From Acorus gramineus (Eukaryota > Streptophyta > Magnoliopsida > Acorales > Acoraceae): a DNA stretch of 64,000 bases. The translations under genes and the position numbers were made by a program. Under the pieces are notes generated by a model. That model worked only from the letters and a program-made list of their open reading frames with translations. It did not search any database and had not been told where the DNA came from. Positions within the stretch are counted from its first letter, which is position 1, and every line of letters begins with the position of its first letter. The stretch is from positions 1-64,000 of the forward strand of contig CM060849.1 in assembly GCA_030737835.1 (NCBI GenBank), given 5' to 3'. This document shows positions 1 to 64,000 of this stretch, one piece after another.

Positions 1-50
<50 letters not shown>
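1..50. repeat. Poly-C homopolymer at window edge
   Basis: Fifty consecutive C residues open the window. They abut a LINE 3' fragment read on the minus strand, so on that strand LINE coding sequence runs directly into a G run. Similar G runs occur near 4036-4065, 46474-46491 and 52020-52030. The run could be a real homopolymer or an assembly artefact; the sequence alone cannot decide. Confidence 0.9.
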
Positions 51-500
51 TTGATATGTCGCCTCCACTCCCAAATTAGGGCTTCGAACGAGTCTCACAT
101 ATTCTCCTGATATGTGCGAGCTTCATGAAATATCACCTCATTATGAGTACATTATATAGTCCACGTCCCAGCCGGTACAACGGCTGAGAACGCGTGGCTT
201 CCCCTTCGCTGTTCACCACCCTCTTCAGCTCCTTCCCAACCCACCAAAGCCCCTCGATATCCTGAAAGGAAATTGTGAGCCTGGTTTTTCAGCTGAACTC
301 AATCCAGAACTGACGCACGAATATGCACTCGTAAAAGAGGTGGTTAGCTGTTTTCGGGGACGCCGAGCAAAGGACACATGTAGTAGAGTCATTCACAGCC
401 TATCTAGCCCGGTACACTGTCGTTCCTGAAACAGAAGCCACATAAGTACTTTGTTTTTCAATGGGATCTGTGGCCTCCAAAACTTGCTTAAATTTTGGGC
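51..500 (-). mobile_element. LINE (L1-type) 3' end fragment
   Basis: On the minus strand the translation contains a zinc-binding reverse-transcriptase tail (zf-RVT) signature, roughly TCVLCSASPKTANHLFYEC followed by IFVRQFWIEFS around 270-390. Closer to the window edge comes a typical LINE C-terminal stretch, NEVIFHEARTYQENM. The reading frame is broken in several places and only the C-terminal end is present. The fragment is cut off by the poly-C run at the window edge. Similar 3' ends recur through the window. Confidence 0.7.
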
Positions 501-833
501 AACTTGATTGTGCTCCCAGTACGTTTGCGCCACCACCTATATCCGCTCTTCACTACGAAATCAAGTTTATGTAATTCCTTGTTGTTATGAGTGTAAAGTT
601 TTGTACTCAAATTTTTAGTAAATTTGAATATGAATTTGAGTAAAGATCGGAGATAACCTGACACATGGTACACAGAAAAGGACATAAAAGAGAATTTCTA
701 TGCATGTTTTATTCAATTTATTGTTCTGTGATGCCCAGACTACACGAAAAGCAAAAACAAACAAATAAAACAAGCTCCGAGTCCCAAAGAAATGACGAAA
801 GCCATATTGAGCATAGTAAGCAGCTGCCTTTGA
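501..833. other. AT-rich spacer, nothing recognised
   Basis: Short ORFs on both strands show no recognisable domain. The stretch lies downstream of the pathogen-related pseudogene (minus strand) and may hold its former 3' UTR. Confidence 0.4.
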
Positions 834-1961
834 GTCAGTTTCCGTTGAAGAAGGGACACGAGGGATTTGTGGAAACGGCACCAAGTTTTGCATCTGATTC
901 AACAGGACCCTTTAGGAGCCCTCCAAACAGCTCCCCTGGGTCGACATAATATATCTCCACCTCTTCAACTCTCAATTCCCCATCAACCTGATCAAACAAC
1001 ATTATTAATCAGTACATACCAACTTACAATAAGTATATATAAGAGTTCTAAATATCAACGGATTGAATGTATCAGAATTCATAGTGTTTGATTTGATGCC
1101 ATGAGAACAGCCATCCCAGTGAAGCCAACCATCTCCCTAGTGGGAGCATGGCCTTTGAAAGGCCCCTCCATGTAACCCCATAAGTGCCTGAACTTGAACG
1201 TGATCACCGGCCGACCCGAATAGACATGCAGGACCTCCCACGCGAACCCACGAGGGAAAGCCGAACGGAACACCTCTTGCGACGACTCGAAGGTCTCCAC
1301 ATCGGCTCAGTAATACTGGTACTCCTCCGGCAGTGAATTCTGCAACAGCGCGTTGTAGCTCCCCAGTTTCAGTGTCTCCTCCCCTGTCAGTCCCTCCCTC
1401 CCTTTAACAACAAACACCACAAAAAAATAAAAGGAAAAATGTTACACACTGTCTATTTTACCGTTCAAAAAACATATCACCGCACATGTTTTAAAATTAG
1501 ATACCTTATTCATATTTTATAAAAGGTGAAATATTTATTTCAATGAACTGAATAATACCAATAAAAAAAAAATGATTATTGCATTTACAGAAAATATAAA
1601 AAAAACTTCAACTAGGTATACCCGATACAATTAGTGGAGGTATGTCTTTTGTACTGTTTACCATTAACAAAAAATTTGAACTTGTGAGGGTTGAGGGACT
1701 TGAAGTCATAAAGGTTGGTCTTGTGGGAGAGCTCCATCTCCCATGCTTTTATTGCGTTCTGCACGATCTCTTCTATCGATCCTTTGGGCCAGTCCTGTAT
1801 GTACATATACGATAACATTGGCTCAGCCTTCCTCGAAGAGCTTGTTGACTAGGTCGAAGGACGGTGGGCCGCCATATCTCCACCGCGTGTTCTTCTCGTC
1901 TTCTCCATATAAGTGGGAGCCGTACTTATCGGCTGCGGCTACTCTCTCTACATGCAGACAT
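834..1961 (-). pseudogene. Pathogen-related protein (PRp, SnoaL-like) pseudogene
   Basis: Three exon-like blocks on the minus strand match the plant pathogen-related protein family, which has a SnoaL/NTF2-like fold, is defence-induced and has no settled enzymatic role. Block 1 (about 1662-1961) reads DKYGSHLYGEDEKNTRWRYGGPP, then DWPKGSIEE and WEMELSHK, and ends at a GT donor near 1660. Block 2 (about 1100-1384) starts after a CAG acceptor and contains YNALLQNSLPEEYQYY, ETFESSQEVFRSAFPRG and GYMEGPFKGHAP. Block 3 (834-987) contains EEVEIYY, GELFGGLLKGP and a terminal CPFF with a stop at 834-836. Lesions seen: an in-frame TGA at 1307-1309, a short out-of-frame insertion near 1796-1828 between FEEG and DWPKG, no in-frame ATG (the nearest, 1959-1961, is in another frame), an extra Leu in RHLWGY, and no clear donor after block 2. 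Family assignment is firm from motif order; loss of function is inferred from the lesions. Confidence 0.82.
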
Positions 1962-3196
1962 GTTTGGTTTTGGAGGAAGAGAGGATGTAAGTGGGATTTT
2001 GAATATATAGGAGATGTGGGTGATGGGTCATATGAGGATATGATCGATCATGATGTATATATAGCCATATTCAAGGTTATGGATTAGGAATTGCATTTAA
2101 TTTATTGCTGGATTTTCTCAATTCATTGAGTATATGTGGTTTTAAAAATCAGATTGGAACAGTTATCCTCTGCTGTCTGACCCATCTAATTGACAGAGAT
2201 GTCATATTTGTAGCACCATGTGACCTCCTAATGAGATACATGCTAGATAAAATGTATTTTTTTTTTCCTTAAAAATGAATCAATGGAATTCATTAAAATA
2301 TATATTTTATTTTTATAAATGCACGAGTGAAAAGGTAAAATTCTCCTTTAATCAACTGAAGTGGATAGAGCCTCCTTGCTGGATCTGACCCCAGCTGGAT
2401 GTGATTCCTGCAATCACAGAAGATAAGGAGGACACAAATGTGGTGCCAGTCAAGGGAACTCCGATGCTTAATTCAATAAAGGAATTCAAGGAAATAATCT
2501 CACTCTTAATGTGGATTGTTAACCAGAAAAACTCATACCTTCATCTGGTGTACTTTTTTCCTTTTTATAGGGTTCGCTTGAACATATAGTTGTTGCAACA
2601 GTTTTCCCCTAATGGCTATTAGTAGGCGAGTTTTGTGCTAACCGGTCCACTTTATTTTAGATAAACGTACCCTTAATTATCCAAATTTAATAGATAATGA
2701 GCCTTAATCAACAACCTAGCGGTTACTGACTTTATGGACGTTTGACCGTTTATGAGGCTCTACTCGCGGTGTTCGTCTAGTTGGGACGTGGAATCCTGCT
2801 CGACGCGCGACTTGGCATTAACCCGCGAGGTGTAAAATTGTCCGATCAGACTTGACTCACCTCGTGGAAAGATTCATGTCTTGCCTTTTTGGGAATGCTC
2901 AGTCAGTATTCATCTGTTCTCTTTTTGTCAAATTCGGGTTATCGGTTACCGGGTATGATGGTTTGCATCCGCCTAACCCTTGACACGTGTCAGGCACACT
3001 TTGATAAGAGGCAGAGTTTAATCCTCAGGGACGTGTATATATATATATATATATTTAAATTAACAGATATGAGGCTATCCCTAATATTATTTAATTGAGA
3101 TCCATTTTAAACTTCTTGCAAACTCAATTTTTAACTCATATTTGAGAGAAAGCTAATTTTCAAACCCACATCCAAACGCCCCCTAATAAAAATAAG
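1962..3196. other. Non-coding, AT-rich; TA microsatellite
   Basis: No ORF with a recognisable domain. A (TA)n run lies near 3036-3052. The part next to 1961 would be the former promoter side of the pathogen-related gene. Confidence 0.5.
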
Positions 3197-4076
3197 GGCG
3201 TGTCTCTCCCCACCAAACATTTCCCTTGACCCACCATCAAAAATAAAAAATAAATCAGTGTTTGGCTGTTCCCACCAATCCAAGTCGACCGAACTTGGTT
3301 GCCATTTCAAGTTTTGGACGATCGAATTTGGTCGTCATTTCAAGTTTTGAGCAATCGAACTTAGTCGCTATTTCAGGTTTTGTGCGACCGAAATTGGTCG
3401 AACAGGGTCCAGAACAATATCTACCTATTCTTTGTAAACAAATTAATTTTTGGGTTAATCCATCATATTCTACTTTTATTCTTTTATCCAAACAGCAGTT
3501 AAGGGACTGAAAAAAAATGTAAGTGCACTTTCAATTAATTCAATTTTTTATAGAAAATATCTACAAATATATATCATTTTTAAGCTTCGTTTTAATTTGT
3601 GGTTAAGCGGATTCTTTGTTTTAAAAAAAAAACCTACTAGTTGATCCAAACACATTTTATATCTGGCTTTTAAAAATTTGTCCCTCACTTATGTAAAAAA
3701 ATTATTCTTATGTTTTATATTTAAGAATAATGATTGATTCTTCCTCTATTACAACTCAAACTTGGAGTGGTACGAAGGATGCAAGGAGGATACACGTCAT
3801 GGATTTAGATTTCCAAGAAAAAAATTATAAACTTTATCACAAACCCTGTTCGACCAAGTTTGGTCGCCCAAATGACGACCAACTTAGATCGCCTAAAACA
3901 TGAAATAACAATCAAATCCGGTCACCCAAAACTTAAAATGGCAACTAAGTCTGATCAAATTAGTCGGATTGGTGGGAACAGAAAAAAAAACACTTTTTTT
4001 TTTTCGATTGTTGGGTTAAGGAAAATAATTGTGGGGTGGGGGGGGGGGGGGGGGGGGGGGGGGGGATAGACACGTC
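3197..4076. mobile_element. Foldback/MITE element with ~215-bp inverted repeats
   Basis: The left arm (3197-3415) and the reverse complement of the right arm (3844-4076) align over about 200 bases. Both start CGTGTCTNTCCCC, pass through AGTGTTT and CTGTTCCCACCAATCC, and then carry a short internal repeat around CATTTCAAGTTTTGG with GACCGAA/GATCGAA variants. The right arm has a long G run (4036-4065) where the left has a short CCCC-type tract. Long arms with iterated sub-repeats and no coding capacity fit a MULE-type foldback MITE. A convincing target-site duplication was not found. Confidence 0.7.
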
Positions 4077-5208
4077 ATAAACAAAAAGCATTGTGGTCCA
4101 ATTATTGAACAATAGTCTAGACTTGTCGGTTCACATGAATTGGCCAACAGTATCCACAAAAAAAAAAAAAGGTTATATTTTAAAGATAATATTCAACATT
4201 CACATGGATTCAAAATTGAAAATTAAAAATAACAACCTAAATTAAAAACCTTAAAATGTAATCCTATAAAGCAATCGATTAAAAATTTGAAATTTAAAAT
4301 TTAATAGTAAAGTTTAAGAGCATTTGTAAACAGTGGCGTAGCTAGGATTTTATGATGGGAAGCCCTAATATGACTTATGTAAATATTTATTAAAGTTATA
4401 TTATTATTTTTTTTTAATTTCAGTAGTATAGATTAATAAATAAATATGTATAAAATAAAATAAATATATTCAAATAAAACATATCACTAAATAATTCTAA
4501 ATGATAATTATCATATTTTAAAATGAATATGTCAAATTTCATATCAATAATTCATAAAAAAGATGTCAAAACATAAATATAATAAACAATTCATACCTTT
4601 AAATTTGACATTGATGAGGTTTCATATTCTGAAAATGTTGAATGATTTAATTATTTTAAATATTTAAACAAATATTTTAAACTTTATATAAATTAGTAGC
4701 AATGACAATAAGGTAAAAGGAAAAAATTCTATACTTTCGAAGTGCTGATGGATGAGAGGAAAGTGATTACAGGTTGTAGATTCCCGATTGAGGAACAGTT
4801 AATGGAATAAAAAGTAAAAATTAGATATTTTTTTTATAAATGAGGATTGATATTATGAATAGTTGAGATAAAAAAAAAGATAAAAAGAGATTAAAAATTT
4901 TATTTTTTTCAAGATGGGCGCTTAGGTGGGGACGTCGAGGAGTGGGGTTCGTGCCTCCATGACTGTCTGTGGGATATAGATATTGAAAGAGGCTTAGAGG
5001 TCAATGAAAAAGAAGAGTCAAAATTGATTTTTGTTTTATGTGGAGGGGGAAGGGCTAATTAAAAAAAAGGGTGAGGGCACACCATATACGTGGATGGTCC
5101 AGATGATCATGGGTGATGTTTTTTTTTTTTTTCATGTTGGGTTGTTGCTGTTTAGGGAATTGCATATGTAGGTGGAGTACATGACTTATAGGCCCTAATT
5201 AAAATCAA
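4077..5208. other. AT-rich DNA, possible decayed hAT remnant
   Basis: No gene seen. At 4334 the sequence CAGTGGCGTAGCTAGG resembles a hAT-type terminal repeat, and a weakly inverted counterpart may lie near 4950-4965. Flanking 8-mers do not match, so the assignment is tentative. The rest is A/T-rich with homopolymer runs. Confidence 0.25.
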
Positions 5209-5949
5209 GGGATTTTTGCATGTATACCATCCAGAACATGCTATTTATTTTTATACTACTCTAAATAACCTATTTATTTTTATACCATTAGAATATTAAA
5301 AATTATTCAGTTTTACCATCCTAATTAACTTCCATCCAAATTTCTATGGAGACCATTAAAGTCTTGGACAAATGATTAAATTACCTTTTTATTTTGCATA
5401 TTTTATTTTACCAATTGCAATATATTTATAAAAAATAAAAAAATAGTAATTTTAATATGGAAATAATAAATTTCTTCTAAAATCCAAAAACATAAAAATT
5501 AAACATACAGGCTATTTATTAGAAAATACATAGTAATTTTTTAATACTTATAATAGTATAAATGAAATAAAACTATTTTGAGAAAAAAAATAATCATATA
5601 TATTACAAAATAGTAATTTTTTTTTAAAAAAAACCTAGATCTTGATTGGAAGAAAAGGAAAGAAGGGATAAGATTGAATGACTCATGGTTGATTTAAAAA
5701 GAAAAAGTGATTTTAGTTTGTTATGTTTAATTATTTACATTATGACAAATACTATGTTAATGTTGTTTTTGTCATCTGTACTTCTTGATTAAGAATTAAC
5801 TATAATCAAATTTTATTTTGATTAAAACAGATAAAAGAGGGGAAAAAGTTTAATGGTGTAAAAATAAACATGTTATTTGTCATGGTATAAAAATAAATAC
5901 CAAGGTGGCGGATTTGTAAAAGAATGTATAAAAAAAAGGTGATTTGCAA
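5209..5949. mobile_element. MITE with degenerate terminal inverted repeats
   Basis: The left end (GGGATTTTTGCATGTATACC, then repeated TATTTATTTTTATACCA) matches the reverse complement of the right end, which carries TATACATTC and two TATTTATTTTTATACCA-like units. Arms are about 90-100 bases with many mismatches. The interior is AT-rich and non-coding. The GGGATTTTTGC-like start is common in MULE-derived MITEs, but the family is not established. Confidence 0.55.
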
Positions 5950-6560
5950 CATCTTATAGATGTCTCCTACTTAAAAAATAAAAAAAATCTAAGTTGACTG
6001 CATTGATCCAATCAAACTTGTTTCATGTTCAAAAAATGTTCCACAAGCGCAGAGGTGATCGTCCGATTTTATAGTGACATTATAATTGAGATATTTTGTT
6101 AAATTTTAAAATTAAAATTAATTAAATTCTGATTTTTGTTTTTTTAGAATTCAATTATATTTCGTATCTTAAAGTGATAAAATCGGACAATCAATCCAAC
6201 ACACGACCTAACCAGATCCCATGCCGCGTATCCTTATTAATTAGTAACTTTTTAAGTAACTCAACCACTCAATTTGTGATATTGCCCAAAACAAAATTAG
6301 ATCTTCTTAAAATGTAAAAATTGCCGCCAATAAATTCATCAAAAAAATTTCCCCTCTTCCTCCCGTGAGAAATTTCAACCCTGATCTAGAAAACATTAAA
6401 TTTGATATCCCTTTTATTATTTTGTTCTTTTCTCAAAGGTTGTGATTATTGCTCCACCATTGTCGTGGAGGTAATATTTGTGCGGTATTTAAGGTATTTT
6501 ATTTTCATTTTTATTTTATTTTGATCATATTTTGCATCTCCGGTCATTGTTTTTACATTT
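5950..6560. other. AT-rich spacer between MITEs
   Basis: No ORF, RNA gene or repeat boundary could be supported here. Confidence 0.4.
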
Positions 6561-6828
6561 GAGGTTTTTTAGTTTTCAGTCTATGTAAACATATCTATTT
6601 AGGGATCGATCTCTTACTTATTCATATTTTGATTTTAGTCCCCATATTTAAAGGATATGTTTTTTTTAGTCGCTCCCATAGACTAAAAACAAAACTAAAT
6701 AATTTAAGGATAGTCCCTCCTTGGGACTAAATATGAACATATTCATTAAATCTGGGGACTAAAACAAAAAATGAAGAATTGAGGATCGATCACTAAATCA
6801 TATGGTTTATGGGGACTTAAAAATAAAA
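6561..6828. mobile_element. Small MITE (GATCGATC/TTTAGTCCCCA arms)
   Basis: Left arm: TTTAGGGATCGATC, then TTGATTTTAGTCCCCATATTTAA. The reverse complement of the right arm has the same order: ATTTAGTGATCGATCC, then TTTTAGTCCCCAGATTTAA. The arms cover about 100 bases each around a short centre, leaving a nearly self-complementary element with no coding capacity. Confidence 0.6.
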
Positions 6829-7065
6829 ATCTCTTGATTTATTTAATATATATTGAATAAATTATTTTAATTATTTACATTTTTTCATAATACATGTAAA
6901 GTGAGGAATAGATAAAACACATGATTGTCACGTACTCAAGGAAAATGCATTGATTTCAGTAAAATTCCAAATGATGATGACATTAACATGAAATTGAAAA
7001 TGAAATACTTTAACTTCGTATTGGACAATGCTTTCAGAGCCAAGAGGCATTTGTTTCTATGGAAA

Positions 7066-7468
7066 AGTGGGTGGTGGGTCTGGTAACTTGGAAGGGAGAG
7101 GGGTAAAGAAAGAAAGAAAAGAGGGGGGAGGGTAAAGTGGCGACTGAAGAAGATGATGGGACAGAGACGACAGCAACTGAAGTGGTGGAAGGGCAAAGAG
7201 TAGAGAGAGAAATGAAGAGAAAGAAAGAGATGGAGAAAGAGCTGAGAGGGGTGCGGCAGGGCGAGGGATGGGGCGGTGTCGGTGGCACCAAGATGGCACT
7301 CTTTTCGACTCTCTCTCTCTCTCTACATGGCCTCTGCCTCGCCACCTTTTGGTCGCCACCCTCCCCCCTCTCTCTCCCCACCTTCTTTCTTTTTTTTCCC
7401 CTCCCCCTTCCCAAGTTGCCAAACCCACCACCCAATTTTTTTTTGGGTGGTGGGTTTGATAACTTGGT
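7066..7468. mobile_element. Purine/pyrimidine-rich foldback element
   Basis: A G/A-rich left arm (7066-7150; GGGTGGTGGGTCTGG then TAACTTGGAAGGG) is repeated inverted as a C/T-rich right arm (about 7345-7434; CCCAAGTTGCCAAACCCACC). A third half-copy follows at 7444-7468 and forms its own tight hairpin with the right arm: CAAACCCACCACCCAA, an eight-base T-rich loop, then TTGGGTGGTGGGTTTG. Long overlapping ORFs here are by-products of the simple sequence and were not called as genes. Confidence 0.65.
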
Positions 7469-7506
7469 TGGGGGATTAGATGCTCCAAAAAAAAAAAGGA
7501 AAAAAA

Positions 7507-8021
7507 ATTCAAATAACACCCCGTAAGCTATCCAAAATCAATATAACTCCCTAGCTTTTCTTTAAGTCCATACAACCACTTGAAAACATTTGTATAAATC
7601 CAAATAGCCTCCGAGTTAAACTTCTGTTGACAATTGAGGAATATTCGATGAATATTCTGTTTCATTAACCTTGACTGAAAACACAATATACCAACAACCT
7701 CTACAATATGTTAAAAATATGAAAAACCTTCTGTAAATGATGATTTTACCCCTTTGAATAGATTATAAAACCCTAAGTGAAAAGGTAAAATCATCATTTA
7801 TATATGATTTTTTGCTGACCCCTTGATATTGTAGAGGTTTTTTGGTTTCTCTATATTTTTAGCTAGGGTTATCCAAACATAATATTCCTCATTAGTTAAT
7901 GAAAATTTAATTTAGAAGGCTATTTAAATTTACATAAGTGTTTTCAGGAGGTTATATGAAGTTCAAGAAACGTTAGGGGTTTATATGGATTTTGGACAGT
8001 TTACAAGGGCAATGTTTGGAA
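7507..8021. mobile_element. MITE with ~110-bp inverted repeats
   Basis: The left end (CAAATAACACCCCGTAAGC, TATCCAAAATC, AAGTCCATACAACC) aligns with the reverse complement of the right end (CCAAACATTGCCCTTGTAAAC, TGTCCAAAATCC, ACTTCATATAACC). An inner inverted pair surrounds AATCATCATTTA / TAAATGATGATT. It has no coding capacity and resembles MULE-type MITEs whose ends look like 'ppr-spacer' text. Confidence 0.65.
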
Positions 8022-8606
8022 AAGTCATGGGCGGTTCGGTCAGTGGACTGGACCGATTCCTTTGAAATCGGGCCATATGCAGGCTAGCCCGATTCTGCAT
8101 GTGCACCCGCTTGTTTTTATTTTTGTAACGGGTCGAACAGGCCCCAACCCGCTTAATACTAAAAAAAAATGGGGGTCTTCTTTTTCACTCTACAGCCAGC
8201 TACCAGAAACTCTTTAGCCGAGCTCTTCTTCTTCATCTTCAGTCGACCATGACCGTGACTTCTCCTCCGAGGCTCCGATCGAGACCGTAGCGACCATGTC
8301 TTCTTCTTCATCTCGGCTTCAGGTTTCTTCTTCTTCAGCTCGTCTTCTTCCTCTATTTCGTCTTCAGGTCTGCCCTCTCTCCCTCTCATTTCTCACTCTC
8401 TCTCTCTCTTTCTAATAAAAGACTTTTTATCATTGTTTGTGCATGTGGTGAGTGTGACACCTATTTTTTTTTAAATTGAATTGTGACACTTGTTTTGGGT
8501 GTCTTTTTATAAATGAGAGATTTATATTAGGATAGTGGGGAATAGGGACTCTGGGTGTTTTTTATTTATATTCTTTTTTAGTTATTTTTAGTTTTGTGGT
8601 ATTTAT
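8022..8606. other. Low-complexity CTT-rich and AT-rich DNA
   Basis: A CTTCTT-rich tract (8160-8350) opens an artificial Lys/Glu-rich minus-strand ORF, followed by CT repeats near 8395-8415. No gene supported. The last five bases (8602-8606, TTTAT) are the left target-site duplication of the Copia element. Confidence 0.5.
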
Positions 8607-8695
8607 TGTAAAACAAATCATAATAACACTTAGATCTTGATTAACATGTTTACGAATACTATAATTATATTTTTCTATCATGTGGAATCATTATA

Positions 8696-8770
<75 letters not shown>

Positions 8771-9406
8771 AACCTTTCTCCATGGTAAGTAGTCTTCTTT
8801 TGGTACAAGGACTTGAAGAAGAATAGAAGGATTCTTCACTCTCCTATCTCTCTATGGAGTGGACTTACTCTTGCTTGTGCAAACACAAGATGTTGTGAGA
8901 CATGAGAAATGGGTTGGGAGTCCACTCCCTTTTATAGATGGAGAGGGGAACCCTCCTATACTCAAACATAAATTGGATTCTTAAAACCCATTGAAGAATC
9001 CAATGAACCTACTAAATGTTTTTGGGAATGTATCCAATAATAGGTGGGTGTTGGGAATACAAAGACATTGAATATTTTCCTATTCCAATGGCTATACATG
9101 TACACAATTATTCCATACATTGTGTACCACTTTAAAGAGATGTATATACATTGTCTATCACTTAATGAAAATGTACATACATTGTGTACCACTTAATGAG
9201 ATACACACAATTATTCTTTATACATTATGCATTCTACATTCATTATTCAATGGATAGTCATGGGAGTTGAACCACATAAAAACTCAATTAATTTATACTT
9301 AATTGGTTCACTCTTCCAATGTACCCTTTCATGAATCAAATAATGAAATGGAACAGTGATCATTACATGTCCATATTCATATTTCTTAATGGGTCACATT
9401 CTTAGA
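8607..9406 (-). repeat. 3' LTR of the Copia element
   Basis: It matches 17969-18757 throughout. It contains an expanded (TA)n tract (8705-8753) next to (CA)n, which is shorter and rearranged in the other LTR. A TATAAAAGGGAG-type promoter box lies on the minus strand near 8927-8938. Confidence 0.92.
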
Positions 9407-9747
9407 TTCTCCCACTTGACCCATTAATCACCCAGTTTCATCATAATATCATAATTAAGTAAAATTGCTAATGTGAGTCATGGTGGTTGTACCTTAATAA
9501 ACAAGTAGTCCCTTCCATGTACTACAACATTATAATTTTACTTAACTTGATCATAAGTTGGATATCAAATAGGTTAGATTACATAACCTATTATAATGGT
9601 TCCACATAAGTGTCTTGTCAGGACATTTTCCTATTATCATTCATCCATTGCAATTCATGTGTACACATTATAGAAAATAGGAAATAACAGAAGTACATTA
9701 AACTTGAGATCTCATTAGTGTCAATCATACAATAAGTTCATAATACA

Positions 9748-10301
9748 TTATGGATAGCGGTGAAGACCCATTCTTTCAACATGTTTTTTTAAACCTTTGG
9801 TTAATGGATCCGCTATCATAAGCTTGGTACTTATATTTTCTATTGACACTCTTTGCTTCTGTACTTCATCTTTGACCGATAAGTACTTTAATTCCATGTG
9901 TTTGACACCATTAGAGTACTTTTCGTTCTTAGAGAAGAAGACTGCTGCAGTATTATCACAAAAATTCTCAACGGCTTGGCAATAGTGTCGACAATCCCAA
10001 GTCCCGAGATAAAATTTCGCAGCCATAACGCATGATTCGTAGCCTCGAAACATGCAATGAACTCGGCCTCTATGGTGTGTGCAGCAATACTTCATTGTTT
10101 TGCACTTTTCCATGATATAGCCCCTCCACTAAGCAGAAAGACATAGCCAGAGGTAGATTTTCTGCTATCGGGGCATCCAGCATGATCCGAGTCTGTGTAT
10201 CTGATCACTTCTAAGTGATCAGATCTTCTAAATGTGAGCATGTAATATTTTGTTTCTTGCAAATATCTCATAACCTTCTTTGCAGCCTTCCAATGAGCCA
10301 T
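9748..10301 (-). pseudogene. Copia RNase H part (fossil)
   Basis: This holds the C-terminal Copia RNase H, with YTDSDHAGCPDSRKSTSGY and the stretch through ISWKSAKQ near the N-terminal side. The end retains the usual tail with DPLTKGL. It belongs to the 8607-18757 element and is broken. Confidence 0.88.
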
Positions 10302-10367
10302 TCTTGGATTGCTCTAGTATCTACCGAGCATGTTGATTGCAAAACTGATATCTGGCCTCGTACACGT

Positions 10368-11729
10368 TTATGCATACATCAAACTCCCAACGGCTGATGC
10401 ACAAGGAATGATGTCCATTTGTTTTCGTTCCCAATCATTTTGAGGACATTGCATAAGACTGAATTTATCACCCTTTTGTACTGGGGCGTCTGAAGACGAA
10501 CAATTTTGCATTCCAAATATTTCAAGAACTCTTTCAATATATCTTTTCTGAGACAATCCCAATATCTTTTGTGTTCGGTCTCGAATAATTTCGATTCCAA
10601 TAAGAAAATTTGTCTCTCCCATATCTTTCATTTCAAAGTTCTTTGTGAGGAATTGTTTTGTTTCGTACAACAGGCCTAAATTGCTGCTTGCAAGTAAGAT
10701 GTCATCTACATATAGGATAAGAAAAGTAAACTTGCTTCCACAAACCTTCAAGTAAATACATCGATCAACGGTATTTTCCTTAAAATCGAAGGAAACAATG
10801 GTATCATTAAACTTAAGATACCATTGACGTGAAGCTTGTTTAAGTCCATAGATTGACTTCTTCAACTTGCACACAAGATGTTCCTTTCCGTTTTCTGAGA
10901 AGCCTTTAGGATGCTCCATATAAACATCTTCCTCTAAACTCCCATTCAGAAATGCAGTTTTTACATCTATTTGGTGAAGCTCTAAATCTAAATGAGCCAC
11001 CAATGCCATTATAATTCTGAGAGAGTCCTTCTTGGATACAGGAGAGAATGTCTCTTTATAGTCAATGCCTTCTTTCTGAGTAAAGCCTTTAGCTACAAGT
11101 CTAGCTTTGAATAATTCAACATTGCCTTTAGAGTCTCGTTTGGTCTTGAAGACCCATTTGCAACCAACTCTCTTTGCTTGTTCAGACAATTCAACGAGAT
11201 CCCATACTTTATTTTGAGTCATGGACTTTAACTCTTCTTTCATAGCATCTATCCATTTGTCAGAATTATCTAATTTTATGGCATCTGCATATAAAATTGG
11301 ATCTGCCTTCATTCCTATGTCAAATTCAGACTCTTGTAGATACACCACGTAATCATCTGAAATAGCAGATCTCTTTTCCATTTGAGATCTTCGTAATGCT
11401 ACTCCTTGTGATGTTTCTAGAGCTGAATTACTATTAGTGATTTCATTATTGAGTGGTTGATCATTAATTTGTATCTCATTATTGTTCGAACGATTATCAA
11501 TAATAGGTGCAAGGTTTGGTTCAGAAGTTATGGGCAAGGGAACTTCCACCCTTACTTCTTCAATGACCACTTTTCGTGGTTGATCACTCCCACTATTCTC
11601 ACCATTTTCTAGGAATTTTGCATTTTCAGTTCCTATTATTTTCGTTCTATGGTTAGGACAGTAAAATCTATACTCTTTTGATTTTTCTAGATACCCTATA
11701 AAATATCCACTTATCGTTCTAGGGTCCAA
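10368..11729 (-). pseudogene. Copia reverse transcriptase part (fossil)
   Basis: A long open stretch of 453 codons with Copia RT hallmarks: WVFKTKRDSKGNVELFKARL, KGFTQKEGIDYKETFSPV, HQIDVKTAFLNGSLEEDVYM, the SIYGLKQASRQWY block and the catalytic YVDD box. The N-terminal part is the variable integrase-RT linker. It belongs to the broken 8607-18757 element. Confidence 0.93.
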
Positions 11730-11734
11730 CTTTC

Positions 11735-12960
11735 TTTCTTATGGATTGTAAATTCTAGCCTCTGCTGGACAACCCCAAGCAGGTAGGTGTTGTAAACTCG
11801 GTTTCCTACCAGTCCAAAGCTCAAAAGGAGTTTTTGGGACTGACTTACTAGGAACTTGATTCAATATATAAACAGCGGTCTTAAGGGTCTCAGTCCACAA
11901 AAATTCGAGTAAGATAGAATTACTTATCATACTCCTCACCATATCCATTAATGTACGATTGCGCCTCTCAGCTACACCATTCTACTGAGGAGTGTCAGAC
12001 ATCGTATATTCTGCACGAATTCCATACTGTGCTAGGAGTTTAGCAAATGGACCGGGGTGTTGTCCTGTTTCATCATATCTCCCATAATACTCACCACCTC
12101 GATCAGAACGAATGACTTTAATCTTTTTGTCTCATTGCCGTTCAACCTCAGTAATATATACCTCAAGGGTATCTACAGCATAAGATTTATCATTAAGCAA
12201 ATAGATATATCCAAATCTAGAAAAGTCATCAATAAAGGTAATAAAGTATTTTTCACCACTGAAACAAAGAGAAGAAAAAGCTCCACATATATCAGTGTGA
12301 ACAATCTCAAGAAGCTCATTAGCTCTTGTGGCACCTTTCTTAGTGTGTTTGGTCTATTTACCTTTAATACAGTCCACACACACTATAAAATCAGTAAAAT
12401 CTAAGGTTGGAAGAACATTATCTTTTACCAATCTTTCAATCCTTTCTCTAGAGATATGTCCCAGTTGTTTATGCCACAAGAAGGAAGAATTTTCATTTAT
12501 CATATTTCCTTTAATTCCAATATTTCTATCAGGATGCAAGGTCATTAAGGTTTTAGATGAATGAAGGTTCAATTTATATAAGCCATCACATAAAATTCTA
12601 CAACCCATAAAAATATTATTCTTGAACAAGTTAAAAGATTTATTTGCAAAATAAAAGGAATAACCATCAAGGTCTAGGTTAGGAAGAGAAACAAGGTTTC
12701 TTGAAACAGAAGGAACATAAACAGTATTTTACAAATCTAAATAAAAACCACCATCCAAAGACAAACGATAGGTTCCAATGGCCAAGACTTCAACTTTCAT
12801 GCGGTTTGCTACTAGGATGTATCTTTCATTTGGATTTGGGCTCCAGGTTGTAAGGAATCCCTGCATCGAATTGGAAACATGAATAGAGGCACCTAAGTCA
12901 ATCCACCATGTATTCGAAGGTACTTCAGCAAGATATGATTTGAAACATACATAAGCAAAG
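11735..12960 (-). pseudogene. Copia protease and integrase region (fossil)
   Basis: Minus-strand pieces show the GAG-pre-integrase zinc-binding block (LWHKQLGHISRERIERL) at about 12354-12629, then the DDE integrase core and its C-terminal part ([20 protein letters not shown] at 11739-11948). A protease-like block lies near 12850-12910. The region is broken. Confidence 0.85.
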
Positions 12961-12989
12961 TGCTTACCTTTCTTTTCAAACCATGCCCT

Positions 12990-13690
12990 ACGCTTCGAAC
13001 AGTCCTTCTATATGTGTCCATTCTTTTTACAGAAAAAACACTTTGGACCCTTATCAGTCTTCACATGAACCTGAGAAGCATCAGCAGGACCATGGACTTT
13101 GGTGGGGCTTGACTTTTGCCCTTTCCTTTCTTTCTTCCCTTTTTAACATCTTTATGAGCAACGAAATGAACTGAATGAATCCCTCTTTGCTTAAGTCTGG
13201 CCTCCTCTTGAATGGCCATACTTGTTAACTCATTGGCATTCCATTTGTCTTTATTCGTATTATACGAGATTTGGAATGCCTCATACTGAGGTGGAAGTGA
13301 GTTCAAAATGAACTGCACTAAGAAGGATTCATACACATTCATTCCCAATGTCTTGGGTTTTGCAGCGATATTAGTCATTTCTAAGATATGTTGTTGCATA
13401 TCTCGCACCCCATCATATTTCATAGTTGTTAGTTGTGCCATAAGTGTCCCCGCTAATGATTTATCAGCAGCTCTGAAACGATCTTCCACTTTTTTCAGGT
13501 AGGTCCGTGCATCATCAGCTTTCAGAAGTGATGACTTGATGTTATTCGCAGTAGTCATGCGCATAAACATTAGGCTAAGTCTGTTAGATCGCTCCCACTG
13601 CTTAAATAGATTTTTGTCACCCTCACTGCTAGCCTCAATGAGTTCAACGGGCTTTTTAATTTGAAAAGCCAAATCTAGATCCATAACACC
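12990..13690 (-). pseudogene. Copia gag part (fossil)
   Basis: A UBN2-type gag polypeptide of about 207 codons is present, with a degraded CCHC zinc knuckle just downstream around 13000-13050. The upstream leader is separated from the 5' LTR by the solo LTR at 13778-17317. Confidence 0.85.
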
Positions 13691-14599
13691 AAGGGTGAAC
13701 TGTATCTTCTCATTCCAATCTGAAAAGTTCGATCCATCGAGAAAGGGAACAGACGAAGCATGCGCATGAAGAGAAGGTGTTATATATGTGTCACTTTTAA
13801 CCTGTTGGTAACCGTTAGAGCGTTCTGGCAGTTTTTGGTTTTTACCGGTTTTTCGATCGGAACCGCTTATTTTTGGACTGTTAGCTATCGTCCTGAGTTA
13901 GAGGACTCCGATTGGAAATCTAACTGCATATTTGGTGTCCTGGTGCCATTTCTGGCCTCTCACGAAAATTTCGTTGAATTCCGGCATCGTCTCCAAAAAT
14001 TTCACAGTTCCGGGGCGTATCCGGGTTTTTAAGTCGCGCGCTATAAATAAGGTGGGATCAAATCCCGAGTTACTGTTCATCGTCCCTACCAAAGTTCCCC
14101 TCTCTCCTCTTCTCTCTTTTTCTTCCATTAGAGGCCCCTCCACCCCTCAAAGCTTGAAACCTAAAGCACGGGAAGTGTAGATCGGGTCCCGATCTACACA
14201 CCGGTGTCTTCAAATCCCGATTCCGACGACTCTAGCCACTCCGTCCCCCTCTCTTTGTCCTCTGATTCGGGCCATTTCGAGGGCCGTGGTAGATCGGGGC
14301 GTAAGAGAGCCTTAGGGAAGGGTTTCGGCGCGTGGAGAGCGTCCGGGCTTCGCTTCCTCCCCTTGGTAAGGCCTTTTTCTTCACTTTTCTTGCATAGATG
14401 TATGCTAGGAGGTGGATTTTGGGGTTGGGTGGAGGTCGGCGGCTGTGGGTGGCCGTCGGAGGGCGGTGGAGGTGGTCGGAGGTCGGTGGGTGGTGGTGGA
14501 GGTGCTCGGGAATGGGTGGGAGGTGGCCTTGGGCAGTGGTGGTGGCTGTCTCGGGCAGGGCAGCAGCAGCTGGCGCGGCTGGCAGGGCTGTTTGGCAGG

Positions 14600-14660
14600 C
14601 GCGCGCGTGCGTGCGCGCGGGCATGCGCGCGGGCGTGCGCGCGGGCATGCAGTCGGGGGG
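14600..14660. repeat. GCGCG/GCATGC-type simple repeat
   Basis: Alternating GCGCGGGC(G/A)TGC units in tandem lie inside the GC-rich core of the solo LTR. The alternating purine/pyrimidine pattern could favour Z-DNA; that is inference. Confidence 0.7.
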
Positions 14661-15974
14661 GGAGATGGTGGCCAACAGGCGCGAGTGCTGGGCGTGCTGT
14701 GCGCAGGCATGCTGGGCGCGCTGAGTGGGGCTGGCCGAGTAGTCAGGAGCAGGTGCACCAGTTTGCTGGGCGCGCGAGCGCGTGCGCGCATGTGCGCGCG
14801 CGGGCGTGCGCGGGGGGTGCAGGGGGAGGCGTGTGGAGCTGGTAGGCTGCGGGCTGCGCGAGCAGGGCAGGCCGGCTGTGCAGGCCATGCTCGGGCAGCT
14901 GGCAGGGGGTGCTCAGGCACCAGGCGGACGGTACTCGGGTGGGTAGGCGAGCGGTGCTCGGGCCACTCGGCGACGTGCGCAGGCAGGCAGCGCGCGCAGG
15001 CTGGCAGGCGCGCCGAGCGCGTGCTGCCAGGCGCGCTGGGTGCGTGCTGCGCGGGCGTGCGCGTGGACGCTGGGTGACGGTCCCGGGTGCTGGGCGCTGA
15101 GCGCCGGGGTGCTGGGCTGCGGGTGCTGGGTGCTGGGTCAGGGCCCGGGGCGCTGGGCGCCAGGCGGGCAGGGCGCGCGCGGGTGCTGCGCGTGGGGCGC
15201 GGGGCACTCGGGCGTGCGGCAGGCAGTCTTGGGCGCTGCGCTGGGGCGCAGTGCAGGCGGGGGTGCGCGCGGGCGGTGCGCGCGGGGTGCGGCGAGGCCG
15301 TGGCGGTGCGCGCGGGGCGCGGGGAGGTCGTGGTGGTGCGCGCGAGGCGAGGCGCGGCGCGCGGGGGCGCGCGGGGTGCTCGCGGGCGGCGCGAGGCATG
15401 CGGGGTGCGCGGGCTGAGGCGCGGCGGCGCGTCCGGGCGGTCGGGTGGCCGTGCGGGTGGTGGCCGGCCGTGCGGGTGGTTGTCGGAGTGCTCGGGCTAG
15501 CGTGCGTGCGGGTCGTATGCACGTTTGCCCGAGTGTTGGGTGTTTGTTATGGGTTTGGTGTATTTTTGGTTGTCTCTTGTGGTATGTATGGATTTTAACT
15601 CACCATATTGATTGTCTGTCTTGCAGATCTAGACGGACGGTCGCGCGACGACCCCGATCTCTGGTGAGTGGGACAATCCAACCCAGTAGAGAGGCGTTGT
15701 ACGCACTTGGGGCGTATACCGACCTCTCCTGGGGCGCCATGGATAAATATTACCTACAATAATATGTAATCCATGCTTGTGTGAATTATGTGTAAAATGC
15801 ATGCTACCCTAGTCCTTGCATGTTAGGGACTTGCACCCTTAGGATATGCGTATGAGCCATGTAGCATGTCCCCTGGTTTTCATGCTAGGAAACCCCGGCC
15901 TATGCATGCGTCCTACTAGTTTATTCATTAAATTAAATGCTGGTATCTGTTAGATCACATGCCTTAGGATAATA

Positions 15975-16290
15975 TTATAGGGAGGAGCCTTGCGAGGTCA
16001 ACGCTGAGACCCGTGTTAGGGTACTCCGTGTTCCTTGTTTGGTTGTCGGGATGTCCTGTATCGGGACCTCAGGCTGCCCTCCCAAGGTTCTAGTCCCAAT
16101 AATATTATATGTAATGATTGTATGATTGGTATAATTATTAGCATAGTTGGTGGATATTATAGGGGAGGGGCCTTGCGAGGACAGCGGTGAGACCCGGGTT
16201 AGGGTACTCCGTGTTCCTTGTTTGGTTGTCGAGGTATCCTATAACGGGAACTCACGCCGCCCTCCCGAGTTTCTTTCCCCCAATGATATT
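15975..16290 (+). repeat. Tandem duplication (~180-bp period) in solo LTR
   Basis: Two diverged copies (15975-16107 and 16157-16290) share GGGTACTCCGTGTTCCTTG, TTTGGTTGTCG and CTCCC blocks. The period is about 180 bases. The corresponding part is not evident in the shorter relative at 55165-57308. Confidence 0.8.
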
Positions 16291-16611
16291 CCAGCCTTGC
16301 TGATTATTGTACATGTTCCCGCATCTTGATGATGCACCTGGTTGAATTCAGAGGAATTCATGACATTTGAGTTGTAATGATATGTAGTCGGCGGATCCGA
16401 ATGGATCATATGCGTATGGATAGGCTGTTCTGTTCCCTGCGTTGGATTCGGTAGAGGCTACCCCCAGCGTTAGAAAGGCCGTCCTTCGGAGGACCCACAT
16501 CAGTAGGCGTCTCCCGATTTTTGTGACGGACTGTGCTGAAGTTGTGGGTGGAGACCAAGCGGCCTACGGAGTGGAGGGAGAGACTATCGGTGGACCAAGG
16601 GTGACCAACAG

Positions 16612-16790
16612 CCTAGTCAGTCCCAAAATCCTATGTCACCCGTGGTAGGGTGAGGGTGAGGGTGTAGTGGGTTGGCGATGAGCGACCTACTAGATTTGTG
16701 AATAGATGATCATCAGTCCCAACAGCCTATGTCACCCGTTGATGGGTGAGGGTGAGGGTGTTGTGGTTCGGCGAAGTACGAACCACTGGA
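16612..16790 (+). repeat. Tandem duplication (~98-bp period) in solo LTR
   Basis: Two copies (about 16614-16692 and 16711-16790) share CCTATGTCACCCGT and GGGTGAGGGTGAGGGTGT, each followed by a short hairpin-like stretch. It is absent from the shorter relative at 55165. Confidence 0.8.
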
Positions 16791-17949
16791 TTATGTTGTT
16801 GTGTTTTGGAGATTGGATAAATAATGGAATTGTGGTAAATATAGTCTGTGATGCATGGGTTGTGTTGTTCACTGAGCGTGTGGCTCACCCCTCGCATATG
16901 TTTTTCCCCAGTTGCCACTGAGCCTGAGCTGGAGCCGGAGCAGCAGTTGGAGCTTTCCGAGGGATTCCTTCAGTAGCGGAGCAGCGCTACGTCCGCGAGT
17001 GCCAGAGGCTATCAGCATCCCTTTTCTTGGCTGTATGTATTGTATTTCCGTGCTGAGCACGTGTTGTATATATTCAGTTGTTACTATGTATATTGGCTCT
17101 CACAGGACATATGATTGTGTATCGAGTCTGTAATAGGTTTTGGATTACAGACTCAGTTTTAGCTTCTGCTATATTGTGTATATATTATGTCAGCCCTGTT
17201 TGATATGTGATGTCATTTTATTTGTGGTTTAGAGTATATATTTGACCTCCTGTGTAGGTTTCTGATATGATATATACACCTGCTGCGTCCCGGGGACGGC
17301 CGCCCTGGGGCGTGACAGAAGGAGTAACAGGTACTAAAATAAGATTAAAATACTCACCAATTAGTTTGCACAATTATAATTATGAACAAATAGTATCATC
17401 ATGATCTCTTCCTTTGGGCCGAGTCATGACATATGAAGCGTTCCATTTTTTTTTTTTTCGCATAATGAATAAGACTAATTGATGACATTATCCATAATCT
17501 GATAGACTTTTGACCTTTGGGCAACAAAATTCAAATTTGATTATGGATGCATAAAAATTGTCTTACTCCAATTTCTAATTATTTGGTTCTAGATTCACCT
17601 TTGGGTCAATCTACAACTTCTTAAATAGAAATTATTAATCTATGTTCATAAGAACTAATATATGTTTATAAAATTTTATAGTTGGGCCACTTTGGTGACT
17701 ACTAAACTATTCCATTTTATACACCTATAATCAGAATTTATGGAACACTATATAATAGGCATTTTAAAATAAAGCCGTGAGTTATATAACATAAGTAATT
17801 CATCCACTTTTATTTAAAAAAAAATTCCATAACCATTTCATTCATGCAACTTAACATTATCCGGATAAAAAAAATTGTCTATACATGATGAAAGACATGC
17901 CTAAGCCTTTCAAAATAATTTTAATAATCCAAAAACATGAAAAATCACA

Positions 17950-17968
17950 ACCATGCTCTGATACCACA
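17950..17968 (-). other. Copia primer-binding site
   Basis: The minus strand reads TGGTATCAGAGCATGG immediately inside the 5' LTR, complementary to the 3' end of plant initiator-Met tRNA. Confidence 0.85.
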
Positions 17969-18757
17969 TGTAAAATAAATCATAATAGCACTTAAGATCT
18001 TGATTAACATGTTTACGAATACTATATTAATCATATTTTTCTATCATGCCAAATCATTATAGTACACACACACACACAAACACACACACATATATATATA
18101 CATATATATATACACAAACAAACATTTCTCTATGGTAAGTAGCATTCTTTTGGTATAAGGACTTGAAGAAGAATAAAAGGATTCTTCACTCTCCTATCTC
18201 TCTAAGGAGTGGACTTACTCTTGCTTGTACAAACACAAGATGTTGTGAGACATGAAAAGTGGATTGACAGTCCACTCCCTTTTATAGATAGAGAGGGGGA
18301 ATTTTCCTATACTCAAACATAAATTGGATTCTTAAAACCCATTGAAGAATCCAATGAACCTACTAAATGTTTTTGGGAATGTATCCAATAATAGGTGGGT
18401 GTTAAGAATACAGAGACATTGAATATTTTTCTTATTCCAATGGCCATACATGTACAAAATTATTCCATACATTGTGTATCACTTTAAAGAGATGTATATA
18501 CACTGTCTATCATTTAATGAAAATCTACATACATTATGTACCACTTAATGTGATACACACAATTACTCTTTATATATTGTGTATTTCTAGATTCATTATT
18601 CAATGGATAGTCACGAGAATTGAACAACATAAAAACTTAATTAATTTATACTTAATTGATTCACTCTTTCAATGTACCCTTTTATTAATCAAATAATGAA
18701 ATGGAACATTTATCATTACATGTCCATATTCATTTCTTAATGGGTCACGTTCTTACA
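17969..18757 (-). repeat. 5' LTR of the Copia element
   Basis: Matches 8607-9406. It begins on the minus strand TGTAAGAACGTGACCC and ends TTATTTTACA. TSD TTTAT follows at 18758-18762. Confidence 0.92.
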
Positions 18758-18762
18758 TTTAT

Positions 18763-19949
18763 ATGTTGATGATTTGAAATATCAAGTATATCATTTATAT
18801 TAGAACAATTTGGTTAAAATAGAACATCTTGAAAATCTCTAACTGATTCTTTAATTTGTATATATGTTTTTTATATTTATCTTGATATGTTTTGAAATTA
18901 TTTTTTTATTAATAAAAATACAAAATTGCATGTATTTTTTGGGGTACCCTGACAACATAAAAATACTGTACAGGGGGGTATTTTCCAAAAAAATATGCAT
19001 GTCACCATGGATTTTCAATAAAGTTTTCATACGGAGGGAAGATGGAAAAAACTGCTTGAGATTTACAAAGGGGGCATTGTTGACGTTGACATTTCAAGAA
19101 GGGTGTATACTCCCACCGTCAGTTAATCACCCAGGTACATTTGTAAGGAGCGAGATGAATGTAATTATGAATTATTTGTCAAACCCTCACTTTGGCAAGG
19201 TGGTGAAGACGCCCTCCCCTCAGGTGAGATTCGAGGATCTATCATTGCCTCCATCATCTCATTGGGATGTAAAACAAAACCCTCAGGTGAGATTCGAGGA
19301 TCTATCATTGCCTCCATCATCTCATTGGGATGTAAAACAAAAAAGCGATCATACATGGAGTCTTTTTTTTTTTTTTTTACTTATTTTATAGTTTTATATG
19401 TTATAATAATATAATATATATTGTATTATCATAATGTATGGATCCTTTCATAGTATATGATCTAATTTTTTTTTATTATGAAAAAAAATATACTAATGTA
19501 TCTCGGTATATATTTCATTTCATATAACACCATACACTTCAAAGGGTGAGTGTATGATTTAAAAACAAAAAAATTGACTGTAATTAGGACTGCAACGTGG
19601 ACTGTGTGTATCTTTTCTAAAAATATATATATATTATTACCCTTGAGTCCCTTTCCTGTATCCTATTGTGGGCCTTGTTAAAAGAAATGTTTTCTTTCAT
19701 AAATTTAACAATTAATTATATCTATTTATGGGTTTGGATCTTCTGCTTGTTTTTTTTGTACTTGTTTTGTGCTTTCATAAATTCATCAACTTTATCCATT
19801 CATGATTTGATATATTTATAACTGTTTGATTTTAATTGTGATGATGTGGTAATCCTACAATAAAAATCAAATAAGATACAAATAGAGGATCCAAACCTAT
19901 CTATTTATTCAAAATTTTAGATTTCAAATCAAACTTGCATATTCATATA
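18763..19949. other. AT-rich spacer with one short duplication
   Basis: Apart from the 63-bp tandem duplication below, no gene, RNA or element boundary is supported. The plus-strand ORF at 18864-19391 has no recognisable domain and includes low-complexity sequence. Confidence 0.4.
19218..19343 (+). repeat. Perfect 63-bp tandem duplication
   Basis: Units at 19218-19280 and 19281-19343 are identical except for the last base. The unit is a multiple of three and keeps a short ORF open (PQVRFEDLSLPPSSHWDVKQ twice). Near identity implies a recent event. Confidence 0.95.
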
Positions 19950-20560
19950 GCTATCTGCGGGGAGGAACTTGATACGGTAGCTCACCTCTTCTGTCAATGT
20001 CGGGTGTCCAGACAGCTATGGGATGCAGTGGGTGCAGCCATGACATTGAGACCTTCTTTCCATGACATTGAGGGCATGTGGGCGGCTGGGAAGGATATCC
20101 GCTAGCCAGATACATCAAGACTCGCGAACTTTGTGTTGCGATCGATCATTCCGGCGGTTGCATGGGCCATTTGGAGGACTAGAAACGAGGTGATATTCAA
20201 GAACTCGATGGTCTATGTGGAAAATATGTGAGAAATGGTGGCGCTTTCTGTGTCTGGCTGGGGGCGTGGCATTACCGGGGTAAAGGGGATTGCATTCTCT
20301 CGAAATGGAATAGTCATCACAGATTAAGCAGAGGGTCAGGGGGTGGGTGGTGGGTGGCCACTGGAATGACATTAGATAACCCATCTAATGCATCGCTACC
20401 TCTTTACCCCACCTTTTTATTTATCGACATCTCTTATCTTCATATTTGTATTTTTTTTTTCCTTTAATTACTTCTCTCTCTTCTTCTCACCACCTTTTGG
20501 ACTTGTAACTCACTTTTAATATAAGTGTTGGTAATAAGATCTATCTTTCTCTCAAGAAAA
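19950..20560 (+). mobile_element. LINE (L1-type) 3' end fragment
   Basis: Plus-strand translation gives a zf-RVT tail (ELDTVAHLFCQCRVSRQLWDA) followed by PAVAWAIWRTRNEVIF, the usual end of plant L1 ORF2, with an in-frame stop near 20104. The non-coding 3' region reaches an A-rich end near 20560. The 5' part of the element is missing. Confidence 0.75.
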
Positions 20561-21017
20561 ACTTACATATTCATGCATGTATTTTAATATGTCAAAATTA
20601 AATAAATCATATCAGTATATTCACATTTGAATAATTTCAAATTAAAGATACTTACAAAATATATACCTCGATTAAAATCTATAAAGATTTATTACATTTT
20701 TTTATTATAATACAAAAAATATAATATATGATATACAAATTTATTACATCTTATATTCACATAAATTAATCACATGTATTTATTTCATATATTAGATCCA
20801 CGTGCATACGAGGATTCAGTTGCGATACAATTTTACGGGTTTTGCGGGTGTTGAGGGAGGATATTTCGGCGAAACGACGCAAATAAATAGCTTCCTTCCG
20901 TACCCCTCCCCAGAACCCCTTAACATCGTCATCTGTGCGAAACCCCAAACAAAACCTTCCTTTCCCCCTAACGAATTTATTCTCAATACATCTCGTTAGG
21001 GTTTTTGCCAATCGACG

Positions 21018-21584
21018 ATGAGCTCCGACGCAGGGGATAGTGGCGTCCTCCGCTCCGGTCGCGTCTGGCGGCGGGCACCGGTCCCCGCCGCCTCCACCGA
21101 CGACAAGGCGAACATATCGTCGGTCCGGATCTCGCCATCCCTCAAAGAAGCCGATGAAGCCTCTGCGAAGGCGGCGGCCGAGGCCGCCTCGGCCTTCTTC
21201 AACTGCAATGTCTGCTTCGACACCGCCCGGAACCCCGTTGTGTCGCTCTGCGGCCACCTCTACTGCTGGTCCTGTCTCTACAGGTGGCTCCAGATCTCCT
21301 CCGATGCTAAGCTGTGCCCCGTCTGCAAGGGCGTGGTCTCCGAGCTTGATATCATTCCCATATACGGCTGTGGTGGCGTCACGGATGTCGATTCGGCAAT
21401 GACAGTGGCCGATGATGATGAGCAAGAAATCCCACCGAGACCCTCCGGGAGGCGCGTGATGCCGGAGCCGGTTGTGAATGTGAATGTCTCTCGGGATAGG
21501 AGGAGGAGGAGGAGGATTGGTGACGGAGTTGCTGGGATGCAGGGGAATTTGGAGCGACCCAGGACAAGGAGCAGAAGGTCTTAA
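21018..21584 (+). CDS. RING-finger E3 ubiquitin ligase, RNF5/RMA-like
   Basis: An intact intronless gene of 188 codons. Residues 63-103 form a C3HC4 RING finger: CNVC (C63, C66), SLCGHLYCWSC (C78, H80, C83, C86) and LCPVC (C100, C103), in the RNF5/RMA arrangement with the CGHLYCW...WLQ core. Such RINGs bind an E2 and ubiquitinate misfolded or ER-linked substrates. Residues 1-60 are Ala/Ser-rich with a basic patch (RVWRR); the C-terminus is basic (RRRRRR at 160-165 and a final RTRSRRS). The C-terminal transmembrane anchor of canonical RMA proteins is not seen, so this member may be soluble or nuclear. The ATG at 21018 (context cgacgATGa) is the first in frame after a GC-rich leader. Coding sequence is far more GC-rich than its surroundings, as expected for a monocot intronless gene. 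A RING E3 is near certain; the substrate is unknown. Confidence 0.93.
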   Translation: MSSDAGDSGVLRSGRVWRRAPVPAASTDDKANISSVRISPSLKEADEASAKAAAEAASAFFNCNVCFDTARNPVVSLCGHLYCWSCLYRWLQISSDAKLCPVCKGVVSELDIIPIYGCGGVTDVDSAMTVADDDEQEIPPRPSGRRVMPEPVVNVNVSRDRRRRRRIGDGVAGMQGNLERPRTRSRRS

Positions 21585-22389
21585 TTTAATTATGAAGACA
21601 GAGATATTTATATATATCTTTATGCATCTTCTGTTTTTGTCAATGTTTTTATGAATTTTTATTGGGCTGATATTTTGGAGGGAAACTATTCTGATAGTGT
21701 TATGTGGTATATGAATATTTCATAGGTTTCTTTCTATTTAGGTTCTCAAATTTTGTCAACAATGTATCACATTTATTTAGTAAGATAACACCCTCACTCT
21801 ATTGTCCACCAGAAGAAGAGGGATTTGATATGAGTTTGTAAGTATTATACATACTTTTACTGTGGAGAGTAAGATGTGTAAGCTAGGAGAATGATGTATG
21901 GGTAAATTCCCAGTTATCAATAGTAGATGGTAGTAGTTCTGGAGTACTATGATGTTCTCTCTAATGCTTGTTGATAGCTACATTTGGCATATGCCATATT
22001 ATATATAGCAAACCACTTTGCAGGGGCAGAATTTATATAATGCTTGTTATGTCATTAGGATATTCAACAAGGATTTAATGGATCATGTACTCCAGTACTT
22101 GTTTTGTACTCTTATCATAAAATCACAAGTCCACAGGAAGGTTTTGAATTGAGAGAAGCAACAATATGATAGGTTTCTGATGTAGCCAACTTATGAATTT
22201 ATGGCAAAGAGTGGACAGAATGACTTTTGATTATCTTGACTATTTTTGCCTTCTGAATGGGACTTTTGAGTATAATAATCAAATATGTGGTGATTTTTCT
22301 TTTTTCTTTTTGAGGAAGATGGGAGCTCACTATCTGATATTTGTGCGGATCAGTTTTTTTCTATTATTATTTATAATTAGGTAGGGAAT
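21585..22389 (+). other. 3' UTR and AT-rich flank of the RING gene
   Basis: No gene seen. The first few hundred bases are the probable 3' UTR of the RING gene. The ORF at 22193-22384 has no recognisable domain. Confidence 0.4.
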
Positions 22390-22670
22390 AGGAATCCTAC
22401 CACCAAATTTCATTAAAATAAACTTGGGTACAATTCCAAGGAAAACCAAAAATCTGAAAAGAAGAGGCACCACAATTAGAAGAGAGTTCTACTAGTCGTA
22501 ATCACAGAGCCTTACAATAGCCTCAAAAAATTTCTTTTACTCCTACAAAACTCACTCTCTTAGCCCACTGACAATGTGTAGCCCAGTCTTTGATGAATTA
22601 AACAGTGCTCTCCCAAATGTTTTCAAAATTTCCTTACCTCATTCCTCATCAACCCAATTTCCCAACTAGT
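22390..22670 (-). mobile_element. LINE 3' terminal fragment
   Basis: Minus-strand translation in changing frames gives IWESTV, FIKDWATHCQWAKRVSF and similar blocks, matching the extreme C-terminus seen in the LINE end at 50750-51135 (IWELMISFIQDWERFCEG). Only the last few dozen codons and the 3' UTR remain. Confidence 0.5.
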
Positions 22671-25577
22671 GTTTTATGTATTTTATAAGGAATGTACAAT
22701 TAAAAAAAGGAAAAATTATTATTTTTAGGTTTTTGCTATGTGGTTTAGATGCCCAAGAGGTATCAAAGACAAGAAAAAAATGATTTACATAGCCCTTGAG
22801 GTTCCCCAAGATAACCATAGGTTCAGGAGCTCCAGAGTTTGGCTTGCTACCTATTTTGGATTATTGGATGTGCTAGTAAAGATTCTTTTGTTACTTCAAT
22901 ATCAAGACAAATTTCAAGTCCTTGTGTTCTTTTTAGGTATGAATATGTTTTCATTACCGTATGTCCTTCTTGTTAGACAAGTGGAATCGCAGTTCAACCC
23001 ACATGCTAGAAACAATGGACCTTGGGTTGCTAAAACATTGGTCATTTGTGATTTCTGCATCGCAGACAGTGGGAATGCCCCTTCGCTTCAGGTATTCTTG
23101 CATGAGAATTCATTGTGGGAGTTTATTTCGTGGGTAGTCAAGGAGCATTCTTCAGATGGCGTTAAAAGTTTCTAGTGGAGGTGAGGTTTAAGGTGGGAAA
23201 TGCAGTGAAAATTCGATTCTAGGCAGATAATCGGCTCCAGGATAGTAGTAGCTTGACGGCTCTCTTTTCGACTCATTTCACATTGCTGTTGGACAAGGAT
23301 GATTTGTGATACCTTTGAGGTGGTGATGATGGTGTGGTTAGGTGCTCAGGTTTGGGATGAAACAGGGAGGGAGACAAAAATTAAGAAGAGCAGAAGCACT
23401 TACTGAGTTACTTCATTTCACCTCCTTTCTTACACATGACTACTATATTCCTTAAAGTTAATCATGACCCTTAGACTTCCCCTACAATAAAAACAACTAT
23501 GATGTTTAGACTCCCCATACATTACACAACATAATTCATGATTCCCTGAAATTAAAATAAATTTTTTAAATTTGGACTACACCCAATTTAAATAAAAAAT
23601 CACAATAATAACAAAATAACAAACAAAAAAATTGATGTTGCACGTCATTTTCTATATTTCATCAAAAAAAAAAAAAATTGTACGTGATTTATGATTTGCA
23701 TATAAGCTCTTTGTTGGTGATGGTTTAGAAAATCCTGCTTGACCTGGAGGAGGATATGAATGTGCTGGGAGGCAAGGGATAAACTGGGCTTCTTGTTAAG
23801 TCATACTCTGTGCCAAACAAAGACCCTGAGAAAAACCTCCCTTTATAGGCAGATTTGGGCATGTGCGCACGCGTCTGTGGGTGATGGAAGAGAAAACTGG
23901 GGATCTTCCGATTTCTGTTTTTGCTGGACGATATGGGATTGCCTCAAGGATAAGGCTAAATTTGGATGAGCATATTGATATAGCCATAGATTGAACTGAC
24001 TAGTGTGGGTGAGGAATGAAACTCCCTGTGGTGTGTGATGGGAGATTTCAAATTCATCATTATATGAAGAATTTTTTTTATAGTGGTTTCACTTCAGCTA
24101 TAAGGAATTTTTCTTTGGTTGAAATCCCACCAAGTAATAATCCATTCACATGGAGTAGTATGAGGGAATCTCCCAAACCTCTCATGCATATGGCTCCCCA
24201 ATTCAGAACGAGATCTGAGTATTTACAACTCCTCATCTGAATATTGCAATGATGTGAAAATTAAAACTTACAGTCATGATTCACAGCGTCATGTGAACAT
24301 CCTCATCAAATTAGATCTGGAACCTCTAGTGTCTTGAGTGTTATTATTGTGAACTGTTGAAACTTTAATACTTTATAGCACAACTTTCTAAATTATGCTC
24401 ATCTGAACCAGCATTGTCCTAAGTGTCTGAGGATATGAATTTAGGAGACTTTGACAATCATTTTTTAAATCAAAATTTTAATTTCTTTATGAAAATGGTA
24501 GTGAATTCATTTTTAGTCAACAAATCAGATTTACATTAGAAACTGAAAACACATCGTGTTATTGCATTAAATATGCTAATTCCTTTGTTGCTTTATTATT
24601 CAAGCTACACTTGTGAAGGATTTTTACACCTGAGAGAGAACATTGAGGTAGAGCTACTACTGTGTGACGTGGTTGTGGATGTTCATTGGCAGGTTGAGTA
24701 GATGGTGATAGAGAAGAGGACAGATATGGAGAAGGTAACAACTTTTTTGTGTATTGGTGTATATCAATGCTTAATGGCATGGTAGGGTGAGTGTATTCGG
24801 GATCTGCTCAAATTGCTGGGAATGCTGCCTCATCTTTTTTGATAAATCATTTTGGCTATACATATGGCTTAGTTGAACTATTTTAAATTTAGTTGTTGGT
24901 ATGACTGTTTTTAATTAGTGGAGGCATATATTATAGGTTGGTTTAACTGGTTGTGAATAGTGTTGGATTGCCTTATAAATCATATTTTGGTCATGTTGCA
25001 GCTTAAATTTATATATTAGAGATTTTAACTTATAGATCATATTTTAGTAATGTTTATTGTAACTGTTTAAAAGAGAAAATAACTAGCCGTGGATGTTTTT
25101 GTTTGTTAGAATAAGGTGTAATATAACTTTTTGTTATATAATTGTTAAAAATAACCCTTTAAGGTGTAAAAATGAAAAACAGATTTATGTTTGATAAAAT
25201 AAGTTAGTTTTACTTATAAAATCAATTTTAAAATATTTTTAAAAAATTAACATAAATAAATAAAAGTTCAAATTCACTATAATATTTTTCAAATATTACA
25301 AATGGAATTATAAAATAAAATATAAGTTATGTCATATAAAAGATTGAGGAGATGAAAGGAGGTTTGCCGATTTTTGTTGTAAAGTAAAAACTGGATATGT
25401 TATTAATAAAAAATATTAAGGGCTTTAGTGTTCAAAATAAAATAAAATATTTTAGGGCTATAATCTTAAAATCATTTTTTGCCCAGCTAATAGATTTTGA
25501 TTTTTTAAAACTGTTTTTAGTTTAAATAAGTTTTAATAGATTTAAACAAACATTTCTCATGTACTTTATGAGATACA
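22671..25577. other. AT-rich DNA with unassigned ORFs
   Basis: No gene is firmly supported. The plus ORF at 22738-23175 (145 codons) is described separately. At 24060-24200 a translation reads RNFSLVEIPPSNNPFTWSSM, reminiscent of the LINE endonuclease block (..FTWSNMR..), so a small LINE fragment is possible. ORFs at 23760-23969 and elsewhere show nothing recognisable. Confidence 0.35.
22738..23175 (+). CDS. Unassigned 145-codon ORF
   Basis: The ORF encodes a peptide with a hydrophobic central part (FGLLDVLVKILLLL, VLVFFLGMNMFSLPYVLLV), then two cysteines (ICDFC) and FLHENSLWEFISWVV. No family recognised. Codon use is not GC-rich like the two intact intronless genes here, and no clear promoter or homologous partner lies nearby. 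It could be a fragment of a host gene, part of an old transposon or chance. Low confidence that it is expressed. Confidence 0.2.
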   Translation: MWFRCPRGIKDKKKMIYIALEVPQDNHRFRSSRVWLATYFGLLDVLVKILLLLQYQDKFQVLVFFLGMNMFSLPYVLLVRQVESQFNPHARNNGPWVAKTLVICDFCIADSGNAPSLQVFLHENSLWEFISWVVKEHSSDGVKSF

Positions 25578-26351
25578 TAAAATTTTGAAAAAAAATTGAT
25601 ATAACTATCTAGAAAGTTAATTAAATTGGTTTTAGTCCCTGTAAAATTGAAAAATCGTCACACGTGTTTATGTTATTAGATAAATATCATTTTAGTCCCT
25701 ACCGTTATCTCCAACTGACCAGGTACATGATTAACTTTAACTATATATTAAAAGTTATCAAAGTACCCTCACCTTTTATTTTTAAAAATCGATACAACTC
25801 CCTAGAATATTATGAAAGTCGAAAAATATCCCTATAAAATTGGTAATTCCCTCAAATCCCTATCTTATTAGATAATATTATTTTAGTCCCTATCATAACC
25901 GAAATTAACCAGATCGGTGATTGACTTTAACCATACATGATAAATTAATGTTATACTCTTTTAAATTTTGTTTGATAAATTACTGTAATACATTAACCAC
26001 ATTTGTGGTTAACTTTAAAAGGATTTACTGATTTTACAAGGACCTTTTCCATTTTCATGACTTTTCAGGGAGTTGTATCGATTTTCCCTTTTTTCCATTA
26101 GTGATTATAGGATAGTAAAAAAATATTTAGAAAAAGACAAGGGCATTTTTGTCATAAAAAAGAGTAAATCAGATTTTTCAAATTTCGTAGGAATTTATTT
26201 GAATGTATTTATTGAAGTAATTTAATTCAGGGACTAAATCCATTAACCATACATAATTTTTGGAGATCTGTGATGATTTTTTAATTTTACAAGACTAAAA
26301 TCGATTTAGCTAACTTTCCATAGAGTTATATTGATTTTTTGCTTAAATTTT
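25578..26351. mobile_element. MITE with ~75-bp inverted repeats
   Basis: Left end: AAAATTTTGAAAAAAAATTG, ATATAACTATCTAGAAAGTT, TTTTAGTCC. The reverse complement of the right end aligns closely: AAAATTTAAGCAAAAAATC, AATATAACTCTATGGAAAGTT, TTTTAGTC. Inside are further degenerate repeats of TTTTAGTCCCTAnC and ATTAACCAGATnGGTGATTGACTTT. Non-coding. It abuts a LINE RNase H fragment on its right. Confidence 0.68.
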
Positions 26352-26399
26352 GAGAGGAGCTTATTCGTATTCCTAAGTATATGTCCACCAATTATATTA

Positions 26400-26880
26400 T
26401 CTCTTAATTGGCATTCATTCGATAGTAGAAATTGCAGTCAGATCCCTAACATTGTTTTTTCGCCCCTTGGAGCGGAAACTGAGGCTATTCGTTTAGTCCT
26501 AAGATTTGCTCGATCATTGGGTTTACAGCGGATACATGTGGGCTCGGACGCGGAGGTGATTATTCATCTATTACAAGGGACATGTTTTTTACCACCCCAG
26601 CTTCAAGAGATTATTGTAGAGGATATTCGGAAACAGGACCTTATTATCTTTTCTAAAGTTAAAGTAGGTCTGCGGTGGTTGCTCCAGAACAACTAGCTAA
26701 ACTGGCGATGAGAACTCAACTGTTTGCGGTAACTCAAGGATTATCAAATCCGTAGACATATAGTTTCTTCAAAGTCCTCTGTCTAATGTACACTGATTGT
26801 ATATATATTTTGTAATCTTTTGATATACATAATATAATCAATTAAGGATATCTCTTTTTTTGTTGTTTTTGATAGAAAAT
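26400..26880 (+). mobile_element. LINE C-terminal RNase H (RVT_3) fragment
   Basis: The plus ORF 26331-26696 contains ETEAIRLVLRFARSLGLQRI, HVGSDAEVIIHLLQG and LQEIIVEDIR, typical of the reverse-transcriptase-like RNase H domain at the end of plant LINE ORF2. The rest of the element is missing. Confidence 0.7.
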
Positions 26881-27429
26881 TTGCTCATATTTACCTCTTG
26901 GTTCTTCATTGTTTAGATTATTTCAGTTGGCTTTTGTGATACTGCTTTGCATAATAGCTTTCATTATTGTTATTCATTATGCAAGGGTTTTATTGATAAT
27001 AAAAATGAACAAGTGCAATTTTATTTTATTTTTTGGTAGATTGAGGTTGGGATTCATCCTGAACATAAATCATCCCAGAACCCAATTTAGTTTGGATTTT
27101 GGTTGAGAGATTTTAATTATTAGGGTACAACCTGAGCTTGAAGGGTAAATGATAATGTTCAATCCATATTTGAGCAGTTCAATCTGTAAAATAAAATCCA
27201 AATCGTTCAATTTATCTTAAAATCTGTTACATTTTTATAGTTTTATTTTTTTCATCTTCTCTCCAACTTTTCTTTTCTTTTCCCCTTTTCTTGGCCAAAG
27301 AAGAACCAAACATTAGTATGAAAACCCAATGTTGGCAATGAGGAGCTCTGGGTGGCCTCTCAGTCTTTTGTTTTCATCTCTATTATCTTATCGGATGAAC
27401 TTGATTGGTTTGACCTCATCTTGAAGGGA
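26881..27429. other. AT-rich spacer between LINE pieces
   Basis: No supported gene. The plus ORF 26909-27106 encodes a hydrophobic stretch without recognisable motifs. Confidence 0.35.
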
Positions 27430-29955
27430 TAGGTTGGGTTTGGACTAACATTCAAGAAGTTGTGCGCGAAGATCTACCTACATTTCTGGCCTATGCTCAA
27501 AGATGATTTAACTCGAGCACTCAATAATTTTTATAGTAGTGCTCGGTCGCCATTGTCATGGGGATCTACAAACATTGTTTTGATTCCCAAAGTCAAATGT
27601 CCGATGACGATAAAGGATTACCGTCCTATAAGTCTATGTGATACCAAGTATAAAATTTTGTCGAAGTTACTTGTTGGCTAGTTGAAGAAGGTATTACCGA
27701 ATTTAATTGGAGAAGAACAAGGGGCTTTTGTTTCTCATAGACCAATCCATGGGCATTTGTTACTCATACAGGATTATGCACTCGATGCAAATCAGGAAAG
27801 GCTGGAATGCGCTGATGACCTTGAAGATCGATTTGGCAAGCGCATATAATTATGTGGAGTGAGATGCTCTTATCCAAATTCTTCATCTTTTTGGTTTCCT
27901 TGAGAGGTGGTGTCAATGGATATATGCTTGCATCTCACAGGTTCGAATGGCAATCCTTATAAATGGGGCTCCTACTTCTTGGATCAAACTGGGACGATGT
28001 CTTCGTCAGGGAGACCCATTGTCCCTGTACTTATTTACTTTAGAGGCAGAGGTGTTGTCCTCATTGTTGAGAAGGGCTTGTAAAACGGGCAACATTATAG
28101 GTTTTCAAGCAGATTATAGATTAAATGGTCAGCTTATTCCACCGGCTCTTACACATTTGATGTATCCGGATGATTTTATGATAGTGTTGTGTGGTTTCAG
28201 CTAGTCAAATTCCTAAGCCAAAAGAGATTTACCTGCTGTTTTGATTTAGAAAAGAATAAGGAAACTACATGTATCCCCAAATGTTCAAGTGTTTTTTTTT
28301 TTTGCTTGGTATGTTCAAATGTTTGTATGGCAGTTGCTGAGGGACAGACTTCCCAGTAGGGTCTTACTGGATTCTTTTGGCCTGCATCTGGATATATTAT
28401 GCCCGTTATGTTGTAGGCAGTGGAAACACCAGTCCACCTGTTTACTCGATGTCATTTCGCTGTAGAATTTTGGAGGAAAATTTCAGTTCGAATGCTTCCT
28501 CCTCAATCTATTTGGACAGCTGAAAGTTGGGTGGATGTTTTCACATGTTCAAACTAGTTTTTTGCACTTAGTTTTTGGAATATTTGGTTCGTGCATAACA
28601 AGATTGTTTCTAATGATCATCAACCAGGTCCTAATCACATGATAGCCCGCATTCAAGTACAATTTGCAGAATGTACAGGGGCACAGCAAGATCAGGGGAG
28701 ATTGAAGGAGGGCTCCAGCACCCAGAATTAAGTGACTTCTTCTGAATTACACTCATTTGATAGTTTTAAGTGATGATTGGTGTTTTATCATCACAGATAA
28801 GCCTGTCAATCAAACGGATACGGATCGGATAGACATATATCCGTATCCGAACTAGATATCCAACAAAAATATCTCTACCCGATATCCGACGGATATTGAA
28901 AGTAAATATCCGTATCCGATCCAAAAATTCGAATTCGGATACAGATAATTATCCGAAATATCCAAAAATTCAAAATAAATTTGGAATGACTAAAATATCC
29001 AAAGATCCAATATCCAAAAATAAAAATCATATATCTAATATTTGAAATATGTAAAAAATATAATAATTACCTAGTATAAAACATAAAATTATAAGTATAT
29101 ACATACAACATTACATACTTTAAGTAAAAATAAAAAACTCATACTAATTCTAAAAGTATAAATATATAATTAAATAAATAATAATATAATATTATTTTCG
29201 GATACGGATATTTTTCAGATCGGATATGGGCATATCCGTATCTAATCCAAAAAAATTTCGGATACAGATAATTTTTTTGGATACGGATATGGATTTTTCG
29301 GATATCGGATATTTTCTTGATTTTTGGATACGGATCGGATACGGATATTTTTTTGGATTATTGACAGACTTAATCGTAGATGCAAGTGTTCAGATGGGTC
29401 CCGTGAGGCTGGAGCAGGTTCTGTGATGCTACAATTTAATTAGATGCAAATTCTTGGTGCAAGTTTTCATTACCATCCTTGTTGGGATTCACCAGCTTCT
29501 ATGGAACTGGAGGCGGCCATTTATCAAGGCATTAAACATGCTATGCTGTGGGGATTTACAAGGCTATATATTTGCTCGAATGTTATCGATCTATTGAATA
29601 GTAGGGTGCCTAGACATACTCATTTGCAGGATTGCGTGGAACAAATTCGAAAAATGGAATCCACAGTCGACCACTCAGATTTGTAAAATAATCGCGCGAG
29701 GCGGGTACAAGATCCTGAAGTTTTGGCTCGTTTTGCCCGATCGAGTAAATCGAATGGGATTAGTGGATTACTAGGTATCTTTTGGACTCTACTGTTAAAT
29801 GTATTATGATTTATGAGTCCTTATGTACATATTTTGGATCTGATATTATGTTTTGTACAGGAGAATAATACCTCCAGTTCTGTATTTTGAAATGTTTTTT
29901 CTTTTAAGTAATACAGATGCCTTCTATAGGCATTTCATCAAAAAAAAAAAAAAAA
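27430..29955 (+). mobile_element. LINE (L1-type) 3' half, interrupted by a hAT-like MITE
   Basis: A degraded ORF2 starts inside the reverse transcriptase: HFWPMLKDDLTRALNNFYSS, NIVLIPKVKCPMTIKDYRPI and SLCDTKYKILSKLL (27460-27681). Next come RQGDPLSLYLFTLEAEVLSS and LTHLMYPDDFMIVL (27947-28204), where the usual catalytic YADD reads YPDD. A zf-RVT remnant (CPLCCRQWKHQSTC) is near 28390-28430. An RVT_3 RNase H domain resumes after the MITE at 28799-29373 (MELEAAIYQGIKHAMLWGF). Frames are broken at several points. An A-tail at 29939-29955 ends the element and is where the MULE inserted. Confidence 0.85.
28799..29373. mobile_element. hAT-like MITE inside the LINE
   Basis: Ends AAGCCTGTCAAT and (reverse complement of right) TTAAGTCTGTCAAT are inverted. 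They are flanked by 8-bp near-repeats TCACAGAT (28791-28798) and TCGTAGAT (29374-29381). The interior is rich in forward and inverted GGATACGGAT/ATCCGTATCC units at both ends and AT-rich in the middle. Reading across the site restores LINE coding (ITD then ASVQMGPVR), supporting a true insertion. An 8-bp duplication and CTGTCAAT ends fit non-autonomous hAT elements. Confidence 0.8.
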
Positions 29956-30043
29956 GGTAATTAGCACTTTTAACCCCAAGAAAATAAATATTTACAAAAA
30001 TAGCACTGTCTCTCGAATATTTGCAAAAACTACCCCATTGAAG
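29956..30043 (+). repeat. MULE left terminal inverted repeat
   Basis: About 88 bases aligning with the reverse complement of 36079-36166, including TTAGCACTTTTAACC, AAGAAAAT, AATATTT and CAAAAATAGC blocks. Confidence 0.9.
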
Positions 30044-30049
30044 TTTACA

Positions 30050-30149
30050 CTGGAGATAATCTGTCTCCAGTATTACCCTGACAACATCAAAAAACAACAA
30101 ATAACCTGTTATGCACAGAAGAGAGACAGCATATATATATGTCGTCTCC
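30050..30149. promoter_or_regulatory. Left palindromic modules of the MULE
   Basis: Module L1 (30050-30070) is an inverted repeat, CTGGAGA with a 7-base centre and TCTCCAG. Module L2 (30123-30149) reads GAGACAGCATATATAT and then GTCGTCTCC. A weaker third unit (GCAGCATATATAAGCCCC) follows at 30156. They share the GAGAC...GTCTCC frame of the right-end modules. A role as transposase-binding or promoter elements is inferred, not shown. Confidence 0.7.
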
Positions 30150-30722
30150 AAGTCGCAGCATATATAAGCCCCGTCCCCGCTGTCAAGCTCTAAATTCACC
30201 TCCCTATTGTCCCTCTTTCACCCACCCACTCGCTGCCAACCCTGAAAAATCATCAAAAACAACTCTGAATCCAAAGGTAAACATCAAAACCCTAAATGTT
30301 CTTGAATTTTATTATTTATTTATCAATTGTTTTGATTTTATTGATTAAATTTGGGTTTTTTTAATGTTGAATTTATTTATTATTGGAATATTGATTGTAT
30401 GATGTTTTGTTAAGTTAAATGTTAATTTTTTTAGGGTTTTTGGTTATTTTAAAATTTTCTATTTGTCAAAATAAACTTTTAAATCTTAAAAAAAATTTGA
30501 AAAATTTGATTGTCATATAAAAACTTTTTAAAAAATTCAATGGCCTTAGGAAAAAATTCAATGGCCTCTTAGTAAACATTTTAAAAAAATCAAAGGCTAT
30601 TTAGGAAATATACTTTGTATGTGTTGCATGAATGTTATAGTGTTTAATATGTATGTGTTGGATGGATTTTATTATTATGAATTTAGAAATATATTTACTA
30701 AGTTGAATAATTTATGGTTTAG

Positions 30723-31216
30723 ATGGTAAAGAAATCCGATGTCCCGTTAATGTACTCTTTTAACGGGAGGATTGTTCAACGTGAAGATACTTCATTTTAT
30801 GAAGGTGGTACCAGGAAAACCACCATCATAAATAAGAGGATCTCTTATGTCGATTTACTCCAAATGATGTACCATTTGACGGGAACCGATCCAAGTCGTT
30901 ACAAATTGTCCATGAGTGCTGTGCATCCCACTCACGACGGAAAGAGTTTGGGTGCCCCTCTCGAAGATGATATGGGTGTGAAAGTGATGATAATGTTGTA
31001 CCCAAAGCACGTGCATGTCATTCAATTATGGTTAGAGAAGGAAGAGATCATACAAAGAGGTCGTGGTGCGATGAATTACAATGCAGAAGATTCATATCCC
31101 TCCATTGTTCGTGATCCATACCAACCTTCATCGTCGTCGTTCGTTCCGTGTACCCAAGAAGATTTGATTGATGCAACACCAACCAATGCCCATGGGAGTG
31201 TCAATATACCACACTT
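30723..31216 (+). CDS. MULE transposase, N-terminal exon
   Basis: Reads MVKKSDVPLMYSFNGRIV, then YEGGTRKTTIINKRISYVD and LLQMMYHLTGTDPSRYKL, resembling the N-terminal domain before the DNA-binding region in plant MURA proteins. The exon ends at a donor (TT then GTAAGT at 31217). Joining to an acceptor at 31292 keeps the frame (PHL then SPFHDMGW). The start at 30723 is the first ATG of the frame, after an AT-rich leader with no other long ORF. Confidence 0.75.
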
Positions 31217-31292
31217 GTAAGTATTGTGTATTTATAGAATGTTTTTGGTGGGTGTATTCATATGTGTAAGTATAGTGTGTTCTCATTTATAG

Positions 31293-32056
31293 GTCTCCAT
31301 TTCATGACATGGGTTGGAATGATATTCGTGAGGGAATTGAAGTAAACAATGAAGAAGAAGATCAAGAAGGAGGAGAAGAAGAAGAGGAAGTGAGAAGATA
31401 CTGAAGAAGAGGATCGTGAAGATCACTGGGTTGAAGGACCTGATACTGAGGAGGACCATGATGTGAGGAGAACTGCCATCCATGAATATAGTGTTCCTCA
31501 AATGTTTCCTACACGTGAGCTTATGGAGCAGGCGGTGGCAGAAAATGTCCATCCATGCATTTATGAAATCGGATCTTCTTCGTGTAATGAACTTGAGGTT
31601 GGTCAGCTTTTCGCGAATAAGAAGTCACTCATTAATGCTGTCCGAACCTGGAGCATAAAGAAATGTGTACAGTGTCATGTGGTGAAATCAAATGCAGAAA
31701 AATACGCCGTTAAGTGCATAAATGATGAATGTAATTGGAGATTATATGCGAGGAGGGTCGGTGGTTCAGAAATGTTCAAGATTTCCACTCTGAGAGTTCC
31801 TCATACATGCTTGGATCCTCTACTCAGTTCAAATCACAGACAATTTAGTTCTGATTATATCTCACAGCTGATTATGCCAACGATTCGTCATAATTTGAGA
31901 ATCAGTCCTACTGAGATAATGGACAGGATACGTGCTGATCATCACTACACAATTTCATATTCAAAGGCACACCGTGCCAAATGGAAGGCTATGGAGAGGA
32001 TATTTGAAATTGGGAGGAGTCATATGCTGAGTTGCCTCTATATGTTGATGCCCTGA
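31293..32056 (+). CDS. MULE transposase, MuDR DNA-binding region
   Basis: After an acidic Glu-rich linker (frame break near 31393), the translation ELEVGQLFANKKSLINAVRT, the CINDECNWRLYARRV segment and ISTLRVPHTCL match the MuDR/MURA N-terminal domain (C-x-C/W ... H-x-C zinc-binding-like pattern). It continues into the helical stretch with RISPTEIMDRI and a frame break near 32008, after which WEESYAELPLYVDALRR continues in the next frame. Function: recognition of terminal repeats. Confidence 0.8.
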
Positions 32057-33435
32057 GGAGGTCTAATCCAGGAACAAATGTGATCTTCGAAGGCCCTGTC
32101 ATACAAGAGAATAACATGGGCAGACCGATCCGACAGTTTGAACGTGTTTATTGGGCATTCGGACCAGCCTTAGAGGCTTTCAAACATTGTCGTCCATTGG
32201 TTTGCATCGATGGAACACACCTGTATGGAAAATATAAAGGAAATCTCCTGATAGCCACTGCTTGCGATGCAGAAAATGGTTTGCTTCCGATAGCCTTTGC
32301 TATAGTTGAATCTGAGAACAGAAGCAGTTGGACCTTCTTCCTTTGGAACTTGTTCTTTTCTGTTGGTTGTATAAACAATGTGTGTGTCATATCTGATCGG
32401 CATTTGGGCATCATAGCAGGCATGAAAGCTATTGAGGAAGCAAGCAATGTGACATGGCACCATCGTTTCTGTATGAGACACATGATAGACAACTTAAAAA
32501 ACAATGTTAAATCAAAGGAGTTGAATGACCAGGTTTGGAGGGCTGCCACCTTGAAATGTCCAAATCAATTTGCTGACGAAATGCGAAAGATTCTTAGTGC
32601 CTCTCCGCAAGCTCGCACATGGCTTGATCAAGTCCCTCCACAAACATGGGCCCTTTGTTATGACGATGGTCGTCGTCATGGCACGATGACCACCAATAGA
32701 GCAGAAAGCATGAACTCGGTCTTGAAAGGTGTAAGAGGATTGCCAGTCACTGCCATATTACAACAGACATTCATTGGAGAGTCAGAGTATTTTTATACGA
32801 GGCGTGAGTCGGGCGAGAGCATGTCAGGTGAACATGTGCCATCTATGCAGCAGCGTTTGGAGAGAACTGCACATGATGCAAGGGCGATGCTAGTAAGAAG
32901 GCTTGATAGGTCAGAATTCAATGTCCAAGACAAGAATGCGGTTATGTACACTGTCTTCTTGTATTCTGACTATGCAGATTGTCAATGTCATGTTCCGAAG
33001 TTGTTTCACTATCCATGTGCACATGTCATAGCGGCTTGCGGGTATGCTCGTATTAGTCCTGGGAGATATGTGTCACATTGGCTTTCCTCAGAGTCATATA
33101 GACACACTTATGAACCCCGATTCCACTCCGTTGATGATAAAAGTCGTTGGCCGATTCCTACGGAAAACGATCCTATCTTCATCCCACCGAATATTAGGAG
33201 ACAAGCGGGGCGCCCTGTATCAACTCGCCGACGTATGCATATGGACTCCAGGGATCCAAGTCTGAGATATACATGTTCAATATGTCATGAGAAAGGCCAC
33301 AGAAAAAATAAATGTCCACGTAGAAATACAAATGCTGGTATAAATGTTAAATATGATTATGATATTACGATGAATGTTAAATTGTTTGAGTATATATTAA
33401 TTTGTGTTCAAATTACAGGTGATGGACATACGTGA
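32032..33435 (+). CDS. MULE transposase catalytic core, SWIM and CCHC fingers
   Basis: The ORF has 467 codons. Residues 58-62 (CIDGT) carry the first catalytic Asp (D60), ISDRHLG the second (D122) and TTNRAESMNSVLKG the catalytic Glu (E205), the DDE set of MULE transposases. The alpha-helical segment WHHRFCMRHMIDN lies between. A SWIM zinc finger follows (C317-x-C319 ... C329-x-H331) and then a CCHC knuckle CSICHEKGHRKNKC (C415, C418, H423, C428). A splice donor after NA (33338) and acceptor at 33418 are plausible, but both spliced and unspliced forms end at the TGA at 33433-33435. It would cut and insert the element. This part is intact; the upstream parts carry frame breaks. Confidence 0.92.
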   Translation: MPLYVDALRRSNPGTNVIFEGPVIQENNMGRPIRQFERVYWAFGPALEAFKHCRPLVCIDGTHLYGKYKGNLLIATACDAENGLLPIAFAIVESENRSSWTFFLWNLFFSVGCINNVCVISDRHLGIIAGMKAIEEASNVTWHHRFCMRHMIDNLKNNVKSKELNDQVWRAATLKCPNQFADEMRKILSASPQARTWLDQVPPQTWALCYDDGRRHGTMTTNRAESMNSVLKGVRGLPVTAILQQTFIGESEYFYTRRESGESMSGEHVPSMQQRLERTAHDARAMLVRRLDRSEFNVQDKNAVMYTVFLYSDYADCQCHVPKLFHYPCAHVIAACGYARISPGRYVSHWLSSESYRHTYEPRFHSVDDKSRWPIPTENDPIFIPPNIRRQAGRPVSTRRRMHMDSRDPSLRYTCSICHEKGHRKNKCPRRNTNAGINVKYDYDITMNVKLFEYILICVQITGDGHT

Positions 33436-35651
33436 GTGGCATGGACCCGTCGTGGATGATTTGCTGTATTTTCAGGGATCTCATAGATCTCATCATGGAT
33501 TTCAGGGAAAGGTATATCCATTAGAATAATTTTATCTCTTCTGTTATTATTGTGGTCAAAATTATTTTATTTAACAAACTGATTAAATTTGACACAGACC
33601 GATACCATGAAGTTCACGATCCACATGGTGGCATTGCGTCACTGGGTCATGGATCCACGCATCGAACCATACGTGAGGGCATCCGGATTCTACTATTTGA
33701 CACAGATGGGATATACAAGATCAGATCATCGACTATTACAAGCACTCGTGGAGAGATGGAGACCAGAAACCAACACATTTCATCTGCGACATGGCGAGAT
33801 GACTGTCACACTTCAGGATGTTGCTGTTCTGACAGGGCTTCCCATTGATGGCAAGCCCGTGACCGGTATCACAGACTGCGATGATTGGGGACACGTTTGT
33901 GAGGATCTGTTAGGTGTTGGCCCCCTGCAAAGAAGATCAAGGGTGGTAGAATTTATCTCTCGTGGCTTAAAGAAACTTTCAGCATTGTACCAGATATTGA
34001 TTTGGACGACGACATCCTCCAGCAGTATGCACGTGCATATATCTTATTTGTTCTTGGATCCACCATCTTCGCTGATGGCACAGGAAATAAGATACATGCA
34101 TGTTATCTTTATCTACTTAGAGATTTGGATGATGCTGGCCGATATTCCTGGGGTGCAGCTGCGTTGGCCCACTGTATAGAGCGCTGTACAAGGGTAGTGT
34201 GCTTGGAGAGAGGACGTCCGCAGGATCTCATGGATTTTATTCGCTGCTACAGGTAATATGAAAACTCCAAGTTTCCTTTGTAAAACTTGTTCTTTTTTAT
34301 CAGTGTTACTTGTATTTTTTTATTTGTTCCCACAGATATGGTCGTGGGAGAGATTACACGTGGGACGACCGGACTTACATGACTCAGATTTTGTGCTTGG
34401 AGATAGACCTTTGGGGGCAAGGTAATACATATTTTTCATCTTCTATTATCAATTCATGGATGATCAGATTTCACTAAATTCCTCACTATCAGGTGGAAGG
34501 TGACTCAGAGGTTTGATGAAAATTCACGAGTTCTGATATACTATAGGGCACAACTAGACTACCAGCTTGAGTCACAGGTGATTCAAACTTTATTATTATA
34601 TCGCACACACAATATATACTCATTAAGATTGTGATACTAATTATAATTTTGATTTTTTGTAGGTTATCTGGCAGCCTTATGTTGGGACATATGCTGTACT
34701 ACCATATGCTTGTAGGAATCATATGGAGTTGTGGTTGGCTAGGGTCCCACTCATTTGCTTTGATATCGTGGAGATGCACGTGCCCGATCGAGTCACACGT
34801 CAATTTGGGGTGCATCAAGACATACCATCCACTGTAGAGGTCATCGACCGGGTGAACAGACGAGGTAGACAGGATACCAATTGGATGGTATATCACCAAA
34901 CTTTTATCGAACGTTGGGACCAACGCTTGGATCACATCCACCAGTTGCATCATACCCGAAGTTCGAGGAGATATATGGAGTGGTATTGGGAGAGAACAGT
35001 CAGACATATCACACCTCCACCACCCCCACACCACCCTCCAGGCTATGTCGCACAACATTCGGTAATTTCTTAAACATCTGTTACATTTTCATAAAGTGAT
35101 AAATGATTTTAAAACCACTTATTATAATGAAACTTCTGATAAACAGGGGGAGTTACACAGAATATTAGTGAGGTGTTTGCAAGGGGGTTGGTGTTGTACC
35201 CCAATTATGATGGCACGTGATTATGCTGAGGCATGATGGGGGAAAGGGAACAGCCATCGAGCCATCGAGTACCTCCAGTGCAGCTACAGATGATGATGAT
35301 TACTCCAGAGATGTCATAGATGACAGTGCATTTGGGCCAGGAGCTGATACTGAATTCACAATTGATGAGTTCTTTGGTGATGTACGACTGGAGCCAGAAT
35401 TGGATGAGCAGCCACCACAACCAGCTCCAGTTTTAGATCAAGCTCCAGAGATGACACTCTAGACATATGTTCGTGGACCACGCAGGATTTGGTGCACTTC
35501 TACTACTGTCAGTCGGAGATCGGGTGAATCATTTATCACTCCGGCTCAATCAGCTGCGCCATCTTCTACAGCCACAGACGTACCCTCTTCATCAGCACCT
35601 CCTGCTCCAAGGAAAGCAAAAAAGAAAGGGTTTATGAAGTTTTTTGGATGA
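33422..35651 (+). CDS. Plant mobile domain (PMD, MAIN-like) gene of the MULE
   Basis: Starts ATG at 33422 (MDIREWHGPVVDDLLYFQGS), overlapping the transposase stop in another frame. Inferred exons: 33422-33511, 33598-34252, 34336-34421, 34493-34577, 34663-35061 and a last exon from about 35147, all with GT-AG borders. Motifs: LRHWVMDPRIEPYVRASGFY, ERWRPETNTFHLRHGEMTVT, LQDVAVLTGLPIDGKPV, RAYILFVLGSTIFADGTGNK, then in another frame LLQIWSWERLHVGRP and PLGARWKV, the classic PMD signature. The tail is acidic and ends KKKGFMKFFG. Frame breaks are inferred near 33970 and 34190. PMD proteins (MAIN/MAIL1) act in transposon silencing and genome stability; PMDs carried by MULEs and Gypsy elements are known. 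The role here is unproven. Confidence 0.85.
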
Positions 35652-35889
35652 CTGTATATATGGGACTTAAGATATGTTTAGATATATGAATTTTCATGCA
35701 CAAACAGTAATGAAGTGATTGTAATTTATAGAACTTGTGTTTTATTTCATTTAAGTTGTTTTATTTCATTCAAGCATGATTTTCATACATTTTCATATAT
35801 GTTCAAGCAGGATTATACACTATATTTAAGGCAGGACTATGTTTGAACAAAAACAAAAAGAAAAAAAAAATTTCTAAGGCAATTGAACT

Positions 35890-36026
35890 GGAGACAGCAT
35901 ATATATATGCCGTCTCCTATACAAAACCGAATAACACGGGAGACGGCATATATATGCCGTCTCCCCTTGAAAATTCCTCAGAGAGGAAAATGCAAAGGAG
36001 ACGGTATATATATATGTGCCGTCTCC
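35890..36026. promoter_or_regulatory. Right palindromic modules of the MULE
   Basis: Three modules: R1 35890-35917 (GGAGACAGCATATAT ... GCCGTCTCC), R2 35938-35965, a perfect 28-bp palindrome with half-site GGGAGACGGCATAT, and R3 35997-36026 (GGAGACGGTATATAT ... GTGCCGTCTCC). Spacing is about 30-50 bases. They mirror the left-end modules, so they look functionally tied to element ends. Cruciform or hairpin RNA potential is evident. Confidence 0.85.
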
Positions 36027-36078
36027 AGTATAAACATTAAAAAAAAATGGCCAGCGCTGACGTGGTAGCGCTGACCGG

Positions 36079-36166
36079 GTCAATGGGGCTAGTTTTTATA
36101 AATATTCAAAGGACATGGCTATTTTTGCAAATATTCATTTTCTTAGGGTTAAAAGTGCTAATTACC
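36079..36166 (-). repeat. MULE right terminal inverted repeat
   Basis: Reverse complement matches 29956-30043. Ends AAAAGTGCTAATTACC, followed by the A-rich target duplication. Confidence 0.9.
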
Positions 36167-36175
36167 CAAAAAAAA

Positions 36176-37609
36176 TATAAGAAGAAGAAGAAGTTGTGCT
36201 TGAGTTGCAACATTACCTAAAAGTTACTAGCTTTTCTCCTGCTCGGCTTTGTCAAAGCAGATGAGGACATTCCTTTCCGTGTGAAGGGCCTGTGTTCAAG
36301 CTTTCACGGCCGTGAAAAAAAGGGAGAAAAAAAGCCCTTTGGTCTTGTATTATGGGCCTTAGCCCATGGTTTGTGTGTGGGTCCCTACTAACCCAGTGGT
36401 TTGTACTAGTATGCTAGGGTGGGATCTTGTAACCCCTCATAGGCCTTTTTACCCAAAAAGAGGCAAAAAAAAAAAAAAAGTTACTACATTTTGTGATAGA
36501 GGTTACTCCTATGTTGCAAATGAACCACTACTTGTTTACAACCACCTAAGAAGGAAGGTTTGAAAAGTCTGTGGCTCCGGATATCTGGAAGCTTTTACAT
36601 TAGTTAGCATGATCATTGCTTGCATTGATGATATTTTTTTTTTTTTCTTTCGTTTTTTTTTTATTTTCCCTTTTTTGGTAAGGACCCTTTACTAGGCTAA
36701 TTATATTTCATCAACGGAAGATACAAAATGAGGGTCATATAGATTTTGTACATAATATAAACAGTCATGAATGGAAAGGTAAAACCGGGTTAATAACCTA
36801 CGGTATGATCGCCTAAGCCCCCATGTGAAGGGGTAAGGCCAATATCCGGTCATTACCTACTCAGATTGATCATGCTTCAGCACAAATTGGAGATTTTCAT
36901 GTTTGGATGGTGGACCAGTGTGTTTGGTAGGCTAGACATTTGGGAGGGCTTTGGGCCTAGGTAGTGACAGGTAGTCCAGAATTGGGGTGGGTCAATTGGG
37001 TCCATAGGACAAGGTCAGGGTGGACCTGGTAGTAACTACCGTTAGATGGGGTGTTTAATCTCTCCGTTATACACTTACACTATTATATGTCAAACAATTT
37101 TTTGTACACTAACTATTTTTTAATACTCTTATTACAGAGACTGCCAAGCCCTTCCTCCCCAAATCTATGCTGGTGCAGCATAGATGCTTCCACATCTACT
37201 ACACCAGTGCTATGGATGGGATGACAGTTAGAGACTACCACAAAAGGTGTTGTTCTACGGATGTTAACCAGCTGTGCATCTTCCATAATGTTAATTACAC
37301 ATGTATTACAATGGACCATCCATCAACATGCATTTAAACCAACACACATACCTTATTAATACTATAGCATTCATCATAATATATGTTTAACAATATACAT
37401 AGAAAATGTAGCAATGTACAATCAAATATATGTTTAACAATGTACATAGAAAACATAACAACATACACATAAAAAAGTTAGCTTACCATAAAGTTCTCTC
37501 TCACAACACATTCAAAATCATCTATTATCTCATGTCTTACCTCCCATAAAACAAGCATCATATGCACAAAATCATAGAAAAAAAAACTAAATATTGAGGA
37601 TGCTTATAA
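36176..37609. other. Unassigned DNA
   Basis: No gene is firmly supported. The minus ORF at 37113-37319 (VNIRRTTPFVVVSNCHPI ... HQHRFGEEGLGSL) is clean but unrecognised. 36280-36480 contains repeated GGGCCTT/AAGGCCC-type inverted motifs, and 37330-37470 has AATATATGTTTAACAATRTA repeats. Confidence 0.35.
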
Positions 37610-38592
37610 TGAGAAAAGATGCATGAAGAAGGGCACGACTATTTACACCAACCAATTAACTAATATCACCAATAAAAACAACAAAAAAATCATAATTTAA
37701 ATAACACTAATCCCACCATCACTATTTGAGACATTCAACAGTCTCTCTGTCAACCACCACTATTTAAACTATTCGACAGTCTCTCTATCAATCACTATTT
37801 GAGACATTCGACAGTCTCCTTGTCAACCACCACTATTTAAATCATTCGACAGTCTCCCTGTCAACCATTATTTAAATCATTCGACAAACTCTTTGTCAAC
37901 CTTCTTTTAAAACTTTCGACAGTTGGTTTGTCGACCTGAGAAAACAATTTAAATTTGTTCATCTTTGTTGTTATTCGCATTTGATGTTAGTTAATTGGTT
38001 GGGCTTTGTATAGAGAATATTTGGGTTGAACAAATCACATGTGTATTGTTTGGATTTAGAGATGTGATGGATTTTGGGTGCGATTATGTGTATGGTTTGA
38101 GGAATTGATTGTTGCATTAAGTATTTCAATTTCCTTTGTTGTTTGAATAATGCGTGTTGTTGAATTTAGGGTTATTAGTGTTTAAGAATGGTAACCTCTT
38201 GGTCTTGAATTGAATATGATTTTGTTAGATTTCTTAGGTGCATGACTAACTTCATTATTTTTTTCTCTAGTAATGATAGTTTTGATTTGTCTAGTATTTA
38301 ATTTAACTGAAATGCCTGGTTGTGATACCTTTGGAGTTCACCTTATTGCAATTATGTTCGTGCTTTTTTTAATGTGTTAAGAGTTGAGTGAATATATTGT
38401 AAATGTTGAATGAAATGTCAATGTGAATGTGATTGTGAATGCGTTTTTATTTTAATGTACATTGAATGTTTAATGTGGTCGAATGTGTCTCACAGGTCGA
38501 CAGACCAACTGTCAAAGATTGTAAAGGAAGGTTGACAGACCGTCTGTCGAATATTTTAAATGGTAGTTGATAGACCTACTGTCGATTGTTCT

Positions 38593-38725
38593 TGTTAGAA
38601 TGAGAGAATGAAATAATGGGAATCCTTGTATTCCATTTAGGGTTTAATCCCTTTATATACAAATATACAAAAGTTACACGTGTAATACACTATGCCTATA
38701 ATGACATAACATATATAATCTAACA
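38593..38725 (-). repeat. 3' LTR of small Copia
   Basis: TGTTAG...CTAACA ends; pairs with 42269-42401. Confidence 0.93.
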
Positions 38726-38738
38726 GCCTCCCTCAAAC

Positions 38739-39717
38739 TCACGGTGGATCATACAAAGTGAGTTTGCGAACGAGAAATTGAAATCGAGGAACTGGATGTG
38801 ACTTCGTGAAAAAATCAGCAAGTTGTTCGGCAGAGAAAATATGCGGAAGCGATAGTGTCTCTGGAAGAAAGTGCTGATGAACGAAGTGACAATCGATCAC
38901 AATGTGTTTGGTCCTCTCATGAAAAACTGGATTGCTGGCAATCTGAATAGTAGAGTGGTTATCACAATGAAGAGAAGTAGGACCAGTCATAGTAACTCCT
39001 AGATCCACCAAGAGACGTCTAAGATGAACAATCTCCTTGGTAGTGATGGCCATGGCTCGATACTCAGCCTCATTGTTGGATAGTGAAACAACCTCCTGCT
39101 TCTTGCTGCGCCAAGAAATAATAGAATCTCCCAGAAATATGCAGAACCCAGTGGTGGAGAGTCTAATGGCCAGATCTCCATCCCAATCAGTATCAGTGTA
39201 GGCACTGAGAACCAAAGTCGAAGAGGACGACAGATAGATCGATCTGGTGATAGTACCGCGTAAATATCTGAGAATACGCATAAGAGCACCATAATGCACT
39301 GATCGAGGAGCCGAGACAAACTGACTAACAATACTGATGGCATGAGCAATGTCAGGTCTAGTGATGCAAAAGATACACAAGATGACCAACGATCTGTCCA
39401 TATCGAGTTGGGTCTGGGAGGAGCTCACCATCTGTAGGACAAAGTTTTGCATGAAGCTCAAGAGGGGTATCTGAGAGGGCAGCGTGCTCAAGAATGTCAG
39501 CCGTATACTTCTGTTGAGAAAGTAGAATCCCATGATCACTCTGTGCAATCTTGAGACCAAGGAAGTAGCGAAGAGTATCGAGATCTTTCATCTGAAATTG
39601 TCGACTGAGGTGATTCTTGACCATAGTAATATCGGCGAAGTCATTGCCAGTGATAATCATGTCATCAACATATAGAAGAAGGATAACTCGGTCCTGCGAT
39701 GAGGATCGCACAAACAT
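38739..39717 (-). pseudogene. Small Copia RT C-terminus and RNase H (fossil)
   Basis: Contains the YVDDMIITGND catalytic box of RT, the RYFLGLKIAQSDHGILLSQQ segment, then RNase H with AYTDTDWDGD, ISWRSKKQ and the DNHSTIQIASNPVFHERTKH block. Broken. Confidence 0.9.
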
Positions 39718-40202
39718 AGAGTGGTCCTAGAGGCTCTCGAGAAAATCGACTGCTAGAATAACGCTGTGAAAACGCTCAAACCAGGCATGAGGTGCTTGTT
39801 TGAGACCGTATATAGCCTGTCAAAGATGACAAACATGCTGAGGAGGAGTGTTGAGACCTGGAGGTGGCTGCATATAAACAATCTTAGATAAATCACCGTG
39901 AAGAAAAGCATTCTTCACGTCCATCTGAAAGAGAGGCCAGCGACAAACAGCTGCAACAGCAAGAACAGTGCGAATAGTAGTCATCTGGCAACGGGAGCAA
40001 AGGTCTCCTCCTAGTCAATACCATACTCTTGTGAGAAACATCTGGCAACAAGACGAGTCTTATGTCTTTCAATGGATCCATCAGGGCGATGCTTGATCTT
40101 GAAGATCCATTTGCAGCTGATAGGTGTAACGCCAACTGGAAGGGGAACAACATCCCAAGTCTGTGTCTGCTCAAATGCCTAAAACTCCTCAACCATGGCC
40201 TG

Positions 40203-41769
40203 CTACCACTCAGGGTACTCAACTGCCTCTCGATAGGTTTGGGGCTCACGATGGGCATGGATAGCGGTGAGATAAGCCTGGAACTGCGGAGAATAAGTAC
40301 TCACGGATGCAAAGCCAAATCGGTCAGGTGGTCGAGAGTCAAAACTGAAGCGGGCAGGTGGATGACGCTTATGTTGAGGGTAGCGAGTCGAGGGACGAGA
40401 ATCCACATAAGAGGGAGGTGCGTCAGCCGTGGAAGACGGAGCATCAGCGGAGTCATCAACAGGAGGAGGTAGAGGAGACACAATAGGAGGAGAACTGGGA
40501 GGACCATGAGAGTTGGATGTAAGAGAGCCAAGAGGAGACTCAGGGAGAGCAGAAGTAGGAGCGGGCTCAAGCACAACAGACGGCCCGGGAAGAGATAGAG
40601 ACTCAATAGGAGAGATCTGAACAGGAGAAGGCAAAGGAGGAGGGATCTGAACAGGAGAAGGGGAGGCAGTGGGTGTAGAAGAAAAATAGGGAGCATCCTC
40701 GACAAATGACACATGATGAGCGAGCCAAAAACGATCTCCAACAGGATCGTAGCAGCGATATCCCTTGTGTTCGAAACTAATCCCCAAGAATACACACTTG
40801 ACTGACCGAGCAGCCAACTTGGTGCGTTGATGAGGAGGGAGAAGTACAAAACAAGTACGCCCAAAGCAGTGAAGTCTGCTATAATCAGGTTTGAAGGAGT
40901 AAAGGCGTTCATGAGGAGTCATACCAGAGAGGACAGAGGAAGGAGTGATATTGATAAGATGAACAGATAGAAGAGCAGCCTCAGCCCAAAATTTGCTGGG
41001 GACTGAAGAAGAAAGCAAGAGGGAACGAATCGCCTTAAGAATATGGCGATGTTTTCTTTCAGCAACACCATTATGTTCATTAGTATAGGGGCATGATTGC
41101 TGAAAGAGAGTACCATGAGAATGAAGAAGAGAACGCATCGTGGAGGAGATATATTCACTGGCACAATCAGACCTGAAGGTCTTGATACGAGTCTGAAACT
41201 GGGTGTGAATCATAGTGGTAAAGACCTCATATATTTTGGAATCTCAGATCGATGATGTAATAAATAAATCCAAGTAAAGCAGGAATAGTCATCAATAAAA
41301 CTGATATAATATGAAAAACCACTCTTCGATGTGATATGAGAAGGACCCCGATATCAGAATGAACAAGCTCAAATGGACTAGAGGACTGATGACTACTAGA
41401 ATGGAATGGAGTAGCAACAGGTTTGGCCAATTTACAGCCCTCACAAGCAGAAAGAGGAGAAAAGGAAACACGACCTAAATCACCAGACTGAATAAGGTCT
41501 TTAAGTCGAGACTCAGAAACATGACCTAACCTTTTATGCCACAAGTCAGCATCAAAGGTGACAGTGCCAGAAAAAGTTGAGGGATCGGGTACAGGAAGAT
41601 GAAGATACTCCACATAATATAGTCCGCCAATCCTACGACCAACACCAATCATCTGCTGTGAACGTGGATCCTGCACAAAACACCCAGAAGAGGTAAAGGT
41701 AACGGTGAATCCAGAATCACACAATCGACTAATAGACACAAGATTCATGCAAAGATCAGGAGCATGCAA
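40203..41769 (-). pseudogene. Small Copia integrase region (fossil)
   Basis: GAG-pre-integrase LWHKRLGHVSESRLKDL, then CEGCKLAKPVATPF and the HSDIG start of the DDE core, then FRSDCASEYIS and QQSCPYTNEHNGVAERKHRH. A proline-rich linker follows. Broken. Confidence 0.9.
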
Positions 41770-41892
41770 AACAAATGATAATGAAAGGCGACCAGTGGGA
41801 TGAGATGTGGTGGTGATTGATCCACACTACGTGATGACTAAAGGAGAGCCATTAGCAGTATGAATCGAAGGTAGGTGTGAGGGTGCAGGTGA

Positions 41893-42228
41893 TCATGCAG
41901 TGAGGACAGAACTATTAGGTGTCATGGGATGTGAGGCACCTGAATCAAAGATCCAATAAATAGGAGTACCCGTAGTAGAAGACAAGACAAAGGGAGTAGA
42001 AGAACCAGAAAGAGACTGCTGTAGAATCAGATGGTCTAAGCACTGACTGGTCTTGACAAGCTTATCCGTGCCTAAATGGAGCCAATCGAAGTAGGGGTGA
42101 CGCGTGCAGCCGCAGTTGCTGCACGAGCAGCGGTAGGGGCGGCGCGCAGCGGCGGAGGGCACGACGATGACGGCGACGGTGGCAGCGGCAGTGACGGCGA
42201 CGACAACGGCGGCGATGAAGGTTTCCAA
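41893..42228 (-). pseudogene. Small Copia protease-like N-terminal region (fossil)
   Basis: The minus-strand translation ends with IYWIFDSGASHPMTPNSSVL, the aspartic protease DSGAS motif. The upstream Ala/Arg-rich part is low-complexity and does not resemble Copia gag. Confidence 0.75.
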
Positions 42229-42268
42229 AAAAAATTTTAGGGTTTTTGAGATAGTGGCTCTGATACCA

Positions 42269-42401
42269 TGTTAGAATGAGAGAATGAAATATTGGGAATC
42301 CTTGTATTCCATTTAGGGTTTAATCCCTTTATATACAAATATACAGGAGTTACACATGTAGTACACTACATATATAATGACATAACACATATAATCTAAC
42401 A
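42269..42401 (-). repeat. 5' LTR of small Copia
   Basis: Pairs with 38593-38725. The primer-binding site lies just inside at about 42256-42268. Confidence 0.93.
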
Positions 42402-42560
42402 ATTCTAAAGGAATGTTGAGAGAATTTATCGAATGGTTGCTGAAATTAATGTTGTTCAAATTAATTTATCGAATGATTTTTTTGTTTTTTTTGGTTGGTG
42501 TGATTAGTTAATTGGTTGATGGAAGTAGACGTGTCCTATGAAGATTGCTTCATATTTGTC

Positions 42561-45098
42561 ATGCTCAAACCGCTGTGGATTTGGGTATTTTTAAAATGGA
42601 AAAGAAGAATGTTAGGGTAAAACAACATTTTTTGGGAATGATGTCATCAATTTAACGCTATAAAAAAAGATGTTATGGTGGGAGAAATGTTTGGAAGAGA
42701 AGGTTTTTGTTGCCTGTGAAAGAAAAAGAAGATTTGGTAGAAGAGTGGATATTTTCATCATTTTAAATGGAGATACTGATGGAAAACATTCAAAAGGACC
42801 CAAAAATAATGTACAAGACAATTTAAAAACGTAAGAAAACGGGCTCGGATCAGTTGTTTCCACCGGAAATAGAAAACATAGAAACCCAATCAATTATATT
42901 TCACCACGTAGGATCTCAAACGGGGCACCAAACAATGTCGAAATAGAGATGTAAAAAGTGCAATGAAGTTCCTGCATAATAAAAAAATTACAAATGAGCC
43001 CTCAAATGAATCAAGCATGATAAAACAATCATAAATGAGAAGCATTAGGTCCTGCCATAACCATTGATTCTATTTGGAGAAACAACCAGCAAAAAAAGAA
43101 AGAAGTAAGAAAGGCAAAGATTTTTTTGTTTATAATGTTATTTTTTCAAGACATTTTCTAAAGTTATTAGTAACGTCAAGATTTTGTAGTCTTTACTGGA
43201 TATATGCATGAAAGTGAAAAGTATAATGTTATGTACAATCTTTTTTTCAATTTCAATTCTAGTCTACATGTACTTTGAATATTTTAAAAATAGTATATAT
43301 ATCTCATCTAATGAGGTACATGCTTTTATAAAAAATGAAGCATATACTTCAACGAATTGCATATAGATGCATTTATAGAAAATGCAAAAAATTTATATCA
43401 AAGCATATACCTCATTAATGTAAATATATGCTTCGATGATTTTCTATTGACGCATATGAGACTGAAATTTGGGTTGAAAAAAAAATTGTGTGTAACAACA
43501 CTCGGGTAAAAAATGTTAATTTTTTTTGTTGTCATTTTCATATGTTTGTTATGAAATGACTGACTTAGATTTATTAATTAAATTTGATGATCATTTTATA
43601 ATTTAATTTGATTTATAATCACAACTACATGGAAGTTGTTTGAAATTCATATACATTTTTTATTCAATCTTTTCTGAAAAATTTGATTTTTTATTTAATA
43701 AATGGTGTGGTTGGTGGATGTGCATCTCCAAATAATAAAAATTGAAAAATGATATATATGCAATCCTATACGCAATCTACACTAATTTTTTTTTAAATAT
43801 ACATTTGTTTATTGCCGTACATACTATTGTATGAATTGATATATATATTGAGATACATTAGTGAACTTTTTTTATTGAAAGAATAAAAAAATTACAACCA
43901 TATACACTGAGATAGAGAGTGCAGTATATTCACTAAGATACACCAGTTATTTTTTTATTTGAAAAATTAAAAAAATTGCAACCCCATTATCACACTGCAT
44001 GAGGAGGCTTAAAAATTAGATTGAGTGTATTAATGCTCATAAAATTATTTTTTATTTAATAGGTTTTTTTCAATTCATTCAGTCGGTGATTATATTTTTG
44101 TGTTTGTTTTTTTTTTTTCAAATCAGATGGAGTATTCTATCATGCTTGATTCAATTGAGGGTCTCGTTTGTGATGGTTTTATTATGCAAGGAAATTAATA
44201 AGTTTCAGGCACTAGAAATTAATAAGGGGGTTGGCGGGAGAACTTGTAATTAATTTTTTCAAAATAATTTGACATACGCACCCACTGATTTATAAGAAAT
44301 GATGATAATTGATTTGACATGTGAAATCGCTTATATCAATGGAATAAAATTTGACTAAAATATTAATTTATTCTCACTCATGTAGACATAGTTATACATA
44401 CATTCTTTGCAACCAAGCAGATATTTTGTCTTATTCATCTCTATTTCATCATATCCCACATCAACTCCACTACTCAAAAGAGACTGATAAATTGTAAATG
44501 CCCACTTACCGAAAAAGACAAGAAATTACATAATTCATTTAATGAAACATACACTTTGTTAGCAAAATAGCAGGTGGAACTGCATCTAAGGACTGCATGC
44601 AACAACACCCTTGAGCCATTAACTTGTAGAAAAGAGAATCATCTTTGAAATTTTGAAATTGAATGAAGCCTCATCAACAAAGTCCGGAAGTTTTGATGCC
44701 CTGATTTATGCATGTACAACAAAAGAAAACTCTGGCAGGGGAATTCATGTCAAAACTACAACCTGGAAACACCATGGAGGATTAACCACCTTTGCATTTC
44801 CTCCCAAATTCATATAGGCCTGAAGGTTCACTCCAATTCCAAGGAAATATAGCAAAGATGCTGAGAAATTCATTAATCTTCCAACAGTATATGTACAAGG
44901 TATAATTCGCAGTAAACCAAGAGCTTCCATCTCTAGACAATTCATATATTCCTAAGCCAAGATCTAAAAAAACCGCAACTATAAGAAGAATAATCATATA
45001 GCCTTCAATCCTATTCTGATAATTAAAATCATTATTTCATGACATTGTCATCCGGTATCTTTGCAGAACGTCATCGGAGAAAGTGTGACTCTTCCCAT
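42561..45098. other. AT-rich DNA and probable 3' flank of the RING-CH gene
   Basis: No gene firmly supported. 43300-43460 holds repeated GCATATACnTCATTAATG-like motifs. Two overlapping minus ORFs at 44745-44997 encode hydrophobic segments (MIILLIVAVFLDLGLGIYEL) just downstream of the RING-CH stop codon; they may lie in its 3' UTR and no homolog was recognised. Confidence 0.4.
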
Positions 45099-45324
45099 CT
45101 ATAACATATTTACCCGGAAGAACCATGGAAGGATGAAGGCTATAATTAAGCAGGCCATCAGAAAATTGCAAAATGGCTGGCCCCGCCAACAACCTCCATG
45201 CTCGGAAGAGTTTTCATTTCCATCGCCACCTACCCCATCTCTTCTCTCATTCCACGCCTCCATGAATCCATTGTCTCCCACACCGGTGATGTTCTTAGCA
45301 ACCTCACCACAGATTTCGCAATAT
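45099..45324 (-). CDS. RING-CH (RINGv) protein, exon 2
   Basis: Reads YCEICGEVAKNITGVGDNGF, which completes the C4HC3 zinc finger, and ends with a membrane segment FCNFLMACLIIAFILPWFFR and VNML stop (45099-45101). The acceptor is TTTCAACACAG; splicing from exon 1 joins AAC AG with A TAT TGC, keeping the frame as GNR-YCEICG. The joined product is 202 residues. Confidence 0.88.
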
Positions 45325-48300
45325 CTGTGTTGAAATTAAAAGACAGATAAGACATCCAATTCATGAATATATTATCCATCTAAATGGAAAGCTATATAAA
45401 CATTGACTAAATTTGATTTTACCAAGGACAGAAAAGTTATGAATATATTTGAGGAAAAAATTATGGATAGAGATTGATTGAGCGGTACATGGATAGAGAT
45501 TGATTGAGCGGTACATGAATATATTTGAGGAAAAAATCATAAAATGTCAACTACTGACTAGAATCACCGAGGCTTTTTAGGTCGGTAAATATGAGCTATG
45601 TCACTTAGAGCTAAACCAAATGGAAGCCATCCAGTCATTTAAGCAGTCTGCCATCCCACGTAGTGTACTTTTTTAAGGATTGTACTTTTTTAAGGATTGT
45701 TTTAAGACAACAATAAAATGGACCAGTGCTTGTTCTTTACTATAATGAATTAGTTGCACCGACCTGAATATTACCCAGCTATTTATAGATTCCTAGTGTT
45801 AGCCTTGATCTGCAAAAAGTCACAGAAATGAATTGCGAAAGGGTTCAGGTTGTTTGCAGACTTATTTTAAAGTATGCTACATTCTATTACTTGCTAATAT
45901 TTCAAACATTTGGCACATGGAACATGGGATCTTAAACAAACAAAAAAAAGTTCTCTTTTCTGACTTCAAAAGTCCACTAAGTTGGTCAGGTGACAGCCTT
46001 GTGTATCAGTCTTTAGAAGTAGATCTAAACCACTAACCAAGTGCAAATGCAGTTGTGCAATACCAAATCATGCTTACATTTTTCATAGAAAAAGAATGTG
46101 TTTCACATGTTGCTCATGATTGAAAAACAAGAACTTCAATCATATTGGTTTTGAAGAAAAAGAAATTTATACATAGTAGTTTAATTTTTTACTGGGGAAT
46201 GAAATAGGTTATTTTTGTTGTTTTCTGTCTCACGCTACGTCCAGTATTTCTTCCACCAAAAGCATTTTATCCACTGACAAGGTTTTCAACTCAACTTAAC
46301 TTAGCATAACCATATGTTCAACTATTTCCAACCACCAAAAATGCATGCTTGAGTGATGTGGGGACATGTATTAGACGTATTGGGTGGATATGCACACAAA
46401 CTAACATGTGTGGCTATGTGTGCATGTTGCCTCATCTTTCACTAATTTCAAGCCATCATGAAATATGGGTGTGGGGGGGAGGGGGGGGGGAGACGTGAAG
46501 GAAATTCATGCTTTTCTCTCTAAAGTTGGTGTGTCCTGACAAATAGGCCTAGGTTACCGTTGATAGTTTTGAAAATTACGGCACATAGTAGATTAGCACA
46601 GTGCCAAACACCTTCTTTGAAACCACAATGGTTTTTTGAAGTTCTCATGCTCTCACAGATCACCAACATCAAAAGGAACTTAATTGGGTGCCACTGGGAA
46701 GTGTTTTTCTTTTTGTTGGGTAGGTTTCCATTGGGAAGTTCTCAAACAATTCCTATTCCCAAAGTAGTTGATTGCTTCAAAAGCAGACATACAGAACTCC
46801 TAAGTAAAATAATTAAATTACCAAACACACATTATAAACAAGCAAATATTATTTTTATGTCTCTAGTTGTTCTATTTTCGATTGTGACTCCGTGGCCCAA
46901 TGGATAAGGAAAATACCGTGGAAGACATTTTTCTTTCAGGGGCAACAGATCATTAGAAATACAAAAAAAGTCATCTTCCTCCAAAGAAAGGGATAGCATC
47001 TCAATCCAATCTCCTTGTAGCATCTTCATTATTCAATGTAGAATGATAAAACTCCATATTACTTCTCTCCATTTATTCAATTTCATATGCACTACAGCTC
47101 CAAAAGAACATTTCAATCATTGTCATGTTGTTTTACTTCCGAAGTACCCAACACTAAACTACTAAGCTTTTTGAAGAGTTCTTCGCCAGCATATGGTTGA
47201 AGATCCTCAAAAGAAATGTCATATATTTCTTAGAACAAAAAATTGGTACATAAACAACTAACACTGCTAGAAATACATGATGGGGATTCAAGTCCCTTTT
47301 TATACACAGCAGGACTACAGAAACTAAGATGATTGGAAGTCTACTGAAGACCTATGGATGGAAATATTTGGATAATGGCAGGACACAGATTAAGAATCTG
47401 ACTTGTGGATGGATATCATTGGATGATGGCAGGACACACAGATTAATTATTCCTCCATTTTAAGCTTTCCAAGTATTGATTACAACATCCTCAACAATTA
47501 TGACTCATCTATACCAGTCCTGGGATTCTTATATATAATTTCTAGGAGTACACGAGTAGTAGACATCAGATGGACAATCAATAATTGAACTTAAATCTCG
47601 TCAACCAAATTCCAAAACTTAATCCAAGGATAGCATCATAGCAGACCTCAATTGATGGAACGTCGTTTTATATTTTATGTTGATGTTAATAGACTAAAAT
47701 ATGCACTAGATGAAATCTGGCCATCCTAAAGTTCCTTTCAGCCGTTCAACTTTAGCCAGCATTGACAAGGTATGGGACCAAATATGAGCATATAGTGATT
47801 CAATCAATTCAATTTAATTTTGAGACTATTAATTAACAAACATTAACTTTATAGTTAAAATAACCTCATGCACCAAATGTTTTATAGATGTTACAGAATA
47901 AATAGAACTTCTGAAATTTGCCATACAAATATATTTTTAAATTGACATTGCATGAATTAATATGTACAGATATATGTGTTCATAGTTCTTTGATTTGTAA
48001 ATCATTTTATAGTGAAACCAAGATCCAAAAGGTATTGTTGTAACATCAACCACCCATAAGGTAGTACAAGACATCAAGAGAAATACATAACATGCAAAGA
48101 AATGTGATAACTCAGAAAATATTAAAGGAAAAGTCAGAGCAGGCCAGACTAGGGTGTACACACCTTATCAACTAACATATCAGATTTGGCAAGGCATACA
48201 AAAAGACAGCATGCATGTAATCGAACAAATGGGAGAAATAACATAGGGAAAACATAGATTCATACTATTTTATGTTATCTCAATATCCATTGAATTGTAG

Positions 48301-50031
48301 TGGGCGCATATAATTTTTAAATAGATATAAATGCAGTTCCATTGCAGGGGATAGAGCCCCATTGAGAATTGGAAGATATCTCCAAACTTCCAGATAATTT
48401 GTTTTATATATTTCATGTTTCTCCCATTGTTTCATAATTTCACAATCTTTAGTTCTCCAGAAATTCCCATGCATAACTGACACACCATAAATACTAATCT
48501 CAAGCAAAGGCAATAAGAACACCAATGAATCAAACTCACAAGACATAAGGTCAAGGAACAGAATAATCTCCACAGTGTGACAAGCTCAAAAATTGTTTTT
48601 TGGGGTAACTATGCAGGGCCTTTTTTCCTAATTAATTATTATTAAATAAATATTTATCAAACTAATCAAACAAAAAAAAATTTACAAAAGTACTCATCTG
48701 ACTAGTCCACCCATGCCACGATGGCATATTGTTTAATGTTTATGTGTAAAATGCCAATGACAATGATGTTTTTGGGGTCAGATAAAAAATACGTCAATGG
48801 CATTACCATTTAACACTAGGTATTTTTTTCTATACGTCATTGTCATTGGTGTAATAACTATGTAAATCTAAAGACGCCAATCCAGTAGCACTAGTTTAAG
48901 GTTGCCTGTTTTTACGATATTCTCAATGACATCTTATCAGAAATATTGGTCAAACGCCTTATGTTATTCTCAACAACATCTTATCAGAACTATTGGTAAA
49001 ATGCCATTGAAGATGGCATATTTATTTAATAAAAAAAGTGTCAAAAAAATTATCGCCGTTGACGTTTTTAATGCCAACGTGACATGGGTTGACCGATCAT
49101 ATGACTACTTTGATAAATATTGTTACAAAAATCATAATTAATTAGGGGAAAAGGCCACTAAGTGGAGAATAGCTAACAAATTTAAAACCCAATTTATGCT
49201 AACTTCTCATCAATAATTGAGCTTCAGTATGGTGCATTCTCATTCCCTGTTATTTCCAAGTGCCACAGCTCATATCAAAACACAATATCATCCACCACAG
49301 TACACACCAAATACATTATCAAACAGCCGATTTCAAGAAAAACCATCAAGAACATGCATCACAAATTAAACCCAATCTTTGCTCCCTCAAAAACGTGCCC
49401 TCTCTTCAATGCCAATTATCAGCCATTGTAATCTCAAAAACCCTCATAAATTCTCTAATCACCTAGACAACAAAACTATGTTATCCAATCTGATCCAAAA
49501 ACAGTCACCACCAAACATAACAAGCATTGAATCAAATATAACACCACACACACAAAGAAAATCCAAATTAAAAAAAAAAAGAAGGAAACATTCATCTCAA
49601 ACAAACAAAAGAAGAATCCAATCCAAAAGGAGGGATAATAAACCTCACCTGTTCCCCTTGATCTTGAACCATGCCTCGGCGCAGTGACCGTGCGCGATCC
49701 CCAAATCATTCTTGCAACCACACCCCAACTTCATCAGCAAATCCAAGCCGTCCGTCTTCCTCTCCCAGCTCAGGTGACAGATCCTGCAAACCATCTCCTC
49801 TCCCTCCCTTAAATCCTCACCGCCACCGCCATCGCCGTCGATCACATCGATGACAACGCAATCACCACCGCCGCCGCCGTCCCGATCCTTCGGCGCCGCC
49901 TTCTTCACCTCCGCCGTCCTCGCCAGCTCCGTCTCCAGAGAAGAGACGACGATCACGCACTCCGTAGGCGGAGGGGGGATCCCGTCCGCGGAGTCGCTGC
50001 GCGGGACCTCATTTGACATTCTCTCGCTCAT
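45099..50031 (-). CDS. RING-CH membrane-associated E3 ligase-like gene (two exons)
   Basis: Exons are 49649-50031 and 45099-45324 on the minus strand. Residues about 81-140 form a RINGv finger (CRICHL, then GCGCKNDLGIAHGHCAEAWF and YCEIC), the MARCH-type domain that binds E2 enzymes. A single C-terminal transmembrane helix (about 178-198) follows, so the protein probably sits in an internal membrane with the finger in the cytosol. The N-terminal part is acidic, Gly- and Asp-rich. The start at 50031 is followed by a second Met (MSERMSNEV); a TATATATAA stretch lies about 50 bases upstream. The same order (RINGv plus one terminal membrane span) is known in small plant RING/FYVE/PHD-type proteins. 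Substrate unknown. GC content falls from exon 1 to exon 2. Confidence 0.88.
46886..46909 (+). tRNA. tRNA-Arg 5'-half-like fragment (not functional)
   Basis: GACTCCGTGGCCCAATGGAT followed by AAGG matches the acceptor strand and D-arm (A-box) of plant tRNA-Arg genes. The sequence then diverges; no anticodon arm, B-box or 3' acceptor strand is present. It may be a partial tRNA or the head of a tRNA-derived SINE. Confidence 0.4.
48605..49163. mobile_element. MITE in RING-CH intron
   Basis: The left arm (GGCCTTTTTTCCTAATTAAT, ATATTTATCAAACTA, CCCATGCCACGATGGCAT) aligns with the reverse complement of the right arm (GGCCTTTTCCCCTAATTAAT, ATATTTATCAAAGTA, CCCATGTCACGTTGGCAT). Arms are about 110 bases; inner direct repeats around ACATCTTATCAGAA (twice) are present. 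Non-coding. Family unknown. Confidence 0.7.
49649..50031 (-). CDS. RING-CH protein, exon 1
   Basis: Encodes MSERMSNEVPRSDSADGI, an acidic Gly-rich linker, and the N-terminal part of the C4HC3 finger (CRICHL, LGCGCKNDLGIAHGHC, WFKIKGN). It ends in phase 2 at the donor CAG-GTGAGG. Confidence 0.9.
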
Positions 50032-50749
50032 TCTTTGTTTGAATGTGAGGGCATGTAATAATTATTATTATTAATTAATATATATAATGCGCCAACGTAT
50101 TAAATTCTAAATCAATGAAAGCTTATTCGAGAATTAGCTGGAATCCTACGGAATCGGGCGCGTATCTTTCGTTATTTCTTTGTTTCCCTACTATTCGAGT
50201 GCCAAATTCGCTGCTTCCATTTTTTCTCTCTGTTTTTTTTTTGAAAGTTTCGAAAATAGAGATGACGGAGAAAGAAAGTATTATTTAATGATTTATATAC
50301 TTTTAAAATAAGATAAGTTTGTTCTTTTTAAATTTCGGATCAACGCGGACACGTCCTTGGGAATTTATTGTTGTGCTCATTAAATAGTCTCTTGAAATAT
50401 TGGAGGATAAAATGCGTTTGGACCCTCAAATTTTATAAGTTCATAGAAACACCCTATATGACAAAAAGTATGCAATCACACCCTTTCTCGTTAGATTTTT
50501 CATTAATATAAAATAAAAGTATGATTTTTAACCTTTTAATCCAATGTTTTTTATGTTTTCATATTTTAATTAATTATTATGTTATTTAATTCTCACAAAA
50601 ATACATTCAGATGCATTTGAAGAGTTAATATTGATAAAGTATGTTTAGAATTAATAATTAATTTTTTATTGGATATTTAGAGACTTAAGGGTAAAATAGT
50701 AATTTTATTTTATTTTTATCCTATCTTAATAGAAAAATATTATAACATA
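50032..50749. other. Upstream flank of the RING-CH gene
   Basis: Probable promoter region: a TATATATAA stretch near 50079-50087. Farther out is AT-rich DNA with no gene. A MITE-like end (GGACCCTCAAATTTTATAAG) lies near 50430-50450, but no partner was found. Confidence 0.4.
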
Positions 50750-51135
50750 CGGTGTAAGTGGGTATTGTGGGCGGTGTGGCCGACTCAGAACGCGATTGTT
50801 TTTAAAGGTCAAATCGTTTATGCCAAAAACATTTGGGAGTTGATGATTAGTTTTATCCAGGATTGGGAAAGATTTTGTGAGGGGCTCGGTCAGTGAGGGT
50901 TTTGGTGGGAGAGGTGCTCATCGCGTGACCCCTTTTTGGGAAGGGAGGAGGAACGGGTGCCTCGACTTAGTGTTTCATGCGTAGATTTCTCTTCTACCTT
51001 TGTGGTTTTAGATGTGGCTCTCATTTCTTCATGTTCGCTTTTATTTTGGGGTCTTTGTTTTCTTTATCATTGCTTGAATTTATTCTTTCGGCTTTAGCCT
51101 TTTATTAAAATAAATGGATCACTTACCATATTCAT
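50750..51135 (+). mobile_element. LINE 3' end with duplicated A-tail
   Basis: Plus translation WAVWPTQNAIVFKGQIVYAK then NIWELMISFIQDWERFCEGL and stop, the C-terminus of plant L1 ORF2, then a 3' UTR and an A-tail (51138-51150). Target duplication: GTGTAAGTG near 50752 versus GATGTAAGTG after the tail. The tail and flank are duplicated in tandem (about 51125-51230). Confidence 0.75.
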
Positions 51136-51226
51136 AAAAAAAAAAAGTGATGTAAGTGCATGTTTTTAAATGCTTACCATATTCATAAAAAAAAATGTGA
51201 TGTAAGTGCATGTTTTTAAATTTTGA
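51125..51226 (+). repeat. ~52-bp tandem duplication at LINE tail
   Basis: CTTACCATATTCATAAAAAA followed by GTGATGTAAGTGCATG and TTTTTAAAT occurs twice in a row with only one or two differences. Confidence 0.85.
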
Positions 51227-51910
51227 AAACCACATGACCCAAATGTATTTTACACAATGTTATATTTATCAAACTGTTATCATGACATTGAATTTGGGTT
51301 TATTCCTTAACCTACTTTTCCAACACACAAAACTATGTCACGCTATCCATCCCTGCCTTCACATATTGGGTGATGATCCGAAGGCATGAGTACATTTCCT
51401 TGCATAGCTTTTCTATCAACTTCAATAGCTACAATAGTCCCCAACGGCTTTGGCTGGGTGGATATGGACACCCTCTTTCAAAAGGAGCTCTCGGGTCAAT
51501 TCTTGGTGATGCCAAGAAAAGAAAAAAAAAAAAAAATTATGTTTTCATCTTCGTCCCTAGTTGGTTGTGTTTGTGGTGGGCTTGACTCACATGAACTTTT
51601 AACCAAGTTAGGGTGGGCTTTGGTCTCCTAAACAGTAGGCCCATGCTTTGTGTGTGTGACCAGCTTTTGGGTTGAGTATGTTTTAATGGGCTCTGTCCAC
51701 GTTGTTGTAATCGTCCTACTGGACTTATCAGTTTGTAATTGCCCTACATAACCTTATGTACAAAAAAAAGTAAAAAAAATTCAATAGCTACAATAAATAT
51801 CTATACATGATAGAATGCATGTGCAAATGCACATATATAATCATGGTCATGACTCTCATGTCCATCCCATGGATGTCTTCATCCTTAAATCCCACCATTC
51901 GTTTCTCCTT
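51227..51910. other. AT-rich spacer
   Basis: No gene recognised. Short ORFs at 51370-51631 are low-complexity. An A-rich end near 51763-51780, with GGGC/GCCC-rich text before it, could be a retroposed non-coding sequence; not assigned. Confidence 0.35.
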
Positions 51911-52107
51911 AGCGTGCGTTTGGTTGCGCGATTGTGCAGTTTTTACGATTAGAGGAAACTACTTCACGCAGACAGATTTTAAACAGAAAGTGCCCAAAAG
52001 CTGCGATTTTGAAAAGTTGGGGGGGGGGGGTGAACTTTCTGCATAATCAATTTTAAAACTCAGATTCCTTCATATTTAATTTTGCAATCCTGCAACTAAA
52101 CGCATCT
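51911..52107. mobile_element. Short MITE with GCGTTTGGTTGC ends
   Basis: The left end AGCGTGCGTTTGGTTGCGCG and the reverse complement of the right end, AGATGCGTTTAGTTGCAGG, pair over about 25 bases. Total length about 197 bases. It contains an eleven-G run near 52020. Such 'GTTTGGTTGC' ends are common in small plant PIF/Harbinger or hAT MITEs; target duplication unclear. Confidence 0.6.
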
Positions 52108-52139
52108 TGTATATTGCAGTGATCCAAAATTACCTATGT

Positions 52140-52780
52140 GATTGTTTTATTTTATTTATTTATTTATTTATTTTTTGGTGGAGGTGGAAAGGCCACAAAG
52201 GCAGGTTACATTTCATAGATTATATCATTCCCTTATACATGACATTGCAGCAGCCCAAAAACATCAGCATGCAACGATTGTATACATTTATCAAAAGAGG
52301 AAAAAAGAGGACCTAATAGATCTTGTACCTCTGTGGACCGGAGAGCATTGTTTGGTGATGAAAGTTGGCGACTCCAAGCAAACCGAGCTAGCTTCTCCGG
52401 GCCGCCAACACGATCAACCTTGACATATTTTATGGAATGAAGAGAGGAAGCCAATTCTTGAATACGACAAACTATATGATAGATATGCGGTGGACCCTCC
52501 GCCGAGCTATCAAAGATAGAGACCATCGACTGGGAATCGGTGTAGATGACTACATCTTGGCAACCTATCAAATTGCACTATGAATGCCCATTCTAATAGC
52601 CTCCACCTCCATCCGAAACAGGATGGCCCACAGCCATGACTGAAATACCGCATCTAGAATCCTATGCTGGCCATAGAGAACAAACGCAACCCCCGCCGTT
52701 TTAGTGTGCAGGTCAACACTTCCATCTGCAAACGCATATGTGACGATGTGGATTTTTGATGATGGGTGGTCGTAATCCGG
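52140..52780 (-). mobile_element. LINE C-terminal RNase H and tail
   Basis: Minus-strand translation KTAGVAFVLYGQHRILDAVF, FRMEVEAIRMGIHSAI and DVVIYTDSQSMVSIFDSSAE, the RVT_3-type RNase H fold. It ends in an (AAAT)n tail at 52144-52172. One frame break near 52572. The 5' part is absent or unrecognised above 52780. Confidence 0.75.
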
Positions 52781-53129
52781 TTCTTTCGAACTCAGTTTCG
52801 ATCATTATGCGACGTACCGAATCTCCGTTCAAAGGATTGTCCAAGCTCGCTCGACGGCTTACTAGGACGTAATTGTGATCGCCACTTGCTTTTCCTCAAA
52901 AGCAAGAAAAGAAGATGTTCTTCTATTGCTCGCTTGTATAGGGAAATTGTGGATTCTCTTCACATTGACGCAACCGGCCACGCAACGCGGTGAAGCTCAA
53001 GTACCTTGCACAAAATGATTAAGATCTGGTTTTAAAAAAAAGTGTAGTAAATTATTAAAAAAAGAAAATAAGATCTGGTTATGTTATGGACTATCCACAA
53101 ATAAAGTAAGATATGTAAAATCCAAATAA
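52781..53129. other. Spacer upstream of the palindrome region
   Basis: AGATCTGGTT occurs twice (53023, 53071). Nothing else recognised. Confidence 0.3.
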
Positions 53130-54700
53130 AACCTGACGGCCTAGTTTTCAACAGTCCCAAAAACAGATCAGAGAGTCAGTAACACAAAGTAGTTTAATGC
53201 ACTGAAGGGCTTGGAAATCCGAAGATCAAACGGGGCAGCCCGACTGCTCTACCACCAGCCGTCCAAAAAAAAAAAATCAACAGCAACTACAATAGAGAAT
53301 TAATTTTTATTGAAATAGCAAAAAAGAAAAATTCATGATGACCAATTGACTTTCGCATGGACATGGACCATCAATAAATGTAGGAGACCGCCCCAAATGC
53401 ATGCAAAAAAAAAAAACACAGATCACCGACAGCTCTACAAGGAGCCGTCGCTAGACAATTTAGCTTTTTAGCAAATAAAACTAGTGAGCAAAACAGGTGA
53501 ATCGACGGCTCTAGTTGGAGCCGTCGACAGAAAGCCCCATATTTTTAGAAAACAAATAAGAAAAGAGTGTTTATGGGAAAGCAAAGCAAGGGAACAGTAA
53601 CACAATAGCTTAGCAGTAAAAGAAAGGCAATACAAAATGAATAGACAAGTAGAACAATAAGATAGACAGATAAAGAGCAATGATAATAAAAAAAAAATCA
53701 AAAGAAAGCAAGTAAATAGAGTTAGTAGTCCTTGGGATGAACCCAAACTTGATGAGATAGGGGGTTCTCAAATGGTCTTAAGACCAACTGGCCGACGGCC
53801 CTAGAGTAGGCCGTTCGTCAGCTGCGTCTTCTTTTTAAAAGAGGAGTTTTAAGTCCAAGAGATATGCAACCACCAACACTCAATTTCTTTAAACTATCTT
53901 CTTATATGATTAAAAAGGGGTTTACAAGAGTTGGTTTACAAGGTTTCTTTTGGATTGGGTTATGGGAGTTCTAATGGAACCCTAAAAGAAACAAAAGAAA
54001 ATGAAGGAGATGGAGGTGAGTGAGCAAGGTAAAATGGGGCTTTCTTCTCTGTATTCTCTCCTCTCTTTTAGGCTAAAAGTGGACATGGGAGTGGCTGAAT
54101 TCGTGGGTCTTTCTTTCTTCTCCTTGCTTGCCTTTTCTTCTTCACTCTATCCCTCTATCTATAGAGTTTTGCAACCAACCACCTTTACACAACACATAGG
54201 GCCATTTAATGCACCCTTTCCCATCTCCCAAAAACCTGCAAACATGTCCCCTCTGAGTGGTAGTCGAAAGAGGAGCGCCATTTCCTTTTACCCAGCTGTT
54301 TTGCCAGTTTTTTTAATGTTAATAGATCGAGGGATCCTCCTATGGACATCACCCAAAATTGATGGCTCCTGCCCCATCTGTCCCTTTTTTAAGTGTCTTT
54401 CATGATCCTCATTCTATAATCTTTCCAACGCCACTGACGGATCGAGATCGGAGGTGTATTGCTCAAGTTATGATCCGATCTTGTGGGGCTGTCCAACCGC
54501 AGAAGGAAAAACGATGGCTCCTCTAGTGGCCATCGCCCAAAACTGATGGCTCATGGCCTTGCCGTCAATTTTGGAAGTCAAGATCCTCGTTTTGTGAATT
54601 TTCCAACGCCGCTGACGGATCGAGAATCAGAGCTGTATTGATTAAGTTATGATCCAATCTTGTGAGGGTGTCCGATTGTCTGTTTGAGAGCATTCCTTCT
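53130..54700. repeat. Repeat DNA with clustered GACGGCTC palindromes
   Basis: At least four units of the form GACGGCTCTA-n-GAGCCGTC: 53241-53263 (degenerate), 53426-53450, 53502-53527 (perfect 10-bp arms TCGACGGCTC/GAGCCGTCGA) and 53792-53820; another, CGATGGC...GCCATCG, lies at 54512-54535. Between 54345 and 54685 a block (CAACGCCnCTGACGGATCGAG, TAAGTTATGATCC) occurs twice about 180 bases apart. The phrasing of that block recalls long LTRs of plant Gypsy elements, but no ends, primer site or gag-pol could be found. Function unknown. Confidence 0.55.
54345..54690 (+). repeat. ~180-bp duplicated block
   Basis: Copies at about 54345-54505 and 54525-54690 share AAnTGATGGCTC, CAAGATCCTCnTT, TTTTCCAACGCC and GAnTCnGAGnTGTATTG segments with around 20 per cent differences by eye. 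Confidence 0.75.
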
Positions 54701-55164
54701 ACTTCTTCTTGGGCCAAATCACCTTGATCTTGAATTTTTTGTTGTTGTCTAATCTTGGGTGATTACTTTTAAGAGAATACGTGGTTCAAGCCTGCATAAA
54801 TCAAATATTACAAGAGATAAGTATTATGCTATTTTGATCGGTCAAAAATGGGGCATCTACAATATGTCCTATCCAATGAGGGAGTGGATATGGGTAATAC
54901 CTGTGTGTATAACTGCTGAGGAAAGACTCTCAGAGGCAACTCCTCCTTGCTTAGATGGTTAATGCATTCATATGCATGGGATAGTTCCCAACTCACAACC
55001 CATCGAGGATGATGCCATTGGCATTGGAAAATAAAAAGATTCCTAGCCCTCCATATATTCCACTACACCGCAACAAATACAGTGACGCCGAGAGCCCAAT
55101 CCTTCCGCTTATCAAGAATGACCACCTGCATAATATCTGTCCAACAAGTAGTTTGAGAAATTTG

Positions 55165-57308
55165 TGTCACGCCCCAGGGCGGCCGTCCTCGGGACGCGGC
55201 AAGCGTACACATGATATCAGCAGTCAATACAGGAGATCAATAACATGCCATAAACAACAGCTAAAAAGACAACACAGACCACAAAGAGGCTGACATAATG
55301 TATACACAAATAGCGGAAGCTAAAAAGGAATGCTAAAGATATCATAAGCTTGCATTTAATTTAATAAATCAAACTACTAGGACACATGCATAGGTCGAGG
55401 CTTTCCTAGCATGATAACGAGGTGACAAGATGCACGGCTCTTACACATATCCTAAGGGTGCAAGTCCCTAACATACAAAGTCTAGGGTGGCATGCATTCT
55501 ACACACTAATCATGTTTGCATGGATTACATATAACAAGTTAATATCAACTGCGGTGCCCCAGGGGAGGACGGTACACGCCTAAGTGCATATAGCGCCTCC
55601 CTACTGGGTTGGGTTGTCCCACTCACCGATAACCGGGTCGTCGCACAACTGTCCGTCAAGATCTGCAAGACAGGGTAATCAACTAGGTGAGTAAAATACA
55701 CAAAATACCACAAAAATACACATTACGCTAAAAATACCCAACTCTCGGACAAGCGTACATACGGCTTGTACGCACGCGAGTCCGAGCACCCCGACTCACT
55801 CCCGAACCCCCGGGTAGCCGCCTGCACGGCCACCGCCCCAAGCACACAGCCGAGCCCCGGCCCGCGCGCCCAGCGCACTGCCGAGCCCAGCCCGCACGCC
55901 CGGACACTCCGCCAAGTCCCCCCAGGTGCACCGCGCGCCCACTGCGCCCCAGCGCAGTGACTCGCGCGCACACCCGCACGCCCAGCGCCCCATCGCCTCG
56001 CCCCGCGGGCACCACCGGCTCGCCCCACCGCGCACATCCGCACGCCCTGCGCCCAGCGCCTCGCCCCGCGCGAACCCCGCGCACCACCACTCACCCCATC
56101 ACGCACACCCGCACGGCCCCCTGCGCGCAGCACCCGTACGCGGCCCCCTGCGCGCGGCACGCACCGCGCCTCTGCGCAGCGCCCCACGCGCACACCCGCG
56201 CACGGCGCCAAGCGCCCAGCACCCGCGACCAGCGCCCAGCGTCTAGCGCCCAACGCCCGCGACCATCGCCCAGCGTCCAGCGCCCAGCACACCCTCCTGC
56301 TCCACCCGAGCGCACGCGCGCGTGCACGCCCCACAGCGCCCAACCTGCGCTGCCCTTCCTGCCTGCCAGCCTACCCGGGACAGCCCGCCTACCCTGCCTG
56401 CCTGCCCGAGCCACCCAACCACCCTCCCGACGGCCACCAATGGCCTCCAACCGCCGCTGACAGCCACCAACAGCCACCGACCACCATCCACACTCAAAGC
56501 CACCTTCCTAACATTCATCTAAACAAGAAAAGGAAGGAAAGAGAGCTTACCCAAGGAAGGAAGGGAAGAAAGGGAAGTTCAGTTGCTCTCCGCGCACCGA
56601 AACACCTCCTCCAAGGCCACCACCACTGAGCTCTTCCTCAGCCCTCGAAATGGCTGAAATCAGAGGAGAAAAGAGGGCGTGAGAAGGGGCTAAACACATT
56701 GGAACTCGAATCCGAGACCACCGGTGGATAGATCGGGAGCTCCCCTTACCTTTCTCTTCTTTGGGTTTTGAGATCCAAGCTCTCTAACTAGGGTAAAAGG
56801 TGGAAAAGGAGAGAGGGGAGAGAGAAAACAATTTGGGGAAGATGATGAATAGTGGGGGAGAGATTTAGCTCACTTAAATAAGTCAACACAATTATATTAG
56901 GGTTAACTAGGTTTAATTAGGGCTTAAGAGAGGATTAAAGAGGCTTTAAGTGGGTTTTGACTTGGGTCAACCCAACCACACAAAAAAACAAAAGGGGTTG
57001 ACCAAGTCATGGGCCCACTTTGACCGAGTCAACTCTCCCAATGACTTCTCGCTCGGTCAAAACCCGGATACGCCCCGGAACTGCGAAATTCTGAAACGTT
57101 ACCGGAATTCGATGAAATTTTCGTGAGTGGCTTAGAATGGCACCAGGACACATAATATGCAGTTAGATTTTCAATCGGAGTCCTCAAACTCAAGATGATA
57201 GCTAACAGTCCAAAATTTTAGCGGTTCCGATCGAAAAACAAAAAAACTCAAAAACTGCCAGAATGCTCCAATGGTTACCAGAAGGCTAAAAGTGACACAT
57301 ATATAACA
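55165..57308. mobile_element. Solo LTR (2.1 kb, same family as 13778-17317)
   Basis: Ends TGTCACGCCCCAGGGCGG and GTGACACATATATAACA; perfect 5-bp duplications ATTTG at 55160-55164 and 57309-57313. It is inverted relative to the copy at 13778. It shares the terminal blocks, the leader with a CT-rich stretch and the CpG-rich core (55750-56500), but lacks the duplicated blocks and is about 1.4 kb shorter. It splits the LINE on the minus strand. The long ORFs in the GC-rich core are compositional artefacts. Confidence 0.88.
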
Positions 57309-59150
57309 ATTTGAGTCAAAGAACGTAGTTGACTCGAAATATAGCTCCACACATCTGCTGCAAATGGACATTTGAGGAAGAGATGATACGAGGTTTCAAG
57401 TTGAACTTAGCAGAAAGGGCATGCCTGGTCCATGTGGCAACCTATCCCATCAAGGAGTGCTCATGTTGGCAATCGATCCCATAATAACTGCTAGAGAAAC
57501 AACTTGAATTAGGGACATATCGGTAGGCGCCATATCCACTTCCATAGCAGAGTAGGATTGGTATTAGACGGGGGAAGGAGAAGCTGATACAAGTCCCGAA
57601 CCCAGGGTTTGATCGTTGGAGTCAACTCCCAACGCCACTCGTGTTCTCCAACTTGGACCTCTGGCAATCAGGACTCCATAATGCACTCTACCCAGAACAG
57701 AGGGAAAATCCGAGCAAGGTTCTGTCACAACCAACTTCCATTATGAATGACATCCAATAATTTGAAGTCGAGGATGACATTGTCCATATTTAAAAAGAAA
57801 GGAAGCCGTGAAAAAGGCACCGGCATGAACCATGGGTCTCTCAATAAATCCACCTCTGTAAGGGTCCCTAGAATTTTATGAACATGTTGACGAATAAAAG
57901 TAAGCCCCTCACAAAGCTGATGCCAAGTCCAAGATGAATGCTATGGTCGAGGGAGTTCCCATGGATTGCCAGACCCATTTGTGCTTCAAGCCAAACACCT
58001 ATTGAACCATTGAAGGGCGCAACAATACACGATATGCCATGATAGCAAGTGAGGCCACCCTGAGTAATGAAGTTCGACGAATGCCAAGTCCCCCTACAGC
58101 CTTTTCTAAGGTCACCCTTTCCCAGTTGATGTAATGAGTCACTCTCTTAGTACGTCCACCAGCCCACAAGAAACGACGAGCAAGTCTATAAATGGCTTCT
58201 GCATCTGTTTGCATAATCGAAGCAGCAAACATTAAATGTTGTGGCAAGGTTTGAAGAACAGCTCTAATCAACACCACTCTTCCTGCAACATTGAGGGAGG
58301 ACGAGTTCCATGTCTCCAGCCTTTTAGTAATTTTTTCAATAGCCTTTAGAGTAGTAGTCTCCCGTCGGCCTGCAATGGAGAGTGGAATGCCAAGGTACCT
58401 CCAATTAGAGTTTCCTCTTGGCATCTTCAAGATTCAACTCATCCATGAGACAAGGCGAGGTGGGGTTGAAGGAGAGAACTGCAATCAGATCTTCGTCCAA
58501 TTGACTGCAAAGCTAGTATATGTTTTGAATGTCTGAAGAATTTGACTAATCATCGAACACTGGTCTGGTTTAGCAGTAGTGATGATGAGGAGATCATCGG
58601 CGTACAATGTATGAGTAACCGGGGGAGACAATGTCGATCTGTAGATGCAGACGTCTGGTTGATATCCTTGTAACATCTCTGCAACCTGAGCCTGTCGAAG
58701 CATGGTGGACAGAACTTCAACCACCAACGTAAACAAATATGGCGAGAGGGGGACGGAGCCCACGGCCCATCGGGAATCAGTTAGTCGGTGTACCATTAAT
58801 GAGGACCGCCATACGAATGCTTGAGACACAATTATAAATCCAAGAAATCCAACGGGAAGGGAAACCAAGCTGCTGAAGCACTTGGGTCAAGTAGTTCCAA
58901 TCAACTGAGTCATATGCACTATGAAGATCAATTTTATCAGCCACCAAAGCATTTGCACCCCGTCGACAGGTAGCGAATGCATAATTTCTTGGACAAGGAG
59001 TAAATGTGAATGAATTGATCTATCAGGGAAAAACGCGCCTTGTTCCTAACCCACCAGGACGGGCAACACTTTCTTCAGCCTCATTTCTAGTAATTTTGCT
59101 AAAATTTTGTATTTTGTATCGCATATACTAATAGGACGATAATCCTTAAT

Positions 59151-59582
59151 CCCCCGTTTGGAACCGAGATAGGCTTTATTCTTGGGTATACATTTATCCA
59201 GGCATAAGTAAGTATAAATAAGGATAAAATAATTTTGTGTTTGGTTGTGTTTTGAATTATTCTTGTTGGTAAACATAAGAATAAATGTTTTGTTGTTTGG
59301 GTAAAATGTGAATAAAGTATGAATAATGATTTATAAAAGGTGAAAAAATAATGATAGTTGATTTGACATGTGATTTGTAAAAGGTGATGACAGTTGATTT
59401 GACAGTGGGCCCACATATTCTTTGAGTGGAATAACCTAGGATAACTTTAATTCTAGGGGTTGGTTCGAATTCATATATTAGTTTATTCTGGCATACTTTA
59501 TCAGGGGTTATCCGGGGTAAACAAACACCCTTTATCCCTTATCTGAGGTTATCCAGGGGCTTATTCCCAAAACAAACGGGGG
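59151..59582. mobile_element. MITE in the LINE (CCCCCGTTTG ends)
   Basis: Perfect 10-bp terminal inverted repeats CCCCCGTTTG/CAAACGGGGG. The next bases also pair loosely (AGGCTTTATTCTTGGG versus the complement of GGGGCTTATTCCCAAAA). 432 bp, AT-rich inside. It separates two adjacent parts of the LINE RT. Flanks AAT/AAG suggest a 3-bp target site, imperfect. A Tourist- or PIF/Harbinger-type origin is likely. Confidence 0.7.
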
Positions 59583-61040
59583 AAGGGTTGATGGACTGAA
59601 ATTCTTTGGGGTAAGCACCACATGAGTAGAACCCCAAGACGGGGGTAATTGTGTTGTTCGATGAAAGTGGTGAATGGCTCGAATAACATCCTCATGCACG
59701 ATCAGTCAGAATGCTTTGTAAAACTCTTCAAGATAGCCATCAGGACCTCGAGCTCGGTTTGATGGAAGCCTGCGCACCGCCAACTCAATCTCATCTTCTG
59801 TAAATGGGGCAATGAGCTCATCCGCATGGTCTGCACCTATTATTTGTGGAAGAAGAGTAGGAGGCAGAAAAACTGGAGCCGATACACTAGCTGCCCATTG
59901 TGAGGAAAAATGTTGTGTGGCATGGTTAGAAATCTCTGGTAAATTTTTCAATTTTTTGCCATCAATTGTAGACAGAATAGTAATACGGCTTCGAGATCAC
60001 CGGTGCTGGACCCGAGTAAGAAAAAACACAAAATTATGATCACCTTCGGTAATCCATTTAGTTCCCAAAACGTCTCTAACTGCCGTTGTAAGGCATTCAA
60101 TCAATTAGTTGCAATACGCACCTGCGACCAAGCCATGCTGGAGACATCTCGCTGTTCATCCTGAAGAGCTTGTGCTAGCTGAAAATGTGCCTCACGCACC
60201 ATAGCAGGGAGATCTACAATCTGCTGTTTGTTCCATCACTGAAGTATATATTGTAAACTCCAAAGCTTATGGCAGAGGACCCCTAATGGGGAGGCCGCAA
60301 TTGTACCTCGCCAAGAATTGCGAATGAGATTAGTAATTTCAGGATACCCCATCCAAAATTTCTCAAAACGGAATGGTTTCTTACCAGGTGGGTGTGGAGT
60401 TTTCGTATGCACAAGAAGGGGCGCGTGATCTGAAAGATATCCCAATAGAACCTCCGCCACCGCAGTTGGGAATTGGTCAAAGAACCGGGGTACCGCAAAG
60501 GCTCGATTAATTCGTTCCCATGTCCGAGCACGACCTTGGCGATTATTGCACCAGCTGAACTGCGGGCCACAATGAACTAATTATTGATGTAGCTGATTCT
60601 GAATAAACCATTGCCTCAATTGTTGAACCTCCAGAGTGTTTTGAAAGCAAGGACCGCCCTTCTTATCTGATGGCCAAAGCAATGTATTGGAGTCACCAGC
60701 CAGCAGTGTTGGTAACAATAGCTGAAGTTTCCTCCCATAGTGAATTTTGAAGATGGGCTGAGGACTTGCATAAATCCCCGCCACTATCCAAGGTGACTGT
60801 CCTGGATCTTCAAACATAAGATAGATCGCCTGTCCATTTCCAGGACAATATGACACATGAAGGTGGGATTTCCAGCAAACCACAAGGCCTCCCGAACGTC
60901 CTGTGCCCGGTAGCACTTCCACGTGGAACTCTCGCATTTGCCTTTTTAAGTAAATAAGTAGTTGGTGCTCCTGAATATGGGTTTCGCGCAAGAACAAAAT
61001 GTCAAAGGGCAAAGGAAGCAGCCCAGAATTTACCATGTGA

Positions 61041-61298
61041 TTGTTTTATTATACAAAGACGATCCTATTGCAGTGTTTACAATTTTTTTATTTACGTCAT
61101 CTGGTGGGGGCTTTCAATGCAAAAGTTTGAACGATTTTCCGTTTGTGCACACGTGGAGTCTATCAGTTAATTAAAAAGGCTGTTTCCTGTTTCCATCTGA
61201 ACCCCTATGGAATACCCAATCTCTTCCGCAGTCGTATGATCGAACACGCCAAAACGCTTCCAAACTTTTGAGAGTCAAAAAGAACGGACGCAGCGACG
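61041..61298 (+). promoter_or_regulatory. Probable promoter/leader of the isomerase gene
   Basis: Intergenic stretch with an ACGTCA element at 61094-61099 (a bZIP-type core) and a CT-rich, then GC-rich leader before the ATG. No TATA box could be pinned down. The assignment rests on position only. Confidence 0.35.
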
Positions 61299-62057
61299 AT
61301 GTGCACGTTAGAGAAGCGTGGGAAGGTCTTCCACCTGATCCTCACCGGCCCCGACGAGCAGCACCGCCTCAACCCCACCACCATCGACTCCATCCGCTCC
61401 GCCCTCGCCCAGATCCGCTCCGATTCCACCCCCGGCTCCGCCCTCGTCACCTCCTCCGACGGTCGCTTCTTCTCCAACGGCTTCGACCTCGCCTGGGCCT
61501 CCTCTCCCTCCGCCGGAGGCTCCGACCCCGCCGTCGCGCGCCGCCGACTCGGCCACATGGTCTCCCTCTTCTCCCCCTTGGTCGCCGATCTCCTCTCCCT
61601 CCCCATGCCGACCATCGCCGCCGTCACCGGCCACGCCGCCGCCGCGGGGTTCGCCCTCGCCGTCTGCCACGATTACGTGCTGATGAGGAAGGACAAGGGG
61701 TTCCTCTACATGAGCGAGATCGATTTGGGGCTTCCCTTACCGGGGTATTTCATGGCCCTTTTGAGGTCAAAGATCGTGAATCCGATGTGGCGGAGGGAGG
61801 TGACGATGAGGGGGGCGAGGGTTTCGGCGGATCGCGCGGTGGAGATGGGGATCGTCGACTCCGCGCACGGCGACGCGGGGGAGACGATCGAGGCTGCGCT
61901 GCGCCTCGGGGAGGAGCTCTCTACGAGGGGTTGGGACGGACACGTGTACGCCTCGATGAGGGTGCAGTCGCTTCCCGAGGTGTGCGGGGCCGTTGGATTG
62001 GGTTTGGGTGGTGGTGGGAAGGTCGAGCGGGAGGAGACCGCAGTTGCACGGTTGTGA
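61299..62057 (+). CDS. Peroxisomal enoyl-CoA delta isomerase-like (ECI)
   Basis: An intact intronless gene of 252 residues in the crotonase superfamily. It starts MCTLEKRGKVFHLILTGPDE like plant ECI1-3 and shares FFSNGFDLAWASS (residues 57-69), PMPTIAAVTGHAAAAGFALA (103-122; oxyanion-hole glycines), and FLYMSEIDLGLPLP (135-148; E140 fits the catalytic Glu). It would move 3-cis or 3-trans double bonds to 2-trans in unsaturated acyl-CoAs during peroxisomal beta-oxidation. The C-terminal ARL is a plausible PTS1 peroxisomal signal. The length fits the family (about 240 residues plus). A poly-A-type AATAAA lies at 62118-62123. Very GC-rich coding against AT-rich flanks. Enoyl-CoA hydratase activity is an alternative but the ECI-type N-terminus and SEIDLGL favour isomerase. 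Confidence 0.93.
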   Translation: MCTLEKRGKVFHLILTGPDEQHRLNPTTIDSIRSALAQIRSDSTPGSALVTSSDGRFFSNGFDLAWASSPSAGGSDPAVARRRLGHMVSLFSPLVADLLSLPMPTIAAVTGHAAAAGFALAVCHDYVLMRKDKGFLYMSEIDLGLPLPGYFMALLRSKIVNPMWRREVTMRGARVSADRAVEMGIVDSAHGDAGETIEAALRLGEELSTRGWDGHVYASMRVQSLPEVCGAVGLGLGGGGKVEREETAVARL

Positions 62058-62117
62058 TCTGTTTGATTTGTGGGCCTTCTTTTTATTAGACGGCTGTGAT
62101 TGGGGTGATGTTAAAGG

Positions 62118-62123
62118 AATAAA
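62118..62123 (+). terminator. AATAAA polyadenylation-like signal
   Basis: AATAAA 61 bases after the isomerase stop codon; plausible near-upstream element for 3' end formation. Confidence 0.45.
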
Positions 62124-64000
62124 TGAATTGGACATGATTGTATCGCGTGAGGTGGACTGTTGTATGTTATCAAATATCAAGTGTTCCAAATTAATCGTAA
62201 ATAAACTCATTTTCGTGAGATTTTTTTTTTTTTTTTTTTGTGTGGTGATTTACTTATTTGATAACAATCAATGAGTTAATTTTTTTCATAGGAAATTGAA
62301 TAATTGATGTTAAGTAATTTCTTTCGATCTTTTATTTGTTTAGGTTATTTAAAAAATTAAGCATATCAAAGCATATTTTAAAATTTATCAAATATTAATT
62401 TTAAATAAAGATCATTTAAATAAAAATTTATTATTAATAAATAAAATTAACTAAAAGTAAATTAAAAATTTTAAAAAATTGAAAAAATTAATGAAAATTA
62501 ATTATTAATAATGAATAAACAAATTCATATAGAAAAATATCCATTATGCCTGTAGAAAGAAACAAAAAATTAAAGAAGGTAAATGGTACAACATGGTCTT
62601 TTTTGGATGTAGAAAATGAATGTAGCTCTCCACCAATAGAAAGTTTGTTAAAGAAAAATGCAATGAAAGGGGTTTAGGGAGACTGTTAGACTTGATTTTG
62701 AAGATGCCCTTGAGACTAGTTTGGCAAGAGAGTAAGTGATGGGATAAATGAGAATTATGGGGATAAGTGAGTCGATGGACACATTATCTGTATTTGGTAT
62801 AAAAAATAATCAAGATAAACTGTGAATAATTGTCTCAATTTTAAAATAAAAATGGAGATATTTTGTTTCACTTAAAGCCTGTGGTAGCATTTATTCTAAC
62901 TTTTTATACAAATGTAAATATGAACAAATTTAAAGAATTTTTTATCTTTTAAAATTAAAACAACTTATCTCCAAAATCTTAACCATTGCCAAACTAACCC
63001 TCTACCCCATTGTTAAAAACTAAAGTGAGACATAAATTCCAAAAAACCGTACTTTGTTTGAAAAATGATGGGTTATTTTATAACTCAGAAGTGAGAATGA
63101 TATGCTATAAAGAACATAATAATATTTAAAAATTCCAAGAGCCATTTTATAAAATCAAGAACTCATTTAAAGGAGAATCATTGATAATTATTATTCATAA
63201 TTGAGATTCATCATCTTAGTTCTTATTTTAGTCATTAATATTAATACAAAATGGAACGCCCACTTTTTATTCAAAATAAGGGTCGGGATCTCTGTTATGT
63301 TTTTAGGTGTTAGGATCTCCTTGTCTTTCATTCTACAGCCGTCACGTATGATACAAGAAATTGGGCGGTGAAAAATTTTACAGCACATGAATATCTGGGC
63401 CTTACTCGCTTTTCCGTCAAAGTTTTCACATATCACCATTCGGTCCACTTATTTTTTTTTTTTTAAAGTCTCTAGCACTCTTTTCAAAGCTTCACAAATC
63501 ATTATTAGTCCACATATTTTTACATATTAATTATATCATCCTATTTAATTAAAGAAAAAAATCCAAATAACCTCACGTAAATTGCTGAAATCATTAATGC
63601 TTAACTTGTGTAGGGGGTACAAGTAACTCCTCACATATTATATATGGGTGGTAATAGCTAATATCTTCCATTTATATACATACATATCCTATGAGTATTT
63701 TTAACTAATTTTTGTGTGTTCATATATATCATATTGGTGATTGAATATACTTAGAGATACAATTCATAGAGAAATGGCATGCCTGATTTATCATCATAGG
63801 AGTAGGATGATGATGCCATGCATATCATGGAGTAGGATACATTTCATTAGCTCAGGCTCAGGTTTACATCTTATCAACCCTAAGGTTTTGTTTGGTTTGT
63901 AATTTTTGTTTATCTTTTTTTCTATCTCTTCCACCCGTTGTACACAAATTTGGACATAATCTGTTTTGATGTTATGATTGAAATAGATATGCCCAAAAAT
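62124..64000. other. AT-rich downstream DNA, nothing recognised
   Basis: Strongly A/T-rich with homopolymer runs (62220-62240, 63445-63465). The minus ORF 63191-63448 shows no recognisable domain. No RNA gene or element ends could be supported. Confidence 0.4.

Follow-up and report, generated by a model that had tools for sequence, protein, structure and literature searches.

Palindromic modules just internal to both ends of MULEs that carry a plant mobile domain gene in Acorus gramineus

Introduction

The MURA binding site of the maize element MuDR is a single conserved site within a long terminal inverted repeat (TIR). Subterminal arrays of palindromic or tandem sites are already known, in the available parts of the cited papers, from CACTA elements (PMC2613891) and from some MULEs (PMC5225508). 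The subterminal repeats of the CACTA elements En/Spm and Tgm, which are bound by TNPA, are organized as palindromes, with 28 repeats making up 14 stem-loops in Tgmt*, and their motifs differ between families within one species (PMC2613891). In the VANDAL MULEs of Arabidopsis, the target motifs of VANC form fast-changing tandem arrays in non-coding DNA, and related families carry different motifs (PMC5735166, PMC10398659). The mosquito elements Muta1 and Muta5 have target duplications of 8-9 bp, and subterminal tandem repeats lie near each of their ends, varying numbers of which persist in short derivatives (PMC5225508). The P-element transposase binds sites of 10 bp that lie inward of the TIRs, the distance differing from one end to the other (PMC7776569).

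Plant mobile domain (PMD) genes occur both in transposons and as host genes of transposon silencing. The host PMD proteins affect silencing, and a promoter motif termed 'DOWN' has been linked to them, its reader being left open in the available text (PMC7156037). Here, a PMD-carrying MULE was analyzed in a 64,000-nucleotide stretch of Acorus gramineus DNA (positions 1 to 64,000 of contig CM060849.1, assembly GCA_030737835.1; hereafter the window), and its subterminal palindromic modules were followed through a genome of 398.6 Mb in 137 contigs.

Results

The window element is a 6.2-kb MULE on the forward strand (29955-36167), delimited by inverted repeats, Pfam matches and relatives of the same gene order. 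Inverted-repeat detection paired a left TIR (29956-30036, forward strand) with a right TIR (36086-36166, reverse strand), each of 81 nt and 86% complementary to the other; one further weak TIR match, of 25 bp, lies outside the element at 43267-43290. The left target-site duplication (29946-29954) is identical to the right one (36168-36176) at 8 of 9 positions and consists of poly-A, so that it is indistinguishable here from a poly-A tract. A Mutator-type transposase gene is followed on the same strand by a PMD gene. The first coding piece of the transposase gene is a 165-codon open frame (30723-31220) that has no Pfam match, and the remainder (31394-33435) matches PF10551 (E 5e-14) and PF03108 (E 7e-12). 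The PMD gene (PF10536) extends over 33583-35073 in three matching pieces, the first two overlapping in different frames. The window copy is probably inactive, its transposase gene being interrupted: 31394-32056 and 32008-33435 overlap in different frames. The superfamily features are a transposase domain, 81-bp TIRs and a 9-bp duplication. The designation of the element as a MULE in the initial annotation is upheld by the three Pfam matches and by 9-bp duplications at two other copies, identical at 9 of 9 positions in L058 and at 8 of 9 in L075. Copies at 94-97% identity are common and several have open transposase frames of about 700 codons (99 of 849 candidates scored); judged from these frames, the family is not entirely dead.

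Three modules are recognizable on the left. Module A (30050-30070) is shortened and decayed and reads CTGGAGATAATCTGTCTCCAG; in the majority sequence built from 48 ends a complete 28-bp module occupies this place, and many other copies have a well-preserved counterpart at about +98, counted from the end. Module B (30122-30149) is 28 bp long with three changes from the consensus half-sites. Module C (30152-30178), for which a weaker site at 30156 had been proposed, is indeed a module but a half-decayed one, and its core, TATATAAG, is the presumed transposase TATA box. The left modules end at this TATATAAG sequence, which the last of them overlaps, and a CT-rich stretch follows; together, the two are presumed from their sequence to be the transposase core promoter. 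On the right there are modules of 28 bp (35890-35917), 28 bp (35938-35965) and 30 bp (35997-36026). The middle one, with a 26-bp core at 35939-35964, is the perfect 28-bp palindrome that had been described, as inverted-repeat detection bore out.

The half-site of the modules is GGAGACGG. With up to two mismatches it matched the window 10 times where 0.70 matches were expected, a count that none of 100 shuffled sequences reached, so that the modules noticed at both MULE ends proved real. Eight of these matches make up the half-site pairs of four modules (30122-30149, 35890-35917, 35939-35964 and 35997-36026); the remaining two (54-66 and 49009-49021) are single, with two mismatches each. A strict scan, which tolerated one mismatch per 8-base half, found three modules in the element, all on the right side (35890-35917, 35939-35964 and 35997-36026). 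It found no module in 31000-35600 or in any of 20 versions of the element with shuffled bases. The initial annotation had placed the modules within the terminal repeats, whereas they lie just internal to the 81-bp TIRs.

Across the whole genome, the pattern GGAGACGGN{8,14}CCGTCTCC occurred at 708 sites and its reversed control at none, and the half-site GGAGACGGCATAT had 392 exact places compared with one for the reversed pattern. A chance origin of the modules was ruled out by the shuffle, reversed-pattern and genome-wide counts. Positions unrelated to element ends had been named as the finding that would speak against the motif; instead, the sites track the family TIR, which was present 147-278 bp away from 30 of 30 sampled half-sites (15 ends; the first 30 among the matches listed, all on contig C1). 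The TIR was also found at three of the four full-palindrome places that were examined, the fourth, L004, having none within its 3 kb. The first 50 full modules listed, again all on C1, were grouped by eye into nine pairs, 47 modules in all, in which the two clusters lie 3.6-6.3 kb from each other, and three singles. The TIR adjoins the three singles and one end of eight of the nine pairs. Both ends were read for one pair only, L075, which has the TIR at both, and the ninth pair (22488847-22494840) was assigned from spacing alone.

An end census, in which ends with the same first 200 bases were collapsed into one and L004 was omitted for lack of a TIR, comprised 113 modules over 48 ends. At least one module was present at 46 ends, the range being 0 to 7 per end, and none was detectable at L036 and L040. 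The half-sites start 15 bp apart in 97 modules, 13 bp in 10, 17 bp in five and 16 bp in one; modules are therefore mostly 28 bp long and otherwise 26 or 30 bp. The related copy L078 has modules of 24 and 26 bp. Length thus varies in 2-bp steps, equal to one TA step. There is a preferred place, as 26 of the 113 modules begin at +95 to +99 from the end. In many ends the module at about +98 has the inner sequence ATTATATATAAT, a second lies near +168 and further modules follow, often at 29-bp spacing. Nine modules, four on the left and five on the right, are present in L075, a copy of 6408 bp with the target duplication TTATATATA/TTATATCTA.

Perfect palindromes account for 40 of the 50 listed modules, only the outer 8 + 8 bases of which were fixed by the search. 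At position 9, outside the fixed bases, the two arms agree in 46 of 50 modules (A in 25, C in 8, T in 7 and G in 6) and disagree in four; 10,000 shuffles gave a mean of 17.8 and a maximum of 30. The 62 distinct modules of the 48 ends showed 25 identical double changes compared with 6.8 in shuffles, none of 2000 reaching 25. When the +98 module was excluded, 18 remained compared with 5.9; the +98 module alone showed no excess (7 versus 7.2), because its copies have one common ancestral change. Hence pairing, the loss of which in copies would have spoken against the palindrome as first described, is kept. Side-by-side symmetric changes are seen in L058, which reads AGAGACGG...CCGTCTCT and GAAGACGG...CCGTCTTC. 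As the module copies are related, the symmetric changes are not independent events. Protein binding does not call for symmetry at positions where the base is free; such symmetry would be accounted for by pairing, or by template switching that turned one arm into a copy of the other.

One-sided changes on the inward strand kept a G-U pair in 31 cases and broke the pair in 37, with 12 transversions in addition, and the opposite strand gives the mirror count. Under selection for an RNA stem, changes that keep a G-U pair would be expected to persist longer than those that destroy pairing. Identical double changes are in excess, but this lack of a G-U preference makes an RNA hairpin under selection less likely. 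Special protection of the half-site CpG was rejected: CpGs within modules are kept no better than several outside (0.79-0.84 versus 0.49-0.96), with no clear difference.

The modules persist where the surrounding DNA does not. The window copy and L075 are 87% identical over 5.6 kb of the body (30123 to 35657). When their right subterminal DNA was compared on both strands (window 35658-36084, L075 6086-6586), every match below E 0.001 covered a module and module-free matches began at E 0.007; the right arrays differ between subfamilies. Between subfamilies the transposase and PMD genes look constrained, with dN/dS of 0.25 for the transposase, 0.31 for the first coding piece, and 0.16 and 0.52 for PMD pieces, all simple estimates made without a significance test. 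L058 is a derivative of 759 bp, too short for either gene, which matches the 3' part of the window element from its base 168 on and is 93% identical to L002. It has kept five modules, with both ends represented, between the two copies of a perfect 9-bp duplication, TTTTTATTA; the modules are therefore carried along in a short unit that shows the signature of insertion.

A second family in the same genome has a transposase 62% identical to that of the first (L066), a TIR about 70% identical to that of L075 and a PMD gene (PF10536, E 5e-36, in L076). The clearest copies of its palindrome read ATCACGTCTCC-AGT-GGAGACGTGAT and are repeated at a pitch of about 30 bp upstream of the transposase gene; the pattern CACGTCTCCN{1,8}GGAGACGTG occurred at 27 sites compared with 0 for the control. 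L076 has five modules in the whole element, three of them 27-bp modules at the right end (e.g. GGAGACGTGATCATGGATCACGTCTCC), and in L077 a single module, on the left, passes the scan. GGAGACG is common to both families, with facing half-sites that span 27-28 bp from edge to edge. Their inner sequences are different, yet palindromic in both, and the center is less AT-rich in the second family. Five stretches around diverged transposases were also inspected (L065, L066, L078, L079 and L080). Palindromes of GGAGACGG are present in L078 and L080, relatives fetched at the 5' side. Arrays were sought and not found in L065, where no TIR match was better than E 0.07, and in L079, likewise fetched at the 5' side, which has TIR fragments only.

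Discussion

A half-site shared between families, presence at both ends, a preferred subterminal place, survival where the flanks are lost and a short inserted derivative together argue for a cis-acting binding array. The modules of these PMD-carrying MULEs are thus probably subterminal dyad sites, at both ends, for a protein that the element itself encodes. We infer the binding, the identity of the binder and its regulatory effect from the arrangement of the DNA. The candidate reader of the GGAGACG(G/T) half-site would be the transposase, via its N-terminal DNA-binding domain, or the PMD protein. Two molecules would face each other on a dyad spanning 24-30 bp, and the array would concentrate many protein molecules at either end. 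Because the left array reaches the presumed transposase core promoter, where one module overlaps the TATA-like sequence, occupancy should act in two ways, helping the ends to pair during transposition and controlling how far the element is itself expressed or silenced.

Some features of the arrays count against such a binding array. Position 9 is free in its base yet symmetric, beyond the needs of protein binding. L036 and L040 have no module, and L004 has a perfect palindrome without a TIR. In addition, L065 and L079 lack an array, L077 has one passing module and the CpGs are not specially kept. Dyad lengths of 24, 26, 28 and 30 bp would be poorly tolerated by a rigid dimer.

Alternatively, the modules may act by folding, either as DNA cruciforms or as RNA hairpins that feed small-RNA silencing or end transcripts, which we consider unlikely. 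Symmetry is kept where the base itself is free, a stem could tolerate 2-bp length steps, and the right array folds strongly both as RNA (-80 kcal/mol, z -14.0) and as DNA (z -11.5). Strong folding alone, however, is no evidence, because any such array must fold. The inward strand shows no bias toward G-U pairs (31 retained, 37 broken), the presumed promoter is downstream of the left array, and the GGAGACG half-site stays in the second family while the center changes and becomes less AT-rich. Among the roles first suggested for the motif, protein binding fits best, whereas the hairpin or small-RNA role finds no support in the G-U test. A mutational origin, in which template switching during replication would make one arm a copy of the other and multiply the modules in tandem, the sequence having little function, appears less probable still. 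It accounts for the symmetry of changes where there is no constraint (25 versus 6.8 identical double changes) as well as for the 29-bp tandem spacing and the varied copy number, but it leaves unexplained the conservation of GGAGACG in two families, the +98 preference, the presence at both ends and the survival of modules amid flanks that cannot be aligned.

The auxin response factor element, TGTCTC, is similar to CCGTCTCC, and inverted pairs of GAGAC half-sites are found upstream of the presumed promoter, as would be expected if a host transcription factor of this kind bound the modules. We regard this as very improbable: the consensus is CGTCTC rather than TGTCTC, and 46 of the 50 listed modules belong to clusters or cluster pairs tied to the family TIR, the other four to a pair of the same spacing. 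As judged from TIRs and cluster spacing, none of the 50 was seen to stand alone.

Returning to an element-encoded reader, the PMD protein may be a sequence-specific anti-silencing or activating reader of the palindromic arrays, a counterpart of VANC that co-evolves with its array; this idea is tentative and on balance doubtful. Compared with solved structures, a piece of the PMD protein gave one chance-level match (E 0.81) and the DNA-binding piece of the transposase gave none. The role of host PMD proteins in silencing, together with the promoter motif linked to them, makes the PMD option worth early testing; if true, it would point to an ancestral element-side function of the host PMD proteins MAIN and MAIL1, which take part in transposon silencing. 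More generally, many open transposase frames and a repeated symmetric site offer a concrete target for asking what the PMD protein of a transposon, or the transposase of a plant MULE, binds, and two families in one genome, diverged in both arrays and genes, are available for comparison. The motif was not found described in an incomplete search of the available literature on plant PMD genes and MULEs or on subterminal palindromes and transposase binding, nor in the accessible part of PMC4583175, which treats PMD and MULEs. A match to the motif letters in the available text of a mulberry small-RNA paper (PMC5770470) is an unrelated predicted miRNA.

Compared with the described systems, the arrays share with MuDR a site near both MULE ends that a transposase would recognize, the MuDR site not being a palindromic array. 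The P-element differs in its single sites and its unrelated transposase. In the mosquito MULEs, according to the accessible text (PMC5225508), the 12- or 15-bp repeats are part of a 145-151-bp TIR and Muta1 has a 10-bp palindromic terminal motif, whereas the units here are palindromes of 24-30 bp internal to the TIR, in elements with a PMD gene.

The VANDAL elements belong to the same MULE superfamily and likewise have fast-changing motif arrays in non-coding DNA, here with 0 to 7 modules per end. They differ in having degenerate TIRs, in contrast to the clear TIRs and the second gene, assigned to PMD by Pfam, of the present elements. As far as the available texts go, the VANC motifs, YAGTATTAY for VANC21 and AGTTGTCC or AGTTGTAC for VANC6, differ from the module half-site, and the word palindrome is absent from the accessible part of PMC5735166. 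Next to module A the VANC21 motif occurs once as CAGTATTAC (30068-30076), and the end consensus has it too; L075 reads CAGTGTTCC there. It was rejected as the repeated unit.

With CACTA elements the arrays share a short motif in both orientations inside both ends (nine modules in L075, five in L058 and five in L076). The elements themselves are distinct. CACTA elements have CACTA ends, a 3-bp duplication and TNPA/TNPD, whereas the present ones are MULEs in which 81-bp TIRs and 9-bp duplications go with a PMD gene and the GGAGACG half-site. CACTA termini and a 3-bp duplication are absent from L058, the ends of which read GGGTAATTAGC and the duplication of which is 9 bp. Among these systems, CACTA elements are the closest precedent for the layout, the mosquito MULEs the one for subterminal tandem repeats within the superfamily, and VANDAL MULEs the one for fast-evolving motif arrays that are read by a protein of the element.

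The second MULE family, represented by the genome stretch L066, carries its own palindromic array (L066 6193-6400; about 1500-1590 in L072/L073), which is built on the same GGAGACG half-site as that of the window family. Among the matched transposases resembling those of the second family, the exon at L065 3714-5177 (C2:19446213-19447676) is the sole stop-free full-length match to the L065 exon, which is the query itself. A search around this transposase revealed neither an inverted repeat nor a module array, so the copy is possibly immobile or in use by the host.

Comparison of the window element with L075, a 6408-bp copy of the same family, yielded synonymous divergences of 0.48 and 0.25 for two pieces of the plant mobile domain (PMD) gene (window 33589-33900 and 34663-35070) and a lower value, 0.12, for the transposase. 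The higher PMD values may reflect an exchange between subfamilies that involved the right half, or a misalignment of the short first piece.

Immediately left of the MULE, an open frame (29444-29686) shows a weak RVT_3 (RNase H-like) match with an E value of 0.0003, just under the curated cut-off. At 43267-43290, 25 bp resemble the inverted repeat of the family (92%, E 3e-4); no module lies nearby, and the stretch is perhaps a relic end or a chance similarity.

Directly after module A, the decayed left copy of the palindromic unit, CAGTATTAC (30068-30076) is absent from L075, is present in the majority sequence of 48 family ends, and fits the VANC21 motif YAGTATTAY.
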